Shown: positions 1 through 64,000, numbered from the stretch's first letter. The stretch: DNA of 64,000 nucleotides from Geoglobus acetivorans (GCF_039641995.1 NZ_CP087714.1:1054001-1118000), one strand, 5' to 3'. Numbers and translations: made by a program. The notes: generated by a model from the letters alone, not told the origin.

Positions 1-65
1 TTCCCTGCTGTAATTCCCGTACATAGTGTCACCAAAACCAGCAACATCGCCAATGCTCTTCTCAT
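1..65 (-). CDS. 5' end of an exported protein, cut by window edge
   Basis: Only the first 21 codons lie in the window. Reading leftward from ATG at 65 gives MRRALAMLLVLVTLCTGITA, a textbook signal peptide: two arginines, a hydrophobic core, and small residues near a likely cleavage site. A GAGGTGG ribosome binding site sits four bases upstream of the ATG, which supports the start. The mature protein, and so the function, is outside the window. Confidence 0.6.
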   Translation of the reverse strand, partial: MRRALAMLLVLVTLCTGITAG

Positions 66-118
66 CTAACCACCTCTTTTACCACATAACAGTATTACAT
101 CATACTGACATATAACAA

Positions 119-176
119 TTCTGACCATATTTTAAGAAAATATTATTAATTTTATATTCTCAAAACATGGTCAGAA
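119..176. repeat. 10-bp inverted repeat flanking an AT-rich spacer
   Basis: TTCTGACCAT (119-128) is repeated in inverted form as ATGGTCAGAA (167-176) around 38 AT-rich bases that include a TATA-like TTTATATT. It lies between the divergent exported gene (start at 65) and the insertion sequence (from 217). It could be a stem, an operator pair or the remnant end of another mobile element. Confidence 0.45.
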
Positions 177-216
177 AGTTTATATTCCTTTAACGTGAAT
201 GTCAAATAACTTGACC

Positions 217-920
217 GGGACTGTCAAGAATAACATTAAAAAATAAAAAATCCAAATAAAACACATGCACCCCGCAATAACCCAGCTAATAGAAGAACTC
301 AGGGTTAAAAAAGCCTTTCGGAGAAATAAAAAGAAGGAATATAGAGTTAAAAATCCTCTCGGCACTGTTATACTACTACGAACTCTCCTTAAGGAAAGCA
401 AGCAAATTCATCTCTTTGTTTGAGAAAATAAGCCACGAGTCAATCAGGCTCTACTACCACAGAATCAAAAGAGTGTTAAAACCCCCAAGAAAGAAGAATA
501 GAAGACTAATTGCGATAGACGAGACCAAACTGAAGTTAGAAGACAAGCACATCTTCGTCTGGAGCGCAATTGACGTTGATACCAGAGAATGTTTGCTCAT
601 CTGGGCAACTGAAGGAAGATCAAGCTTTCATGCTTACGCTTTCCTCAAGGATGTTCTCAATTTCTGCGAGAATAATCCAGAAATCGTTGTGGATAGGGGA
701 TTCTGGTACAGGTGGGCTTTGAAAAGGCTGGGATTGAGTTACAGACATGAGACCTTCGGAGAGAGAAATGCGGTTGAAGGATTCTTTTCTCTTCTGAAAA
801 GCAGGACAAAGAGGTTCTTTAACAGGTTTCCGTTCAGGAGTTCTTTTGATTCTGTTCAGAGCTGGTTAGAGAGTTTTGTGGGGTTGTGTAATCTGGAGAG
901 GTGGTTATTTTGACAGTCCC
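217..920 (+). mobile_element. IS6-like insertion sequence, about 0.7 kb
   Basis: The element is bounded by terminal inverted repeats. The left end starts GGGACTGTCAAGAATAAC (217-234). The right end, read in reverse, starts GGGACTGTCAAAATAAC (920 back to 904), so the outer 11 bases match exactly. It encodes one DDE transposase. The size, single gene and short repeats fit archaeal IS6-family elements. I see no clear 8-bp target duplication at the edges, so the insertion may be old or the true ends may differ by a base or two. Confidence 0.75.
265..913 (+). pseudogene. IS6-like DDE transposase, frameshifted near its start
   Basis: The main reading frame is open from 293 to 913 but has no ATG/GTG/TTG before TTG 416. 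An ATG at 265 in the neighbouring frame opens [16 protein letters not shown] and joins the main frame ([14 protein letters not shown], then [15 protein letters not shown]) if one A is removed from the A6 run at 307-312. The joined product would be about 216 residues, normal for this family. DDE residues are visible in [17 protein letters not shown] and [10 protein letters not shown]. The stop codon lies inside the right terminal repeat. It is either a dead copy or expressed by slippage on the A-run. The 416-913 part alone lacks the N-terminal domain. Confidence 0.75.
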
Positions 921-1061
921 CACCAAACCTCTTCTGGAAGTAGTTTTGCCTTTAAGTATTTTTCGATAATGTTAGATGGTAATATTACAAAATCGTCTTT
1001 TTTATTTAGTTATTTGGTAATAATTTTTGTTGTGGTCAGGCTGGGGGTGGGGTGGTACAAT

Positions 1062-1798
1062 ATGAAATTACTATGGAGTATTTTGTTAGCCTTTGTAGCG
1101 TTTCTATTACTTCCAGCAGCCACAAAAGCATCTTTTACATATTCAGTGACCAACATAGAGCAGTATGACTGGCTTTCAGATCTTTATCCGTATGGGACTG
1201 AAATTGCGAGTAAAGTGAGGTACTGGTTGGGTACTAAAGCTGGGTGGACTGAGAAATTCTATCACAAAGATTCTGAAGTTACAAAAGAAGACTTTGGAAC
1301 TTCGAATATAGGTTATCAGGGATTAGATGAATCTGATTTTCATTGGCACACTGGACATGGTTTGTGGGCCAATTATGACATAGCTCTATCAAGTTACTCT
1401 CCATGGAATCCCTGGGCCACCGTTGATTCTAATGATGTCCGAAAGAAGTGGGATCTCGAGAATGAGTGGGTTGTAATACAAAGTTGTTATGTTTTAGGGG
1501 ACCCTGCATGGAGAGATTCACTCAAATATTCACACATGATTATGGGATTCAGTACAGTAACGTATGCCAACTCCAGTTTTCCGGAGACGTTCTTTAAGTA
1601 TGCATCGATTATGATTGGTCAATTTTTGATGCATTCAAAAAAGCAACAATACTCTCTTTTGGCAGTGATGTGGAAGCGGTGGTTTACGTGGATTCACAGG
1701 ATCAACTTCGCGATCATTTGCATGGACAGGGATATGTAGCACCAGATGAGTATCCAGACGACGATCTGACATTCTACTATTCTTGGAATTGTGAATAG
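1062..1798 (+). pseudogene. Exported DUF6345-like protein, broken by a 1-base frameshift
   Basis: The start is placed at ATG 1062 because it opens a signal peptide (MKLLWSILLAFVAFLLLPAA, then TKA). The frame runs through a conspicuous HWHTGHGLWANYD motif and VIQSCYVLGDPAW. It then shifts at a run of five T (1623-1627). Adding one T would continue as FFDAFKKATILSFGSDVE and end YYSWNC-Glu at TAG 1796-1798. The unshifted frame instead ends in low-quality sequence at 1739. The aromatic-rich, histidine-rich extracellular domain resembles DUF6345 proteins; this is from memory and only moderately sure. The full length would be about 245 residues. It lies just upstream of a second membrane-anchored gene, probably as a pair. 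Confidence 0.65.
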
Positions 1799-1810
1799 GA
1801 GGTGAGATGT

Positions 1811-2578
1811 ATGAAATTAAAACCAAAACACCTAGTTTTGTTTCTGATTTTGACAGCACTTGTGGTCTTTCCGCTTCTGAAAACGCATTCTCCAGCAGGG
1901 ATTCCAGTCATGTCGCCCATAGGCCTAGTCGAGCTCAAAACCACGTTTCCGAAAGCTCCTGAAAGAATGCCAGTTTACAGGGTCGTTGGAGGGGAGATCA
2001 TTGAAACAATTTCGAATTCGAGTCCGGAGTACTGGAAAGTGAGGAAAAACCTGCCGTCGGAAGAGGAGGCAGTCGAGATCGCCCTGAAAGCCCTTGAAAG
2101 GTATGGTGGTGTTCCCGAAGATGCTGTGCTGCGTGGAGTGAGAGCAGAGTACGTTTCGTACATGGACTCTTCAGCAGGAGAGGTTGGACGAGAGCCGACA
2201 CTCGTTGTGGTCAGCTTCAAGCGAGAAATAAACGGATTCCCGGTTGTTGGACCGGGTGGAGAGATAACAGTGTTCATCGGGGAAAACGGAACAGTCGTGG
2301 ACCTCGTAAAAATATGGAGAAAGCTGGAATACACTAAAGATGTGAGAATAATCTCCCCTCAAAAGGCCTATGAGCTTCTCCAAAATGGAGATGTCCTCAG
2401 GAAGCCAATGGGCAAACTGGACCTTGAAGTGGTGAAAATCGAGCCCGGATACTATGCCGGGGGAATTGGGGAGAGGCAGGACTACTACTACCCAGTGTGG
2501 ATCTTCCACTGCAGGGATGGCTTTGGAAAGAACATTACTCTTGCGGTGAGTGCATTGGCCGAAGTTGTAGGGGGATAA
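1811..2578 (+). CDS. Membrane-anchored PepSY-like extracytoplasmic protein
   Basis: Start ATG 1811 is chosen because GGAGGTG lies at the correct spacing (1798-1804) and the protein then opens with a basic tip and one hydrophobic helix (residues 6-24). About 230 residues face outside. They contain repeated beta/alpha segments with VVVSFKREINGFPVVGPGG and a C-terminal YYYPVWIFHCRDGFGKN, a pattern like PepSY/YcdB-type domains. I can name no enzymatic motif. The gene follows the broken DUF6345-like gene by 12 bases and overlaps its Shine-Dalgarno with that gene's stop, so the two were probably one operon. The partner's loss may leave this one without function. Confidence 0.6.
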   Translation: MKLKPKHLVLFLILTALVVFPLLKTHSPAGIPVMSPIGLVELKTTFPKAPERMPVYRVVGGEIIETISNSSPEYWKVRKNLPSEEEAVEIALKALERYGGVPEDAVLRGVRAEYVSYMDSSAGEVGREPTLVVVSFKREINGFPVVGPGGEITVFIGENGTVVDLVKIWRKLEYTKDVRIISPQKAYELLQNGDVLRKPMGKLDLEVVKIEPGYYAGGIGERQDYYYPVWIFHCRDGFGKNITLAVSALAEVVGG

Positions 2579-3008
2579 CTACTCCTCAATATTTTTTAAA
2601 AGACTCCTGATCGCCTCTGAAATACTCCATACATCTATCAAGCCCGCCTTCTTGATCGGATCAAAGTGTTTGTCGTTTGTAATGAGAACTGCATTTGTTT
2701 TAAGGCATGTGGCAGCATGAACTGCATCAGCAACCTCATTTTCTGGAAAATACTGCCTGCACACTTCGACCTCCTCATCTGAAGGATTTACGATAATAAC
2801 TCTGAGCCTCATAAACTCAAGAAAATTCTCAGCATCAAACGCCTTGGTATACCTTACATACTCTGCAAGCAAAACGTCATTTGCCACCAGAGCAAAGTCT
2901 AAATTAGAGAAGATGCAGAACCAACTCCGTTGTTTCCGTCCAGCCCTTCTTAACTGCGGCTATGAAAACGTTGGTATCAATCAGAAATTTTGTGTTTTCT
3001 TCCTGCAA
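2579..3008 (-). pseudogene. VapC-like PIN-domain toxin, frameshifted
   Basis: The start is TTG 3008, overlapping the end of the AbrB gene. It gives MQEENTKFLIDTNVF and AAVKKGWTETTELVLHLL, then hits a stop. A 2-base loss in a CT repeat (about 2898-2906) explains it: restoring two bases continues in the next frame as SNLDFALVANDVLLAEY to the end at 2579. PIN acidic residues are visible in IDTNVF, LLAEY, VADAVHAA and TNDKHFD. The C-terminus is nearly the same as the intact PIN gene at 33017-33439, which also starts with TTG inside its AbrB partner. The toxin is therefore likely inactive. Confidence 0.75.
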
Positions 3009-3237
3009 TTCTGTTCCCTTCCTCTTCTATTTCTCTTTCCGGCTTTTCCAGATCAATTGATTTTGCTTTTTCTATAAGATTCTCAAGCATCTTTCTAACG
3101 TCAATCCTTTTGAGTATAACTGCATTCTCATCCACATCTGCCACCAGAAACTCCTCTCCCGGTTTTATATTCATCCTGTCTCTTATCTCTTTGGGCAGCA
3201 GAATTCTGCCCTTCTCGTCAATTTTTGCCAATGGCAT
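2977..3237 (-). CDS. AbrB/SpoVT-type antitoxin (VapB-like)
   Basis: This is an 86-residue protein whose first 50 residues form a swapped-hairpin AbrB DNA-binding domain (KIDEKGRILLPKEIRDRM, then PGEEFLVADV). A charged, helical tail follows that would bind the PIN toxin. It is an antitoxin that normally neutralises the downstream ribonuclease and represses its own operon. It appears intact although its toxin is frameshifted, leaving an orphan antitoxin. A close relative sits at 32791-33048. Confidence 0.8.
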   Translation of the reverse strand: MPLAKIDEKGRILLPKEIRDRMNIKPGEEFLVADVDENAVILKRIDVRKMLENLIEKAKSIDLEKPEREIEEEGNRIAGRKHKISD

Positions 3238-3292
3238 TTTCCCACATTTCCCACTTAGTTTGGAGGGTTATAAAGGTTTTGCAGTTAAATGA

Positions 3293-3506
3293 TGTGGAGT
3301 TAGCTTAGAGTTGCTGGAAGATTCTGTTATTGCTGAAAAGGCCGGCTTGACAAAAAAGCTGGAGATTGTATCCAGAAAGGAGTTTGACGGGCTGGACAAA
3401 TTAGGAGTTATGGGGTTTATATGCTTCAAAAGCAAAGAAAACGTTTGAGAAGTTTCCTGTAGAGAGTGATTCTGAAGTGAACTTTACCGAATTTCTTGGA
3501 AAGTAA
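3293..3506 (+). pseudogene. Remnant of an unidentified gene
   Basis: A coding-like frame without a start codon reads LEDSVIAEKAGLTKKLEI and KEFDGLDKLGVMGFICFK and stops at 3446-3448. Skipping one base at the TTT there restores EKFPVESDSEVNFTEFLGK, ending at TAA 3504-3506. This looks like the C-terminal 70 residues of a decayed gene. I do not recognise the family. It lies between the broken toxin-antitoxin pair and the methyltransferase. Confidence 0.35.
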
Positions 3507-3534
3507 TTTATCCACTCACGAATTTCTTCTTCCA

Positions 3535-4107
3535 ATGGGCATTCTCGAAAAGTTCGAGCAGTTTGAGGGTGAGGGGGCCGGTAGATACGACAGGGCAGTG
3601 AGCAAACTTTCCTCGCTCCTCTACTGGCATGCGATCAGGGATCTGAAAAAACTGGGAGTGAATGGCAGATACCTTGAGGCTGGATGCGGGCCGGGAATTC
3701 TTGCAGTCAGGGTTGCGAGGGAGCTTGGAGTCGAGGTTGTTGCCTTCGACCTCTCGGTGAGCATGGTGGAGATTGCAAGGAAAAGGGCGAGAGATGCAGG
3801 CGTGAACGTCCGGTTCATGGTCGGAGACGTGGAGAACGACTACTTTGGCGAGTTTGACGTGGTTTATTCCACTTTCTCCCTCCATCACTGGAACAATCCG
3901 GAGAAGGGGCTGAAAAATCTGTGGAGGATGGTGAAGTCAGGGGGTGTGCTTTATATTCTGGATGCGAGAAAGGAGCGGTTTATCGGCCACGGTCTGAGTT
4001 TCGACAAGTTCAGGTCGCTTTTTGAGGGCCTTGAAAATGCTGAGAAAATTGAGGTCAGGAAGAGGTTTCCGCTGATGGCTTCTGCGGTCGCTGTGAAAGG
4101 AGTTTGA
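3535..4107 (+). CDS. Class I SAM-dependent methyltransferase
   Basis: A soluble protein of about 190 residues with the Methyltransf_11 pattern: motif I LEAGCGPGILAVRVA (SAM-binding glycine loop), the acidic end of strand beta2 (VVAFDLS), motif II/III GDVEN and FDVVYSTFSLHHWNNP, and a VKSGGVLYILD strand. The substrate cannot be told; relatives act on small molecules, quinones or arsenite. ATG 3535 is preferred over an upstream TTG at 3496, which would add residues overlapping the gene remnant. It stands alone upstream of rpl10e. Confidence 0.75.
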   Translation: MGILEKFEQFEGEGAGRYDRAVSKLSSLLYWHAIRDLKKLGVNGRYLEAGCGPGILAVRVARELGVEVVAFDLSVSMVEIARKRARDAGVNVRFMVGDVENDYFGEFDVVYSTFSLHHWNNPEKGLKNLWRMVKSGGVLYILDARKERFIGHGLSFDKFRSLFEGLENAEKIEVRKRFPLMASAVAVKGV

Positions 4108-4247
4108 TGACTTGGCTGATGCAATTACCGTGTTCATTTATTTCTATTCTCTGGAGAATAATTTTGGTGGGAATAGAGTGATAGGGGCGTTCACCCCCTC
4201 TCATGATCTCTTTAAACCCTGGGCTGTCCGGTTTTACACATTCAGGT

Positions 4248-4259
4248 TAAACTTAAATA
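4248..4259 (+). promoter_or_regulatory. BRE/TATA promoter of rpl10e
   Basis: An A/T-rich AAACTTAAATAC stretch with TTAAATA at 4253-4259 lies 23-29 bases before the L10e ATG at 4282. That is the spacing expected for an archaeal TATA box with transcription starting at the start codon. No Shine-Dalgarno is present, so the mRNA is probably leaderless. Confidence 0.55.
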
Positions 4260-4281
4260 CCCTAAGTTTCCCCTCAACACT

Positions 4282-4806
4282 ATGGCAAGGAGACCAGCAA
4301 AGATGTGGAGAAGACTGGAGAGACCATACACGAGAACAGAGTACATTGACGGTGTGCCAGGAATAAGGCTCAGGCAGTTTGAGATGGGTAATAAAAATGC
4401 TGAATTCCCTGTCATGCTCACTCTTGTGGCAAAAGAGTCTGTTCAGGTTAGAGATACTGCTTTGGAGGCTGCGAGAATCGCTGCGAACAAGTACATTGCA
4501 AGGAGGGCAGGTTCAAGCAATTATTTCCTCAAGGTCAGGATTTACCCGCACCACGTGCTGAGGGAGCACAGAATGGCTACCGGAGCTGGAGCGGACAGAA
4601 TTTCACAGGGTATGAGGAGAGCCTTCGGAAAACCGGTTGGCAGAGCGGCGAGAGTCTTCCCGGGAACAAGGATAATCAGCATCTGGACGAAGCCCGAGCA
4701 TTTCGAGGTTGCAAAAGAGGCTTTGAAAAGAGCTGGACAGAAAATGCCAACTCCCGTGAGCGTGGTGGTAGAGAAAGGCAGGGAGCTTCTTAAAGGAAAG
4801 GTTTAA
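4282..4806 (+). CDS. rpl10e: 50S ribosomal protein L10e (uL16)
   Basis: A 174-residue large-subunit protein of the archaeal/eukaryotic L10e (uL16) family that binds 23S rRNA near the A-site/central protuberance. Typical signatures are MARRPAKMWRRLERPYTR at the N-terminus, GIRLRQFEMGNK, and RIYPHHVLREHRMATGAGADR. Length and both termini match the family. It ends tail-to-tail with ribB, overlapping by four bases. It is isolated from other ribosomal genes and has its own promoter. Confidence 0.97.
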   Translation: MARRPAKMWRRLERPYTRTEYIDGVPGIRLRQFEMGNKNAEFPVMLTLVAKESVQVRDTALEAARIAANKYIARRAGSSNYFLKVRIYPHHVLREHRMATGAGADRISQGMRRAFGKPVGRAARVFPGTRIISIWTKPEHFEVAKEALKRAGQKMPTPVSVVVEKGRELLKGKV

Positions 4807-5495
4807 ATTTTTACCTTAACTAATCTTTCGTAGTACTCCACTATCTCTTTTCCCTCTACAAATGGTATTCCTCGCTCCTCTGCGTATTTCATTGCATCAG
4901 TTTTCGGAAGCGCTTTTCCGGTCTTTTCGTCAAGCATTTCACATATTGTGACTGCGGGGACTATGCCTGCCATCTCCGCCACTGCAATGCTCAGCTCTGT
5001 CTGGCCAACTCTCTCGAAGACCAGACCTTTCGATGCTTTGAGTACTGCAACATGTCCCGGACTCCTGAACTCTGCACCAAAGTCGAATTCTTTCCCTTTT
5101 TCAACAGCAGCAACTGCCTCACCAATCTTCCTTATTGTCAAAGCTCTGTCAATATCTGTAATGCCGGTGTATGTGTCTCTGTGGTTTACCCACAGGCTGA
5201 ATGATGAGCGTGAATCATATTTTATGTCAAAATGGGCGAGTTTTTCAAGGTCGGGAAATCTGGTTGATGAAGCTCCAAGAATTTCGTGCATGAAGGGCAA
5301 TCCAAGCTTTTCTGCTGCAACGAATGGGATTGAGACACATATAAGCCCTCCACCGTCTTTTCTCATCATGGCAACATCCTCTGGCCTGACCTCAACTGCA
5401 GGTATTGCTATGTCCGTCTCTCCCTCCCTGTAGTCAAAATCATAGATGAGCACAGGTCTTCCTTTCCTGAATGCATCTATTGCCTCCTCGATCAT
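4803..5495 (-). CDS. ribB: 3,4-dihydroxy-2-butanone-4-phosphate synthase
   Basis: RibB converts ribulose 5-phosphate to 3,4-dihydroxy-2-butanone 4-phosphate plus formate, supplying the four-carbon unit of riboflavin. The 230-residue sequence shows the monofunctional family pattern: YDFDYREGETDIAIPA with the acidic metal/substrate loop, MRKDGGGLICVSI, TGITDIDRALTIR, and FRSPGHVAVLKASKGLVFER. There is no GTP cyclohydrolase II fusion, as usual in archaea. Its start overlaps the end of the riboflavin kinase gene by four bases (ATGA-type), so the two are co-transcribed and probably translationally coupled. Confidence 0.93.
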   Translation of the reverse strand: MIEEAIDAFRKGRPVLIYDFDYREGETDIAIPAVEVRPEDVAMMRKDGGGLICVSIPFVAAEKLGLPFMHEILGASSTRFPDLEKLAHFDIKYDSRSSFSLWVNHRDTYTGITDIDRALTIRKIGEAVAAVEKGKEFDFGAEFRSPGHVAVLKASKGLVFERVGQTELSIAVAEMAGIVPAVTICEMLDEKTGKALPKTDAMKYAEERGIPFVEGKEIVEYYERLVKVKI

Positions 5496-6139
5496 AAAAT
5501 CACCTCTATTTCCACATTATCTCCGTCCCTGAGACCGAGCTTTTCTCTCAGTTTTTCAGGAGCGATTATCTCGAGAATGTCCTTGCTGTAGTGCGTTCTC
5601 TTCGGAATTATTACTGCCCCCTCGATTCCATCAATTCTGCATCTGAACGCCTTTACGTCTCCAAATGTTCGGTCCTCGGTTTTGAAACCCTCGATTAGAA
5701 TACCATCCTCTTCGTCAAGAACTCTTCTGAAATACATCTGCTCTTTCGGGATTTTCAGATTGAGCGTTCCAGGATATGGGGCGAATCCAAGTTTTTCTTC
5801 AAACTGCTTTCTGTAGCCATCTAAGCTGACGTAATATTTTCCTTCACCGACTCCGCTCATCACTCTGCCAGTTATGCAGACCCTCTCCTCACCTTCGAAG
5901 ATCTTTTTCAGTTCGAGGTATTCCCTGTAGAGTATTTCCTTCCCCTTTTCTGTAATCACGACATACTGGCCATCACTATCGATTATTCTTTCTATGTATC
6001 CATTCTCCTCCAGTTCTTTGAGCTTTCTTGCTGCTGTCTGCAGGCTCTGGTCTATTTTCTCTGCGAACTCCTTGGAGCTTATCTTGACGACTTTCCTGGT
6101 GGCATTCATCATTGCAAGCTTTTTAAGCTCGGTCAACAT
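5492..6139 (-). CDS. ribK: CTP-dependent riboflavin kinase fused to a wHTH regulator (RbkR type)
   Basis: Residues 1-90 form a winged helix (SSKEFAEKIDQSLQTAARKL and ENGYIERI). The remaining 125 residues are the archaeal riboflavin kinase domain, which makes FMN using CTP: GRVMSGVGEGKYYVSLDGY, LGFAPYPGTLNLKIP, and FGDVKAFRCRIDGIEGAVI. This two-domain form is known as RbkR, a kinase that also represses riboflavin genes. The neighbouring ribB and the perfect palindromes touching its own start codon fit autoregulation. ATG 6139 is at most a few bases from the predicted transcription start. Confidence 0.92.
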   Translation of the reverse strand: MLTELKKLAMMNATRKVVKISSKEFAEKIDQSLQTAARKLKELEENGYIERIIDSDGQYVVITEKGKEILYREYLELKKIFEGEERVCITGRVMSGVGEGKYYVSLDGYRKQFEEKLGFAPYPGTLNLKIPKEQMYFRRVLDEEDGILIEGFKTEDRTFGDVKAFRCRIDGIEGAVIIPKRTHYSKDILEIIAPEKLREKLGLRDGDNVEIEVIL

Positions 6140-6163
6140 CTTCTCAAAATTGAGAAGCTTCTC
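6140..6163 (-). promoter_or_regulatory. Palindromic operator candidate for RbkR
   Basis: Directly before the ribK start codon lie two overlapping inverted repeats: CTTCTCAAAATTGAGAAG (6140-6157, 8-bp arms, 2-bp centre) and the perfect GAGAAGCTTCTC (6152-6163). They give three GAGAAG half-sites. A TATA-like TTTATATG lies immediately upstream on the minus strand (about 6162-6169). A protein bound here would block polymerase from the ribK-ribB promoter. Assignment to RbkR is inference. Confidence 0.65.
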
Positions 6164-6187
6164 ATATAAACTTATTGGTGGAGTGAG

Positions 6188-6946
6188 CTATGCAGAAATT
6201 ATGGGGACACTCTCGAAGAATGAGATGATCCTTTCAAAAACGTCCTCCCGTGTTCCGGATGATATGATCACAATCTTTCTGGTTTCTATTCTCATAAATT
6301 TCTCTATCATTGCTCTGAATGCATCGTCGTCCAGCCCGCCGCCTGAATATTCCAGCTCATGGAGGTCCTGACCGAGATACCAGATCACTATTTCTGGATT
6401 GTCATCCATTATCAGGTCCACGACTCTCGAAAATCTCTTCAGGTAATCTTCCTTATCCAGACCTCTTGAAATTCTGCATTTCATTTCCTGCACGACTTCA
6501 CACTTTCTGTCTCCATTAATGCAGTAGAACGAGGCGCTGCATATTCTGTATGTGTCGCTGTGATGTGCATCGGTCTCAAGCACTGCAATTTTTTCGTATC
6601 CCTTATCCTTGAGCCTTTCAACCAGAATGGTTATGTCGTTAAAAAAGCTGTAGCCCCGCCATTTTTCTCTTTCGGCCTGGTGACCGGTTGCAGTGGTTGG
6701 AACGATGACAAGGTTGTAGTTTTCAATCTCCTCAGCCGAGGTGAGGACACATCTTATGGATTCGTAGGCGACCTTGAAGAATGGCGTGTTTTTAACTTTC
6801 TCATAATATTTCCGGGAGTGGATTTTAAGTATGTAGCTTTCCGGATTGATGTGCTGGGCTGTGGAATGCACCGGACCCCTCACCCTTTTTGAGGATGGCA
6901 TCCAGTCTGATTCGATTTCTTGATTATAAATTATAATAAATTCCAT
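6188..6946 (-). CDS. Divergent arginase/deacetylase (HDAC-fold) protein
   Basis: At 252 residues it is shorter than usual (about 340). It follows the HDAC pattern: LKIHSRKYYEKV, then ATGHQAEREKWRGYSFFNDI (family GHHA...GFCFFND), VLETDAHHSD (family D-x-D-x-HH) and YLGQDLHELEY (family GFDAH). The metal ligands D/H/D are present. The second histidine of the catalytic pair is replaced by Gln, and the usual catalytic Tyr (GGY) is not seen near SSGTRED. It may bind metal with altered or lost deacetylase activity. Archaeal relatives act on acetylated small molecules or polyamines, so a histone substrate is not implied. It is transcribed alone and divergent from the corrinoid activator. Confidence 0.7.
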   Translation of the reverse strand: MEFIIIYNQEIESDWMPSSKRVRGPVHSTAQHINPESYILKIHSRKYYEKVKNTPFFKVAYESIRCVLTSAEEIENYNLVIVPTTATGHQAEREKWRGYSFFNDITILVERLKDKGYEKIAVLETDAHHSDTYRICSASFYCINGDRKCEVVQEMKCRISRGLDKEDYLKRFSRVVDLIMDDNPEIVIWYLGQDLHELEYSGGGLDDDAFRAMIEKFMRIETRKIVIISSGTREDVFERIISFFESVPIISA

Positions 6947-6982
6947 ACTACAATCTTCGGGAAAACCAATAAATAATTTGTG

Positions 6983-8776
6983 ATGGATGCAGGAATGATG
7001 ATTAAAGTGGTTTTTCTACCCTCTGGCAAGAGAATTGAGTGTGAAGCTGGAAAGTCTATTCTTGAAATTGCTCAGAATGCTGGTGAAGGTATCAGAAGTC
7101 TTTGCGGAGGTAAGGGCGCCTGCGGCAAATGCAAGGTTATTGTAAGAAAAGGTGATTTCAGAATCAATCCCGAACCGCATGAAAAGTTTCTGAGCGAAAA
7201 TGAAAGAAAAGAGGGCACGGTTCTGGCATGTCAGGCCTTTCTTTTCAGCGATGCCGAGATATTTATCCCGGTAGAATCCAGACTTGAAAAGCAGCAGATC
7301 CTTGCAGATTTTATTGTTTCAGCCGGTGAACTGTCTCCTAATGTCAGGAAGGAGTTTTACCGTGATTCCTTCTTTCCAGAAGTAGTCTCACGAAAGGGTT
7401 ACACTCTCTCATGCAATCCAGAGGTCGAAGAAGGAGACTTCACTCTTGTTTTGAGGGGAAATGAAGTCATAGCTGTTGAGGAGGGAGATACGAGAGGGGA
7501 ATGCTTTGGGCTTGCCATTGACGTTGGCACAACCACGCTCGTCGCTGCGCTGGTGGACCTCAATACTGGAAAGGTGGTGAATATTGCTTCGGATTACAAC
7601 GGGCAGATAGTGTACGGAGAGGAGGTTCTTTCGAGAGTTGAATTTGTCTTCAGCAGAAAGGATGGGCTCAATATTCTTCAAAGAGCAGTTGTGGATTCGG
7701 TAAACGCTCTCATAGATAGGTTACTTGAAGGTTATTCCTCTCCGGAAAGAATCTATGACGTGGTGGCAGCCGGAAACACTTTGATGACTCATTTCTTCTT
7801 GAAAAGAGATATCGACTATCTCTTCAGGTCCTCAAGAGTTAGGGTGGAAAAGAAAGGCTTTGTCGATGAGGCGAAGAAAATGGGATTGAACGTGAATGAT
7901 AACGCCCTTGTATTTGCACTGCCCCCTGTGGGAAGGTATGTTGGGGGAGATATAGTGGGCGATGTTCTCGCAGCGGGTATCGCCGACTCTCCTTACCTTT
8001 CACTAATGGTCGATCTTGGCACGAACGGTGAAATTGTTCTGGGAAGTGAGGGCTGGGCGATCTCTACGAGCGTCGCATCTGGTCCTGCTTTTGAGGGTTA
8101 TGAGATAAAGCATGGCAGCAGGGCGGTGGAGGGGGCGATAGATCACGTCGAGATAAATGGCCATGGGGTTAAGTATACAGTAATCGGTGGTAAAAAGCCC
8201 AGGAGTATCTGTGGAAGTGGGCTGATAGACCTGCTTGCAGAGCTTTTCAGGAACGGAATTGTTGATTTTCAGGGAAATCTTGACAGGGAGCATGAGCGTG
8301 TGCGGAAAGGTGAGAGCGATTACGAATTTGTTGTCGCCTACGCCAGTGAAACCGAGACAGGAAAGGATATCGTTCTTACCCAGACCGACATTGACACGCT
8401 CATCAAATCGAAAGCTGCGGTTTGTGCCGGAATAGCAGTGCTGATCAAGAAAGCCGGAATAAGTCCTGCTGATGTGGAGCGGTTTTACATTGCCGGTGGC
8501 TTTGGATACTACATTGATTTCGAAAATGCCGTCACAATTGGACTTTTCCCGGAGCTGCCAAACGCCGAAGTGAAGCAGATAGGTAACGGTTCGCTGGCAG
8601 GAGCGTATCTTGTTCTGACATCACAGAAAAAGAGAAATCTTGCCGAAACAATGGCCAAGCTGATGACTTACTTCGACCTCAGCACGGATGCGGATTTTAT
8701 GGATGAATACAATGCTGCTCTCTCGCTACCCGGAAAACCTGAGCTTTTTCCGACGATCTATGACAGATATGTTTGA
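6983..8776 (+). CDS. RACo-like corrinoid protein activator (2Fe-2S + ASKHA ATPase)
   Basis: A protein of about 595 residues. The N-terminal 2Fe-2S domain has the plant-type pattern LCGGKGACGKCKV with a fourth Cys in LACQ. A linker and a DUF4445/RACo ASKHA domain follow, with phosphate loops AIDVGTTTLVAALVD, VAAGNTLMTHFFL, VDLGTNGEIVLG and AGGFGYYIDF. Family members use ATP to drive reduction of inactive Co(II) corrinoid to Co(I) in methyltransferase or CODH/ACS systems. No corrinoid protein is adjacent; the partner is probably encoded elsewhere. The start could be GTG 6980 or ATG 6983, 6995 or 6998, and none has a strong ribosome site. Confidence 0.88.
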   Translation: MDAGMMIKVVFLPSGKRIECEAGKSILEIAQNAGEGIRSLCGGKGACGKCKVIVRKGDFRINPEPHEKFLSENERKEGTVLACQAFLFSDAEIFIPVESRLEKQQILADFIVSAGELSPNVRKEFYRDSFFPEVVSRKGYTLSCNPEVEEGDFTLVLRGNEVIAVEEGDTRGECFGLAIDVGTTTLVAALVDLNTGKVVNIASDYNGQIVYGEEVLSRVEFVFSRKDGLNILQRAVVDSVNALIDRLLEGYSSPERIYDVVAAGNTLMTHFFLKRDIDYLFRSSRVRVEKKGFVDEAKKMGLNVNDNALVFALPPVGRYVGGDIVGDVLAAGIADSPYLSLMVDLGTNGEIVLGSEGWAISTSVASGPAFEGYEIKHGSRAVEGAIDHVEINGHGVKYTVIGGKKPRSICGSGLIDLLAELFRNGIVDFQGNLDREHERVRKGESDYEFVVAYASETETGKDIVLTQTDIDTLIKSKAAVCAGIAVLIKKAGISPADVERFYIAGGFGYYIDFENAVTIGLFPELPNAEVKQIGNGSLAGAYLVLTSQKKRNLAETMAKLMTYFDLSTDADFMDEYNAALSLPGKPELFPTIYDRYV

Positions 8777-8809
8777 AAAGCTTTATTTTCTTCAATCAGC
8801 ATTTGAATC

Positions 8810-9454
8810 ATGGATGTTGATATAATCCATTTTAAAAGGCCAGAAAAGCACAACGCTCTCGATCTCGACCATTTGAAGGAAATCTATGATGAATTGCGTG
8901 GTTGCAGGAACCCTGTTGTCATTTACGGGGAACCGAGCTTTTCTTCCGGACTCGATCTGAACTTCGTCCAGAATGCCAGCGAGCCAGAAATAATCGAATT
9001 TGCAGACATCGCCAATGACCTGATCCTCAGGATAGCATCGCATCCAAAACCGGTTGTTGCTTTTGTTAAGGGTTACACCTTTGGGGCTGGATTCAGCATA
9101 GCTCTGGCATGTGATGCAATAGTTGCGGACGAAAATGCGGTCTTTTCAACCGGATTTGCCAAGCTCGGAATTGCACCTGACATGGGAGTATCATTCCTCC
9201 TGCCCAGAATAACCGGATTAAAAAGGGCACTGAGGCTGCTCAGCACCGCCGAAAGATTTGGGGTTGATGAAGCAATCAGACTGGGGATAGTTGGCAGGAA
9301 GGGAAATCTGGATGATGCTGTGGATCTTGCCAGAAGAATGGACGGCAATTCAATAAAATACATAAAGGAGCTGGTTTATTCAGGTTTTAGAGAGCATGTA
9401 ATGAGAGAGAAGGAAATGGCTTTAAAATCAATCGAAGATATGAGAAGAACCTAA
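8810..9454 (+). CDS. Enoyl-CoA hydratase/isomerase family protein
   Basis: A 214-residue crotonase-fold protein, shorter than the usual 255-260 because the C-terminal helices are reduced. The oxyanion-hole segments are visible as SSGLDLNF and KGYTFGAGFSIALACDA. The position of catalytic glutamates is taken by KLGIAPDMGVSFLLPR, which has Asp rather than the typical Glu, so the exact reaction is uncertain. It lies 33 bases after the RACo-like gene and 36 bases before argC, all on the plus strand, but no pathway link is obvious. Confidence 0.8.
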   Translation: MDVDIIHFKRPEKHNALDLDHLKEIYDELRGCRNPVVIYGEPSFSSGLDLNFVQNASEPEIIEFADIANDLILRIASHPKPVVAFVKGYTFGAGFSIALACDAIVADENAVFSTGFAKLGIAPDMGVSFLLPRITGLKRALRLLSTAERFGVDEAIRLGIVGRKGNLDDAVDLARRMDGNSIKYIKELVYSGFREHVMREKEMALKSIEDMRRT

Positions 9455-9490
9455 TATCTCTCCCGCTTTACCCAGAATGGAGGTGGAAAA

Positions 9491-10492
9491 TTGATACGTG
9501 CAGGAATAATTGGAGGTACAGGATACACTGGTGGTGAGCTTTTAAGGATTCTCTCAAAACATCCTGAGGTTGAAGTTGTGGCTGTAACCTCAAGAAGAGA
9601 GAAAGGCAGGAAAATTCATGAGGTTCATCCGCATCTTAAGGGGTTTTATGAGATTGAATTCATCGAGCCTGATATTGATCGCCTTTCTGAATGTGATGTG
9701 GTGTTCACCGCAGTACCTCATGGAGAGGCAATGAGATACGTTCCCGAACTCTATGAATCTGGTTTGAAGGTGGTGGACCTTTCAGCAGATTACAGACTCA
9801 GAAAGGATAAATACGAGGAGGCTTACGGGAAAACGCATGAGGCGTACATCGAAGCAGTTTACGGGCTTACCGAGCTTCACAGAGAGGAGATTGCGAAAGC
9901 CCGACTTGTCGCAAATCCCGGATGTTACCCCACAGGAGCAATTCTTGCAGCAGCCCCTCTTGCAGAGCTGGAGTTGATTGAAAGGGTTATTTTCGACTCC
10001 AAGAGCGGAATCAGTGGGGCTGGAGTAAGTCCGACGGAATTCACTCACTATCCCAACCTTCACGAGGCTATCGTCCCATACAAGATTACGGACCACAGGC
10101 ATTATTATGAAATGGAACAGGAGCTGGGCAGATTTCAGGAGGACGTCAGGATCTCATTCACCCCCCAGGTCTTCCCCGGATCGAGGGGAATATTGACCAA
10201 CGCTCACATATTCCTGAAAGGAGAGCTTGAACAGGATGAACTGGAGAAAATATACAGAAAATTCTATGATTGTTCCTATTTCATAAGATTTCAGAAAGCT
10301 GTGAGGCTCAGCTATGTCAGGGGTAGCAATTTTGCTGATATATCCATAAACAGGGGTGCTGACAGGGCCGTCGTCGTCTCTGCAATAGACAATCTTGTCA
10401 AGGGAGCGAGCGGACAGGCTGTGCAGAACATGAATGTGATGTTTGGGCTTGATGAGTGGGCGGGCCTTGATTTCCCACCACTCTTTCCGTAG
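9491..10492 (+). CDS. argC: N-acetyl-gamma-glutamyl-phosphate reductase (ArgC/LysY)
   Basis: The enzyme reduces N-acetyl-glutamyl phosphate (or its lysine-pathway LysW analogue) with NADPH, the third step of arginine synthesis. N-terminal NADP loop: GIIGGTGYTGGELLRIL. Catalytic cysteine: VANPGCYPTGAIL. Also SKSGISGAG and a histidine-rich TDHRHYYEMEQEL. At 333 residues it is full length. The start is TTG 9491, backed by GGAGGTG at 9478-9484. argH lies far away at 55.3 kb, so arginine genes are dispersed. Confidence 0.93.
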   Translation: MIRAGIIGGTGYTGGELLRILSKHPEVEVVAVTSRREKGRKIHEVHPHLKGFYEIEFIEPDIDRLSECDVVFTAVPHGEAMRYVPELYESGLKVVDLSADYRLRKDKYEEAYGKTHEAYIEAVYGLTELHREEIAKARLVANPGCYPTGAILAAAPLAELELIERVIFDSKSGISGAGVSPTEFTHYPNLHEAIVPYKITDHRHYYEMEQELGRFQEDVRISFTPQVFPGSRGILTNAHIFLKGELEQDELEKIYRKFYDCSYFIRFQKAVRLSYVRGSNFADISINRGADRAVVVSAIDNLVKGASGQAVQNMNVMFGLDEWAGLDFPPLFP

Positions 10493-10504
10493 AGGTGAGG
10501 TATT

Positions 10505-12001
10505 ATGGATGGGGTATTTCAGAACGAACTGGTAAAAGAGCTTGTTGAGAAATACAGGGTTTTGTGGTCAATAGACCACGCAAAAGCCCTCATGGCGTGG
10601 GATAATGAAACCTACATGCCGAAGGGCGGAGTCGAAGAAAGGGCAATGGCCATGGCAAACCTCAGCACGCTTGAGCAGAAACTGATGCTCGATCCTGACT
10701 TCGTCTCTTTGCTTGAGAGGGCGGAGGGAGCTGAAAACCTGAATGAATATGAAAGGGGAGTTTTAAGAGTACTGCGGAGGAATATAGATTATCTCAGAAA
10801 GATACCTCCGGAGATTATCTTTGAGATTGCCAAAACGTCTCAGGAAGCTGTGCAGATTTGGGACGAGGCGAGAAGAAAGAATGACTTCGAGAAATTCAGA
10901 CCCTACCTTGAAAAGCTCTCCAGTCTCGCAAGAGAGGTTGCTGAAAAGCTAGGGTATGAGGATCATCCATACAGCGCTCTGCTCGATCTCCATGAAGAGG
11001 GGCTGGACATCAAAAAGGCTGACAGGATATTTGACGAGGTTATCCCTGCATCGAAGAAAATACTCGAAAAAGTCAGAGAAGACAATCTGTTCCCGGATAC
11101 GCACCCGCTTGAGGAGGCAAAATATGAAACATCCGCTATGGAGAAAGTGAACAGAGAGCTTCTCGATTTGCTTGGGTACTCATGGGAAAGAGGACGACTT
11201 GACGTCAGCCCTCATCCGTTCACGATAACGCTTGGGATTGGAGATGTGAGAATCACGACACGGTATGAGGGGTTTGATTTCAAGAGAGCGATGTTCTCGA
11301 CAATCCATGAATTCGGACATGCTCTGTACGAATTGCAGGTGGACGAGAGGCTGAAGATGTCCCCCATCGCAGGTGGTGTAAGTCTCGGAATTCACGAAAG
11401 CCAGAGCAGGTTAATGGAGAATATTATCGGGAGAAGCAGAGCCTTTGTGTCACTTATTAGGCCATTGCTGGAGAAACATCTCGACTTCGTCAGAGATTAC
11501 GATGATGACGAGCTTTACAGATACTTCAACACGGTTAAGCCCGGCCTCATAAGAGTGGATGCAGACGAGCTTACGTATAACTTCCACATTTATCTCAGGT
11601 ACAAGCTTGAGAAGCTGCTCATTGCAGGCGAGATTGCTGTGGGTGATTTACCGGAACTCTGGAATGAGGAAATGGAAAATCTGCTTGGAATACGGCCGAC
11701 AACTTACAGTGAGGGCGTACTTCAGGACATCCACTGGAGCCATGCTTCCTTCGGCTACTTCCCAACATACACTCTGGGGAACGTGGTTGCAGGGCAGATC
11801 TGGACAGAGATTGTAAAGGAGATTGATTTTGAAGATACAGTACGAAACGGAAAATTCGAGGAGATTTACGGTTTCCTGAAAGAAAAGATCCACAGGTGGG
11901 GTGGCACCCATTCACCCCAGGAGCTGCTGAAAAGGAACTTTGGAAGGGGATATGATCCGGAATCACTAATAGCTTACCTCAAGCAGAAGTATACCGGATA
12001 A
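10505..12001 (+). CDS. M32-family metallocarboxypeptidase (thermostable carboxypeptidase 1)
   Basis: A 498-residue cytosolic zinc carboxypeptidase with the M32 signatures IHEFGHALYE (HExxH-like zinc motif), downstream ligand region GIHESQSRLMEN, and the conserved VKPGLIRVDADELTYN and HWSHASFGYFPTYTLGN blocks. It releases C-terminal amino acids, probably during peptide turnover. The start ATG is 13 bases after argC with GAGGTGAGG between them, so the two are likely co-transcribed. A T-rich stretch follows the stop. Confidence 0.95.
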   Translation: MDGVFQNELVKELVEKYRVLWSIDHAKALMAWDNETYMPKGGVEERAMAMANLSTLEQKLMLDPDFVSLLERAEGAENLNEYERGVLRVLRRNIDYLRKIPPEIIFEIAKTSQEAVQIWDEARRKNDFEKFRPYLEKLSSLAREVAEKLGYEDHPYSALLDLHEEGLDIKKADRIFDEVIPASKKILEKVREDNLFPDTHPLEEAKYETSAMEKVNRELLDLLGYSWERGRLDVSPHPFTITLGIGDVRITTRYEGFDFKRAMFSTIHEFGHALYELQVDERLKMSPIAGGVSLGIHESQSRLMENIIGRSRAFVSLIRPLLEKHLDFVRDYDDDELYRYFNTVKPGLIRVDADELTYNFHIYLRYKLEKLLIAGEIAVGDLPELWNEEMENLLGIRPTTYSEGVLQDIHWSHASFGYFPTYTLGNVVAGQIWTEIVKEIDFEDTVRNGKFEEIYGFLKEKIHRWGGTHSPQELLKRNFGRGYDPESLIAYLKQKYTG

Positions 12002-12012
12002 CGGGGCATTTC

Positions 12013-12030
12013 CGTTTTTTCCATTTTTTT
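12013..12030 (+). terminator. Oligo-T terminator after the carboxypeptidase gene
   Basis: Two T-runs (six and seven T) within 20 bases follow the carboxypeptidase stop at 12001. Oligo-T tracts are the intrinsic stop signal of archaeal RNA polymerase. The tRNA gene on the other strand begins 22 bases further on. Confidence 0.5.
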
Positions 12031-12052
12031 GAAAATTGAAAAACCTGTTTAG

Positions 12053-12133
12053 CGCCGGGGGTGGGATTCGAACCCACGCGGGCATAGCCCACGCGCTCTC
12101 CAGGCGCGCGCCTTACCACTCGGCAACCCCGGC
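12053..12133 (-). tRNA. tRNA-Ser (anticodon GGA)
   Basis: Read on the minus strand, the gene starts GCCGGGG and ends CCCCGGC plus discriminator G, a perfect 7-bp acceptor stem. The D-arm is GCCGAGTGGTAAGGC. The anticodon arm has GCGCGCCTGGAGAGCGCG-like pairing with anticodon GGA (codons UCC/UCU). There is an extra class II variable arm (GGGC..GCCC) and a T-arm GTGGGTTCGAATCCCAC. No intron and no encoded CCA. Serine identity follows from the anticodon, the long variable arm and G73. Confidence 0.95.
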
Positions 12134-12155
12134 TTGCCAGCGACTATGCGGAGTT

Positions 12156-12163
12156 GAAATATA
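12156..12163 (-). promoter_or_regulatory. TATA box of tRNA-Ser
   Basis: On the minus strand TTATATTT lies 23-30 bases before the 5' end of the tRNA, the expected archaeal spacing. Confidence 0.6.
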
Positions 12164-12234
12164 AGTATTGTGCTGAGCACTCATTGCATGTATCTGTGGC
12201 ATTTATTTATTTTCATGCCGGCAAAATTGGGGTT

Positions 12235-12750
12235 TCAGAATTCCCTGAACATCTCTTTGGAAATGCTGCAGAGCGGACAGATTTCTGGAGGGGTGCCAGT
12301 GAAAATGTATCCGCAGTTGGGACACACGTAAATTTTCTCCTCGAATGCCTTATCTCTGCCACTCTCCACGAGGACTCTGAGCTTTCTGTAAACTTCTGCA
12401 TGTTCTTTTTCAGCCTCGAGCGCCCACCTGAATGATGTTGCAGCCCTTTTTCTGTTTTCCCTTATTGCAGTATCGTAAAATTCGGGATACATTGTCTCGA
12501 TCTCATAGGTCTCTCCCTTTATCGCTTCATCCAGGTTTTTCAGAGGGTCTTCGATTTCTTTTTCTTTCAGGGCTTTCAGGTGGTTCTTTGCATGCACAAA
12601 TTCTGAAAATGAGAACGCTTCGAAAACTCTCGCGAGGTTTTTCAGACCCTTCTCCTTTGCAATTTCCGAAAAGATTCTGTACTTTATACTGGCCTGACTC
12701 TCGCCTGAAAATGCATTTTTCAAATTATCTTCGGTGGACACTTTTATCAC
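12235..12750 (-). CDS. rbr: Rubrerythrin
   Basis: A 171-residue cytosolic peroxide-scavenging di-iron protein of anaerobes. Residues 1-135 form the ferritin-like four-helix bundle with iron ligands in FSGESQASIKY, FSFSEFVHAKNH and ALEAEKEHAEVY. Residues 140-170 form the rubredoxin-like iron site: YVCPNCGYIF and PEICPLCS. It reduces hydrogen peroxide with electrons from rubredoxin/NADH systems. It is transcribed alone and reads toward the tRNA gene. Confidence 0.95.
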   Translation of the reverse strand: MIKVSTEDNLKNAFSGESQASIKYRIFSEIAKEKGLKNLARVFEAFSFSEFVHAKNHLKALKEKEIEDPLKNLDEAIKGETYEIETMYPEFYDTAIRENRKRAATSFRWALEAEKEHAEVYRKLRVLVESGRDKAFEEKIYVCPNCGYIFTGTPPEICPLCSISKEMFREF

Positions 12751-12791
12751 CGGAGATTAATATGAAAAATCCTGATAAATAGTTTTCGCGG

Positions 12792-13319
12792 TCATTTCAT
12801 GTACTGTAAAATTTGTGCCCTCAGTATTTTGTAGCTCTCATCGTCAAACCCTCTCTTGTATTCTCTCAGTAGCTTTTTCAGCTCCTCGTTTTTCATGAGT
12901 CTTAGCCTTGAGTTCAGATATACTGTGAACTGTGTGAGGTTGGACGGTCTGCATTTTATGACGCCCCTTTCGAAGTCTATGAACACGATTCTGTCAGAGA
13001 TGATTATGTGTCTATCAGGGTGATTCATTTCTTCTTTCTGGATTCCCAGCGCGTCCAGTTTCCTGCAAATATCCAGTATTTTGCCGAGAGTTTCGCTGCT
13101 CAGCTCGTTGATCACATCTTTTATCGGTTTGCCTTCTATGAACTCCATTTCGATTTCAAGTTTTTCCGGATTTATTGAGTAAAGCCGGGGTACAAAATCG
13201 AACTCCTGCAGAAGGCTGAGAAATCCTGCTTCCTTCCAGAAATTGTATCTGTACTCCGGGAAGAATTGTTTTATTGCCCTGTCTCCTTCCACCCTTACTA
13301 CTGAATGCCTGCCCCTCAT
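12792..13319 (-). CDS. Small RIO/Bud32-like protein kinase
   Basis: A 175-residue minimal kinase fold. It has a lysine in DRAIKQFFPEYRYNFWKEAGF (ATP lysine and helix C Glu), a hinge region MEFIEGKPIKDVI, a catalytic loop MNHPDRHIII (HxD-like) and a metal motif VFIDFERGV (DFG-like DFE). It is much shorter than canonical kinases and closest in style to Bud32/ABC1-like archaeal kinases. The ATG overlaps the DtxR-FeoA gene by four bases, so it is the third gene of the feoB operon. A role in iron signalling is inferred from that position only. Confidence 0.7.
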   Translation of the reverse strand: MRGRHSVVRVEGDRAIKQFFPEYRYNFWKEAGFLSLLQEFDFVPRLYSINPEKLEIEMEFIEGKPIKDVINELSSETLGKILDICRKLDALGIQKEEMNHPDRHIIISDRIVFIDFERGVIKCRPSNLTQFTVYLNSRLRLMKNEELKKLLREYKRGFDDESYKILRAQILQYMK

Positions 13320-13927
13320 ACTCTCATTACATGGATGCTCTCGGCAATTTTTTCGTCTATGGCAATCTGAGAGTTCCCGAGCTGTATTAGGTAGGCAGGA
13401 TAGACTCTCATTACTCTGATTCTTTTTCCTGGTAGGATTCCCAGGGATATCAGTTTCTTGATGGTCGATTCATCCCCTGAAAGGTATTTGATTTCACCAT
13501 GTTCTCCGGGTGATAGAGATGTAAGTCTTACGACAAGGCTTTTGACCTCTTCTTCTCCCCTCAGGCAGCATTCCCCTCTGGGTATTTCTCTGCCGTGGGG
13601 GCATACGGATGGATGGCCGAGAAGTGTGCAGATAGCCTCTTCAACCTCTTCGCTGATGACATGCTCGAACCTGCATGCTGAACTCTCTACTTCCCTGTCG
13701 CTTGCCCTCAGCACATCGTGTAAAAGCCTCTCAGCAAGTCTGTGAAGTCTGATTATCTTCTTTGCCCTTTCAAGTCCTTTTTCAGTGAGCTTTTTTCCGT
13801 CGATGTATTTTTTCTTTTGCAGCTCAGACAAGGTCTCGATGTCAGGTTCGGGAAACTCCTCATTTTTTTCAACAGTCCTGACATAGATTTCCTTTAAGGC
13901 ATTTTCAATTCTTTCGTCATTTCTCAT
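13316..13927 (-). CDS. DtxR/MntR-family metal-dependent repressor with FeoA-like domain
   Basis: Residues 1-60 hold a winged-helix region (PDIETLSELQKKKYIDGKKL, EKGLERAKKIIRLHRLAERL). Residues 60-120 hold the dimerisation/metal domain with SSACRFEHVISEEVEEAICT and HPSVCPHG, typical DtxR metal ligands (Cys, Glu, His). The last 75 residues form an SH3-like FeoA domain. The N-terminus is a little short for a complete DNA-binding helix-turn-helix. It would sense Fe(II) or Mn(II). Overlaps with feoB (4 bases) and the kinase (4 bases) show one operon, and the DtxR-like palindrome before feoB is its likely site. Confidence 0.88.
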   Translation of the reverse strand: MRNDERIENALKEIYVRTVEKNEEFPEPDIETLSELQKKKYIDGKKLTEKGLERAKKIIRLHRLAERLLHDVLRASDREVESSACRFEHVISEEVEEAICTLLGHPSVCPHGREIPRGECCLRGEEEVKSLVVRLTSLSPGEHGEIKYLSGDESTIKKLISLGILPGKRIRVMRVYPAYLIQLGNSQIAIDEKIAESIHVMRV

Positions 13928-15855
13928 AACAGCACCTCAAGAACTTCTCTTACTATAAATCCTGCTGTGAATGCTATTGTGAGTGCTGTCAATGCAGTTA
14001 TGACTGCAAACTTCCAGCCCCTCTCCTTTCCTATTACGGAGAACTGGGCTATGCATGGCACAAAGAGCGTTAGCACGACCATTGAAACTATAGTCTGATT
14101 GTAATCGAGCAAACCCCCTGAGACCAGATCGTAAAGACCGGCAGTGCCATAATCTCTTCTGAAGAACCCGTACAGAAATATTTCACCCATTTTGGGTGGG
14201 AGCCCGAGAACTTCAGCAGGTCGCCCAAGGAGTCCGACAACAAGATCGAAGACTGTTGTGATTCTCCCCACCCATATTGCAACGCTTATGAGCAGAAATA
14301 TTGGCAACACCTCTTTAAAATACCATTCTAGTCTTGAGACGGTTTTCATCACGATATTGGAAAGCGATGGAATCCTCAGAGGAGGGATTTCCATGTAAAA
14401 TGACGGAGCCTCTCCGGGAAGGTATTTTCCTGCAAGCAACCCAATCGCAAGCAGTATGGTGAAAACCGAAAACGCCCATACGGCAAGAGCGAAAGAATCA
14501 GGGACGATACCGAGGATTATTCCAAGCTGTGCCGAGCAGGGTATTGCGACCGCGAGCATGAGGGTTGCGATTATTCTCTCCCTCCTTGACTCAAGCACCC
14601 TTGTAACTATTACTGCCATTGTCCCGCAGCCGAGACCGAGCACCATGGGTATGATTGCCCTGCCACTCAGGCCAATTTTCTTGAAAAGCCTGTCAAGCAG
14701 CATGGCCATTCGTGGGAGAAATCCCGAATCTTCCAGTATTGAAAATGCGAGGAAGAACATTGTAACGATGGGGAATATTATCGCCAGAGCATACCTCAGA
14801 CCGAGTGTTATCACTCCGTATTCTCCGCCGATAAGTTCTCTTATCCAGTAATTAGGAATGCTGGACTCCAGCCAGGTATTCAGCGGTACGTTGATGATCG
14901 TTTCATACCAGGATTCGATTGCATCAACCATTATCTGGGCACCTATGACGCCAGCAAAAAGGTAGAGGAAGTACAGCGCCGCTATGCTCATCGGAATTGC
15001 GGTAACCGGGTTGAGACTCAACTCGTTTATTTTGTCATATATTCTCCTTTTTTTCTCGATCTGAACTACTGCGTCTTTTAGTAACTCTTCTGAGAGTCTC
15101 TGATACTCCATCGCCAGCAGGTATGCTATAGATCTTCCCATTTTTCTTCTCAGTTCGGAGAGTTTCTCTTCGTCTATACTCAGTTTTTCTATCACATCTC
15201 TGTCGTTTGAAAGGGCGAGAATTGCCAGCAACTTCTTGCTGATGGTACTTTCCTGAGTAATCAGGCTTTCAGCCTCTTTTATCGCCCCCTCCAGTGCTGG
15301 TGAAAATTTAAATGTTCTTTTTTCGAGCCGGGTTTTGCTCAGCTCTTCAATTTTCTTCAAGAGCTCTTTTATCCCCTTCCCTTTTACAGCAACTGTCTTT
15401 ATAACGGGAATTCCAAGTCTCTCCTCCAGTTTCTTTTCGTCTATCACCATTCCAGCTTTTTCGGCTTCATCCACTGCATTCAGAACAAGGATTACGTTAA
15501 AACTCGTTTCGAGCAATTGCAATGTCAGCGGCAACCCTCTTTCGATATTCTTGGCGTCAACGACATTTACTATGACTTTCGGCTTTGAATTGAGGATTAT
15601 GTCCTTTGCAACTCTCTCCTCCTCTGTTATTGAGAACAGAGAGTACATTCCGGGCAGATCCGCAACTGTGAGGTTCAGACTTTTTATCTTTCCTGTGAGA
15701 ATATCCACGGTCGTGCCCGGGTAATTGGAGACATCCGCATATCTCCCAGTGAGCTTGTGGAAAATTACGCTCTTTCCAACATTCGGGTTTCCGACAAGAA
15801 GGACATCGTAATCTGAGCGTGTGTGCTGTGTGGACTCTGTACCGTGACAGTGCAT
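13924..15855 (-). CDS. feoB: Ferrous iron transporter FeoB
   Basis: A 643-residue membrane GTPase-type Fe(II) importer. The N-terminal G domain shows G1 GNPNVGKSVIFHKLTG, G2 NYPGTTVD, G3 DLPGMYSL and G4 NAVDEAEK. A helical spacer follows. The membrane part (residues about 280-640) carries the Gate motifs: PRMAMLLDRLFKKIGLSGRA with GLGCGTMAV, and LFVPCIAQF. Length is normal for archaeal FeoB. It is the first gene of the operon with the metal repressor and a small kinase. The start codon lies two bases after an operator-like palindrome, so the transcript is leaderless. Confidence 0.96.
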   Translation of the reverse strand: MHCHGTESTQHTRSDYDVLLVGNPNVGKSVIFHKLTGRYADVSNYPGTTVDILTGKIKSLNLTVADLPGMYSLFSITEEERVAKDIILNSKPKVIVNVVDAKNIERGLPLTLQLLETSFNVILVLNAVDEAEKAGMVIDEKKLEERLGIPVIKTVAVKGKGIKELLKKIEELSKTRLEKRTFKFSPALEGAIKEAESLITQESTISKKLLAILALSNDRDVIEKLSIDEEKLSELRRKMGRSIAYLLAMEYQRLSEELLKDAVVQIEKKRRIYDKINELSLNPVTAIPMSIAALYFLYLFAGVIGAQIMVDAIESWYETIINVPLNTWLESSIPNYWIRELIGGEYGVITLGLRYALAIIFPIVTMFFLAFSILEDSGFLPRMAMLLDRLFKKIGLSGRAIIPMVLGLGCGTMAVIVTRVLESRRERIIATLMLAVAIPCSAQLGIILGIVPDSFALAVWAFSVFTILLAIGLLAGKYLPGEAPSFYMEIPPLRIPSLSNIVMKTVSRLEWYFKEVLPIFLLISVAIWVGRITTVFDLVVGLLGRPAEVLGLPPKMGEIFLYGFFRRDYGTAGLYDLVSGGLLDYNQTIVSMVVLTLFVPCIAQFSVIGKERGWKFAVITALTALTIAFTAGFIVREVLEVLL

Positions 15856-15856
15856 A

Positions 15857-15883
15857 TTTTAGGGTAACCTAAAAATTATATAA
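15857..15883 (-). promoter_or_regulatory. feoB promoter with DtxR-type operator
   Basis: TTTTAGGGTAACCTAAAA (15857-15874) is a 7-4-7 inverted repeat closely resembling DtxR/IdeR/MDR1 boxes (TTAGGTTAxCCTAA type). It sits between the TATA box TTATATAA (15876-15883) and the feoB ATG (15855). A repressor bound here would cover the transcription start. The likely ligand is the DtxR-FeoA protein encoded by the second gene of the operon. Confidence 0.75.
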
Positions 15884-15886
15884 ATT

Positions 15887-16543
15887 TTATGGCTCCACAC
15901 CCCTGTTCGTAATTTTGAAGAAACAGTAAACACCTTCTGGCATGGACCTGTGCTTTACGAGCCTGGCTATTCTTTCATCTCTGGTCTTTTCCAGCGAGAT
16001 TATGGTTTTTGAGAGGTGATCAATGCTCGGACCACCTATTGGTCTAATCTCCCCGCTGTTTATGTCTGTGAACATCTGATTCGTGAATACTACTGCCAGG
16101 TTGTGTTTTCTCGCCAGTCCCAGCAGAAATGTCAGCTGGGATGTGAGTTCCCTTTTAACTCTGATCTGCCGGCTCTCGTCTTCAAGCTCTGAACGGTACA
16201 GGGCCGTCAGTGAATCGATGATTATTAGCTTAATCTCCTGGTTCTTCAGCAGTCTTGCAAGCTCCTTTACGGCTGTGCTTTGCTGTCTGAAGTCAAAAAC
16301 CTCGTAGATGTAGATGTTTGACAGTACGGATTTATCCTCAAAAATCTGATCAATTCTCTCTGCTGAAAGCCCTTCTGTATCGATGTATGCAACGCTGAAC
16401 TCCTTTGCAGTGTTGTATGCGAGCATCAGGCAGAGCGACGTCTTACCTGTTCCGCTCTCGCCGTATATCTGGGTTATGGTTCCCGTCTCAACTCCTCCTC
16501 CTAGGATATCATCGATGCATTTACTTCCCGTTTTAAGCTTCAT
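15887..16543 (-). CDS. radB: DNA repair and recombination protein RadB
   Basis: A 218-residue RecA-core paralogue of RadA, lacking the N-terminal helix-hairpin-helix domain, as RadB does. Walker A: IYGESGTGKTSLCLMLAYN. Walker B: LIIIDSLTALYR. Also FTNQMF and GGPSIDHLSKTIISLEK. It assists homologous recombination/strand exchange regulation in archaea. Its start overlaps the end of larC by 11 bases, so the two genes are transcribed together although their functions appear unrelated. Confidence 0.93.
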   Translation of the reverse strand: MKLKTGSKCIDDILGGGVETGTITQIYGESGTGKTSLCLMLAYNTAKEFSVAYIDTEGLSAERIDQIFEDKSVLSNIYIYEVFDFRQQSTAVKELARLLKNQEIKLIIIDSLTALYRSELEDESRQIRVKRELTSQLTFLLGLARKHNLAVVFTNQMFTDINSGEIRPIGGPSIDHLSKTIISLEKTRDERIARLVKHRSMPEGVYCFFKITNRGVEP

Positions 16544-17681
16544 TGATTTTCTCCTCTACGATTTTTCTGACTTTAATAACCGGAATTCCCGTCTCCCGGG
16601 AAATCTGCTTGATGTCCTCAAATTCGGGCTTGGCTCTGTAATCGGAAACCTTAACTCTCACAATATGCTTCTTTCCGCCCACCTCAACTTCAATTTTTTT
16701 GAAGTGCCTGTTCGCTTTAATCCTGTGGTGGACGGGAATGATCCTCACCCCTATGCTGGTGGTCTCCCTCATAATCGTTTCTGCTACATCTTCTGCCCTG
16801 CTGTGGTCTGCAATAGCTTTCAGAATCCATGCGGGCCTGCTCTTCTTACCAGTTGCGGGTATCAGGGAGATATCATGGCAAATCTTTGAAAGAACCTCCA
16901 TGGCATTTGCTATGTCTTCCCCACTCATGTCGTCTATGTTGGTCTCCACGATTACTATGGAATCCGCCATATCTCCTTCTGCAAGTATCAATCTCAGAAT
17001 ATTCGGTTTTTCCAGTTCCCTCGTCCCAGCACCGTAATTTATGCCCTCTACGCAGAAGGGCAGGTTTGGAGCTCCCTCCGAGAAATGAGACAGTATTGCC
17101 GCGCCTGTGGGGGTCAAAAGTTCTCCTTCGCCTTCCATCAGCACTCTCAGTTTGCTGTTCTTAACGATTTCAAGAGTTGCAGGTGCCGGAACAGGAAGAA
17201 TGCCATGATGAGTTTCGACAAAACCTCTGCCCGCGTAAACCGGAGTCGTAAAAATCCTGTATCCTTTGTTTTTCAACCTCGTAATGCCCATTACGGCACA
17301 TACAACGTCGAATATGGCATCATCACTCCCGACTTCGTGGAAAATGGCGTTTCTGTAATCTGTTCCATGTATCTTTCCTTCGGCCTTTGCAATACGCTCA
17401 AAAATCTGCAAACTTTCTTTTTTCACGACTTCTTCGATATCTGCCCCTGCAATAAGCTCAACGACCTCTGAATACCTTCTGCTTTTCCCCTGTTCCTCCA
17501 CTTCGACAAGATTGGCCTTTATTCCGTTTCTCTTAACCTCTTTCAGTCTGAGCTCAATGTTCAGACCCATTGAGTTTATCACATCCAGCAGATCATCCTG
17601 ACCAAGCGTAACGTTCAGGAGTGAGCCAGTAATCATGTTGCCGCTCGCCCCAGAGAAGCAGTCGAATATGGCCATCTTCAT
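16533..17681 (-). CDS. larC: LarC-type nickel-pincer cofactor biosynthesis protein (DUF111)
   Basis: A 382-residue protein of the LarC family, which inserts nickel (CTP-dependent) into the pyridinium bisthiocarboxylate mononucleotide cofactor of lactate racemase-like enzymes. Family segments: IFDCFSGASGNMITGSLL, IFHEVGSDDAIFDVVCA, RGFVETHHGILPVPAPATLE, GEGELLTPTGAAIL and VETNIDDMSGEDIANAM. It is one continuous ORF, whereas some bacteria split larC into C1/C2. The sulfur-transfer partner larE is encoded at 30.1 kb; LarA and LarB are not in the window. Confidence 0.92.
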   Translation of the reverse strand: MKMAIFDCFSGASGNMITGSLLNVTLGQDDLLDVINSMGLNIELRLKEVKRNGIKANLVEVEEQGKSRRYSEVVELIAGADIEEVVKKESLQIFERIAKAEGKIHGTDYRNAIFHEVGSDDAIFDVVCAVMGITRLKNKGYRIFTTPVYAGRGFVETHHGILPVPAPATLEIVKNSKLRVLMEGEGELLTPTGAAILSHFSEGAPNLPFCVEGINYGAGTRELEKPNILRLILAEGDMADSIVIVETNIDDMSGEDIANAMEVLSKICHDISLIPATGKKSRPAWILKAIADHSRAEDVAETIMRETTSIGVRIIPVHHRIKANRHFKKIEVEVGGKKHIVRVKVSDYRAKPEFEDIKQISRETGIPVIKVRKIVEEKINEA

Positions 17682-17727
17682 CCTATCACCACAACACTTT
17701 TTACTCAGTTTCCTTTAAATTGTTACC

Positions 17728-20139
17728 ATGGAAGAGATCGCACTTAAGGTTAATCAGGCTTACCCAAGTGATTCAGGGAGGGGTATAGCCAGACTTGATC
17801 CCGAAACAATGTTCAGGCTCAATATCTCACCAGGGGATATAATTGAAATAGAAGGCCGGAAAAAGACGGTCGCGAAGGTCTGGAGGGCTCCGAAAAGAGA
17901 CTGGGGGAAGGGAATAATAAGGATTGATAGATTTATCCGGGAAAATGCTGGCGTTGGTATTGGTGATACTGTCAAGGTCAGGAAAGCAGACTACAGCATT
18001 GCAAAGCAAATTATCCTCGCTCCGCTGAAGAAAATAGATTACCGGCTCTTTGGTGCAGATCCGGAAAGCTATCTGAAGCACCAGTTTCTCAAGAGACCTG
18101 TCGTTGAGGGAGACATCATCCCCCTTGTTGGTGCAACAGTGACGTTTGGGAGGCAGCCTCAGCAGCCGGTTCTGCTTGCGGTCGTCAAAACCGATCCGAA
18201 AACTGCGGTTATTATTGATGAAACCACGAAAATAGTTTTGAGAGACAAGCCCGTGAGAGGTTTTGAAAGATTTGGCAAGGCAGGAGTTACTTACGAGGAC
18301 ATAGGTGGCCTTAAGAAAGAGCTGCAGAAGGTCAGGGAGGTCATAGAACTGCCTCTAAAGTATCCAGAGCTGTTCCAGAAGCTTGGAATCGATCCACCAA
18401 AGGGCGTGCTGCTTTACGGTCCACCCGGCACCGGAAAAACGCTCATTGCAAAGGCCGTGGCGAATGAAATCGGGGCAAGCTTCTTCACCATTAATGGTCC
18501 CGAAATCATGAGCAAGTTCTATGGTGAGAGTGAACAGAGGCTCAGAGAGATTTTTGAGGAAGCTAAGGAGAACTCTCCAAGCATAATTTTCATAGATGAA
18601 ATTGATGCAATAGCCCCCAGAAGGGATGAAGTTACTGGAGAAGTTGAGAGAAGGGTTGTCGCCCAGCTCCTCACTTTAATGGATGGTCTTGAGGAGAGGG
18701 GGCAGGTAATAGTCATCGGTGCAACCAATAGAATTGAGGCAGTTGATCCTGCTCTCAGAAGGCCCGGAAGGTTTGACAGAGAAATCGAAATAGGTGTACC
18801 TGACAGGGAAGGCAGGTATGAAATTCTGCAGATACATACGAGAAACATGCCTCTCGAGCCCGATTACTCTCTTGAGTTCGTTGTCCCATCTCTCGAGAGC
18901 CTTAGAGAGATGCTCAGGGAGAACGGGGATGTGAGACATGCTGACATCGAGTTCATAATTGAAGAGGTAAAGGACCTTGAGAAAAGGGATGAAATAAGGT
19001 CTGCGATAGAAAGCATACTGCCTGGAGATCTCAGAGAGGAGCTGGAAAGGGAGATAGTAAAGACGATGCTCCGGTATCTTGCCGACCAGACCCACGGTTT
19101 TGTTGGTGCAGACATAGAGGCTTTATGTAAGGAAGCAGCAATGAAGGCTCTGAGGAGGATAATTCCCCACATAGATTTAAACGAAGACACCATACCTCCA
19201 GAGCTTCTTGAAAACCTGAGAGTTACAATAGATGATTTCAGGGAATCTCTGAAGGAAATTGAACCTTCCGCGATGAGGGAGGTTTTTGTTGAGATACCCA
19301 AGATAACTTGGGGCGATGTTGGTGGGCTGGACGATGTAAAAAGGGAAATCATTGAGGCTGTGGAGTGGCCGCTGAAGTATCCTGAGAAATTCAAGAAATT
19401 CGGTATCAAACCGCCAAAGGGCGTGCTGCTTTACGGTCCACCCGGCACCGGAAAAACGCTCATTGCAAAGGCCGTGGCGAATGAAAGCCAGGCCAATTTC
19501 ATCAGCGTCAAGGGCAGCGAACTGCTCTCAAAGTGGCTCGGTGAGAGCGAGAAAGCCGTGAGAAAAATCTTCAGAAAAGCCAAGCAGGTTGCCCCGTGTA
19601 TAGTGTTCTTTGACGAAATAGATGCCATAGCTCAGATGAGAGGGTTCGATGAGGGTAGTAGGGCTGTGGAAAGAGTTGTCAATCAGATTTTGACCGAGAT
19701 GGACGGCCTTGAGGACCTTGATGGTGTTGTTGTAATTGGAGCAACAAACCGTCCTGACATTCTCGATCCTGCTCTGCTCAGGCCCGGAAGGTTTGACAGG
19801 CTGGTTTACGTGAAACCTCCTGACAAAACGAGCAGGCTTGCCATATTCAGGATCCATACTAAGGGTATGCCTCTTGCGAATGATGTTGACCTCGAGGAGC
19901 TTGCTGAGGTTACGGAGGGTTATGCCGGAGCAGACATAGAGGCTGTGTGCAGGGAAGCGGTTATGCTCGCTCTGAGAGAGAACATAAACGTGGAAAGAAT
20001 AGAGATGAGGCACTTCCTTGAGGCCATAAGAAAGGTGAAGCCCAGCATAACGGATAGCATGCTGAGCTTCTACGAAAGGTTTGAGGAGAAGGCAAAGGAG
20101 GTTAAGAGAACACAGAAGGCCATGCTGGGTTATGGTTAG
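17728..20139 (+). CDS. CDC48/VCP AAA+ ATPase
   Basis: An 803-residue unfoldase. Residues 1-185 are the CDC48 N-domain (double-psi barrel plus four-stranded part). The D1 AAA module has [33 protein letters not shown] and the arginine finger region [13 protein letters not shown]. The D2 module has the same Walker [14 protein letters not shown] and [12 protein letters not shown]. The C-terminus is short. It extracts and unfolds proteins, often for the proteasome. It shows a long, nearly identical nucleotide stretch between D1 and D2 Walker A regions (about 18401-18465 and 19419-19483). Downstream are a PRC-barrel gene and DUF1614. Confidence 0.96.
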
Positions 20140-20146
20140 CGAAACA

Positions 20147-20160
20147 TTTATACCTTTTTT
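20147..20160 (+). promoter_or_regulatory. T-run ending cdc48 and TATA-like element of the PRC gene
   Basis: TTTATAC (20147-20153) followed by six T lies between the cdc48 stop (20139) and the next start (20187). The T-run can end the cdc48 transcript. The TATA-like bases lie 34-40 bases before the ATG, leaving a short leader that contains the GGTGGTGA ribosome site at 20178-20185. Confidence 0.35.
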
Positions 20161-20186
20161 CATTTCAATTTTAAAAGGTGGTGATA

Positions 20187-20420
20187 ATGGTTTTTGCAAG
20201 AGAAATGCTCAACAAGGTGGTTTTGCTGAGCGATGGGACCGTTGTTGGTGTCGTGCACACTCTAACCTTTGACTTCAAAACAGGGAGTCTCGTCAATGTT
20301 GTGGTGAGGCCTAAAAATGAGGTCGAAGGATTGAAAAAGGAAGATGGTTACTACATCATTCCGTTTGAAAGTGTTAGATCTGTAAGCGATTATGTGGTAG
20401 TGGACAGGAAGAGAGTTTGA
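20187..20420 (+). CDS. PRC-barrel domain protein
   Basis: A 77-residue single-domain protein with the beta-barrel pattern LNKVVLLSDGTVVGVVHTLT, DFKTGSLVNVVVRPK and IIPFESVRSVSDYVVVDR. Archaeal stand-alone PRC barrels include CdpB-type proteins that link division machinery, and others of unknown role. ATG 20187 is chosen over GTG/ATG 20178 because GGTGGTGA sits just upstream. It overlaps the next gene (TGATG), giving coupling. Confidence 0.85.
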   Translation: MVFAREMLNKVVLLSDGTVVGVVHTLTFDFKTGSLVNVVVRPKNEVEGLKKEDGYYIIPFESVRSVSDYVVVDRKRV

Positions 20421-21106
20421 TGAGGGAGTATCTCTTTCCACCCCTGATTTTACCACTATTTATTGTAATTATCCTGCTGCCATTTTTTGCAATCCTCTTT
20501 GCCTTCGGTGCAACCTCAGCACTTTCAATAGTTCTCGGAATGTCTGTTAATGAGGCAATGATAATATTTACCATGATCGTGATTGGGTCCCTCATAAATA
20601 TCCCTGTGTATGAAAAGGCGGGCAGGATCGTTGAAAGGAGGTTCAGCTTTTTCGGGCTTATTTACTCTGTAAGGAGAAGAGAAAAAATAGTCGTGGCGGT
20701 AAATGTAGGCGGATGTCTCATTCCCTCGTTCATATCTCTTAAACTCCTCTCGGAGGTTGACCTCTCCGCATTCCTTCTGGCGTTTTTCATAACTTCTGCC
20801 GTGACTTATATGGCTGCAAAACCTGTTCCCGGCGTGGGGATAACAGTTCCAATGCTCATACCTCCACTAACTTCGGCTCTGGCGTCATATCTTTCGGTCC
20901 TCCTCTTTTCTCTTCCTCTGATGGATGTTCCAAGGCTGGCCTTTGCAAGTGGAGTTCTTGGCTCACTTTTCGGAGCGGACGTGTTCCATTTGAAAGATCT
21001 TGAGAAAATAGGTTCCGGAGTTGTGAGTATAGGCGGAGCCGGTACATTCGATGGAATTTTTCTGACGGGCCTGTTCTCTGTTCTGTTTGCAGTTTGGCTC
21101 ATGTGA
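20420..21106 (+). CDS. DUF1614 integral membrane protein
   Basis: A 228-residue hydrophobic protein with about six to seven membrane helices. DUF1614 features include PVYEKAGRIVERRFSFFG, VAVNVGGCLIPSFISLKLL, YMAAKPVPGVGITVPMLIPP, and the C-terminal GADVFHLKDLEKIGSGVVSI followed by GGAGTFDGIFLTG. No function has been shown for the family, to my knowledge. It starts in the stop codon of the PRC-barrel gene, so the pair is translated together. Confidence 0.8.
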   Translation: MREYLFPPLILPLFIVIILLPFFAILFAFGATSALSIVLGMSVNEAMIIFTMIVIGSLINIPVYEKAGRIVERRFSFFGLIYSVRRREKIVVAVNVGGCLIPSFISLKLLSEVDLSAFLLAFFITSAVTYMAAKPVPGVGITVPMLIPPLTSALASYLSVLLFSLPLMDVPRLAFASGVLGSLFGADVFHLKDLEKIGSGVVSIGGAGTFDGIFLTGLFSVLFAVWLM

Positions 21107-21108
21107 TT

Positions 21109-21945
21109 TTATGGTTTCAGAATTTCTATATCCAAAACGTATCTGTTGACTCGAGGAGCAAAGTTTCCGCACTCTCTCCAGAACAAAATCCGGGCGTTGT
21201 ATCCCATGTACTCAATTTTTCTGACAATCTCTTCCTTCTTGTTATCAATTTCTTCTTCCCCGCTGAACGTGTAAAAGTGGAGTGTGCCACCACTTCTGAT
21301 TTTTTTGAGTGCGATGTCGAGAAAATCTCCGGCATTGTACGGGGCAGGCATTAGAATTCTGTCGAATGTACCGTCAAGCTCCGGTACAACTTCTCTCACG
21401 TCTCCTTCTACGACCTTTACGACATTTTCGACTTTATTGGTTTTCACATTCTCTCTGAAATACCTGGCTGCTTCTGGATTAAGCTCAACGCCGATAACCT
21501 CTGAAGGGTGTGCGAGTTTTGCGATGACTATTGCGTATGGCCCGACACCTGCAAACATCACGAGAACACGCTCTCCGTCTTTCACAAGTCTTGCGACCCT
21601 CTCCCTCTCTCCGGAAAGCTTTACTGTATAGTATGCTTTTGTCGGGTCAACTCTGAATCTGCAACCGTGCTCTTTTGCCACCGTTTCGGTCTCTCCGCCG
21701 TAAATGATCTCGTATCTCGCAACCCTGAATTCGCCACTGACCTCTCCGGTCTTTCGGAGGATGGTTCTGACGTGCTTGTGCTTCAATCTGACCCACTCCA
21801 CGATATCGTCTTTCAGATACATCAGCTGTTCCGGCAGATCGATTATCATCACATCTCCGATAATTTCAAAGCCCCGTCTCAGCAGAGCTATGTCTGAATC
21901 TCTTGCTTTGCCCTTCAGATAGTCCTTCAGTGTCATTCTCTCCAT
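21109..21945 (-). CDS. Trm5/Taw2-family tRNA methyltransferase
   Basis: A 278-residue class I methyltransferase of the Trm5/TYW2 superfamily, acting on or near G37 of tRNA. The N-terminal part carries the D2-like segment IDLPEQLMYLKDDIVEWVRL and VLRKTGEVSGEFR-type sequence. The C-terminal part carries the SAM site MFAGVGPYAIVIAKL, GVELNPEAARYFRENV and EGDVREVV. Where Trm5 normally has an NxPP/NLP catalytic motif, this sequence has MPAPYNAG. It may therefore be a Taw2-type aminocarboxypropyl transferase or a Trm5 variant. Its stop abuts the DUF1614 gene. Confidence 0.8.
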   Translation of the reverse strand: MERMTLKDYLKGKARDSDIALLRRGFEIIGDVMIIDLPEQLMYLKDDIVEWVRLKHKHVRTILRKTGEVSGEFRVARYEIIYGGETETVAKEHGCRFRVDPTKAYYTVKLSGERERVARLVKDGERVLVMFAGVGPYAIVIAKLAHPSEVIGVELNPEAARYFRENVKTNKVENVVKVVEGDVREVVPELDGTFDRILMPAPYNAGDFLDIALKKIRSGGTLHFYTFSGEEEIDNKKEEIVRKIEYMGYNARILFWRECGNFAPRVNRYVLDIEILKP

Positions 21946-22043
21946 TCAGGACTACCTTTGAGGTTCTGTTAATTACACTTTTCGCATTCCATCCATCTGT
22001 CAAAACCGGTAAAGCTTAATTATTGCCATCTCTGAATGAGAAC

Positions 22044-22793
22044 ATGGTCAAGCTTGCCGTGTCTGGAAAAGGCGGTGTTGGAAAAACCACTCTCACAGCT
22101 GTTCTGGCCCATCTCTTTGCGAGAGACGGCTACAATGTTATCGCGATTGATGCTGATTCTGATATGAATCTGCCATCTGCTCTCGGCGTGAAGGATGTGA
22201 AACCTCTCTCCGGGCTTAAGGATGTCATTGAACAGCGGGTTAAAGGTCCTCTCGGAACTTACAAGGTAAACCCCAAGGTTGATGACGTTTTTGAGGCATA
22301 TTCTGTGAGAAATGAGGATGGTGTAAGGGTTGCAGTTCTTGGAACGATTGAGAAGGGCGGTGATGGATGTTTCTGCCCGGAAAACGCTTTTTTGAGGGCA
22401 ATACTGAGGCATGCGATCTTCAGGGAGAATGATGTTCTGCTCATCGACATGGAGGCTGGAATAGAGCATCTGGGGAGGGGAACGGCTAAGGGGGTTGATC
22501 TGCTAATTGCAGTTGTTGAGCCCGGGGTTAGGAGCTTTGAGACTCTTTCAAGAATAGAAAAGCTCGCCGAGGATATAGGGATAGACAGAGTCGGAGTGGT
22601 GGTGAACAAGTATATTGAGACTGAAAGGTCAAGGGAGCTTGTTGAAAATCTGGACAAGCCATTGCTAGGAGTAATCCCGTACAGCCAGGCATTTATAGAG
22701 GCAGATCTTGAAAATCTGCCCCCATACCGGGTTGTTGATCTTGAACCGTTCATTGAGATAAAGAACAACATACTGCGGATGGTGGACAGATGA
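22044..22793 (+). CDS. CooC/MinD-type P-loop ATPase
   Basis: A SIMIBI-class ATPase of about 250 residues with deviant Walker A SGKGGVGKTTLTAVLAHL, IDADSDMNLPSALG (A'/switch I), CFCPENAFLRA, LLIDMEAGIEHLGRGTAK and VVVNKYIETERS. This matches CooC-like accessory ATPases that help load nickel or assemble carbon monoxide dehydrogenase/acetyl-CoA synthase. The Cys pair C-x-C in GDGCFCPE fits the CooC metal-binding position. Start ATG 22044. It overlaps the DUF166 gene by four bases. Confidence 0.85.
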   Translation: MVKLAVSGKGGVGKTTLTAVLAHLFARDGYNVIAIDADSDMNLPSALGVKDVKPLSGLKDVIEQRVKGPLGTYKVNPKVDDVFEAYSVRNEDGVRVAVLGTIEKGGDGCFCPENAFLRAILRHAIFRENDVLLIDMEAGIEHLGRGTAKGVDLLIAVVEPGVRSFETLSRIEKLAEDIGIDRVGVVVNKYIETERSRELVENLDKPLLGVIPYSQAFIEADLENLPPYRVVDLEPFIEIKNNILRMVDR

Positions 22794-23452
22794 GGGTAGC
22801 AATCCTTCTCAGGAAGAAATATGGAAAAAGAGCGGTGGAGCAAATCTCGAAGAAATTTGACGTGGTAACCTTCAGGCTTCCCGACGAACTGCCGGAGCTG
22901 ATTGATGAGCCTGAGGAGATAGAGCTGCCGGACGAGATTTTTGAGAGCGACATCATTCTGAGCTATGCCCTTCATCCTGATGTAAGCTACGAGCTGATAA
23001 GGAGGGCGGAGGGAAAAAACGTGAAGGCAGTAATTCTGCCCGGTGGTCCAAAAAGCGGTTCAAGAACTCAGCTTAAGGAACTCGGAGAAAAACACGGTGT
23101 GAAGGTGATATGGGAGGATGTGTGTTGTGCAGCACCTTTCATTGATGAAGAGGGCATCGCAGAATTTTTTGCAGAATTCGGCCTTCCAGAATTTGAAGTT
23201 GACGTCGAGGATGGAAAGGTCAAAGACGTCAGGGTAAAGAGATCTGCAATCTGTGGTTCAAGCTATTTTGTAGCCGAGAAAATCAGAGGGCTGGACATTG
23301 AGGAAGCTCCGGCAAAGGCTGGTTACTTTACTCAGATCTATCCGTGCTTCGCTTCAAGGGGTATTGATGGAAAAATTCACCGCGCTGCACACATCCACAA
23401 GAGACAGGTGGAAAGGGCAATTGAAAGGGCTAAAGAAAAATGTCAAGAATAA
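22790..23452 (+). CDS. DUF166 family protein
   Basis: A 220-residue protein of the archaeal DUF166 family (older annotations call it thymidylate synthase-like, without proof). It shows SYALHPDVSYELIRRAE, VILPGGPKSGSRTQLKEL, WEDVCCAAPF, KRSAICGSSYFVAEKI and YPCFASRGIDGKIHRAAH. Several conserved cysteines suggest metal or Fe-S binding. It is translationally coupled to the CooC-like ATPase, which points to a shared role in metalloenzyme maturation (inference). Its 3' end overlaps the convergent UbiA gene by 23 bases. Confidence 0.75.
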   Translation: MRVAILLRKKYGKRAVEQISKKFDVVTFRLPDELPELIDEPEEIELPDEIFESDIILSYALHPDVSYELIRRAEGKNVKAVILPGGPKSGSRTQLKELGEKHGVKVIWEDVCCAAPFIDEEGIAEFFAEFGLPEFEVDVEDGKVKDVRVKRSAICGSSYFVAEKIRGLDIEEAPAKAGYFTQIYPCFASRGIDGKIHRAAHIHKRQVERAIERAKEKCQE

Positions 23453-24302
23453 TTGAAATCAGCAGGACTGAGCTTAAAAGGGCGTTCAGATAGAAAAACG
23501 AAATCTGAATTGCTTTTTCATCCTTCCAGAGCCAGACTATGCCGTGTTCAATTATAAGCAGTGCTGCAATGGCGATCAAACCGGCTTTTGCAAAACTCCC
23601 GGGGGTATAGATTTCGATGACTGCATAGCTTAAAAGTGTAAAAAATATGACGTGGTTCAGGGCGGAAACAATTTTCCCAGCCCTTATGCCAAACTTGGCC
23701 GGAATGCTGTGCAGACCATGCTTTAGGTCAAAGTCATAATCCTGAAGGGCGTATATGATATCGAAGCCTGCAACCCAGAAAATCACAGCCATACCGATTA
23801 AAAAGGGCAGAAAATCCTTCCCGAGAAAATCGAAAGAATTGGTTACGGCGATCCAGCCACCCATGGGGGCGTAGGCAAGGTTCAATCCCAGGATGTAATG
23901 CGAGATAGCCGAGTATCTTTTTAGATATGGGTAAAGATAGGCTGTGAAGACGGGAATGGGAGACAGAAGGAAGGTAAGCTCGTTGATCATGTAAGCTGAA
24001 AGGAAGTAAACGATCAGACTCACGAGAGTTATTGTGTATGCTTCCCTCAAGCTCATCAGACCTGCGGGCAGATGCCTGCTGGCGGTTCTCGGGTTAAGTG
24101 CATCGATTTCCCGGTCTATTATCCTGTTCAGGGTCATGGCAGCAGTTCTCATGCTGGTGAATGCTGTGGCTATTAATGCGAATGTTCGGAGGCCAATCAT
24201 TCCACCCTCTGCCAGAAACGCTCCAAGATACGCAAACGGTAAGGCAAATAGAGTGTGCTCTATTTTGATGAAATCCATGATGAGCCTAAGTTTTTTAACC
24301 AT
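23430..24302 (-). CDS. UbiA-family prenyltransferase, MqnP-like
   Basis: A 290-residue integral membrane enzyme with about eight to nine helices. The first Asp-rich motif is NRIIDREIDALNPRTASRHL (NDxxDxxxD type) and the second is FDIIYALQDYDFDLKHGLHS. The sequence is closest to UbiA/MqnP proteins that prenylate an aromatic acid for menaquinone; other archaeal UbiA enzymes make lipid or haem precursors, so substrate is inferred. The start is set at ATG 24302 since earlier codons give non-membrane sequence that overlaps the divergent citG-like gene. Menaquinone would serve the NrfD/cytochrome complex at 42-46 kb. Confidence 0.82.
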   Translation of the reverse strand: MVKKLRLIMDFIKIEHTLFALPFAYLGAFLAEGGMIGLRTFALIATAFTSMRTAAMTLNRIIDREIDALNPRTASRHLPAGLMSLREAYTITLVSLIVYFLSAYMINELTFLLSPIPVFTAYLYPYLKRYSAISHYILGLNLAYAPMGGWIAVTNSFDFLGKDFLPFLIGMAVIFWVAGFDIIYALQDYDFDLKHGLHSIPAKFGIRAGKIVSALNHVIFFTLLSYAVIEIYTPGSFAKAGLIAIAALLIIEHGIVWLWKDEKAIQISFFYLNALLSSVLLISIILDIFL

Positions 24303-24340
24303 GCTTTCAAAATTGATTGACGATTTAAAAAGGTGATAGG

Positions 24341-25183
24341 ATGGATGAGGAAAGCATCTCATCAAAGGCAGTGCTTTCGATGCTGCTTGAGGTGTCTGCC
24401 AATCCCAAGCCAGGGAATGTGGACAGACTTCACAACTTCGACGATCTGAGATACGAACATTTCCTTGTTTCAGCAGCCTCGGCTTTCCCTGTTTTTCTCA
24501 GAATTGCTAAAAACATAGTTTCAATTGGTAGAGGTGTTTACGATCTTGTTGCTACGACGAGAGAGGGGCATGAGGCCGGAAACGTCCACTTCGGAGCTTT
24601 CCTTCTTTTAACACCGCTTGTTTATTCGGAAGGAGATGTGGACAAGGCTTTCAGGGCTGTTAAAGCCTCCACATACGAGGACTCTTTATGGGTGAAAAAA
24701 GCGTTTGACATGTCCGAGGCAAGGGTTATGAATGCCGAAAAACTCGATCTGATGGACGATGTTGAGGTAGAAATTGTTCGGAAAAGGCTGAATCTTTACG
24801 ACTGGATGAAACTTGCCCCTGAGGAGAATTTCATTGCTAAGGAATACGTGTCAGGGTTTGAGCTCTGCAACAGTGGAAAAGAAATGCTGTTTTCATACTA
24901 TTCGGAAACAGGCGATGTGAACCGGGCGATAGTTCTTACCTACATGTCTTTCCTGGCAGAGTTACCCGACCCTCTGATTGTTGCCAAAAAAGGGATGGAT
25001 GTGGCATGCAGAGTTAAAGCTCTTGCTGAGGATGCATTGAATGTTTACAAAGAGACGGAAAACTTTGCAGTGTTTGACGAACTTGATGGGCTTCTAATCT
25101 CGGAAGGGATTAATCCGGGAAGTGTGGCTGATCTGACAATAGCATCCATTTTTCTCGCTCTTGTGGAGGGGTGGAGATTTTGA
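24341..25183 (+). CDS. CitG/MdcB-family triphosphoribosyl-dephospho-CoA synthase-like protein
   Basis: A 280-residue all-helical protein with the CitG pattern: LLEVSANPKPGNVDRLHNFDD, REGHEAGNVHFGAFLLLTPL, KKGMDVACRV and the C-terminal GINPGSVADLTIASIFLAL (NPG-x-VADL motif). Bacterial CitG makes the citrate lyase prosthetic-group precursor, but no citrate lyase is seen here. In archaea and methylotrophs this family and DUF447 recur with C1-cofactor (methanopterin/methanofuran) genes, so such a role is plausible but unproven. It overlaps DUF447 by four bases. Confidence 0.8.
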   Translation: MDEESISSKAVLSMLLEVSANPKPGNVDRLHNFDDLRYEHFLVSAASAFPVFLRIAKNIVSIGRGVYDLVATTREGHEAGNVHFGAFLLLTPLVYSEGDVDKAFRAVKASTYEDSLWVKKAFDMSEARVMNAEKLDLMDDVEVEIVRKRLNLYDWMKLAPEENFIAKEYVSGFELCNSGKEMLFSYYSETGDVNRAIVLTYMSFLAELPDPLIVAKKGMDVACRVKALAEDALNVYKETENFAVFDELDGLLISEGINPGSVADLTIASIFLALVEGWRF

Positions 25184-25722
25184 TCGAGAAGTTTGGGCTG
25201 TATGAGGGGATAAATGAGGTCATAGGAATCACTTTTGGCGGATGGATAAATACTGCACCTATAGGACTAATCGTTGGGGATGATATCCGGGTGAGGCTGT
25301 ACAGCAATCATACGAGGGAGCTTCTCGAGAAAAGTGGGATGCTGTACGTAAACGTCGTTCATGACCCTATTGTTTTTGTCATCTCTGCTTTTGAAGATCT
25401 CGGGGAGGAGTGGTTTGAGAGTCTCGAACCTCCGGTTATAAAAGGCAGCCTGAGCTGGATGAAGTTTAGAGCAAGGCTTGACGGGAATTTCGCCGTTCTT
25501 GACCTTCTGGAAGGCGATGTGCTGAGAAAAGAGGTTAGGGCCGTTAACAGAGGATTCAACGCCCTTATTGAGGCTACAGTCCATGCAACAAGGTATATTC
25601 TGTCGGGAAGTGAAACTCTGGCTGATAAAATCAGGTATTATGGCAGGGTGGTGGAAAGATGCGGGAGCAGAAGGGAAAAGGAGGCATATAACCTGCTTGT
25701 AAAATATGCTGGACTTGACTAA
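25180..25722 (+). CDS. DUF447 family protein (flavin-reductase-like fold)
   Basis: A 180-residue protein matching DUF447: EKFGLYEGINEVIGIT, GGWINTAPIGLIVGDD, LEKSGMLYVNVVHDPIVFV, LEPPVIKGSLSWMKFRA and AVNRGFNALIEATVHATRY. The fold is thought to be an FMN-binding split barrel. TTG 25180 is preferred over GTG 25171 since GGAGGGGTGG precedes it and it overlaps the citG stop (TTGA), giving coupling. The CitG-DUF447 pairing is recurrent in methanopterin-containing organisms (from memory). Confidence 0.78.
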   Translation: MIEKFGLYEGINEVIGITFGGWINTAPIGLIVGDDIRVRLYSNHTRELLEKSGMLYVNVVHDPIVFVISAFEDLGEEWFESLEPPVIKGSLSWMKFRARLDGNFAVLDLLEGDVLRKEVRAVNRGFNALIEATVHATRYILSGSETLADKIRYYGRVVERCGSRREKEAYNLLVKYAGLD

Positions 25723-25774
25723 CATTATTTTGCAAAGCCTGGAGAAGAGAATGTAAAAAGTGTGAAAAAGAAAA

Positions 25775-26662
25775 TCAAACCTTCGGATGTCCTGAAACGT
25801 CTTCGATGTTCTTTGCACCGCTTTCTGTGTGGCAGCTCGAACAGTGCATCTTTCCTCTTGTGTTCTCAATCAGGCCACCCTTGTTGGAGTGGCATGATCC
25901 GCACGTGTTCAGGTCATCGTCCATTTCGTAGTACACATAGGCGAAGGTTCCATCGTGCATGGCATTGATAAGCTCAACAGCCTTCCTTGCAACGTCTGCG
26001 GTGAGTCTAGCACACCTCTCGCTTCTTTCTGGTGAGAATGCTTTGTATCCAGAAACTTCGCACCAGTTTGTGACTGAAGCGTGGCACAGCGGTGAGTTTG
26101 CCACAGAACTTGGCATTGGGTCAAGCTCAGCCTTCATGGCCTTCGGTGGCTTGTATTTGGGTAGCTCTTCGACCTGATACCATGCGTAAAGCTCGTTCAC
26201 GACCTTATCTGCCTCCTCTTCGGGCAGGCACAGATATGCGGCCCATGCGGCACCGTTCAGGGTTCCACAGAGTGTGCCCCATCCAACGACTCCGCCCTTT
26301 CCGACGGTGGATATGCTTGCAACTGGCAGGAATTCTTCATAGGGTGAACCGACCTCGTCTGCAAGGGCCTTTACTATTGCATAGAATGAACCGAAACAGC
26401 AGTGCGCTCCGGGGAGTTCTTCCCCGTCGAAGGTCTTTCCGCAGTAACCCTGGTATCCGAGGTCTGCAACCTTGTCCAGGTCGAGTTTCTTGTACTCCCA
26501 TGGTGGCTCTGGCAGTGATGGGGCTTCTTTTTCTGCAACTTCTGGGGTTGGTGTGCCTGCTGGCTGTGGTGTTGTGGCTAATTTTTCCTCCTCCTGTGCG
26601 CACCCCATCAGAGCAGTCGCAAAAGCAGCCCCCATCATTCCGAGGAAACTTCGCCTGTACAT
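25775..26662 (-). CDS. Split-Soret-type dihaem cytochrome c, Tat lipoprotein
   Basis: A 295-residue exported protein. It starts MYRRSFLGMMGAAFATALMG then Cys: a twin-arginine signal ending in a lipobox, so it is probably an S-layer-side lipoprotein. A Pro/Thr-rich linker follows. The C_GCAxxG_C_C domain spans about residues 70-200 (YCGKTFDGEELPGAHCCFGS, WGTLCGTLNGAAWAAYLC). Two haem sites CGSCH and CSSCH lie in the last 45 residues. This order matches split-Soret cytochrome c of sulfate reducers, which also binds an Fe-S cluster. Its role is electron transfer, partner unknown. ATG 26662 is chosen for the signal peptide and upstream GGTGATAAT. Confidence 0.85.
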   Translation of the reverse strand: MYRRSFLGMMGAAFATALMGCAQEEEKLATTPQPAGTPTPEVAEKEAPSLPEPPWEYKKLDLDKVADLGYQGYCGKTFDGEELPGAHCCFGSFYAIVKALADEVGSPYEEFLPVASISTVGKGGVVGWGTLCGTLNGAAWAAYLCLPEEEADKVVNELYAWYQVEELPKYKPPKAMKAELDPMPSSVANSPLCHASVTNWCEVSGYKAFSPERSERCARLTADVARKAVELINAMHDGTFAYVYYEMDDDLNTCGSCHSNKGGLIENTRGKMHCSSCHTESGAKNIEDVSGHPKV

Positions 26663-26814
26663 ATTATCACCATTATGATTGTGAACTTCGATGCATATAA
26701 ACATTTTGAACGTTCCATATGTAACATTTAACAATGAATAATAAAAACAGATGGATTATTCTCGTAACTGCGCTTTGACCCGATTATGCTAAAATTAATC
26801 CGAAAAAAGTGAGA

Positions 26815-27987
26815 TTAAACTATGAACTCTCTCAGATCCCACAGGAGTCTTGGATGTTTCTTAAACAGCTCGAAAGCAAGTCTCCTGACGCTCATCTCTT
26901 CAATTGGCATCCCTTCAAGGCTCTCAGCCAGCCTGTCCAGGGTTGGATCATCGAGTCTCATCATTTTTTCCTGAAGCTTTTTGTTTCTAACGAGGCTCTC
27001 TCCGAAGTCTAACTTCCATTTTTCGTCGTACTTTCTCAGAAACTCTTTGCTGTAGTCATTTGCTTCGATAGCCTCATAAGCAGCTATGGCTGCGTGATGG
27101 CCAGCACTCATTGCATTGATTATCCCTCCCCCTGTTATTGGATCCGTGTGCCTGGCAGCATCACCTGCGAGCATGACGTTGTCTGCCACTGCAGTGTCAA
27201 TTGCCCCCTTAACTGGCACACCACCAACAACAACCTCGACTATCTCTCCATCAGGAAAATGTTCTTCTATAAACCTGTCAAGATACCATTTTGCACTTTT
27301 CTCTGCGAGACTTGGCATAACGCCGATTCCGACATTCGCTGCATCCTTTCCCTTTGGAAACAGCCAGATGTAGCCGCCCGGAGCGTACTTTCTGCCAACC
27401 CAGAAGTAGGTCGTGTCATCGTCAAAATCTATGTTAGTCATGAGGTACTGCACGCAGCTCTCGATCTCATTCAGCTTCAGAGTGGTATCTATTCCTGCCC
27501 ACTTCGCAACCCTGCTCTCAACACCATCTGCACCTATTACAATCTTTGCGGTAATCTCGCTGAACTCACCCATACTCCTTATTCCAAGTTTTACAGTGCC
27601 GTTCTCTCTTTTGAACGATACTGCGGATGTCTTCGTCAAAACATCTGCACCGGCTTTGGAGGCGAGTCTTGCAAGATGTCTGTCAAAAATCTTCCTCTCA
27701 AGGACGTATCCAACCTCATTTCCGGCATTTTCAGCAGAGAGAACAACTTTATGATTTGAAGGTGAGATGATTTCGGCATTTTCTATCTCACTGGCAATCC
27801 ACTTGCTGTCAGGGTTTACAAACTTTTCAAGCCCTTCTCTGCTCACACCTTCGGCACATCTTACTGGAACACCGATTTCCTGCCTTTTCTCGATCAGAAG
27901 AACGTCAAGCCCCTTCTCAGCAGCAGTTTTTGCGGCTATGCTTCCGGCAGGCCCTGCCCCAACGACAACAACATCGTAGTCAGTCAT
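26815..27987 (-). CDS. Geranylgeranyl reductase (archaeal lipid saturation)
   Basis: A 390-residue FAD flavoprotein of the GGR family that hydrogenates geranylgeranyl chains of archaeal ether lipids. FAD-binding [19 protein letters not shown], the [16 protein letters not shown] region with the conserved Cys, [20 protein letters not shown], and [17 protein letters not shown] are all visible. ATG 27987 is supported by GAGGTGG just upstream; earlier ATG codons lie inside the ferredoxin gene. The adjacent ferredoxin, overlapping by four bases, is the probable electron donor. Confidence 0.93.
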
Positions 27988-28163
27988 TCGACCACCTCTA
28001 AAGCGTTCATTGGACAGGTTCTGACACAGGCCTGACATAATGTGCATTTATCTTCATAAATTTCGAGATATGTTTCAACAAGCTCGTTGGCGTTGAATTT
28101 ACAGACTGCAACACACGCTCCACAGTAGCCACACCTGTATCTGTTTACTATGAGCTTTTTCAT
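27984..28163 (-). CDS. Small 2[4Fe-4S] ferredoxin
   Basis: A 59-residue ferredoxin with motifs [14 protein letters not shown] and [14 protein letters not shown]. The first motif has a Cys spacing C-x2-C-x2-C-x3-C, the second likewise with a final CP. It would supply low-potential electrons to the geranylgeranyl reductase, whose start overlaps its stop (ATGA). ATG 28163 is used because [15 protein letters not shown] is a typical N-terminus; it sits close behind the transporter gene. Confidence 0.92.
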
Positions 28164-28184
28164 GATTCGGAAATAGAACATTTA

Positions 28185-29078
28185 TTAAATAATCTTTTCT
28201 GCTTTTGCGGTGGCATAAGCGAGCAGGAGAACTATCTGAATAAACTGATGAAACAATACATATACTGCGTAAAGGGGTGAAAGTGCGAGTGTTAAAATTG
28301 CTATTACTGTTGAATTGTTTTTTCCAGTGCTGAGAAACACGTATGAGAGGTGCTCTTCCCTTTTGATCCCGGATATTTTTGATATGACCTCCGAGAGAAA
28401 TACTGACGAGAGTATGAATCCAACTGAATACGGAAGCTGAACAATAAAGCTGGTGGGGTGGATCAGACTGGCCTTCGACAGAAATATTGTGAACACGAGA
28501 GCATTCAGGCTGACTTCAGTGAATTTTGAAACAACCTCTCGTGAGGGCGTTACAAATTTTCTTAACACCTGTCCGAAAAGGAGGGGCAGAACAATTACAA
28601 TCATGAGAGTTTCTGAGATCTGAACCGGATCAATTCCGAGGTTGTGGATACCGGAGATTGTGGAGAGGAGAAGAGGATATAGCGCCACTCCGGTGAGAAA
28701 GTTTACTGCCATGAGTGATACTGTCAGTTCGAGATTTCCTCCCGAAATGATAACATATGCTGAATTCATGCTCGGAACTGGCATGAGCAGTGAAGATGCA
28801 AGGGCAACCTTCATTATGTGGTTGCTTCCTGTTTTAAGGATTAACAGGGCGAATAAGGGAGAGTAGACGAAGTTTATAAGCAGTGAGGCCAACAGAGGTT
28901 TTTTCGACACTCCTGCAGATTCGAACCTGAATAGGATCATCGACGGAAATATTGTCGTGAGTACAAGGAGAGTTATAAGGGTGGACAGCAGACCCTGAAC
29001 TCCACCCGTATCCACAAACCTCCCGAGGGCATATCCCGTCGAGGCAGAAATAAATATGGGCAGAAGCTTAGTTATCAA
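28185..29078 (-). CDS. BASS/SBF-family membrane transporter
   Basis: A 297-residue protein with about nine to ten membrane helices. Family hints are [30 protein letters not shown] and the near-C-terminal [20 protein letters not shown], which resembles the crossover region of bile-acid:sodium symporter (BASS) and ACR3-like carriers. The substrate cannot be predicted. It overlaps purM by 11 bases and precedes the ferredoxin by 21 bases, so purM, this gene, ferredoxin and GGR may share one transcript. Confidence 0.65.
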
Positions 29079-30048
29079 TTCTCAATTCCTCCAGATACAC
29101 TCCCTCTCCTTTTTCGACGTGCCCTACAATGTCTCCCTTTACCTCTCTCTTCAGCTCCTCCGCTGTGCTTTCGTCACATATCAGCATGAAGCCCATTCCC
29201 ATGTTGAACGTTCTGTACATCTCTTCTACCTCTATGCTCCCAAGATCCTGCAGGAAGGTGAAGATTTTCTGGGGCTTGAGCGGGCTGTCGATCACGAACT
29301 TAACCTTTTTCAGCCTCTTCAGGTTCAGCAATCCTCCGCCTGTGATGTGAGCCATCCCGTGGATGTCATGCTTTCTGGCAATCTCCAGCACCTCAGAGTA
29401 TATCCTCGTAGGAACGAGTAGTTCCTCCCCAATGGTGTGGTCCTCAAATCTGTCGAAGTAGTTCAGGCCATTTTCCTCCACGAGCTTTCTTGCCAGAGTC
29501 AGTCCGTTGCTGTGGATGCCCGAGCTCGGAATGGCGAAGATAACATCACCCGGCTCGATTTTCTCACCGGTGATCATCTTTTTTCTGTCAACGAAGCCTA
29601 TCACAGTTCCGGACAAATCCCATCCACTGACTATGTCGAGCGTCGCAGTCTCACCGCCAACCAGAGTTATGTTGGCCATCTCACAGCCTTTATTCAATCC
29701 CTCTCCTATCTCTGCCATGATCCTCTCATCAGGCCTGTTTGTGGCTATGTAGTCCACCATCGCAACTGGCTCGGCGTTTATGGCGTAGAGGTCATTGACG
29801 TTCATCGCCACGCAGTCTATGCCTATGGTTCTGAAGTTGTTCATGATCTCGGCAACCTTTATCTTCGTTCCGACCCCATCCGTGGTTATTGCAATGCAGA
29901 TCTCTCCGGCATCGATAACGCTCGCGTAGTGGTTCGTCAGGATGGGCTGCCCGAAACCCTTTCTGACGAACCTCAGTCCAGAGATGAGGCTTTTTACTGC
30001 CTTCTCCTCTCTCTTTATGTCAACTCCGGCATCAGCGTAAGATTTCAT
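29068..30048 (-). CDS. purM: Phosphoribosylformylglycinamidine cyclo-ligase (AIR synthase)
   Basis: A 326-residue enzyme of purine synthesis that closes the imidazole ring using ATP. Signatures: [81 protein letters not shown] and [14 protein letters not shown]. Length is normal. It is divergent from larE and is the probable first gene of a minus-strand unit that continues with the transporter. Confidence 0.94.
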
Positions 30049-30099
30049 GCTCTGCCTTTCACGCCAAACCTTAAAAAATCTACTGCAAATGGTGGAGTG

Positions 30100-30906
30100 A
30101 TGGACAGGCTTGAGAGTCTCAGAAACTTCATATCTCAGTTTGAAAGTGTTGCAGTAGCTTTCAGTGGAGGAGTTGATAGCTCCACCCTGCTCGCCCTTAC
30201 CGCTGAAGTTCTTGGAAATGATAGGGTTGTTGCGGTAACAGCCTCAAGCCCCACCGTTCCATCCCGCGACCTCGAGGATGCGAAGAGGTTTGCCGGAGAG
30301 ATTGGGGTGAGGCATGTTTTCATTGAACTGAACGAGCTTGAGGATGAGAACTTCAGGAAGAACCCTCCCAACAGGTGCTACTTCTGCAAGAAGATGCTCC
30401 TCTCGAGGATAACCGAGTTTGCAAGAAAGGAGGGAATTCAGGCCGTTTTTGAAGGCACCAATGCTGATGAGCTAAGGGGACACAGGCCCGGATATAAGGC
30501 AATAGGGGAGTTCGAGGATGTCTATTCTCCCTGGGCGATGTTCGGCATCACGAAGGACGAGATAAGAGAGATAGCGAGAGAAATGGGATACGAGTTTGCG
30601 GACAAACCATCCATGGCATGCCTTTCATCAAGAATCCCGTTCGGGGTTGAGATAGACGAAGAGAAGCTCAGAAGGATTGATGCAGCCGAAAACCTCGTCA
30701 TGGCCATTGCTGGAGTAAGGCAGGTAAGGGTAAGAGATTTTGGTGAGAACGCGGTGATTGAGGTGGGCAGGGGGGAGAGGGGCAGGCTTTTCAGCGAGGA
30801 AGTGATGGACAGGATTGTGGAAGAGCTGAGGAGGCTTGGTTATAAGAATGTGCTGATGGATCTGGAGGGGTACAGGACTGGAAAGCTTTCTGGGCAATCT
30901 AAATGA
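30100..30906 (+). CDS. larE: LarE-type ATP-dependent sacrificial sulfur transferase
   Basis: A 268-residue PP-loop enzyme that adenylates pyridinium biscarboxylate and donates its own cysteine sulfur in nickel-pincer cofactor synthesis. The PP-loop is [30 protein letters not shown] carries the two cysteines, [13 protein letters not shown] follows, and [14 protein letters not shown] is the typical C-terminal block. ATG 30100 is chosen with GGTGGAG upstream; the open frame extends far into purM antisense DNA, which is not coding. Its partner larC is 12.4 kb away. Confidence 0.92.
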
Positions 30907-30922
30907 CTTTGTAATTTTTTCC

Positions 30923-31357
30923 CTAAAACTGGTAAGTAATAAGTGCAATTCCGAGGACATACATTGTTATAATCACAGCGAGAAGCACGATTTTAAGCAG
31001 ATCTATAGCGGACAACTCCTGCTCAGGTTCTAAGCGGACGAGTTTCAGCAGGTAAGGTGAAATTATTGTCAAAAAAAGTAACATGAGAATTATGAAGCTG
31101 TACTTGAGAGATAGAAACTTCCCTCTTGTTACATAACCAATAAGCATTGCGGAAACAAGCGATACCAGAAGTGTTACCCTGTACCTTAAGCGGGGGTTCA
31201 GGTTTTTGGAGGCGAAAAATGCCAGAAAAGTGACAAGTAAAATTCCTGAAATTTCCAGCAGCCTCAACAATGACTCATGAGCTGGATTCAGGAGGTAAAA
31301 AACAACCAAGAAGGAGATAATTCCTGAAACAATCTTGATTTCTCGTCCGATTTTCAT
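30923..31357 (-). CDS. Small membrane protein, four to five helices
   Basis: A 144-residue hydrophobic protein with segments around residues 8-26, 32-50, 58-75, 82-103 and 118-140. Charged loops (SKNLNPRLRYR, RGKFLSLKYS, KLVRLEPEQELS) separate them. I do not recognise a family. It lies 40 bases downstream of a cysteine-rich small ORF on the same strand; if that encodes a secreted peptide, this protein could be an immunity or export partner, but this is speculation. Confidence 0.55.
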   Translation of the reverse strand: MKIGREIKIVSGIISFLVVFYLLNPAHESLLRLLEISGILLVTFLAFFASKNLNPRLRYRVTLLVSLVSAMLIGYVTRGKFLSLKYSFIILMLLFLTIISPYLLKLVRLEPEQELSAIDLLKIVLLAVIITMYVLGIALITYQF

Positions 31358-31397
31358 CTTACCACCCCAAAAATTTGCAAAAAATTAGTGTTAAAAA

Positions 31398-31598
31398 TTA
31401 CTCGATTACTGTGAAGCATTGCTGACCGCAGCTCCACCCACACTGACCCGATGCTACATCAAAACATCCTGCGGCTAAGATGCAGGCTTCCCAAGTGATT
31501 GGTACAAACATCAAGCAGGTTTCAAGTAATGGCCAGCACATCTCGCAAACACCACCTCTGGGTGGCACGCCCGGTACTGGTGTACACGCCTGAGCCAT
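31398..31598 (-). CDS. Cysteine-rich small protein, possibly with a damaged start
   Basis: From ATG 31598 it is 66 residues with nine cysteines, e.g. GGVCEMCWPLLETCL, EACILAAGCF and CGWSCGQQC. The same frame stays open further upstream to 31697 with five more cysteines (WCYV, DECRYYDQDY, WSCYWACWAEC) but has no ATG/GTG/TTG there. The real protein is therefore probably longer and its start altered by an indel; an ATG in a neighbouring frame stops at once. The Cys density with hydrophobic spacing recalls archaeal bacteriocins (halocin C8-like), but I cannot confirm homology. Confidence 0.4.
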   Translation of the reverse strand: MAQACTPVPGVPPRGGVCEMCWPLLETCLMFVPITWEACILAAGCFDVASGQCGWSCGQQCFTVIE

Positions 31599-31739
31599 AC
31601 ACTCAGCCCAGCAAGCCCAGTAACAAGACCAGTAATCCTGATCGTAATAGCGGCATTCATCGAAGCCTACATAACACCAAGAATAGCGGAATACTTTTTA
31701 AGGTGAAAACAAAATAATCGAAGCTGGAAAGGTGGGATT

Positions 31740-32003
31740 ATGGAACAGTTGGAAGTAAAGAAGCTGAGGTTTCCGGTAATAGTTGAAGTTGACGAGGACG
31801 GTTACTACATAGTCAGCTGTCCGCTGTTCAAAGGATGTCACAGTTACGGCGAGACGATAGAGGAGGCTTTAGGGAACATAAAGGAAGTAATTGAGATGTG
31901 CTTGGAAGAAGAGGGATTGGATGAGAGTCTGAAATTCATAGGCTACAGAGAGGTGGAAGTAGAGCATGCGATTGCCACTGATAAAAGCAAGAGACTTCCT
32001 TAA
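31740..32003 (+). CDS. hicB: HicB-family antitoxin
   Basis: An 87-residue protein with the HicB partial RNase-H-like fold: FPVIVEVDEDGYYIVSCP, LFKGCHSYGETIEEALGNI and KEVIEMCLEE. No C-terminal DNA-binding domain is seen, as in short archaeal HicB. It neutralises HicA. Overlap of 38 bases with the hicA start shows a single transcript with antitoxin first. Confidence 0.85.
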   Translation: MEQLEVKKLRFPVIVEVDEDGYYIVSCPLFKGCHSYGETIEEALGNIKEVIEMCLEEEGLDESLKFIGYREVEVEHAIATDKSKRLP

Positions 32004-32208
32004 ATTTCTCGAATGGCTCGGATTTAAACCTGTGAGGATGAAAGGCTCTCATGTAAGGCTGAAATCTGAGGATGGGAGAGTTACCACAATTCCGGTGCAC
32101 GGCAATAGTGAAATCCCGAAGGGTTTGCTCAGAAAAATCATCAGGGAAGACCTTCAGATGAGTATGGAGGAGTTCGTAGAAAAGTATAACGAGTTTAAGA
32201 AAAGGTGA
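31966..32208 (+). CDS. hicA: HicA-family mRNA interferase toxin
   Basis: An 80-residue double-stranded-RNA-binding-fold toxin. It has LIKARDFLKFLEWLGF, RMKGSHVRLKSEDGRV with the catalytic His, TTIPVHGNSEIPKGLLRKII. The protein cleaves mRNA until HicB binds it. Both motifs are intact, so the pair should be functional. Confidence 0.88.
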   Translation: MRLPLIKARDFLKFLEWLGFKPVRMKGSHVRLKSEDGRVTTIPVHGNSEIPKGLLRKIIREDLQMSMEEFVEKYNEFKKR

Positions 32209-32303
32209 TCGATAAATGTATGCTCTGAAGAACCGGAATGGGAAAGCAGTAAAGTGGATGCTTTGTCCATGATCTTTGTTTAAGCGAACAGACCTTGCAC
32301 ACC

Positions 32304-32621
32304 TCAGCTCCTCACCATCACCAGAAGCATCTTGAACCTGCTCAGAGCCTTCAGAGCATGAGGCTCGTTGGCCGGCATCACTATCATGTCTCCTTCTTTG
32401 AGGCGATATGGCTTGCCGGAGATCTTCACCTCCACCTCGCCATCGACAACGTAGACCATTGCATCGAACGGGGCTGTGTGTTCGCTCAGCCCCTGCCCCC
32501 TGTCAAAGGCGAACAGCGTTACGGTGCCGGTTTCCCTGTCAATTATTGTTCTGCTCACGATTGAGTTTTCCTGATAGTTAATAAGATCTTTGAGTTTTGA
32601 AACTTCCAAGTCCGACGGCAT
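32304..32621 (-). CDS. Small cupin-domain protein
   Basis: A 105-residue single cupin barrel: LSEHTAPFDAMVYVVDGEVE (motif 1, H and E), GDMIVMPANEPHALKAL (motif 2, H). Such proteins bind a metal and often a small ligand; no specific function can be told. It lies alone between the hicBA pair and an AbrB/PIN pair on the opposite strand. Confidence 0.85.
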   Translation of the reverse strand: MPSDLEVSKLKDLINYQENSIVSRTIIDRETGTVTLFAFDRGQGLSEHTAPFDAMVYVVDGEVEVKISGKPYRLKEGDMIVMPANEPHALKALSRFKMLLVMVRS

Positions 32622-32790
32622 TCAGCTCACCGGGTGTGTTTTGTTGTTGGAAGTTTATATAACTTTTTTACAGGCACTCGGAGGTTGTTTATTTGTCTCA
32701 GCAATTGGGCAATCTGGTTTTAATTGGATGATAATGTGAGTTACCACAGGGGAGAAAAAACCTTTATATTTTACCCACAAATGGGTAATT

Positions 32791-33048
32791 ATGTCCATAA
32801 CCAGGATGGATCGAAGAGGCAGAATTACGATCCCCAAAGAAATCAGAGAAGAATTGAAGCTTAAAGAGGATGACGAACTCCTCGTCTTCAAGCTTGCCAA
32901 CAACATCCTCATTCTAAGAAAGGCTGACTTCAGCGATCTCATAGCTGAAGCGCTGAACGAGTTTAGGGAGCTGAGCGAAGAGGACATTGAAAGAATAAAG
33001 GAGGAAGTGAACAAACTTGCAGAAAAGAAAATTGAGAGTCTTTCCTGA
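32791..33048 (+). CDS. AbrB-type antitoxin (VapB-like)
   Basis: An 85-residue protein: AbrB hairpin RMDRRGRITIPKEIREELKL and KEDDELLVFKL, then an acidic helical tail that would bind the PIN toxin. It partners the PIN gene starting inside its 3' end. A TATA-like TTTATATT lies at 32762-32769, about 22-29 bases before its ATG, so it is likely leaderless. It is a relative of the antitoxin at 2977-3237. Confidence 0.85.
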   Translation: MSITRMDRRGRITIPKEIREELKLKEDDELLVFKLANNILILRKADFSDLIAEALNEFRELSEEDIERIKEEVNKLAEKKIESLS

Positions 33049-33439
33049 CACTAACCTTTTCATCTCCTCTGCAAAATCAGGAATTACAAAATCCACAGCC
33101 TTAATGTTCAGGCTATGTTTTTCCGAAGAGATTGAGCTTATCGGAAATTCGATTTTGCTGGCGGAATTCAAAAAATACGAAAAACTTCTTGGTAAATCAG
33201 GGAGAATTCTGCTTGAGATTATCAGAGACAGAATTCAACTCATTGAGCCAGATTATGAAAGCATAGAGGTCTGTAAAAGATTCATGCCAGAAAATGAGTT
33301 TGCAGATCTTTACCATGCTTCGACCTGTCTTAAGGCTGAAGCGGTAATGATCACAAATGATAAGCATTTTGACAAAATAAAGAAGGCAGGGCTAATCAGA
33401 GTTTGGAGTATCAGTGAGGCTATCAAGGAGCTCCTTTAG
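33017..33439 (+). CDS. VapC-like PIN-domain toxin
   Basis: A 140-residue ribonuclease toxin. TTG 33017 is the likely start and lies 32 bases inside the antitoxin gene, the same layout as in the broken copy at 2579-3008. PIN acidic residues appear in FPDTNLF, LLAEF, NEFADLYHA and ITNDKHFD. Its last 25 residues are nearly the same as those of the broken copy (DKHFDKIKKAGLIRVWSISEA). It is intact and probably active, with mRNA or tRNA cleavage as the general family role. Confidence 0.82.
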   Translation: MQKRKLRVFPDTNLFISSAKSGITKSTALMFRLCFSEEIELIGNSILLAEFKKYEKLLGKSGRILLEIIRDRIQLIEPDYESIEVCKRFMPENEFADLYHASTCLKAEAVMITNDKHFDKIKKAGLIRVWSISEAIKELL

Positions 33440-33519
33440 TGGGTCTTTCAGGAGTTTCTGATACCTTGCCGGAAGGGTTCGGAGATCTACATCTATTCTC
33501 CCAACAACTCTGTTTCGTC

Positions 33520-33622
33520 ATGCCGGAGGTTATAAAGGCAGTTTATGAGGGTGGCGTGTTCAATTCTCTTGAAAAAGGCAGATCTAAAGAAAAGGAACGG
33601 CGATGAAGATGGAGATATATGA
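33520..33622 (+). pseudogene. DUF104 (AF2212-like) antitoxin, frameshifted
   Basis: ATG 33520 opens MPEVIKAVYEGGVFNSLEKG, the diagnostic start of DUF104 antitoxins. Normally the sequence goes on KxDLKEGERV. Here one extra A in an A-run shifts the frame; removing it restores ADLKKRNGDEDGDI before a stop at 33620-33622. No PIN partner follows. It is a decayed antitoxin. Confidence 0.65.
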
Positions 33623-33959
33623 GAGTGTAGCCAAAAAACCAAGGAAATCCCCAAAGGAAAAATAGATGAGATTGGAAGTGGAAGTTTTGTGCAGTAATTG
33701 CTTTACCTCCATACGAACTGAAAAGGAGAAATAACTAAAATTGAAATCGATTTTACCCCTTTAAACGAGCTGTTAAGCCTTTTTGAGGCACTCCCAGGCA
33801 ATGCTGGCATGACGGTAACTCCTAAAGTCCATATAATACGGATTTCTCCCGAATGATGCGCTTATTGCGGCTACAACGTTCGACAGAGGCTTTGAAAGAG
33901 TTGATTTTTTTGAAAAATCCTCGCGTTGTGAGGATAAAAAATTGTGGGGTTTGAATTTT
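33623..33959. other. 337-bp intergenic stretch without a recognisable gene
   Basis: Short frames only. The minus-strand frame reading SFGRNPYYMDFRSYRHASIA has no start and no recognised family, and could be a gene fragment. The stretch is A/T-rich and lies between the decayed DUF104 gene and the thiolase terminus, consistent with decayed accessory DNA. Confidence 0.4.
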
Positions 33960-35234
33960 TCAGACCCTCTCAAACACAGCTGCAATCCCCATTCCGCCGC
34001 CTATGCAGAGCGAAGCGAGGCCGTAATCTGCCTTCCTCCTCTCCATCTCGTGGATTAGCGTGACAGTTATTCTCGCCCCAGTAGCGCCGATGGGGTGTCC
34101 CAGGCTTATCCCGCTGCCGTGCACGTTCACTCTCTCGAGGTCAAGGTTCAGCTCCTTCACCACAGCCAAAGCCTGGGCAGCGAAAGCCTCGTTCAGCTCG
34201 ATAAGCTCGATGTCGTCCAAGCTTATGCCTGCTCTCTTCACCGCCTTCTGTATCGCCGGAATCGGCCCGAGACCCATGTATGCCGGGTCAATTCCTGCTG
34301 ATGCGTGGCTGACAACCCTCACCTTCGGCTCGAGCCCCAGCTCCTCTGCATACCTCTCCTCCATCAGAAGCAGAGCAGCAGCGCCGTCATTCACTCCGCT
34401 CGCGTTTCCTGCCGTAACCGTTCCACCCTTCTTGAAGACGGGCGGGAGCTTTGCGAGCTTTTCCAGGCTCGTGTCCCTTCTTGGATGCTCGTCCGTGTCT
34501 ACAACAACCTCACCCTTCTTGGTCTTGATGACAACAGGTTCGATCTCCTGAGCAAAAATGCCTTCATCTATCGCCTTCACGGCCCTCATGTGGCTCTCGT
34601 AAGCCAGCTCGTCCTGTTCCTCCCTGCTTATACCGTAAAGCTCTGCTATATTCTCGGCTGTGTTCCCCATGTGGTAGCCGTAGAACTTCTCCCACAGCCC
34701 GTCGTAGACCATTACGTCCACAACCTCATCGATTGCGTTGATGCTCATCCTGTAGCCCCATCTTGCCTTTCTCATCGCATACGGGGCGTTGCTCATGCTC
34801 TCCATCCCTCCCGCAATTACGGCTTTAGCCCCATCGCTGATCGACTGAGCCGCAGCAACAACGGCCTTCAGACCACTTCCGCAGACCTTGTTCAGAGTGT
34901 ATGCGGGGATCTCCTTCGGAATTCCCGAGTAAACTCCGGCCTGCCTTGCCGGATTCTGGCCCTGCGCGGCCTGCAGAACATTGCCCATTATGACCTCGTC
35001 TATTTCCACTTCCACGCCTTCAAACTCATAATCGCCCTCGAGCTCTATCCTGCCCTTCGGCAGCTTTGAGGGATAGAAGTCGTATGAATCTCTGGTTGCG
35101 AGTGGCTTCACTCCAGCTTTTTTCATCAATGCCTTTATTGCAATCGCCCCGAGCTCGTAAGCCTGCAGATCCTTAAGCGACCCCCCAAATTTTCCCACTG
35201 GAGTTCTCACACCATCAACAATGACTGCTGGCAT
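33960..35234 (-). CDS. Acetyl-CoA C-acetyltransferase (thiolase) with an N-terminal insertion
   Basis: A 424-residue thiolase, about 30-35 residues longer than usual. Active-site Cys is in [18 protein letters not shown], His in [16 protein letters not shown] and the second Cys in [17 protein letters not shown]. The extra segment lies at residues 45-80 ([19 protein letters not shown] then a charged stretch) just before EVIMGNV. It joins two acetyl-CoA or cleaves acetoacetyl-CoA. It is transcribed alone, with a TATA-like TTATATTT about 22-29 bases upstream of the ATG. Confidence 0.92.
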
Positions 35235-35287
35235 AACTTCACAATTGATGGAGAAAAATATAATCCTTCTGTTTTTGTCATGTCCGG

Positions 35288-37564
35288 TTAATCTGCTTCC
35301 TCGACTCCAACAGTAACTGAAGGCTCTGGATCGACGAAATTTCTGACGAGTATCCAGTCGTAATGGGCACGGGGGTTGTTGGCATGCGTGCTTAGCCCTA
35401 TCCTGTCAATTGCCAGACTTCCGGTGGTGTAGTTTCCAGCAATCATGTGATTGTATATTCCAAAAATCTTTGAACCATCGTATGCAATTCCTCCAACCTG
35501 CCAGGACGATGGATTGACGTAGTTTCCGAGGGTTTTCAGCAGAGTTGCCTGAGAGTAATCGCTTGGAAGTGTGTTGAACTTGATCAGCGTTTCTTCAGAG
35601 CCCCTGGTGTTTGTGCTGTCGTAGTCTGAAACTCTCATTATTGCGATATAGTACTCCCCGTTTGCCGTGCTGATCAATGAGCCGATGGAATCGTCATCCC
35701 CCGTGTATGCTCGTATCTCAACAGCAAATCTTACCGGAAGATTCAGGTTCGTGTTTATGACAAGGAAGAAGTCAGCATTTGAGGTATCTGTTACAACCTC
35801 GCTTCCCGAAGGATTCCAGATGAAGCTCGGCGTTCCGCTCCAGCCCTCAAGAGTCTGGTAGTTTGAGCTCGTATCAGTGTTGAAGTCATCAAAGAACACA
35901 AATACACTGTTTCCATCACTCTTGCTCACGGCGGCGGAGTTTCCGTAGTACATGTATATGGTCTTGTTTTCCCCGGCGTTCAGTGACGGTATTTTCACCC
36001 ATATCTTTGCAGACACACCTGGATTCCACTCCTCTATCCAGTAAGGCAGTTCGTTTCCTGCGATGTCTGTGAACCTCACGTCCGAGCCACCGGAATTCGT
36101 GGCACTCCAGTTGAATGAAGGGCCAAGAGTTACCAGAATCTGGTAGTCTGAGAGAGCTTGACCTGAATTTTCCTGGGTGTATATGGGGACTCTGTATGCC
36201 CATCCGTTCAGGTGCCAGGCTCTTGTGAGGTTTATCACACTGAGAGAAATAACGTCTCCACTGTCCCCCGCAAATGCATATATCTTTGCACTACCGTTTG
36301 AAAGTGCTGTAGCCTGCACATTAACGACCCCGTTGGAGTCTGTGAGTGCGGAGGTGGTGTTCAGTACAATGACTGAGGAATTTGTGACGGAAAATCTAAC
36401 CTCCACACCCGGAACAGGTGAGGACTGGGAATCGACAACTCTGACGGACAGGGTCTTCTTAAAGCCATCTTTCCCGGCGTCCCACACTCCACCGCTGTCA
36501 AGCCAGTTTACCTGCAGCAATGAGCTTGCATTTGTTCCCTGGGGCTGAATTACAGTTATGTTGTATGATGTGCTCAGACTTCCTGCTGAAAATATGACGC
36601 TTCCGCTTCCACCATTCTGGGCTTTGAACGACGTTCTCGCAACACCGGAAATATCTGTCTCTACTTTCGAAGGAACGGCGCTCCCTATCCCTCCGGAAAC
36701 GGTTACGTTAACTTTCAAACCTGTTACTGGGTTCAGATACTCGTCCAGAAGTGAAACACCAAGTTCCTGGATGTCTCCAGCGGACAGTGTGTATGAATCA
36801 AATGGATTGACTTTCAGCATGTACTTTGGACTCGGTTTGAACTCGTGGTCCGAGATAACGATGGTGGATAGAAATCCAGATGGAATTGTGGCCTTCACCT
36901 TGTCGCCCGAAACAGATAAACCTGCACTTGCCCAGTAGTCTGGATTTACACTCTCAAATTCCACTGTGATATTCTCTGCATAAAATCTTCCGCCCGAAGA
37001 GACTGCTCTGAATGAGAACTCGTGGGGGGAATTATATGCCCGGTTGACGCTCGAATTTATTATAACAAGATTGATACCTCCGCTGAGCATTTTCTGGTCC
37101 CCTGCAATCCCGAATCCTCCGTTGCTTTTCTGAAATACTGCCGTGTTCTCAAAGATGAAGGTTGTATCAGGATAGAAGTAGTTATCAATTTTCACGTATA
37201 TTCTGCTGGACTCATAGCTCTTTGAAAGTGTCAGTTTACTGCCGTTTGGCAGCGTGATTTCGGCCGAGATGTTTACAGTAAATGGCTCTGTCCAGATTGA
37301 AAATCCTGCAGGTTCGGGTGTTAGCAGAAAGAGATAGTCAGGATATTCCGGAGTTTTTACAAGCAGGAATGCATTATTTCCAGAGGATATAAGGGCTGAG
37401 AACTTTTCCATTTCGGCCTTAATGGATTTCACGTTGTCATACTCTATCTTTTTCAACTGATCAGGAATCAGAGTGGTCTGAACAAAGGCAAGGAAGATTA
37501 TCATTATCTGGAGCAGGAGAATGAATCCAATTATTGGCGAGACCCCACTGTTGTCTCCAGACAC
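35288..37564 (-). CDS. Large pilin-type surface protein with Ig-like and DUF2341 domains
   Basis: A 758-residue protein. Its N-terminus [20 protein letters not shown] plus a hydrophobic helix matches the archaeal type IV pilin N-terminal domain (GVSPVIG pattern), so it may be processed by the pilin peptidase. Then come beta-rich domains: two bacterial-Ig (Big_1)-like repeats near residues 265-440 ([16 protein letters not shown]-style and [20 protein letters not shown]), DUF2341 near 450-540 ([45 protein letters not shown]), and a C-terminal jelly-roll-like part. It is divergent from the assembly ATPase. It may be an adhesive cap or major surface fibre. Confidence 0.8.
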
Positions 37565-37648
37565 GTTTTCAATTCTGTCACTTCAATAATATAAAGCCTT
37601 CTAAAAATCGAGGAAAGATTTATTATTTTCTTAGAATAATTCATTTCG

Positions 37649-39187
37649 ATGCTCAACAACCCTTACTATCTCAGTATCAGAAACTTCATTGAGGATGCTG
37701 GAATGGAGCTTGTTGAGGGAGAAGAGGTTCCCGAGGGTTACACCGTTGTTGATGAGTACTGGCTCATTGACAGGCTGGCTCTGGTCAGAATTCTTGAGAG
37801 TGTTGAGAGTTACAGAAAAAAATACTGGCTGATAGAACCCCAGATATCTGAAGATGAAGCTATGCTCCTCTATACCATCTATGAAGATGTGAGGCAGAGT
37901 TTCCTTTATTTAATGGGAGAAGACAATTTCGACAGGCTTTTCAAAAGTTTGAAAAAGGTTCTTGGAGACTATGCGGTGAAAACAAAAGATGAGCTTTTCT
38001 ACAAGCTTCTTTACTATTTTGTTCGGGATTTCCTCGGACTCGGGATAGTGGAGCCAATATTGTTTGATGAGAATGTCGAGGATGTGAGTTGTGATGGGTA
38101 TGGGGTTCCGATTTTCGTATATCACCGAAAATACGGGAACATGTCCACCAACATAGTGCTTGAGAAGGATGTCCTCGATAACTACGTTCTTTTGCTCGCT
38201 CAGCGAGCCAACAAGCATCTCAGCTACTCCAGTCCAATCATTGATGCAACCCTGCCTGATGGGAGCAGAATCCAGATAACCTATGGCTCGGAAATCTCCA
38301 CGCGGGGAAGCACATTCACAATACGAAAGTTCAGAGAAGAACCCTTCACCCCGGTTGAGCTGATGGATTTTGGCACGATTTCCGCAAGAATGCTTGCCTA
38401 CTTCTGGATTTTAATTGAAAACAAAAAGAATGTTATGGTCATCGGCGAGACTGCAAGCGGTAAGACCACAACGCTCAACGCTCTCCTGATGTTCATACCT
38501 CCTGACAGCAAAATTGTGTCCATAGAGGACACGAGGGAGATTCAGCTATATCATGAAAACTGGATACCCGAGGTCACACGGCTGAGCATAGAGGGGCAGG
38601 AAATCGATATGTATGATCTGTTAAGAGCAGCTTTAAGACAGAGGCCTGAGTACATAATCGTCGGAGAGGTGAGAGGTAAGGAAGCACAGACACTGTTCCA
38701 GGCAATGGCCACAGGTCATGCGGCCTACGCAACGTTCCATGCTGGGGATGTTAACCAGCTCATCCACAGGCTTGAGGAAGACCCTCTGAATGTGCCAAGG
38801 GTTCTCATCCAGTATCTTGATGCTGTTGCGATTCAGGGCAGATGGGTTACTAAGACCGAGAAAAAGAGGAGAATCAAGTCCGTGTACGAGATTCTTGGAA
38901 TTGAACCAACAACAAAGGAACTTTTGCTGAATCCAGTTTACAGGTGGGAACCTCATGATGACCGGTTCATCGAGACATCCTCTTCCGCCAAGCTGGAATC
39001 GATTTCGAGTTCAACGGGACTTTCAGTATCTGAATTGCTTGAAGAACTTGATAGGCGGACAAAGTTTCTGGAAATGCTGAGAGAACGGGGAGTCAAGAGG
39101 TTTGGGGAATTTGTAAAGTATGTCTCACTATATAACGCAAATTCAGAAATCGCATTCGAGAAGCTCCAAGAAATGGAGGTATCCTGA
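37649..39187 (+). CDS. Type IV pilus/secretion assembly ATPase (TadA/GspE-like)
   Basis: A 512-residue hexameric ATPase that powers assembly of archaeal pilus-like filaments. N-terminal domain about 1-150; Walker A VIGETASGKTTTLNALLMF; Asp box SIEDTREIQLYHENWIPEVTR; Walker B IIVGEVRGKEAQTLFQAMATGHAAYATFHA; the conserved RxxR region STFTIRKFREEPFTP. The C-terminus has extra charged residues. Its stop overlaps the start of the membrane partner (39187), confirming an operon. Confidence 0.93.
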   Translation: MLNNPYYLSIRNFIEDAGMELVEGEEVPEGYTVVDEYWLIDRLALVRILESVESYRKKYWLIEPQISEDEAMLLYTIYEDVRQSFLYLMGEDNFDRLFKSLKKVLGDYAVKTKDELFYKLLYYFVRDFLGLGIVEPILFDENVEDVSCDGYGVPIFVYHRKYGNMSTNIVLEKDVLDNYVLLLAQRANKHLSYSSPIIDATLPDGSRIQITYGSEISTRGSTFTIRKFREEPFTPVELMDFGTISARMLAYFWILIENKKNVMVIGETASGKTTTLNALLMFIPPDSKIVSIEDTREIQLYHENWIPEVTRLSIEGQEIDMYDLLRAALRQRPEYIIVGEVRGKEAQTLFQAMATGHAAYATFHAGDVNQLIHRLEEDPLNVPRVLIQYLDAVAIQGRWVTKTEKKRRIKSVYEILGIEPTTKELLLNPVYRWEPHDDRFIETSSSAKLESISSSTGLSVSELLEELDRRTKFLEMLRERGVKRFGEFVKYVSLYNANSEIAFEKLQEMEVS

Positions 39188-41130
39188 TGCCCTATACTCC
39201 TTCGTTTTTGAGGAGAAGGTATGCCCGGAAATGGCTGAAAAACAGAAAGAAATATGCAGATATAGACAGGGCCCTCAAAGCTTCCAGGCTGAATTTCACC
39301 GTGTATGAGTTTCTTGCAGCTGCTGCTTTTTACTCATGTCTGGTATTTGTGGTCTCGTTCATTTTTTTCAGTCTTGCTGTAAAGGTGTTTTTTGACGATA
39401 TTGCGAGATATGCAGTCAGCTTTACAGTTAATGAACTGGTCAGGTTTCTGATGCCAACCGTGAAAAACGTCCCCCATCTCGGGATTGGAGATTTGGTTTC
39501 AGGCTATTCTCACCTGGCGTTGTATTATGCCGAAAAGTATTATTACATTGTCATGCTTATTCCCTCTTACCTGTTTTACAGACTTGCCAGATATGCTATT
39601 CTATCTTATCCATTCTTTCTGGCCAACAGGAGAAAGGGCGAGATAGATCTGTATCTCCCCCATGCAGTAAATATGATGTATGGAATGGCCGTGGGAGGTC
39701 TGAGTCCAGTAGAGGTTTTGAAGGAGGTTTCAAAGCTTCATTATCTTTTTGGAGAGGTCAGCGTTGAGCTGAAAGAAGTTATCAAGCATTTTGAGGTGTT
39801 CAGGAAGGACATTTTTTCGAGCATGAGGTATGTCAGAGACACGACACCGAGCAAAAAGCTTTCAGCGTTTCTGGATAGCCTGATAGTGGTGTTGCAGGGA
39901 GGAGGGAGTCTGGTAGATTATCTCAAATCCAAGTCTGAAGAATACGAGGAGGAGAAGGACATCGCCTTTGATGAGGTCACGAGCTTCATGGAAATCCTGT
40001 TTGAGATATACATTTCCATATTCATGATGTTTCCGTTGCTGCTGCTGATCGTACTCGTTGTTTCAAAATTCATCTCTCAGGACATAATGGATGGATATGT
40101 TTACATGATTTATCTCCTGCTCCCGGTTTCCGCAGTGTTCATAATCTACCTGGCGAGGTCAACTCTCCCGTTTACTGGATCTTCTATAGTGGTGGTTAAG
40201 GATGAGGGCCTGGCGGCGAATGTTTACATCTATTCCAGGAAGGTGAGGAGGTTCAAAAGGAGCCTGGTGAAAGAAGTTATTAACAAAATCGTAAGATTTG
40301 CCCTGCATCCCTACACGACCTCCATCGCCTACATGGACTCAAAGATAGTGGCAGTGCATGTGCTTCTTTACTCTGCTGCTGCGTTCTACATTTTATGGAG
40401 CAGAAATTACATTGAGCCTGAAAATTACGCAATACCTGCTTTTGCACTCTTTTCCGTACTTACTGTAATCTTTGAGATGAAGCACAGGGTGATTTCACGA
40501 GCTGAGGAAAGGCTGCCTGAATTCTTCAGTGAGATTGCCATGCTCAACGAGTCAGGTGTCTCTATCTTTGATGGGATAAGGCTGGTATCCAGAGGAGGGA
40601 CTGACATTCTGTCGAGGGAATTTGCAGACATTGGGAGATATGTCGAGATCGGTCTTCCCGTCACGAGATCCTTTTCGAGACTTGCGTATCGAATAAAAAG
40701 CGATATTTTTGCAAAGGCGATTCCTATAGCTGTAAAGACCCTTGAAACAAACTCCACGGTAAAGGATGCATTTACTACTGTTTCCAGGTTCATTGAATCT
40801 GAGATTTTATTCAGAAAGAGGTTAAAGTCCAGCCTCATGCCCTACCTTGCCATAGTTTACCTTTCTGTTGGGGTTTTCATCTTTGTAACATATCTGCTTA
40901 TTTCCAAGTTTCTTGTCGTCTTCTCCGGAATGGATGTTGAGGTAATGGGGATGAAGGCGTCATTTGATGTTGAAATGATAAGACAGACATTCATGAGAAC
41001 ACTATATCTCATTTCATTTCTTTCGGGGATCATTGCAGGAACGATATCGGAGATGAGGGTTACTGGTGGATTCAAGCACGCCCTGGTCCTGACTTTCATT
41101 ACCTACGTGTCTTTCACGTATTTTGTCTGA
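39187..41130 (+). CDS. Type IV pilus assembly membrane platform (TadC/FlaJ-like)
   Basis: A 647-residue polytopic protein with two T2SSF repeats. Repeat 1 lies near 150-290 (LYLPHAVNMMYGMAVGGLSP, RDTTPSKKLSAFLDSLIVVL, GGGSLVDYLKSKSEEYEEEK) and repeat 2 near 440-600 (ERLPEFFSEIAMLNESGVSI, then FDGIRLVSRGGTD). Membrane helices follow each repeat. It recruits the ATPase at 37649 and anchors the pilus base. No prepilin peptidase is in the window. Confidence 0.92.
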   Translation: MPYTPSFLRRRYARKWLKNRKKYADIDRALKASRLNFTVYEFLAAAAFYSCLVFVVSFIFFSLAVKVFFDDIARYAVSFTVNELVRFLMPTVKNVPHLGIGDLVSGYSHLALYYAEKYYYIVMLIPSYLFYRLARYAILSYPFFLANRRKGEIDLYLPHAVNMMYGMAVGGLSPVEVLKEVSKLHYLFGEVSVELKEVIKHFEVFRKDIFSSMRYVRDTTPSKKLSAFLDSLIVVLQGGGSLVDYLKSKSEEYEEEKDIAFDEVTSFMEILFEIYISIFMMFPLLLLIVLVVSKFISQDIMDGYVYMIYLLLPVSAVFIIYLARSTLPFTGSSIVVVKDEGLAANVYIYSRKVRRFKRSLVKEVINKIVRFALHPYTTSIAYMDSKIVAVHVLLYSAAAFYILWSRNYIEPENYAIPAFALFSVLTVIFEMKHRVISRAEERLPEFFSEIAMLNESGVSIFDGIRLVSRGGTDILSREFADIGRYVEIGLPVTRSFSRLAYRIKSDIFAKAIPIAVKTLETNSTVKDAFTTVSRFIESEILFRKRLKSSLMPYLAIVYLSVGVFIFVTYLLISKFLVVFSGMDVEVMGMKASFDVEMIRQTFMRTLYLISFLSGIIAGTISEMRVTGGFKHALVLTFITYVSFTYFV

Positions 41131-41169
41131 GGAAAAAATATTGACTGGTGGATTTAACAATTATAATGC

Positions 41170-41943
41170 ATGGAACTGATTGAGCTTCTCGACGAGGCAA
41201 TGAGTATAGGATATTCCCGAGTGCCTGACATTCAGTCTGAAATGTATTCGGTAATTGGAGATATTCATGCCGATTCCAGAGCCCTGAAAATTTTAGTGAG
41301 GGAAGCGTTCAGACCGGTAATCTTCCTGGGAGATTATGCGGACAGGGGTGGCGAGCCGGTTGAGGTATACAGGACCATCCTCGAGGGATATATCGACGGA
41401 GATTTTATTCTCCTCAGGGGAAATCATGAATCTGGGAATGTAATGCCTCATGATTTACCCTACATGCTGGAGAGGGAGGAATGGGGGCCAGAGTTTTACA
41501 GAAAGCTTCAAAAATTCTGGAAAATGCTCCCCTGCTGCTGTGTAATAAACGGCGATGTCTTTGCGGTGCATGGTGGAATATACACAAGGGGCTGCAGGAT
41601 CATCAATAGGGGTGTAAGGCGTTCGGAATTAATGCGGGAGGATGCTGAGATTGAGCTGATGTGGAATGACCCTTGGGAAAACAATGAATGTGTGCGGAAT
41701 TTTGAAAGGGGGATTGGTTACAGATTCGGTCCCAAAGCCACCGACAGATTCCTTGAGGATCTCGGTTTGAAAGTTGTGGTGAGGAGTCATGAACCCTACA
41801 AGGTTATGAAGGTCGAGCATAATGGCATGGTTGTCACCATCGGGTCAACGGGAGTATATGGTACGAGAATTGCAAGACTTAATGTTTGTGGAAAATTCAG
41901 AGATGGATATGAGTTAAGCCAAAATTTTGGGGAAATTTTTTAG
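41170..41943 (+). CDS. PPP-family metallophosphatase (Ser/Thr phosphatase type)
   Basis: A 257-residue enzyme with all PPP motifs: VIGDIHADSRAL (GDxHG), FLGDYADRGGEPVEV (GDxxDRG), LLRGNHES (GNHE), VFAVHGGIY (HGG), and VVRSHEPY (SH). It removes phosphate from proteins using two metal ions. It is 39 bases after the pilus membrane gene and could act on pilus or respiratory regulation, but archaeal PPP enzymes have broad targets. Confidence 0.9.
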   Translation: MELIELLDEAMSIGYSRVPDIQSEMYSVIGDIHADSRALKILVREAFRPVIFLGDYADRGGEPVEVYRTILEGYIDGDFILLRGNHESGNVMPHDLPYMLEREEWGPEFYRKLQKFWKMLPCCCVINGDVFAVHGGIYTRGCRIINRGVRRSELMREDAEIELMWNDPWENNECVRNFERGIGYRFGPKATDRFLEDLGLKVVVRSHEPYKVMKVEHNGMVVTIGSTGVYGTRIARLNVCGKFRDGYELSQNFGEIF

Positions 41944-42167
41944 CTTTTTGTTTTGTAGCTGGTGTATACCCTCAGCAGGCCGTTTATTGCGAGGAGCGCA
42001 GCAACGAGTCCTGCAATTACGTGTATTCCACCTTCGTATGCTGGAATCGCGCCAGAGCTGAGAACCCATAACCACATGAACGCCAGCTGAAGGCCTCCAA
42101 CCACGAGTCCCGCAAATACCAGCATTATGAATATCGTTTTCAGGTCAAAGGTCTCAAAGAGCTTCAT
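41940..42167 (-). CDS. Small two-helix membrane protein of the cytochrome locus
   Basis: A 75-residue protein with hydrophobic segments at about 10-35 and 44-65 and a positively charged tail. No family recognised. It lies 43 bases downstream of the 12-haem cytochrome on the same strand, so it is probably an accessory or anchor subunit. Its stop region overlaps the phosphatase gene by four bases, tail to tail. Confidence 0.65.
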   Translation of the reverse strand: MKLFETFDLKTIFIMLVFAGLVVGGLQLAFMWLWVLSSGAIPAYEGGIHVIAGLVAALLAINGLLRVYTSYKTKS

Positions 42168-42210
42168 ATGTCAAAAAAGTTGGAAAGAGTATTTAAAAAT
42201 TTTTCCACTT

Positions 42211-43068
42211 TTATTTGTGACAGGTTGTGCATTTGAGAGTCGGGTAGTGGTCTTTCCTGTCTGTGTGGCACGTTTCACAGATCGTCCTGACGTCTATGTT
42301 CTTGTGGGGCACGTGGCAGGACTTGCAGTCTTTGTCTGCGTGGTACTTGTGGATTGGTTTGTCTGGCAGGCTGTGGCAGGTCTGGCATGAGAACGGCTCG
42401 GCGGTTATATGTGGCTGGTGGCAGTTGCTGCACTCACTCTCTGAATGGGCACCTTCAGGCAGTGCGAGGATGATGTCTCTGTCCTTGTGGCACTTCTTAC
42501 AGTCCTGTGATGTTGGAAGGATGTTTTCCCCGTTTGTCTTCACGTCGGCTAAGAAGTTGTGGCAGTTGGTGCAGTGGAAATCCATCTGCGGAACCTTCAT
42601 GGATATATCGCTGTGGCACTTATTGCACTCTGAGTTGTCCGGCACGAACTTGTGGACTCTTCCCCCATGACAGTCTATACAGTTGGCCTTGGCGTTTTCC
42701 AGATGATATTTGTGCCCCGCTGTGTCCGCAACGTATGGCCATTTTTCTGATTTCTGGAAGTGGCAGTTTTCGCATTTTTCATTGGGTATCACTACGTGGA
42801 CGTCGTCTGAAACTTCTTCTGGCTGGAGGGTGAAGTATGTTACGAGCAGTCTCATGTTGTCCTGTATACTCGCTTCATGGCACTCGTGACAGGTTATCCC
42901 CTGGTGTGGGCTCTGGTTCCATTTGTTCCATGCCTCTTCCATCAAGTGGCAGGTTTTGCAGAATCTTGGATCTTTTTCGATGAACATGAACGTATTGTAG
43001 CCTTCGGCAGCCACTATCAGGCCTGCCACTATCAGGAAAAGGAGTAGCATTGCAGCCTTTCGTTCCAT
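42211..43068 (-). CDS. Dodecahaem c-type cytochrome with NrfH/NapC-like N-terminus
   Basis: A 285-residue protein with one N-terminal membrane helix (residues 4-24) and twelve CxxCH motifs. The first two (FCKTCHLMEEAWNKWNQSPH, then CHECH) have the NapC/NrfH quinol-dehydrogenase layout, including the Met and S-x-H features. Ten more follow: CENCH, CIDCH, CNKCH, CTNCH, CKKCH, CSNCH, CQTCH, CKSCH, CETCH and CTTCH. Many extra His could be axial ligands. It would take electrons from menaquinol and pass them outside. It lies 164 bases after the NrfD-like gene, with possible own promoter, within the same minus-strand block. Confidence 0.92.
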   Translation of the reverse strand: MERKAAMLLLFLIVAGLIVAAEGYNTFMFIEKDPRFCKTCHLMEEAWNKWNQSPHQGITCHECHEASIQDNMRLLVTYFTLQPEEVSDDVHVVIPNEKCENCHFQKSEKWPYVADTAGHKYHLENAKANCIDCHGGRVHKFVPDNSECNKCHSDISMKVPQMDFHCTNCHNFLADVKTNGENILPTSQDCKKCHKDRDIILALPEGAHSESECSNCHQPHITAEPFSCQTCHSLPDKPIHKYHADKDCKSCHVPHKNIDVRTICETCHTDRKDHYPTLKCTTCHK

Positions 43069-43232
43069 GGCTTTCCCACTTTCCCAGTTAATAAAAATTT
43101 TGCGTATTGTACCTTAAATGCAAAAGAAAATAAAGTTGATTAATGGATTTTCTCAAAGTTTCAAAAACTGTAAATCTCAGGGATTTATAGCTTGGAATTT
43201 GTGAACCATTCCCGGAAAAAATAAAAAGGTAA

Positions 43233-44435
43233 TTATTCGGCTTCTGTTTTTTCCCACTCGTGCGGATGCTCCCATGGTGGCAGCAGCTTGATCAACACCG
43301 CCAGTATTATGAATGGCAATATCCAGATGGCTAAGGCGAGTGAAAGGCTTTCTGGGCCAAATAGTGGCATTATGTATGTTGTGTACCCGAGGTATGTCTT
43401 TGATATCAGCTGACCACCTATCACCACATTCCATCTCATTGCAAAAACGCCGATGAGTGTCAGAGTGGTGACAAATATGTATATCCATTTTCTGACGTTG
43501 AACTTGAATATACCTGTCCTGGCGATTATCAGCAGGAATATCGGTACGAGGGTGCCAAGGAAGACCTGAATCACGATGAATGTCCAGAACAGTTTGTCTG
43601 TTATCAGCACTCTTATTGCATCTATGCCCTCTTCCTGCGTGTAAAACAGGTGAGCAAGCTCCATGAACTCTAAGGAGAGGTCCAGCAGATATGAGTAGAG
43701 CAGGTAATTGGCGAGCGTATCTGTACAGGCTCTGTCAAGCTCAACCCCTCTTATGTAGCTGCTGACTATGTATATCAACAGGACGAGTGCAATTCCTGAG
43801 ACCATCGCTGAGAACAGGAAGATTATTGGCATCAGAGGTGAACTCCACCAGTGATTTGCCTTAACGCTCCCGAATATGAACCCGACATAGCCATGCAGGA
43901 ACGCAGCTGAAGGGAGACCAATAACAGTAACGATGTTCACGATTTTGTTATCTGCTTTGACAGCCTCATCGCTTATGTTGTAATCTCCGAGGGTGAGTAT
44001 CTTATATATAAAGCCCTTAATTCCACCCACTTCCTGGGACCACATTACTATGTCTTTTCTGTAGTCGAAGTAAAGCTCTATCAGCAGGACTGCCATAAGG
44101 TACCAGGCATAGACGAAACCGAAACCTGCCATTGCTGACGAGAGGTGGGGTGTCATCATGATCTCAAGGGCCCTTTCAGGATGTCCCAGATGCGCGACCA
44201 GCGGCAGTGGAGCGCATAACAGGAAGGCGAGAGCCGTTAACAGTGCAAGCCTGTAGGTGGGCTTCACGGCCTCAACTTTGAATATTCTTTCGAGAGATGC
44301 GACAATAAATGCTCCAGCCACGAGACCAGTTATGTAGGGATAGAGAGCAATGAGGACACTCCAGTTAACCTCGACCTCGTTGGGGTATATGTATCCCTGA
44401 ACGTGCTGGAGAACCTGCCAGAGAATTTCACTCAC
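43233..44435 (-). CDS. NrfD/PsrC-like integral membrane quinone-interacting subunit
   Basis: A 400-residue protein with about nine to ten membrane helices, typical of NrfD/HybB/ActC families: LAFLLCAPLPLVAHLGHPER, the PLMPIIFLFSAMVSGIALVL segment, MRWNVVIGGQLISKTYLGYT. The conserved residues around GHPER match the quinone site region. It oxidises or reduces menaquinone and pairs with the upstream FeS subunit (stop/start separated by one base). Confidence 0.92.
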   Translation of the reverse strand: MSEILWQVLQHVQGYIYPNEVEVNWSVLIALYPYITGLVAGAFIVASLERIFKVEAVKPTYRLALLTALAFLLCAPLPLVAHLGHPERALEIMMTPHLSSAMAGFGFVYAWYLMAVLLIELYFDYRKDIVMWSQEVGGIKGFIYKILTLGDYNISDEAVKADNKIVNIVTVIGLPSAAFLHGYVGFIFGSVKANHWWSSPLMPIIFLFSAMVSGIALVLLIYIVSSYIRGVELDRACTDTLANYLLYSYLLDLSLEFMELAHLFYTQEEGIDAIRVLITDKLFWTFIVIQVFLGTLVPIFLLIIARTGIFKFNVRKWIYIFVTTLTLIGVFAMRWNVVIGGQLISKTYLGYTTYIMPLFGPESLSLALAIWILPFIILAVLIKLLPPWEHPHEWEKTEAE

Positions 44436-44436
44436 T

Positions 44437-45198
44437 TCATCTCACCTCCGAGTCAAGCTCAATATAGTAAACCTGAGGTAACGTTCCCATATCGGGCTTA
44501 AGTACCTGAACTCTTCTCTCTTCTATGATCTTCCTGACTTCATCTTCCGGATCCATCAGATCTCCGAATTTTCGTGCTCCCACAGGGCACACTTCAACGC
44601 ATGCGGGCTTGTAGCCCCTGGTAATCCTGTGGTAGCACCATGTGCATTTGTCAGCGGTGTTTCTTCTAGTCTCTCTCGGACCATCGGCCGGATAGAGGTA
44701 TCTTGCCCCATACGGACATGCCTGGATGCAGTATCTGCACCCAATGCAGTATTTCTCATCCACAAGAACAACACCGTCTTTCGTCTTGTATGTTGCACCA
44801 ACCGGACAGACCTGAACGCATGGAGGTCTGTCACAGTGATTGCAGAGCTTTGGGACGTAGTAGGATTTAGATATCATCCTCTCATCGTATGTAGGCGGAA
44901 ATCCGTCAAATCCACCGTTTGGAGAATCCACTTTGGGCCCCTCTTCATCTTTAAGCCACACCCATCTTTCCACCCATGTCCTGAAGTAAAATGGCTTCAT
45001 CGGGACTTCGTTCTCGATCTTGCAGGCTCTCACGCACCTTCCACATCCAATGCATCTCGTTGTATCGACGACAAAGGCATATTTGTGTTTGTTCCAGTCG
45101 TAGCCTTCAACCGGCTCCTGAGCTGCTACTTTTCTCTTAAAGCTGGCAAACCCGGCGACAGCAGCAATAATGGCCAGAAACTTTCTTCTACTGACCAT
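44437..45198 (-). CDS. Tat-exported FeS subunit with four [4Fe-4S] sites (NrfC-like)
   Basis: ATG 45198 opens MVSRRKFLAIIAAVAGFASF, a twin-arginine signal; the longer upstream frame would run into the cytochrome gene. The mature part has four ferredoxin cluster motifs: CIGCGRCVRACK, CNHCDRPPCVQVCPVGA, CIGCRYCIQACPYG and CTWC with PACVEVCPVGAR. It is the electron-carrying partner of the NrfD-like protein. It overlaps the tetrahaem cytochrome gene by 11 bases. Confidence 0.93.
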   Translation of the reverse strand: MVSRRKFLAIIAAVAGFASFKRKVAAQEPVEGYDWNKHKYAFVVDTTRCIGCGRCVRACKIENEVPMKPFYFRTWVERWVWLKDEEGPKVDSPNGGFDGFPPTYDERMISKSYYVPKLCNHCDRPPCVQVCPVGATYKTKDGVVLVDEKYCIGCRYCIQACPYGARYLYPADGPRETRRNTADKCTWCYHRITRGYKPACVEVCPVGARKFGDLMDPEDEVRKIIEERRVQVLKPDMGTLPQVYYIELDSEVR

Positions 45199-45673
45199 TG
45201 TCAACACCTCTCTTGAACACCCACGGTGAGTGAGGGTTGTGGCACTCAACACAGGCAAGCCCGTAACCGTGCTCGTCAGTAAACTTCTGAGGGAAGTCTT
45301 CAGGCCTTGTGGGATTGAACTCATGGCAGAGCTTGCACAGCTCTCTTGTGGTATCTATTTCCGGGTGATATGTGGTGGGGTTCTCCACGTGCTTCATGCT
45401 CGGTCCGTGACATGTCTCACAGCTCAGGGTTGAATGTTTGCCCCGATTCAGAAATTCGACCTTTTCTGGATGACACTGCTCGCACATTTCTTTCGTGGCA
45501 AATTTCATGTCATACTGCATAATTTCTCTGACTGAATCTCCTCTAAACCATCTGTACGTGTAGTCGTCTGTAAACTCCCCGAATGTGGGGGGGACGATAA
45601 CAGTTCTCAGCATTAAAAATACTAAGACGAATGTCAGGTATATCAGCAAAAATCTCCTCGTCGCTGCTCGCAT
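45188..45673 (-). CDS. Tetrahaem c-type cytochrome, membrane-anchored
   Basis: A 161-residue protein with one N-terminal helix (residues 7-27, LLIYLTFVLVFLMLRTVI) and four CxxCH motifs: CEQCH, CETCH, CKLCH and CVECH. First gene of the minus-strand operon followed by the FeS and NrfD-like subunits. Together these three resemble a quinone-dependent redox complex of the CISM type, as in ActA-B-C or Hmc-like modules. GAGGTG lies upstream of the ATG at 45673. Confidence 0.9.
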   Translation of the reverse strand: MRAATRRFLLIYLTFVLVFLMLRTVIVPPTFGEFTDDYTYRWFRGDSVREIMQYDMKFATKEMCEQCHPEKVEFLNRGKHSTLSCETCHGPSMKHVENPTTYHPEIDTTRELCKLCHEFNPTRPEDFPQKFTDEHGYGLACVECHNPHSPWVFKRGVDNGQ

Positions 45674-45832
45674 TTTTTAACACCTCTTGTTTTTCACTGT
45701 TAAACCAAATCTGGGCTTTCTTTAAAAATTTTACTATTATTTTACAGGATTGATAATTAACTTTCTCGTTACGTGCACTTTCATTTCGTGATGTGTTAAT
45801 ACAAGAAATTATTTTTCTTAAAGAAAAAGTTT

Positions 45833-46144
45833 TTAAAGTCCAAGTCCTCTTGCGATAGCCTGAAAAACGTCGTTTGCTATGTTTATTCCGTTCATCTCTA
45901 GAATTATGTTAAGCACGGCTCCGATTACCGCACCCACGATAAGGGAAGATATTATCCTGATTTTGATTATCAGAATTAGTGCTATCACCAGCAGAACGAG
46001 GGTGGAAACTGCACCAATCTGGGCAAGCTGCTGTGCCGTTTCTTCCATGGCCATGTTCATGAAATTGAAAAGGGTCGCTATTCCGGACATGCCGAAAAGA
46101 AGGCCTATTATCAGACCGATGGCAACAAACGTGTTATCCGCCAT
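45833..46144 (-). CDS. Small membrane protein of unknown function
   Basis: A 103-residue protein with three hydrophobic stretches (about 5-28, 40-62 and 66-83) ending in an amphipathic tail. No family recognised. It is separated from the tetrahaem operon by 159 bases of A/T-rich DNA that carries the operon's likely promoter and is divergent from the RNA methyltransferase. Confidence 0.55.
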   Translation of the reverse strand: MADNTFVAIGLIIGLLFGMSGIATLFNFMNMAMEETAQQLAQIGAVSTLVLLVIALILIIKIRIISSLIVGAVIGAVLNIILEMNGINIANDVFQAIARGLGL

Positions 46145-46182
46145 GATTTAAAGTGGTGCAAACTACATATAATCTTAACGAC

Positions 46183-47133
46183 ATGTTTATTATTCCTTGG
46201 TTCAGCCAGCCATTGATGGATGAGCTGAAAGACACCAATCCTGATTTTTTCAGGAAATATGAAGACATAGACGATACTGAGGAGTTCCTTCATTACATGA
46301 TGCTGCCCTTAAGACAGAGCTTCAGGGTCAACACGCTTAAAGTCGGAATTGATGATGTCGTCGAGAGACTTTCTGAAGAATTTGAGCTGGAAAGGGTTCC
46401 CTGGGCCAAGGAGGGTTATTTTGTGTATGGTGAGGAGGTAACGAACACGCCCGAGTTCGCACTTGGGTTAATTTTCATGCAGGAAGCAAGCTCGATGATT
46501 CCTGCCGCTGTTCTTGATGTCCAGCCGGGAATGCTCGTTCTGGACATGGCGGCATCGCCCGGATCAAAAACAACTCAGATGTCGGCTTACATGGAAAACA
46601 GGGGCTGTATCGTTGCAAATGATGTGAAATACCCGAGGATAAACATCCTGATATCCAACATCCAGAAATTCGGGTCTGTCAATGTGAGGGTTACGATGAA
46701 GGACGGCAGGTATTTTGGAAGGTTCAGAGATACATTTGATCGAGTTCTGCTTGACGCTCCGTGCAGCAACGTGGGCATGATACGGAAGAATTACAAGTAC
46801 CTGAGACTCTGGAGGCAGAGGGATGTTGAGGCTCTGTCAAGGCTTCAAAAGGAGCTGATAATGGCTGCATACAGGGCACTGAAACCTGGTGGAGTTCTCG
46901 TTTACTCGACATGTACACTCGACCCTGAAGAAAACGAGGAGGTTGTGGATTATCTTTTGAGCAATACTGATGCAAGGCTCGAAAAGATTGATCTTCCTTT
47001 AAAGTCGCACGAACCCATAACCGAATTCAGAGGGAAGATTTACACCGATGAGGTCAAGAAGTGCCTGAGAATCCATCCTCAGGACAACAATACTGAGGGA
47101 TTTTTTGTTGCGAAGGTGGTAAAGGATGAATGA
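46183..47133 (+). CDS. RNA cytosine-C5 methyltransferase (NOP2/Sun family)
   Basis: A 316-residue RNA m5C methyltransferase. SAM site VLDMAASPGSKTTQMSAYM; motif IV LLDAPCSNVGMIRKN and motif VI YSTCTLDPEENEEVV carry the paired catalytic cysteines. The N-terminal part (LRQSFRVNTLKVGIDDVVER) is the typical Sun RNA-binding region. ATG 46183 is favoured because a TATA-like CATATAATC lies directly upstream. The target (tRNA or rRNA) cannot be told. Its end overlaps the next gene by eight bases. Confidence 0.93.
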   Translation: MFIIPWFSQPLMDELKDTNPDFFRKYEDIDDTEEFLHYMMLPLRQSFRVNTLKVGIDDVVERLSEEFELERVPWAKEGYFVYGEEVTNTPEFALGLIFMQEASSMIPAAVLDVQPGMLVLDMAASPGSKTTQMSAYMENRGCIVANDVKYPRINILISNIQKFGSVNVRVTMKDGRYFGRFRDTFDRVLLDAPCSNVGMIRKNYKYLRLWRQRDVEALSRLQKELIMAAYRALKPGGVLVYSTCTLDPEENEEVVDYLLSNTDARLEKIDLPLKSHEPITEFRGKIYTDEVKKCLRIHPQDNNTEGFFVAKVVKDE

Positions 47134-47527
47134 GCGAGAAATACTTGAAAAACTCAGGGAACAGTTTGGCGTTGAAATTCTGAATTTAAGGCTTAAGCTG
47201 ATGGGCAAGAACAGAATTTACGCATACAGAGAATGCGGACCTGACATTGAGGAAAGGCACTCTGGTGTTTACTTCGGGAAAATTGAAAGGGATGGCATAA
47301 GACTGTCGATTGAAGGATGCTATCTTCTGAATGATGAACTCAGAAAGAACGTGGTCGAGCTCAGCAGGGATGAGATGATAAGGTGGCTTCGAGGAGAGGA
47401 TATTGAACGGGATGTGCAGGGATATGTTGTTTTAAAATGGAAAACCTACTGGCTCGGATGCGGCAGGGGTAATGGAAAGATCATACGGAATTTCGTTCCC
47501 AAAGACCGGAGATTGAGGGGCGATTAG
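47126..47527 (+). CDS. Small protein coupled to the RNA m5C methyltransferase
   Basis: A 133-residue basic protein. Segments GVYFGKIERDGIRLSIEG and WLRGEDIERDVQGYVVLKWK resemble the C-terminal RsmF/PUA-like region found fused to Nop2/Sun methyltransferases in other organisms. It overlaps that gene, so it may be a detached RNA-binding domain working with it. The identification rests on position and segment resemblance, not a confirmed family. Confidence 0.65.
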   Translation: MNEREILEKLREQFGVEILNLRLKLMGKNRIYAYRECGPDIEERHSGVYFGKIERDGIRLSIEGCYLLNDELRKNVVELSRDEMIRWLRGEDIERDVQGYVVLKWKTYWLGCGRGNGKIIRNFVPKDRRLRGD

Positions 47528-47581
47528 AGCAGGGAAATGTATTTAGTTTATCAGCCATTAATTTTGATTCAGGTGAATGGG

Positions 47582-48367
47582 ATGAAACTCCGAGTTTCCG
47601 CCGTGCAGTGCCTTACTGGCAAAAAAGCATTTGAAAGTGCTGAAAAATTGGTTTTCTCTTCCGATTCTGACCTCTACCTGCTTCCGGAATACTTTTCCTA
47701 TTCTGATGATGTATTTACTGGCAGCATCGCAGAAACAACGATTGACTGGTTGAAAAAGATTAGCAGAGAAAGAGGAGCTATTGTGGCAGGAAATGCTGTG
47801 AGAAGTGATGGTGGAAAGTATTACAACACCCTTTATGTGTTCCACGATGGAGACCTCGTGGCAGTGCAGGACAAAATTCACCCGACGGAGAGTGAAAAGA
47901 AGAGAGGAATATGCTGTGGAGAAAAGCTGAAAGTTTTTGAGCTTGATGGAATAAGGTATTCGGCTTTAATCTGTGCTGATATTCTGTATCCGGAGCTGTG
48001 CAGGATTCCGGGGCTTAAGGGAGTTGACGTCGTGCTCAACCCTGTCGTCTCTTTCAAGAAATCTCAGCTGCCTGCACAGGAGTTCCGACACTGTCTTTAC
48101 TTTACGAGATCCTTCGATAACGCCTATGCGATAGTGAAAGCGGGGGGAGTGGGTATCACGTTTACCGGTGAGAGATGTGTGGGAAGAAGCCTGATCTCAA
48201 CCCCTGAAGGAATTATCTCCAGATACGAGAACGAGAACTCCGAGGAGCTGATCGAAGCGGAAATCGATATCGGCAGAATCAGGGAATACAGGAAGGTAAA
48301 CTACTCTTTGAGGGATAGAAACATTTCAGCAATGAGGGAACTGCTGGATGGAGGAATTGAATGCTGA
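47582..48367 (+). CDS. Carbon-nitrogen hydrolase (nitrilase superfamily)
   Basis: A 261-residue enzyme with the nitrilase triad: Glu in LLPEYFSYSDD, Lys in AVQDKIHPTESEKK and Cys in YSALICADILYPELCR. It hydrolyses an amide or nitrile, substrate unknown. ATG 47582 follows a short leader; it overlaps truA by seven bases, so the two are co-translated. Confidence 0.88.
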   Translation: MKLRVSAVQCLTGKKAFESAEKLVFSSDSDLYLLPEYFSYSDDVFTGSIAETTIDWLKKISRERGAIVAGNAVRSDGGKYYNTLYVFHDGDLVAVQDKIHPTESEKKRGICCGEKLKVFELDGIRYSALICADILYPELCRIPGLKGVDVVLNPVVSFKKSQLPAQEFRHCLYFTRSFDNAYAIVKAGGVGITFTGERCVGRSLISTPEGIISRYENENSEELIEAEIDIGRIREYRKVNYSLRDRNISAMRELLDGGIEC

Positions 48368-49134
48368 GGGTGGCCTTCAAGTATGCTTACTTTGGCTGGA
48401 ACTTCTCTGGAAACCAGTTTCAGCCACATCTCAGAACGGTTGATGGAGAAATCTTCAGGGCGTTTGAAAAGCTCGGCATCAACGCCAGGGAGAGAAGATA
48501 CAGGATTGCAGGCAGGACCGATGCGGGTGTCAGCGCGTTTGGCAACGTTTTTGCGGTTAATCTCGACTCTTTTGAGCCTTGGTTTTTGAGAGTTCTCAAT
48601 TCGAATTTGCCTGACGATGTCTCTGTCTGGGCATACAGCGTTGTTGATGGGCATTTCAATCCGAGGAAAGCTCTTTCGAGAGTTTACAGGTATGTTCTGC
48701 CCGACGAGGGATTTGATGTTGAAGCGATGAAAAATGCGGCACAGATGCTGCTGGGAAAGCACGACTTTTCTGGCTTTGCAAAAGCCTGTAGGCCCTGTGT
48801 CAGGGAGATTCTCCGCTCGGAAATTGAGAAGAGGGGAGATTTTATCATCTATACTGTTGAGGGCAATGCATTCGCCTGGAACATGGTGAGGAAGATTGTA
48901 ACGGCTCTGAAAATTGCAGGAATGAAGAGTGATCCGGAAATAGTCAAGCTTGTTCTTTCGGGAGAACACGTACCCTTAACTCCAGCAAGCCCGTACGGAC
49001 TGATACTCATTGATGTGAAATATCCTTTCGAGTTTAAAAAGGATGAAAAAATTTACGGGCTGCTGCAGGAGAGGATTCAGGAAAGGATGAGAAAATTTGC
49101 ACAGCTCTACGGTATTTTCAGGTTTTTAAGGTAA
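48361..49134 (+). CDS. truA: tRNA pseudouridine synthase A
   Basis: A 257-residue enzyme making pseudouridine at tRNA positions 38-40. The catalytic Asp lies in RIAGRTDAGVSAFGNV. Supporting blocks are LPDDVSVWAYSVVDGHFNPR, RVYRYVLPDEG and NAFAWNMVRKIVTALKIAG. It starts with ATG overlapping the nitrilase stop. Its 3' end overlaps the convergent cobA gene by 28 bases. Confidence 0.92.
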   Translation: MLRVAFKYAYFGWNFSGNQFQPHLRTVDGEIFRAFEKLGINARERRYRIAGRTDAGVSAFGNVFAVNLDSFEPWFLRVLNSNLPDDVSVWAYSVVDGHFNPRKALSRVYRYVLPDEGFDVEAMKNAAQMLLGKHDFSGFAKACRPCVREILRSEIEKRGDFIIYTVEGNAFAWNMVRKIVTALKIAGMKSDPEIVKLVLSGEHVPLTPASPYGLILIDVKYPFEFKKDEKIYGLLQERIQERMRKFAQLYGIFRFLR

Positions 49135-49856
49135 TCCTTCACTTTGTCAGATACCTCTGCCACTCCTCCGATTACTATCACTGCCGGAGCCTTCACATTT
49201 TCCCTTTCTGCAATCCCGGCGATGCTGGATAGCTTACCCCTTATGATTCTCTGTTTCTCCGTGGTTCCATTTTCGATTATTGCAACAGGCGTGTCCGGGT
49301 CTTTACCATGGTTCAGGAGTTTTTCGACGTTCTCTCTGAGGTTCGACACCCCCATGAGTATGACGATCGTGGCGTTCAGCCTTGCAAGTGCCTCCCAGTC
49401 AAGCCTCTCTCTTTCCTGCTTGCCCGTTATGAAAACCAGTGCGGGATCGTATTTCCTGTGGGTTACAGGTATGCCTGCGTATGCTGGAACTGCTATTGCT
49501 GAAGTGATTCCCGGCACAACTTCAAACTCAATTCCGTGTTTTGCCAGAACCTCTATTTCCTCGCCACCTCTGCCAAAGACGAAGGGATCGCCACCCTTGA
49601 GCCTTACAACTCTGTCATGTTCTTTCCCGTATTTCACAAGCAGTTCGTTTATCTCGTCCTGCTTTTTCTTGTGTTTTCCGGCCCTTTTTCCTACGTCAAT
49701 CAGGATTGCCCTGCTCTCTCTTTTAATAAGCTCTTTTATCTCCTCCCCTATGAGTTCGTCGTAAAGAATAACATCCGCTTCTCGTATCAATCTCAAAGCC
49801 TTGAGGGTCAGCAGTTCAGGGTCTCCCGGACCTGAGCCGACGATATATACTGTCAA
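49107..49856 (-). CDS. cobA: Uroporphyrinogen-III C-methyltransferase (SUMT)
   Basis: A 249-residue enzyme that methylates uroporphyrinogen III at C2 and C7 to give precorrin-2 for sirohaem, cobamides and, in archaea, haem. Signatures: VYIVGSGPGDPELLTLKALR, RLKGGDPFVFGRGGEEIEVL, VPGITSAIAVPAYAGIPVTH and IILMGVSN-like VILMGVSNLRENV. It closes the tetrapyrrole operon, overlapping hemC by four bases. Confidence 0.95.
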   Translation of the reverse strand: MTVYIVGSGPGDPELLTLKALRLIREADVILYDELIGEEIKELIKRESRAILIDVGKRAGKHKKKQDEINELLVKYGKEHDRVVRLKGGDPFVFGRGGEEIEVLAKHGIEFEVVPGITSAIAVPAYAGIPVTHRKYDPALVFITGKQERERLDWEALARLNATIVILMGVSNLRENVEKLLNHGKDPDTPVAIIENGTTEKQRIIRGKLSSIAGIAERENVKAPAVIVIGGVAEVSDKVKDYLKNLKIP

Positions 49857-50728
49857 GATATCACTTCCCTCAGAATCTCTTTAACATCACTCTGTGAGTA
49901 ATCTCTATCCAGTTTTTCATCAATTCTGGCAGTAATTTCTCCGTTCTCTTTGAGTATCTCGCACACGAGTCTGATTTTTCTGCCCTCGCTCTCTGCATAG
50001 ATTCCAGCCGGAATTGCACACCCTATTCCCAGTTCGCTGATCACAGCCCTCTCGAGCATAGCTTCTCTGTATGTTTTTTCGTGATTCATAAAGCTGACAA
50101 GCTCTTTTTCGTTCTCTCTCGTGGCTATGGCGATTATCCCCTGATTGGCTGATGGCACGAATATTTTGGGATCGAGCCTCTGGTATTTCAGTTTTTTATC
50201 CCATCCGAGCCTGATCAATCCCGCTTCAGCAAGAAAAATTCCATCGTACATACCCTCGTTCAGCTTTCTCAGTCTTGTGTCAACGTTTCCTCTGAGATTC
50301 TCTATCTTCAAGTCTTTTCTCAATTTTAAAACCATAGCTCTCCTTCTCAGTGACGATGTGCCGATTACAGAGCTGCTCTCAAGCTCCTCGAATCTCTTTC
50401 CATCCTTGGTTATGAATGCATCACATGGTGACTCTCTTTCAAGAACCGCGGCAATCACCGTCCCCTCTACCCTTTCAGTTGGAACGTCCTTGAGACTGTG
50501 GACGGCAATGTCTATCTCGCCTCTTTTCAGCGCAAGGTCTATCTCCCTTACGAATGCTCCGATTCCCCTGAATTCATGCAGGGGTCTGTCTCTCTTAATG
50601 TCTCCAGATGTCTTGATTATTTTAAGCTCTGTTTCGAATCCTTTTTTTTCCAGTATTCCCTTTACTTTTTCCGCCTGTGCCAGGGCAAGCTTGCTACCTC
50701 TTGTCCCGATTACAATGCTCTCAGGCAT
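49853..50728 (-). CDS. hemC: Hydroxymethylbilane synthase (porphobilinogen deaminase)
   Basis: A 291-residue enzyme joining four porphobilinogens. GTRGSKLALAQAEKV, HSLKDVPTE, GTSSLRRRAMVLK and the dipyrromethane cofactor Cys in ELGIGCAIPAGIYAE are visible. ATG 50728 gives the standard N-terminus MPESIVIGTRGSKLAL; it overlaps hemL by 19 bases. Confidence 0.95.
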   Translation of the reverse strand: MPESIVIGTRGSKLALAQAEKVKGILEKKGFETELKIIKTSGDIKRDRPLHEFRGIGAFVREIDLALKRGEIDIAVHSLKDVPTERVEGTVIAAVLERESPCDAFITKDGKRFEELESSSVIGTSSLRRRAMVLKLRKDLKIENLRGNVDTRLRKLNEGMYDGIFLAEAGLIRLGWDKKLKYQRLDPKIFVPSANQGIIAIATRENEKELVSFMNHEKTYREAMLERAVISELGIGCAIPAGIYAESEGRKIRLVCEILKENGEITARIDEKLDRDYSQSDVKEILREVIS

Positions 50729-51978
50729 TTTGCAATCACTTCTGCCGTTTTTTCCACGTCTTCCCGCCCATGGGCAACGCTCATGAAGCACGTTTCGTAC
50801 TGAGATGGTGGGAAGAACACCCCGTTTTCAAGCAGTTTCCAGTAGAACTCCATGAACCTTCTACTGTCCAGTTTCAGAGCTGAGGAATAGTCTCTGGGCT
50901 TTTCTCCGAAGTAAACGCAGAACATTGATTCAATGGAGCCAATGCTCACATTGAGTTTCGCATCATGGACCTCATCTTTCAGTGCGCTCACCAGATTTTC
51001 GGTTTTTCTCCTAAGCTCATCGTACGGTCTCTCCTCTTCAAGGATTTTCGCTGTTGTGTATCCTGCCGTGAGGCTTATCGGATTTCCGCTGAATGTTCCA
51101 GCCTGATAAACTGGTCCGGAAGGGCTGAATTTTTCAAGTATCTCTTTTCGCCCTCCAACGATGCCTATCGGGAATCCTCCTCCGGCAATTTTTCCGAGAG
51201 TGGTTATGTCCGGCTCAACACCAAAATACTCCTGGGCACCGCCGAGTGAAAGCCTGAATCCTGTTATGACCTCATCAAAGATGAGCAGAACGTCGTTTTC
51301 CATGGTGATTTTCCTGACTTCTCTCAGGTAACCGTCGTCAGGGATTATCAGTGAAGCATTGCCCATCACGGGTTCGAGAATCAGGGCGGCAATATCTTCT
51401 CTGTTTTTCTCAATAACTTCAGAGAGAGCCTCAACATTATTGTATGGAGCCTGAAGAGTATTCCTCACGAATTCTTCAGGGACTCCTGCTGAGTTTGGCG
51501 TTCCGTGTGTTGTGGCTCCGCTGCCCGCCTTAACAAGCACGGAATCATGGGCACCATGAAAACTTCCTTCAATTTTTATGAATTTCTTTCTTCCTGTGAA
51601 TCCTCTGGCAAGCCTGAGTGCTGCCATCGTCGCCTCACTGCCGGTGTTTGTAAACCTGACCATGTCTATGGATGGATAGATATCTGTTATGAGTTTTGCA
51701 TATTCTATCTCTAGTTCTATGGGGGTTCCGTAAACCCAACCATCTTCAAGCCTCTCTTTAACTGCGTTCTTAACTTTTTCATTCCCGTGACCGAGAATTA
51801 ATGGCCCATACGCCATGCAGTAGTCTATGTATTCGCTTCCATCAACATCGTATATTTTCGAACCTTTAGCCCTTTTTGTGTAGAATGGAAACGGCTTTAC
51901 GGCTCTAACCGGGCTTGAAACCCCTCCAGGCATCAAATTCCTGGCGGTTTCATAAAGCTCCTTTGATTTCTCCCACAT
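50710..51978 (-). CDS. hemL: Glutamate-1-semialdehyde 2,1-aminomutase
   Basis: A 422-residue PLP enzyme converting glutamate 1-semialdehyde to 5-aminolevulinate. The PLP-Lys lies in TLGKIAGGGFPIGIVGG; also DEVITGFRLSLGGAQEYFG, TNTGSEATMAALRLARGFTG and GSFHGAHDSVLVKAG. Its stop overlaps hemC and its start abuts hemB (1 base), confirming the hemA-B-L-C-cobA order. Confidence 0.96.
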   Translation of the reverse strand: MWEKSKELYETARNLMPGGVSSPVRAVKPFPFYTKRAKGSKIYDVDGSEYIDYCMAYGPLILGHGNEKVKNAVKERLEDGWVYGTPIELEIEYAKLITDIYPSIDMVRFTNTGSEATMAALRLARGFTGRKKFIKIEGSFHGAHDSVLVKAGSGATTHGTPNSAGVPEEFVRNTLQAPYNNVEALSEVIEKNREDIAALILEPVMGNASLIIPDDGYLREVRKITMENDVLLIFDEVITGFRLSLGGAQEYFGVEPDITTLGKIAGGGFPIGIVGGRKEILEKFSPSGPVYQAGTFSGNPISLTAGYTTAKILEEERPYDELRRKTENLVSALKDEVHDAKLNVSIGSIESMFCVYFGEKPRDYSSALKLDSRRFMEFYWKLLENGVFFPPSQYETCFMSVAHGREDVEKTAEVIAKCLRAL

Positions 51979-52944
51979 TCACAAAACCTCCGCAATTTCC
52001 TTTGCATGATAGGTGATTATCAGGTCAGCACCTGCCCTTTTTATTGAGGTGAGTATTTCATATGCTATGCTCGTCTCATCGAGCCACCCCATTCTGCCAG
52101 CGGCCTTGACCATGCTGTATTCTCCGCTAACATTATAGGCTGCAACGGGAACCTTAAATGCCTCCTTAACCCTTCGTATGATGTCCAGATAGCTGAGGGC
52201 GGGCTTGACCATGACCATGTCAGCCCCCTCTCTCAAATCGAGTTCAACCTCTCTCAACGCTTCATCACTGTTGTGGAAGTCCATCTGGTAGCTCTTCCTG
52301 TCTCCGAAGGCGTATCCGCTTTCAGCAGCCTCTCTAAATGGTCCGTAGAATGACGAAGCGTATTTGGCAGAATAGCTCATTATTGCCGTATTTTCAAATC
52401 CATTCTCATCAAGAGCGCCTCGTATAGCTTTTATCATCCCGTCCATCATTCCGGAGGGAGCAACGATGTCTGCTCCGGCTCTGGCGTGGCTCACAGCAAC
52501 TTTTCCAAGAACCGGCAGGGTTGGGTCATTCAGGATCTCTTCATTATGGACAATACCGCAATGCCCGTGGGTGGTGTACTCGCACAGGCAGACGTCTGTT
52601 ATCAGTACGGCATCATCAAAGTCCTGCCTGACGTCTCTCAAAGCCTTCTGAATTACCCCATCATCATCATATGCGGAACTTCCAATTTCGTCCTTGCTGG
52701 CAGGTATGCCAAAGAAAATAAATGCTCTTATTCCCAGCTCCATTGCCTTTCCTATCTCATCGGATATGCTGTGAAGGGGGATTCTGAAGTATCCAGGCAT
52801 TGAGGGAATTTCCTGTCTTGATGAAATGTTTTCATCAACAAAGATTGGCATTATCAGGTCTTCCTTAGACAGCTTCGTCTCCTGCATTAGGGGGCGGATT
52901 CTGTTCTTTCTCAATCTTCTCATTCTCACCTTTGGAAATTCCAT
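51979..52944 (-). CDS. hemB: Delta-aminolevulinic acid dehydratase (porphobilinogen synthase)
   Basis: A 321-residue enzyme fusing two 5-aminolevulinates. The zinc-binding cysteines are in [16 protein letters not shown]. Schiff-base lysines lie in [19 protein letters not shown] and [23 protein letters not shown] follows. The start is set at ATG 52944 because [20 protein letters not shown] is the typical family N-terminus; this overlaps the hemA 3' end by 80 bases, unusually long. Confidence 0.94.
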
Positions 52945-54187
52945 ACTTAACACCTCCGAATAAAAACTCCACCGCATCCACAACTTCCGGTTTTCCATTA
53001 CGTGCTGCCTGCCTCAGTCTGACAGTTGGCTTTCTGAGGAATTTTTTGATGAGTGAGTTTGCAAAGCTTTCGAGCATAGGCAGAACTTCTTCATCGACAC
53101 CATATTTTGCATGAAGTTTGTTGTAAAGCTCTATGATCTCCTCGTTTTTTATGTAATCTGCGTGGGAATACATCATGCAGATGGCATTTCTTGCTTTCAA
53201 TTCCTTCAACCTTTCGATGAGGTCACCAAGCTCCTCTTTTATTATCTTTTCAGCTTTTTCTGCCTCTTTTAACCTTCTTCTCAGATTCTCTCTGCTGATT
53301 TCTCTGAGGTCGTCAATTGTGTGGAGGAGGACACCTTCAACGTTAGCTACTTCCGGTTCCACGTCTCTTGGAAGAGCTATATCGACAAGGAGAACCGGTT
53401 CTTTCCTGATTTCCATGATCTTTTCCATCATGCTTCTTGTTATGACGTAGTGGGGGGCAGATGTTGCCGAGATCACAAAATCGCATTCGGTGATGTATTT
53501 CTCGACCTTGTCAAACGGTACAGCAATTGCCTTCCCACCAACTTCCTGAGCGAGAGCCTTGCCTCTCTGAAGGGTTCTGTTTGCTATGTATATCTTATCG
53601 AGGTTCTTGTGTGCTATAGCCTTTGCAACGAGCTTGCCCATCTCCCCAGCCCCAATAATTAATGCCTTTTTTCCTGTGAGAGTTCCCAACCTTCTTTCGG
53701 CAAGCTCAACAGCAGCACTACCGATGCTCACCGCACCCTTGTTTATCTTTGTCTTGTTTCTGACTTTTTTGCCCACCTGAATTGCCTTGGAGAAAACCAG
53801 GTCAAGGACTTCACCGATACTTCCGTATTCCTTCCCCATGTTGTAGAAATCCTTAACCTGCCCGAGAATCTGGTCCTCTCCGACCATCATCGATTCGAGA
53901 CCTGACGCGACTCTCAGGATGTGTTCAAGGGTTTCTCCATTTTTGTGGATTTCGATAATCCTTTCAGGAACACCCATCGACCTGGCAAACTCTCTGAGGG
54001 TTTCTATGGTGCCGGATCCGTAAACATAAACCTCAACTCTGTTGCAGGTAAGGAGGATGGCACATTCTCTTATGTTCGAGAATGACATCACCCTGTCGAG
54101 TAGCGTTTTATAATCGCCATGCCAGGCTTTTTGAATCTGATCGATTGAAGCTTTTTTATGAGATATCACAAGGTTGGCTATTTCCAT
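52865..54187 (-). CDS. hemA: Glutamyl-tRNA reductase
   Basis: A 440-residue NADPH enzyme making glutamate 1-semialdehyde from Glu-tRNA. The catalytic Cys is in [33 protein letters not shown] follows, the NADPH loop is [19 protein letters not shown], and a dimerisation helix runs to residue 410. The last about 30 residues are an extra hydrophilic tail ([19 protein letters not shown]) that overlaps hemB. It is the first gene of the operon, with TATA-like TTTAAATT (54222-54230 region) and GGTGATG upstream. Confidence 0.95.
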
Positions 54188-54307
54188 TTCATCACCTTGT
54201 TTTAATCCTGGGGTAGGGAGTAATTTAAACTTTAGGTTTGCTGTAAAAGAATTTCCGGCAAATCAGCCTGTCGAAACTGGGATTATTAGAAAAGATAATT
54301 ATAAAAT

Positions 54308-54490
54308 TCAGGTCTTCGCACCGGCTATGCTCTTGGGGCTTCTTTTTATCTTCCTTCTCTTTTTGCCGTCTGATGTGTACTTCTGATTCGGTCCTGGCTT
54401 TTTATGGAGCTGATACTTTGTTGGCACAAGCCTGGTACCGCCTTTTCTGTTCTTTATCTTGATCCATTGAGTCGTTCCAGTCTTACCCAT
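54308..54490 (-). CDS. Small basic conserved archaeal protein (DUF5350-like)
   Basis: A 60-residue, very basic protein: MGKTGTTQWIKIKNRKGGTR, VPTKYQLHKKPGPNQKYTSD and a Lys/Arg-rich end. It looks like the small archaeal family annotated DUF5350 in methanogens (from memory). Probably nucleic acid or ribosome associated given charge, but no function is known to me. It is alone, upstream of hemA on the same strand. Confidence 0.65.
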   Translation of the reverse strand: MGKTGTTQWIKIKNRKGGTRLVPTKYQLHKKPGPNQKYTSDGKKRRKIKRSPKSIAGAKT

Positions 54491-54584
54491 GATTGTGCCT
54501 GAAACAAGCAGACTTAAAAAACTTTTCTCTCATAATATTGGTGATGCAAAATAATAAATACCGCAAGAGCAGATTATATCAGAG

Positions 54585-55100
54585 ATGGTAAGAAGGGCAA
54601 AGCTTGTAAATGATGCGGTGGAGCTTGTTCCGGTTCTGCAGCTTTTCTCAACCGAGACCTACAGGAGAGTTTATGAAACTTTGCTGAGTGAGTGGAGAAC
54701 TCTGGAAGAGCTGAAACAGCTTTACGGGGAAGGTGTGGAGGAGGCGCTTAGAATCCTTAAAAATGCAGGCATGCTTGAGATTAAGTGGAGAATGCCCTCT
54801 GACCCTGCAGGAAAGCCGGAAAAGGAGTACCATGTCAGTTACACACACCTGAGCATAAACGTTTACATCTCACTCAAGGAACTCAACACGATACTGAATG
54901 CGATTTTTATGGCTGAGGATGAGGAAAGCGAGATTGTTGACAGAATACTCGAGCAGATTGGCAGGGGAAGAATATCCGTTCAGCATATAAGCAGGGAAAC
55001 CGGGCTTGACAACCTGTTTATCAGGGCACTGGCGAAAAAATCACTGAAGCTCAATCTGAAAGGTCAGCTTGTTGAGCCAGCAAAAAATGAAGAAGTCTGA
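54585..55100 (+). CDS. ArsR-like winged-helix transcriptional regulator
   Basis: A 171-residue protein. Residues about 15-80 form a winged helix: FSTETYRRVYETLLSEWRTL, ELKQLYGEGVEEALRILKNAG. The C-terminal half is helical (LKELNTILNAIFMAEDEESE), then a second HTH-like segment QHISRETGLDNLFIRALAKK. It matches archaeal ArsR-type regulators of unknown ligand. It overlaps the DUF504 gene by 14 bases. Confidence 0.7.
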   Translation: MVRRAKLVNDAVELVPVLQLFSTETYRRVYETLLSEWRTLEELKQLYGEGVEEALRILKNAGMLEIKWRMPSDPAGKPEKEYHVSYTHLSINVYISLKELNTILNAIFMAEDEESEIVDRILEQIGRGRISVQHISRETGLDNLFIRALAKKSLKLNLKGQLVEPAKNEEV

Positions 55101-55368
55101 GATCAAGGTAATTCTGGACAAATTCAGATGGCATCCCGAATACGATCTGAGAAACGTGCTTATTAGGTATCTGGACAGGCCGAAGGGTTACTCTGTGATT
55201 TCGGGTGATCAGATAAGAGAGATCGGGCATGCCTTCATCTATACCGAAAGCTCTGCGATCCCCCACCACAGGGTCATTGAGATTTCGTACTGTGGAAAGA
55301 CAGTCTGGAAAAAGTTAATTAATTCCGGTGAATTAGCTGACAGAGATGACGGTGAGAAGCAGGCTTGA
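55087..55368 (+). CDS. UPF0248 (DUF504) protein
   Basis: A 93-residue archaeal/eukaryotic family protein: EIKVILDKFRWHPEYDLRNV, IRYLDRPKGYSVISGDQIRE, SSAIPHHRVIEISYCGKTVW. A related domain is found in RNA-ligase- and LigT-like proteins, so RNA metabolism is suspected. Translation is coupled with the regulator upstream (14-base overlap) and argH downstream (23-base overlap). Confidence 0.82.
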   Translation: MKKSEIKVILDKFRWHPEYDLRNVLIRYLDRPKGYSVISGDQIREIGHAFIYTESSAIPHHRVIEISYCGKTVWKKLINSGELADRDDGEKQA

Positions 55369-56800
55369 TAAAAAAATGGATGAATACGCTCTCAAGCTGA
55401 CGACCTCTATGGATTTTGATGAAAACATCTTTTACTATGATATTCTCGTTGATTACGCTCACGTCATCATGCTTGAAAAAAGGGGAATAATTGACAGGGA
55501 TTCTGCGAGAAAAATCGTCCTGGCTTTGAAGAAAATCGAATCAGAGGGTTTTTCTTCTCTGTCAAGAGAGTATGAGGATGTGCATGAGGCTATTGAGGCC
55601 AGAGTAATTGAGCTTGCAGGTGAAAACGGAAAAAAGATGCATACTGCGAGAAGCAGGAATGATGAAGTGGCCACATGTCTCAGGTTGTTTGCAAGAGATA
55701 GGCTTACCGAAATAATGGCTGAAATCCTTGAGATCAGGTCTGTACTGCTTAAAAAATCTAAAATGCATTTGAATGACGTGATGCCAGGTTTCACTCATCT
55801 GCAGTATGCCCAGCCAACCAAATTATCGCACCACCTTCTGGCATACCACGACATGATTTCAAGGGATTTCGAGAGGTTCCTTGAGGTTTTCAGAAGAACG
55901 AATCTTTCTCCACTCGGCTCTGCAGCCTTTTCAGGAACGAGTTTTCCCGTCGATCGTTTCCTGACTTCAAGGCTTCTTGGCTTTGATGGAATCGTTGAAA
56001 ACTCGATGGATGCGGTTGCGACGAGGGATTTTCTGGTAGAATGCATTTTTGCCTGCACGTCTCTGATGCTGTCATTCAGCAGAATCTGTGAGGAGATAAT
56101 TCTGTGGTCTTCTGAGTTCGGGTTTGTGAATCTTCCCGATGAATTTGCTTCATCCTCAAGCATAATGCCACAGAAAAAAAACCCTGATACTGCCGAAATC
56201 ATAAGGGCGAAAGCCGGAAAGATGATTGGTAACCTTACTGCTGCGTTGACGATCTACAAGGCACTGCCCTTTGCATACAACCGGGATTTCCAGGAAATGA
56301 ATCGCCTGCTGTTTGAAACACTGGATGAAACCTTAATCTCTGCCAGAGTCATGACAGGGTTGTTTGAAAAAATTGAATTCAGAACAGATGTTTTGAAGGC
56401 AAAGTCGTCCAAAGGCTTCTCTCTGGCAACAGATATAGCAAATTTACTTGTTATGAAGGGAGTGCCTTTCAGAGATGCTCACAGGATTGTCGGGGAGCTT
56501 GCAAAGCTTGAAAAGGATGAAATTGGTGCTGAAGAGCTTGCAGATGTTTTTGAGAAATTCGGATTGAGCTTGGAAATTGCGCCTGAAGAGCTCGATATGT
56601 TCGCCAGGCCAGAAAATGCTGTCGAGATGAAGAGAAGTGAAGGTGGTACGAGTGAGGACAACATAACAAGTATGATTGCTAAAAGACTCGAAAAGCTAAA
56701 GAAGGATGAAGAGATACTGATCCAGATTAAATCCAGTATTGAAAATTCTCTGAATGATCTGGTAGGGGAGGTGGAGAGCTTTGAAAATGAAGAGAGTTAA
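55346..56800 (+). CDS. argH: Argininosuccinate lyase
   Basis: A 484-residue enzyme that splits argininosuccinate into arginine and fumarate. Signature loop SSSIMPQKKNPDTAEIIRAK (family GSSxMPxKxNP with Ser in place of the first Gly), HTARSRNDEVATCLRLFARD and TKLSHHLLAYHDM are present. ATG 55346 is used; it overlaps the DUF504 gene. Its 3' end overlaps gatD by 14 bases. Confidence 0.95.
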   Translation: MTVRSRLDKKMDEYALKLTTSMDFDENIFYYDILVDYAHVIMLEKRGIIDRDSARKIVLALKKIESEGFSSLSREYEDVHEAIEARVIELAGENGKKMHTARSRNDEVATCLRLFARDRLTEIMAEILEIRSVLLKKSKMHLNDVMPGFTHLQYAQPTKLSHHLLAYHDMISRDFERFLEVFRRTNLSPLGSAAFSGTSFPVDRFLTSRLLGFDGIVENSMDAVATRDFLVECIFACTSLMLSFSRICEEIILWSSEFGFVNLPDEFASSSSIMPQKKNPDTAEIIRAKAGKMIGNLTAALTIYKALPFAYNRDFQEMNRLLFETLDETLISARVMTGLFEKIEFRTDVLKAKSSKGFSLATDIANLLVMKGVPFRDAHRIVGELAKLEKDEIGAEELADVFEKFGLSLEIAPEELDMFARPENAVEMKRSEGGTSEDNITSMIAKRLEKLKKDEEILIQIKSSIENSLNDLVGEVESFENEES

Positions 56801-58010
56801 AATAAAGGCGAAAGGTAGAGTATTTGAAGGGGTGGCGCTCCCATCTGATGATAATAAACTCGTTTTAAAACTTGATAGTGGCTATAATGCTGGATTTTAC
56901 GATTATGAAATTCTTGAGGAAAAAGAAGTGGAAATGCATGAATTTGTGCCTCAAAGGTTTGAAAGCAGGGAAAATCTGGGTACGATAAAGGTTATCTCGA
57001 CAGGAGGTACGATTGCAAGCAAGGTGGATTACAAAACCGGCGCCGTTACAAGTCAGTTCTCTGCAGAGGAAATCGTTGCGGACATTCCGGAGTTGCTTGA
57101 GATTGCAAATATTGATGCAGAGCTGCTCTACAATATTCTGAGTGAAAACATGAAACCTGATTATTGGGTGAAGCTTGCAAGGCGTGTGCATGAGGCTGTG
57201 AGAGATGGATATGATGGGGTTGTTGTAACTCACGGCACTGATACGATGCATTATTCCGCATCTGCACTGGCTTTCATGCTCAGGACTCCCGTACCGGTGG
57301 TTTTTGTTGGTGCCCAGAGAAGCTCTGACAGACCGAGCAGTGATGCTGCGATGAACATGATATGCTCCGCTCATACTGCACTGAGCGATCTGGGTGAAGT
57401 CACAATCGTCATGCACGGGACAACCGCTGATGAATTCTGCTATATTCATCGGGGTGTCAAGGCGAGAAAGAATCACACTTCAAGAAGGGATGCTTTCGAG
57501 AGCGTGAATTATTCTCCGCTCGGAAAAGTGTTTCCTGATGGAAGGATCGACTGGATTGCGGAAAGGTTCAGACGGAACGAGAGGGAGCTTGAGCTTTATG
57601 ATAAATTTGAAGAAAAAGTTGCCCTGATAAAATACTATCCTGGGCTTGGACCGGAGATACTGGAATTTTTCCATGACAGGGGATACAGGGGCTTCGTAAT
57701 TGAGGGCACTGGATTGGGGCACGTTTCCACGGATTGGGTAGAGACGGTGAAAAGGATAGCGGAGGATAGCGTGATTGTCATGACCTCCCAGTGCCTGTGG
57801 GGGAGGGTGTGTGACAGGGTCTACGATACTGGCAGGTACCTGCTCAGGGCTGGAGTCATTGAGGGCGAAGATATGCTGCCTGAAACTGCTCTGATAAAGC
57901 TCATGTGGCTCCTCGGTAACTTTGACGTGGAGGATGCAAAAATGCTGGTGAAGGAAAACATTGTGGGAGAGATAAATCCGATGCTCGGATATGAGGACCT
58001 GACAATTTAA
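56787..58010 (+). CDS. gatD: Glutamyl-tRNA(Gln) amidotransferase subunit D
   Basis: A 407-residue asparaginase-type subunit of the archaeal GatDE transamidosome that makes Gln-tRNA from Glu-tRNA. N-terminal AnsA-like beta domain with GVALPSDDNKLVLKLDSGYN, then the asparaginase part: VISTGGTIASKVDYKTGAV, VTHGTDTMHYSASALAFML and VGAQRSSDRPSSDAAMN. ATG 56787 is likely; an earlier TTG at 56781 is possible. GatE is not in the window. Confidence 0.95.
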   Translation: MKRVKIKAKGRVFEGVALPSDDNKLVLKLDSGYNAGFYDYEILEEKEVEMHEFVPQRFESRENLGTIKVISTGGTIASKVDYKTGAVTSQFSAEEIVADIPELLEIANIDAELLYNILSENMKPDYWVKLARRVHEAVRDGYDGVVVTHGTDTMHYSASALAFMLRTPVPVVFVGAQRSSDRPSSDAAMNMICSAHTALSDLGEVTIVMHGTTADEFCYIHRGVKARKNHTSRRDAFESVNYSPLGKVFPDGRIDWIAERFRRNERELELYDKFEEKVALIKYYPGLGPEILEFFHDRGYRGFVIEGTGLGHVSTDWVETVKRIAEDSVIVMTSQCLWGRVCDRVYDTGRYLLRAGVIEGEDMLPETALIKLMWLLGNFDVEDAKMLVKENIVGEINPMLGYEDLTI

Positions 58011-58061
58011 CTTTGTGGGAGGGATAAAGAATTTATATATCCATCCCTGCAATATTTAGCC

Positions 58062-59051
58062 ATGGACAGGTTGACGGTAGCCATAGGGACGTTTTTTGTA
58101 ATCTTACTTGCGGTAGCCGCTTCAATTGTACACTTCTTCGGGATTAAGTTGCTGATTCAGATAGTCTTTGGACTGGGCTATCTCGGGCTTCTGGCAGTTT
58201 TTGGATTGATGACTGCGCTAACGTTTTATGCGAGATCTTTTAAATACGGTCTCGTAACACTTCTGGGGGCGCTTCTGTCTGCTTATGGGCTTTATTCCGT
58301 GTATCTGTGGCACGTGGGGGACTTTCTTGTCGTCCTCGCAGTTTTTGTATTGGCGTTTGTTGTGTTTGTCTGGTATATCTCTGAGCCAGATCTGAGTCTG
58401 GCGGAAAGGTTCTCAAGTCCCGAGTCCCTGATGAAAAAGGGCAGATACAGGGCAGCCGGCCGAAAATTTGAAAAGAAGGGAGACTACGTCAGGGCGGCAG
58501 AGGCATATATCAAAGCAGAGATGCTCGAAAGCGCAGCCTGGGCATACGAGAAGGCTGAAAAATATAAAGAGGCGGCAGATGTTTATGCCATGCTTGCAGA
58601 AAGAGAGAAGGATGTATATTACTGGAAGGAAGCTCATGAACTCTACAAAAAATCAGGCGATCTGAGAAAAGCGGCGGAATGCCTTGAGAGGTATGCGGAA
58701 GATGAACCATGGTTCTGGGAGGATGTCGCTGAACTGTACTGCGAGGCGGGCAATGAGGAAAAATACCTGGAAGCCCTGAAAAAGGCTCTTGAGTATTACA
58801 AGAAGGAGGCTGAGGAAGAAGGAGTTTTCTGGGAGGATGTTGCCAAGCTTTATGAGGCTCTCGGAGAGGAAGAACTTGCTAAGGGCGCATGGACGAAGTT
58901 TGCAAGATACTGCGAACAGGAGGCTGAGAGCGATCCGATGTGGTTCAAACACGTGGCTGAGGCGTATGAGAAACTCGGATTGATGGAAAAAGCAGAAGAT
59001 GCCAGGAAAAAGTACGAGGAATACAGAGAGAGTATCTCAAAAACGACCTGA
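58062..59051 (+). CDS. Membrane protein with TPR-like cytoplasmic repeats
   Basis: A 329-residue protein. Residues 1-110 hold about four membrane helices. The remaining 210 residues are helical hairpins of TPR/SEL1-type: KKGRYRAAGRKFEKKGDYVR, AEAYIKAEMLESAAWAYEKA, EKYKEAADVYAMLAEREKDV, with repeated WFWEDVAELY and VFWEDVAKLYEALG units. TPRs scaffold protein contacts; the partner is unknown. It has its own promoter-like A/T-rich upstream (TTTATATATC, 58031-58040). Confidence 0.75.
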   Translation: MDRLTVAIGTFFVILLAVAASIVHFFGIKLLIQIVFGLGYLGLLAVFGLMTALTFYARSFKYGLVTLLGALLSAYGLYSVYLWHVGDFLVVLAVFVLAFVVFVWYISEPDLSLAERFSSPESLMKKGRYRAAGRKFEKKGDYVRAAEAYIKAEMLESAAWAYEKAEKYKEAADVYAMLAEREKDVYYWKEAHELYKKSGDLRKAAECLERYAEDEPWFWEDVAELYCEAGNEEKYLEALKKALEYYKKEAEEEGVFWEDVAKLYEALGEEELAKGAWTKFARYCEQEAESDPMWFKHVAEAYEKLGLMEKAEDARKKYEEYRESISKTT

Positions 59052-59092
59052 AATTGATAAGCCACTATTATTTTTCATTCAGGAATTAATTA

Positions 59093-59116
59093 TAGAAAAC
59101 TTTATATACTTTTCTA
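59093..59116 (+). promoter_or_regulatory. TATA box flanked by an inverted repeat, upstream of the TRAM gene
   Basis: TAGAAAA (59093-59099) and TTTTCTA (59110-59116) are 7-bp arms around the TATA-like CTTTATATAC. The ATG of the TRAM protein is at 59152. A dimeric regulator bound here would sit directly on the TATA box. The convergent HTH gene at 59346 is one candidate, but that is speculative. Confidence 0.55.
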
Positions 59117-59151
59117 CAGAGCGTTATGAAATTGGAAGGTAGGTGTTTGAA

Positions 59152-59349
59152 ATGGAATTTGAAAGGAAGCCACCTGTAAAGGTGGGAGATGTAAGGAAAG
59201 TTAGGATTGAGAACATTGGAAGCGGTGGAGATGGAATTGCGAGAATCGAAGGCTATGTCGTATTCGTTCCGGGTGTGGATGTGGACGAGGAAGTTACAGT
59301 CAGAATTACAAAGGTTTTAAGAAAATATGGATTTGCAGAAGTGGTTTAA
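59152..59349 (+). CDS. Single TRAM-domain protein
   Basis: A 65-residue protein consisting of one TRAM RNA-binding barrel: VGDVRKVRIENIGSGGDGIA, RIEGYVVFVPGVDVDEEVTV and RITKVLRKYGFAEVV. Stand-alone TRAM proteins in archaea act as RNA chaperones, sometimes likened to cold-shock proteins. ATG 59152 is preferred over the TTG at 59143. GGTAGGTG is upstream. The stop overlaps the neighbouring HTH gene by four bases. Confidence 0.9.
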   Translation: MEFERKPPVKVGDVRKVRIENIGSGGDGIARIEGYVVFVPGVDVDEEVTVRITKVLRKYGFAEVV

Positions 59350-59645
59350 ATAATTCTGGACAGTTCTTCAATTTCATCAATGCATTTTCTGATTTCTTGA
59401 ATGTCTTTTTTCATTTTTTCGATCTTTTCGTAGGCGTCGTCTGGTATTACGGCACCGTGCTGGGATGGCTCGATAACTCCAGCCTGCTCGAGCACTCTCA
59501 GCGAATACCTGACCTTGTGTTTTGGCATGTTGAGGATCTCGGATAACTTGAAGATGCCTATTGGTTGATTTTCCTTCACTGCTTTGAGGACCAGAAAATG
59601 CCTCAGTGCTATTTCGGCCTCATACTTAAGCTTCCTCAAACTCAT
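59346..59645 (-). CDS. Winged-helix DNA-binding protein with coiled tail
   Basis: A 99-residue protein. A wHTH is seen at about residues 10-65 (FKLSEILNMPKHKVRYSLRV, LEQAGVIEPSQHGAVIP). The C-terminus (EKIEKMKKDIQEIRKCIDEI) is a likely coiled-coil dimerisation helix. It resembles small archaeal PadR/ArsR-type regulators. Convergent with the TRAM gene. Confidence 0.72.
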   Translation of the reverse strand: MSLRKLKYEAEIALRHFLVLKAVKENQPIGIFKLSEILNMPKHKVRYSLRVLEQAGVIEPSQHGAVIPDDAYEKIEKMKKDIQEIRKCIDEIEELSRII

Positions 59646-59681
59646 TTTTATCCCCAGTTTAAAAATCTATATAATAGTATA

Positions 59682-60140
59682 TTAATCTTCCTCCATGGGG
59701 AAATAGACTATCTCTATGCCCGCTTCCTTCAGGAACTCCAGACCCCTGTTGTCTGCATAGTCTTTTCCATATACGACCTTCTTTATCCCGGCGTTAATTA
59801 TCATCTTGGCACACATTATGCATGGCTGGTGTGTTGTGTACAGCGTGGCATCCTTTATGCTCACACCATGATATGCTGCCTGGATTATGGCATTCTGCTC
59901 GGCATGCACCGCTCTGCAAAGCTCATGTCTCTCGCCTGATGGTATGTTAAGTTCTTTTCTCAGGCATCCTATGTCAAAACAATGGGGCAGACCCATTGGG
60001 GCCCCGTTATATCCCGTTGAGAGGATTCGTTTGTCTCTCACAATAACTGCTCCAACGTTCTGTCTCAGACATGTGGATCTGCTGGCTACAACTCTTGCAA
60101 TGCTCATGAAGTATTCATCAAGTGATGGTCTTCTGTGCAT
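59682..60140 (-). CDS. dCMP deaminase
   Basis: A 152-residue zinc deaminase of the ComEB/Dcd1 type that turns dCMP to dUMP for dTMP synthesis. Zinc/catalytic motifs are [20 protein letters not shown] (HAE) and [20 protein letters not shown] (PCxxC). N-terminal helix [20 protein letters not shown] and [12 protein letters not shown] fit the family. Divergent from dtdA. Confidence 0.93.
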
Positions 60141-60212
60141 GCGAAAGCATTTCCTTCTGAAAAATAAGTGTTTCTCCGATTATTTTTTGTGCCTCGGCAT
60201 GAACCTGAAATC

Positions 60213-61043
60213 ATGAAACTGATAGTCTGCAGTAAAGAAGACCTGGCTGGTCAGAACATAAAAAATGTCTTACTATCAAATGGCGATTTTGACAGGAAGG
60301 TTGTCGGAGAGTACGAGTTTCACGTTTCAGAAAAATGCGCTATTGTCGAGGTTAAGGAACGGCTCATATACTGCGACAATCTTGATGAGCGCCTTTCAAA
60401 GCTTATTGAGTTTGATGAAATTGTGTTTGCTTCAAGACATTCAAGCAAGGATGGGAGGAAGATCGTAACGGCTCACGTTTCCGGTAATGTGGGGCGAGCA
60501 GACTACGGCGGTCTGCCATACAGGCTTGCAAAACCTGCACCAATAACGATGAAGAACTTTTCAATTGCTGTGAGTAAAAAAATACCCGATACCGAGTATG
60601 AATTCACACTTGAAGCAACCCACCATGGACCATCGGAAATAAAAAAGCCGTGTGCATTTTATGAGATCGGTTCAACCGAAGAGGAGTGGAGGGATGAAGA
60701 CATCGCACACATAGTTGCTGATGCGATACTTGAGGCTTTGAAGGGGGAGAATAACTGGAAGGTTGCTGTTGGTGTGGGAGGAACACATTATGTTCCAAGG
60801 CAGACTGAAATAGAGCTGAACACTGTTTTTGCCTTTGCACACAACTTCCCAAAGTACACGTTTCAGGACCTCACCCCGGAATTTCTGAAATATGCGATTG
60901 ATCTCAGCAATGCCGAGATAATAATTTTTGACGAGAAGTCTGCAAACTCCAAAGTGAAGCAGTTGATAAAGGAGGTGGCAGAAATGGTCGGAATTGAGGC
61001 AATCAGGTCCAAGGAGGCCAAGAAATATATCTGGGATACATAA
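60213..61043 (+). CDS. dtdA: D-aminoacyl-tRNA deacylase, archaeal DtdA
   Basis: A 276-residue editing enzyme that frees D-amino acids from tRNA. Features: FASRHSSKDGRKIVTAHVSG, KNFSIAVSKKIP, FTLEATHHGPSEIKKPCAF, VGVGGTHYVPRQTEIEL and FAFAHNFPKYTF. ATG 60213 gives the standard start MKLIVCSKEDLAGQNIK; the longer frame to 60168 is unlikely. The AMP phosphorylase gene follows after 41 bases. Confidence 0.93.
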   Translation: MKLIVCSKEDLAGQNIKNVLLSNGDFDRKVVGEYEFHVSEKCAIVEVKERLIYCDNLDERLSKLIEFDEIVFASRHSSKDGRKIVTAHVSGNVGRADYGGLPYRLAKPAPITMKNFSIAVSKKIPDTEYEFTLEATHHGPSEIKKPCAFYEIGSTEEEWRDEDIAHIVADAILEALKGENNWKVAVGVGGTHYVPRQTEIELNTVFAFAHNFPKYTFQDLTPEFLKYAIDLSNAEIIIFDEKSANSKVKQLIKEVAEMVGIEAIRSKEAKKYIWDT

Positions 61044-61084
61044 GCATACAAAGATATTTATACCCTGTGGGCCATTTATCCACA

Positions 61085-62602
61085 ATGAAGGTCAGGGCGG
61101 CTGTTCTTCCAATTAATGCAGGCAAATTTGCGGTTGCCTTAAATCAGGATGATGCTGCAGAGATTGGTGTTTCAGAAGGAGACAGGATCAGAGTCATAAA
61201 ATCGGGGAAAAGTGTAAGTGCGATAGTTCAAATAGCTTTTGGCCTGATTTCCCGGGGGAAAATTGGCGTTTATGAGGAAATTGCAGCAGAGTTGAATCTT
61301 AAAGATGGGGACGAGGTTGATATATACCCCATTTCAAGGCCATCCAGTGTTGAATTCATCAGAAAAAAGCTCAGTGGGAAAAAATATTCGAGAGAGGAAC
61401 TTTACAGTATAATCTCTGACGTCGTTGATGGCAATCTTGCAGAAGTCGAGCTTACAGCATTTGTTCTTGGCAGCTATCTTGTGGGGATGGATTTTGATGA
61501 AATTGAGTGGATGACAAAGGCGATGATTGATACTGGAGAAGCCATAGAGTTCGAGAAAGGTGTTGTGGTTGACAAGCACAGCATAGGTGGGGTTCCCGGA
61601 AACAAGGTGAGTCTGCTCATCGTGCCCATAATTGCGGCATCCGGGTTGCTGATTCCCAAAACCGCAAGCAGGGCAATAACCTCTGCAAGCGGTACTGCGG
61701 ACACAATGGAAGTGCTTGCAGATGTCAACATGTCTGTTGAAGAGATTAAGGAAATAACCCTGAAAACAGGAGGCGTAATTGCATGGGGCGGTGCAACCAA
61801 CATAGCTCCTGCTGATGACAAGATAATAAGGGTGGAATATCCTTTATCCATAGACCCAAGGCCTCAGCTTCTGGCGAGTGTTATGGCCAAAAAAGGTGCT
61901 GTCGGGGCGAGACACGTTGCGATAGACATCCCGGCAGGAAACGGGACGAAAATCTCGTCTGTTGAAGAGGGCAGGAAGCTTGCTGGAGAGTTTGTGGAGC
62001 TCGGAAGGAGACTCGGTCTGAATGTTTCGTGCGCCATCACCAATGGTTCACAGCCTGTTGGGAGGACAGTTGGACCTGCTCTGGAGGCCTGGGAAGCACT
62101 GAAAACGCTTGAAGAAAGAAAAGGTTCGTCAAGTCTGATCGAGAAATCCCTCGGAATTGCAGGTTTGCTTTTTGAGATTTCTGGATTTGCGCAGGACGGA
62201 TATGATCGTGCAAAAATGATTTTCGAGAGTGGAAAGGCTCATCAGAAACTCCTGGAGATAATTCAGGCTCAGGGCAGTAAGGGAATACTCAAGTCTGACG
62301 ACATTCCAATAGGCGAGGAAAAATATGTGATTGAGAGCAAGTTTGAGGGTGCGGTTGTCGACATTCTGAATCAGAGGGTTGTCCGGTTGGCAAGACTGGC
62401 TGGGGCTCCGAAGGACAAGGGAGCGGGTGTTTACATTCACAGGAAGCGAGGGGAGGTCGTGAAAAAGGGTGACCCTTTGATTACGATTTATGCTGAAACG
62501 GCCTGGAAACTGGAAAAGGCTATTGAGTATGCGATGGAAAATCCACCCATAGTCGTATCAGGGATGATACTGGAGAAGTACCCCTCTTTCAAGGTTGTTT
62601 GA
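61085..62602 (+). CDS. AMP phosphorylase
   Basis: A 505-residue archaeal nucleotide phosphorylase (DeoA family) which converts AMP and phosphate to ribose 1,5-bisphosphate and adenine, feeding type III RuBisCO in the AMP pathway. N-terminal extra domain (residues 1-85), then VVVDKHSIGGVPGNKVSLLI, ITSASGTADTMEVL, and VSCAITNGSQPVGRTVGPAL. ATG 61085 is chosen as the first residue of MKVRAAVLPINAG. Family members also act on CMP/UMP. The RuBisCO gene is not in the window. Confidence 0.92.
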   Translation: MKVRAAVLPINAGKFAVALNQDDAAEIGVSEGDRIRVIKSGKSVSAIVQIAFGLISRGKIGVYEEIAAELNLKDGDEVDIYPISRPSSVEFIRKKLSGKKYSREELYSIISDVVDGNLAEVELTAFVLGSYLVGMDFDEIEWMTKAMIDTGEAIEFEKGVVVDKHSIGGVPGNKVSLLIVPIIAASGLLIPKTASRAITSASGTADTMEVLADVNMSVEEIKEITLKTGGVIAWGGATNIAPADDKIIRVEYPLSIDPRPQLLASVMAKKGAVGARHVAIDIPAGNGTKISSVEEGRKLAGEFVELGRRLGLNVSCAITNGSQPVGRTVGPALEAWEALKTLEERKGSSSLIEKSLGIAGLLFEISGFAQDGYDRAKMIFESGKAHQKLLEIIQAQGSKGILKSDDIPIGEEKYVIESKFEGAVVDILNQRVVRLARLAGAPKDKGAGVYIHRKRGEVVKKGDPLITIYAETAWKLEKAIEYAMENPPIVVSGMILEKYPSFKVV

Positions 62603-62612
62603 GGTGATTATT

Positions 62613-63740
62613 ATGGGTGCAGTTAATGGCCTTAAGGATGTGGTTGCTGCTGAGTCGAGCATATCGCGGATTGCCATCGAGGACGGTAAGGCGGTACTGG
62701 AATACCGAGGATACAACATTCATGATCTCGCAAGACATTCGACCTACGAAGAGGTGGCATATCTGCTGCTTTTCGGTGAACTTCCATCGAAGAGCGATCT
62801 GGAATACTTCAGCGAGGATCTGAAGGAGAGGAGGGAGCTACCGCCCCAAATAGTTGGCCTGCTCACGAACCTCTCACCGTTCTGTCATCCCATGGTTGCT
62901 CTGAGAACTGCGGTGAGTTTTCTGGGAACAATGGACAAACACATCTCATTTACAGGCCACGAAAAGAGCATTGAAAAGGCAAAAAACCTTATTGCCAAGT
63001 TTCCGACCATTGTCGCTTACTTCCACAGAATCAGGATGGGTGAAAAGCTGGTCCATCCCAGCGAAGACCTCGGACATGCGGCCAACTTTCTGTACATGCT
63101 CCATGGCGAAGAGCCTACAAAGACCATGGAAAAAGCCCTTGACCTGGATTTCATTCTTCATGCGGATCATGAACTGAACGCCTCTACCTTCGCGGCAAGG
63201 GTCGCAGCATCAACGCTCGCTGACATGTACGCCTGCGTTGTTGCCGCAACAGGAACCCTCATTGGGCCTCTGCATGGGGGTGCGGCTCAGAGGGTAATGG
63301 AAATGCTCAGAGAAGTGGCATTGCCAAAGAGGGCAGAGAGATATGTGCTTGAAAAGCTGGCAAAGGGAGAGAGAATCATGGGGTTTGGACACAGAGTGTA
63401 CAGAAATGTCATAGATCCAAGGACGGTTGAGCTGAAGAGGCTTGCAAGAATGCTTTCTAAGGAGAAGGGAACAAGATGGTTTGAGATCAGTGAGGCCATA
63501 GAAAAGGCAGTTTACCGGCATAAAGGGCTGTTACCCAACGTTGACTTTTACTCGGCCAGCGTGTATGCGAATCTTGGCATTCCGGATGACCTCTTCATAA
63601 ACATTTTTGCCATCGGAAGGGTTTCTGGCTGGACCGCACACATCATCGAACAGTATGAGAACAATGTTCTGATACGACCGAGAGCGGAATATATTGGGCC
63701 AGCGGGGAAAAAATTCCTCCCTCTGAGTGAGAGAGAATAA
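62613..63740 (+). CDS. Citrate synthase
   Basis: A 375-residue enzyme condensing acetyl-CoA and oxaloacetate. Catalytic His segments TGTLIGPLHGGAAQRVMEML and MGFGHRVYRNVIDPRTVELK; Asp in LLPNVDFYSASVYANLGIPD. Also LLLFGELPSKSDLEYFSEDL near the N-terminus. ATG 62613 is used because GGTGATT precedes it and the N-terminus MGAVNGLKDVVAAESSISRI is standard. Type II short-form length. Confidence 0.95.
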   Translation: MGAVNGLKDVVAAESSISRIAIEDGKAVLEYRGYNIHDLARHSTYEEVAYLLLFGELPSKSDLEYFSEDLKERRELPPQIVGLLTNLSPFCHPMVALRTAVSFLGTMDKHISFTGHEKSIEKAKNLIAKFPTIVAYFHRIRMGEKLVHPSEDLGHAANFLYMLHGEEPTKTMEKALDLDFILHADHELNASTFAARVAASTLADMYACVVAATGTLIGPLHGGAAQRVMEMLREVALPKRAERYVLEKLAKGERIMGFGHRVYRNVIDPRTVELKRLARMLSKEKGTRWFEISEAIEKAVYRHKGLLPNVDFYSASVYANLGIPDDLFINIFAIGRVSGWTAHIIEQYENNVLIRPRAEYIGPAGKKFLPLSERE

Positions 63741-63784
63741 GTTTTTTATAATCTTTTTTCACCTCAGTTTCAGGAGGTGTTACT

Positions 63785-64000
63785 TTGTTTGAGTTAGCTG
63801 AGAGGCTAAGAAAATTACCGCCATATCTTTTTGCAGAGCTTGACGAAATGAAGGCGAAGAAGGAAAGTGAGGGAGTGAATGTCATAGACTTCGGAGTGGG
63901 TGATCCAGATCTTCCGACTCCCAAGCATGTTGTTGAAGCGATGAAAAAGGCTGTGGAGAAGGTTGAGAATCAGAAATACCCAAGCTATGCCGGGAAGTAT
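63785..64000 (+). CDS. 5' part of a PLP aminotransferase (DapL-like), cut by window edge
   Basis: TTG 63785 follows GGAGGTG at 63773-63779. The visible 72 residues start LFELAERLRKLPPYLFAELD and hold NVIDFGVGDPDLPTPKHVVE and EAMKKAVEKVENQKYPSYAG. This is a class I/II aminotransferase N-terminus, most like LL-diaminopimelate aminotransferase (lysine synthesis). The PLP lysine lies outside the window. Confidence 0.85.
   Translation, partial: MFELAERLRKLPPYLFAELDEMKAKKESEGVNVIDFGVGDPDLPTPKHVVEAMKKAVEKVENQKYPSYAGKY

Follow-up and report, generated by a model that had tools for sequence, protein, structure and literature searches.

A block of four genes in the genome of a hot-vent Geoglobus closely related to G. 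acetivorans likely encodes a menaquinol-to-cytochrome export system for Fe(III) respiration, in which a 12-haem cytochrome, here called cyt12, would serve as the wire. The assignment draws on cofactor motifs, export signals, membrane anchors, sequence conservation, the joint inheritance of cyt12 with its core proteins, and the lack of dsrA in the genomes that carry cyt12. A system of this kind is already known, having been proposed in 2015 for Fe(III) reduction in a sister species. Two points are new in the genome comparisons presented here. First, one form of the core (type A) is never found apart from cyt12 in a genome, nor cyt12 apart from it, even when their genes are unlinked. Second, the core itself, which consists of a tetrahaem cytochrome (cyt4), an iron-sulphur protein (FeS), and an NrfD-like membrane protein, is a reusable unit, whose outlets in Archaeoglobales are the 12-haem cytochrome, a 10-haem NrfH-headed cytochrome, or an HAO-like octahaem protein. 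The route from the quinol pool to minerals in archaea without an outer membrane is largely unproven, and the module is a compact candidate for its first step.

Layout of the block and its core proteins

The window, i.e., the whole stretch of 64,000 nucleotides that was analysed, corresponds to G000:C1:1054001-1118000 of a 1.90-Mb genome. The first-pass annotation had placed four genes at 41940-45673, and every one of them was found where it had been placed, on the minus strand. The genes code for cyt4 (45188..45673), FeS (44437..45198), NrfD (43233..44435), and cyt12 (42211..43068). The cyt4 and FeS genes overlap by 11 bp, and FeS and NrfD are spaced by 1 bp. Between NrfD and cyt12 there is a gap of 164 bp, and the block may therefore not form a single transcript. 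Counts of motifs gave sixteen haems and four iron-sulphur clusters for the four genes, in agreement with the numbers first given (4 + 12 CXXCH motifs and 16 cluster cysteines were found). Nearly all differences between the window and Geoglobus acetivorans are at the third position of codons, in all four genes alike (in the case of cyt12, 50 of the 55 changed codons are silent), which indicates that the four genes are under selection.

Two small membrane proteins, also encoded on the minus strand, flank the block and recur with the four genes in other Geoglobus. A 103-aa protein upstream of cyt4 (45833..46144), a possible subunit, is found at the same position in G. acetivorans and in genome G030; a small membrane protein that also precedes the second module described below has weak sequence likeness to it. 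A 75-aa protein with two predicted membrane helices (41940..42167), another possible small subunit, gave no match in a Pfam search. Its homologues lie directly after cyt12 in genomes G025, G027, and G030; near the G031 cluster there is a weak homologue. A bacterial promoter/terminator scan of the window was set aside, since such a scan is not meaningful for an archaeon. Elsewhere in the window, neighbours of the module at 35288-41130 include a gene for a Pilin_N/DUF2341/Big_1 protein, one for a T2SSE ATPase, and one for a T2SSF membrane protein. Similar ATPase and membrane genes are found near core A of Ferroglobus placidus (L052). A lipoprotein-like ORF with two CXXCH motifs on the minus strand (25775-26734) is similar to a C_GCAxxG_C_C redox protein, and an ORF like it, GAH_00301, is listed for G. 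ahangari (PMC4600277).

The cyt4 protein is a predicted membrane-anchored tetrahaem cytochrome c with an N-terminal hydrophobic helix, and is the proposed acceptor of electrons from FeS. Its four CXXCH motifs and exactly four further histidines are invariant in an alignment of 12 homologues. FeS is an NrfC/PsrB-like protein, predicted to be exported by the Tat pathway, that matched Fer4 families and whose closest solved chain in a PDB comparison was 2vpw_B (E=4.6e-49). Its twin arginine and 16 cysteines, which form the pattern of four [4Fe-4S] sites, are conserved in 12 homologues. The FeS ORF as initially listed, extending to 45324, was rejected as too long; the reading frame starts at an ATG giving MVSRRKFL, and the product is 253 aa.

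NrfD, the proposed site of quinol oxidation, has a GTG start, about nine hydrophobic segments, and a strong match to PF03916 (E=1.6e-37, 130.3 bits versus a cut-off of 25.8). Its profile aligns with ActC, a quinol-oxidising subunit of Alternative Complex III. His82 of the window protein aligns to ActC His139, which we take to be a quinol-site residue; the NrfD of the second module has Asp there. A fair quinol site is therefore predicted in NrfD, which makes it a better candidate than the head of cyt12. An AlphaFold model of NrfD, built from a thin alignment of 2 sequences, had a mean pLDDT of 38.3 and was discarded. Given the twin arginine of FeS and the N-terminal helices of cyt4 and cyt12, the redox domains of all proteins except NrfD should face outward.

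As the first-pass annotation held, no molybdopterin or NrfA gene is present within the block. In the whole genome, the sole gene matching PF00384 codes for formylmethanofuran dehydrogenase subunit B (FwdB), and no molybdenum reductase was found elsewhere. A PF02335 match at genome positions 316405-316863 was not taken as NrfA, as it is partial and lies within a 6-haem lipoprotein-like ORF.

The 12-haem cytochrome and the quinol pool

When the residues of cyt12 were shuffled 20,000 times, a mean of 0.17 CXXCH motifs was obtained, and never more than four, versus the 12 observed. Nine orthologues retain every one of the 12 motifs, together with 13 other invariant histidines and the methionine of a CXXCHxM motif, and the packing is dense, with the twelve motifs falling within about 250 residues. 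The conserved extra histidines in cyt12 and cyt4 provide enough candidate distal ligands to cap every haem. Such a predicted supply of ligands is as expected for electron carriers and not for a catalytic open haem, i.e., for a wire more than for a catalyst. An AlphaFold model of cyt12 (thin alignment, 3 sequences) had a mean pLDDT of 36.6 and was discarded.

The head of cyt12 (NrfH match at 10-64) contains an N-terminal helix, corresponding to the NrfH-type anchor, and CXXCHxM at haem 1, invariant in the nine orthologues. NrfH and NapC models cover only the anchor and the first two haems, about the first 60-75 model positions. Compared with Desulfovibrio vulgaris NrfH, the loop containing Lys82 and Asp89, which we take to be the quinol ligands, is about nine residues shorter and has no conserved Lys or Asp, in a region where the alignment is uncertain. 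These features bear on whether cyt12 could itself be a quinol oxidase of the CymA/ImcH type, acting in parallel to the NrfD core or alone, in which case the quinol pool would have two exits, perhaps tuned to different redox potentials. The NrfH-like anchor with its invariant CXXCHxM would suit this role, as would the gap between NrfD and cyt12 in the window and the unlinking of cyt12 from the core in three genomes; moreover, in Geobacter sulfurreducens CbcL works alongside ImcH (PMC6295460). What speaks against it is the shortened loop without conserved Lys or Asp, the NrfH match spanning the first two haems only, and the fact that core A is always co-inherited with cyt12, and we consider it unlikely that cyt12 oxidises quinol. 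Anchoring may be all that the head does. The earlier claim of two quinone-interacting proteins in the block is not supported as it stands: NrfD offers a fair site, whereas cyt12 has a partial NrfH match and a shortened quinol loop.

Co-inheritance, the proposed route, and exchangeable outlets

Names of the relatives were inferred, with G025 taken as G. acetivorans, G026 as G. ahangari, and G023 as F. placidus. The type-A NrfD proteins, including that of the window, form a single clade (support 99/100) found in nine genomes, which are exactly the nine carrying cyt12. The cyt12 gene follows NrfD in five Geoglobus genomes and is a convergent neighbour in G055. It is unlinked from core A in three genomes: F. 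placidus, a Ferroglobus MAG, and G031. In F. placidus, a T2SSE/T2SSF pair is still near the core, and cyt12 is elsewhere. The gene order of the block, which the first-pass annotation had suggested looking for, was found again in Geoglobus; in Ferroglobus, the 12-haem gene has been relocated. Neither core A nor cyt12 was found in the Geoglobus drafts G028 and G029. No full-length relative of cyt12 was found outside Geoglobus, Ferroglobus, and two other genera of the order; in a scan of genome contigs, the sole search that reached bacteria, only a Geoglobus and a Ferroglobus MAG matched. In G055 (L034:2451-5677), core A has as its neighbour a Rieske/cytochrome b complex accompanied by 5-haem and 2-motif cytochromes, and ORFs similar to these neighbours (L054, L033) occur near the G031 pieces.

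Among 57 genomes of the order, dsrA exceeded the cut-off in 32 of the 48 that lack cyt12 but in not one of the nine that carry it, an exclusion expected by chance at 2e-4 when relatedness is ignored. As the carriers belong to four genera and represent few independent events, the absence of dsrA supports, but does not decide, a link to Fe(III). A likely role in extracellular metal reduction, put forward in the first-pass annotation, is supported by this absence in all carriers and by the proposal of the sister-species genes for Fe(III) reduction (PMC4683180, PMC4600277).

We infer the direction of electron flow, the order of the chain, the assembly into one complex, the type of quinone, and Fe(III) as the final acceptor as follows. 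NrfD would oxidise menaquinol in the membrane and pass electrons to the four clusters of the outward-facing FeS. From FeS, electrons would move to membrane-anchored cyt4 and then to cyt12, whose twelve closely spaced haems would form a membrane-tethered wire to large surface cytochromes and, finally, Fe(III) oxides. Named Geoglobus species are reported to use Fe(III) as their sole acceptor, by direct contact (PMC4600277, PMC8280799). The 280-305 kb region of the genome codes for proteins with 22, 29, and 23 CXXCH motifs and for tetrahaem proteins; the 22- to 29-haem proteins and homologues of a nanowire subunit are plausible candidates for the downstream acceptors of the module. The three giant proteins (L081 and L082, G000:C1:286566-304932) are secreted cytochromes of 1319, 1659, and 1862 aa, two of which have MtrC/MtrF-type domains. 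A tetrahaem protein (L081:6242-7000, G000:C1:284741-285499) matches PDB 8E5G (E 9.8e-49), the extracellular cytochrome nanowire subunit AvECN of A. veneficus (PMC12954529). Tetrahaem ORFs at G000:C1:285667 and 296827 have an AvECN-like N-terminal pattern, as judged by eye. Geoglobus may thus have cytochrome filaments.

A second module of the same genome, module B (G000:C1:694586-698525), codes for a small membrane protein, an 8-haem protein, FeS, NrfD, and a 10-haem NrfH-headed protein. It resembles the window module (module A) in combining a small membrane protein, a cyt4-like cytochrome, FeS, NrfD, and an NrfH-headed multihaem protein. It differs in that the donor has eight haems instead of four, and in that the 10-haem outlet has a zinc-ribbon-like N-terminal domain and, unlike cyt12, matches the whole NrfH model. 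The zinc-ribbon-like stretch, CPFC...CEVC, precedes the membrane helix in this protein (L024:9477-10526) and its orthologues. In the window species and G. acetivorans, the cyt4 of module B (L024:6923-7609) has doubled in size, to 8 haems, but it has 4 haems in other Geoglobus and Ferroglobus; this distribution suggests that the enlargement is recent.

In G. ahangari, F. placidus, and genus g3, a cyt4-FeS-NrfD core follows, in an operonic arrangement, an HAO-like octahaem protein; among solved structures, 4qo5 is its best match, and HAO-type enzymes rank next. Genome G342 (family f36) has the order 5-haem, 3-haem cyt4-like, FeS, NrfD, 5-haem, and 12-haem, and the 12-haem protein of f36 genomes is nearer to the 10-haem protein of module B than to cyt12. 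Haem counts matching those of f36 were reported for Methanoperedens MPEBLZ_03194/03195 and MPEBLZ_04299/04300 (PMC4683180), which suggests that f36 is the Methanoperedens family. The NrfH-headed dodecahaem build is therefore less unusual than it first seemed: the genome also codes for a 10-haem version, and another archaeal family has NrfH-headed proteins with 12 haems.

A core that serves as a general donor should be joined to differing multihaem outlets, as is seen here, and Fe(III) is possibly not its only acceptor, since in other species it is paired with HAO-like octahaem proteins. These associations could mean that the module feeds a soluble nitrogen- or sulphur-compound reductase outside the membrane, e.g., an HAO-like octahaem enzyme, and is not dedicated to Fe(III). 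Two HAO-like octahaem genes are indeed present in the window's genome (L085:1714-3432 and L082:16002-17345). However, they are unlinked to the NrfD core there, the NrfD proteins linked to octahaem genes fall outside the type-A clade, and Fe(III)-only use is reported for the named Geoglobus species (PMC8280799), which makes a soluble acceptor quite improbable. Returning to export of electrons to Fe(III), it is conceivable, though doubtful, that Archaeoglobales and relatives share one exchangeable quinol-oxidising core with swappable outputs, and that replacement of an octahaem reductase by a 12-haem wire, with a non-quinol-binding head as its anchor, turned soluble-acceptor respiration into mineral respiration. 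The swap between 12-haem and octahaem outlets, together with co-inheritance of unlinked genes, yields testable predictions on which protein sets the acceptor.

Comparison with known systems

Several known systems share parts with the block. The Nrf system (NrfABCD/NrfHA) was rejected, as there is no NrfA in the block and the NrfC, NrfD, and NrfH models (TIGR03149, TIGR03148, and TIGR03153) scored below their cut-offs, with 155/377.6, 59/347.6, and 40/134.2 bits. The Qrc menaquinone reductase was rejected likewise (QrcA and QrcC models at 16.5/180 and 115/400 bits; no QrcB large subunit). Reverse flow, with the module acting as a Qrc-like quinone reductase fed by outside cytochromes, is highly improbable: while NrfD-type modules run in both directions in known systems and the FeS and multihaem parts weakly resemble Qrc, the Qrc models are far under the cut-off, no QrcB-like gene is present in the genome, and the carriers include Fe(III) reducers, which need an exit for electrons and not an entry.

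A likeness to Alternative Complex III and PsrBC is seen in FeS, which is nearest to PsrB in PDB, and in the NrfD profile, which is nearest to ActC. Alternative Complex III was excluded, since FeS is only 253 aa and no fused Mo-like/FeS ActB or ActB1-like large subunit is encoded in the block. An N-terminal anchor followed by an NrfH-type first haem motif and then more haems is common to NrfH, CymA, ImcH, and cyt12. ImcH has three transmembrane helices and a CX3CH first motif (PMC6295460), whereas cyt12 has one transmembrane helix and twelve CX2CH motifs, which excludes its identity with ImcH.

The closest counterparts are in Geoglobus. Orthologous genes in the same order are present in G. acetivorans (gace_0099-0102, 98-99% protein identity; 98% for cyt12) and in G. 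ahangari (GAH_00283, GAH_00286, and the genes between, 71-90%). According to PMC4683180, the genes that Mardanov et al. 2015 put forward for Fe(III) reduction include gace_0099-0102 and gace_1341-1344. These sets fit modules A and B by position and by homology (GACE_0102 to a 3-haem and GACE_1341 to a 12-haem protein); the mapping of locus tags is ours, made via genome position and homology. Reported haem counts are 4 for GAH_00283, 12 for GAH_00286, 4 for GAH_01253, and 10 for GAH_01256 (PMC4600277). The same source describes GAH_00286 as having no transmembrane helix and suggests an outer-surface location from its size; by contrast, we predict an N-terminal anchor, which argues for a membrane tether of the 12-haem protein. 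The pathway in PMC8280799 repeats earlier Geoglobus proposals. Neither the modular comparison nor co-inheritance was found in the literature on these genomes, in which the two main papers on the sister genomes are represented by the papers citing them.

The block has all the parts of an NrfD/FeS quinol:multihaem cytochrome oxidoreductase module, namely NrfD, an exported four-cluster FeS, and an adjacent multihaem cytochrome, the activity being predicted. The NrfD-type menaquinone:cytochrome c oxidoreductases of Methanoperedenaceae likewise combine NrfD, an FeS ferredoxin, and multihaem cytochromes, and were proposed to transfer electrons outward from menaquinol (PMC7327174, PMC7082337); they differ from the window module in their set of cytochromes. 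The block is probably a menaquinol:cytochrome c oxidoreductase plus an outlet.
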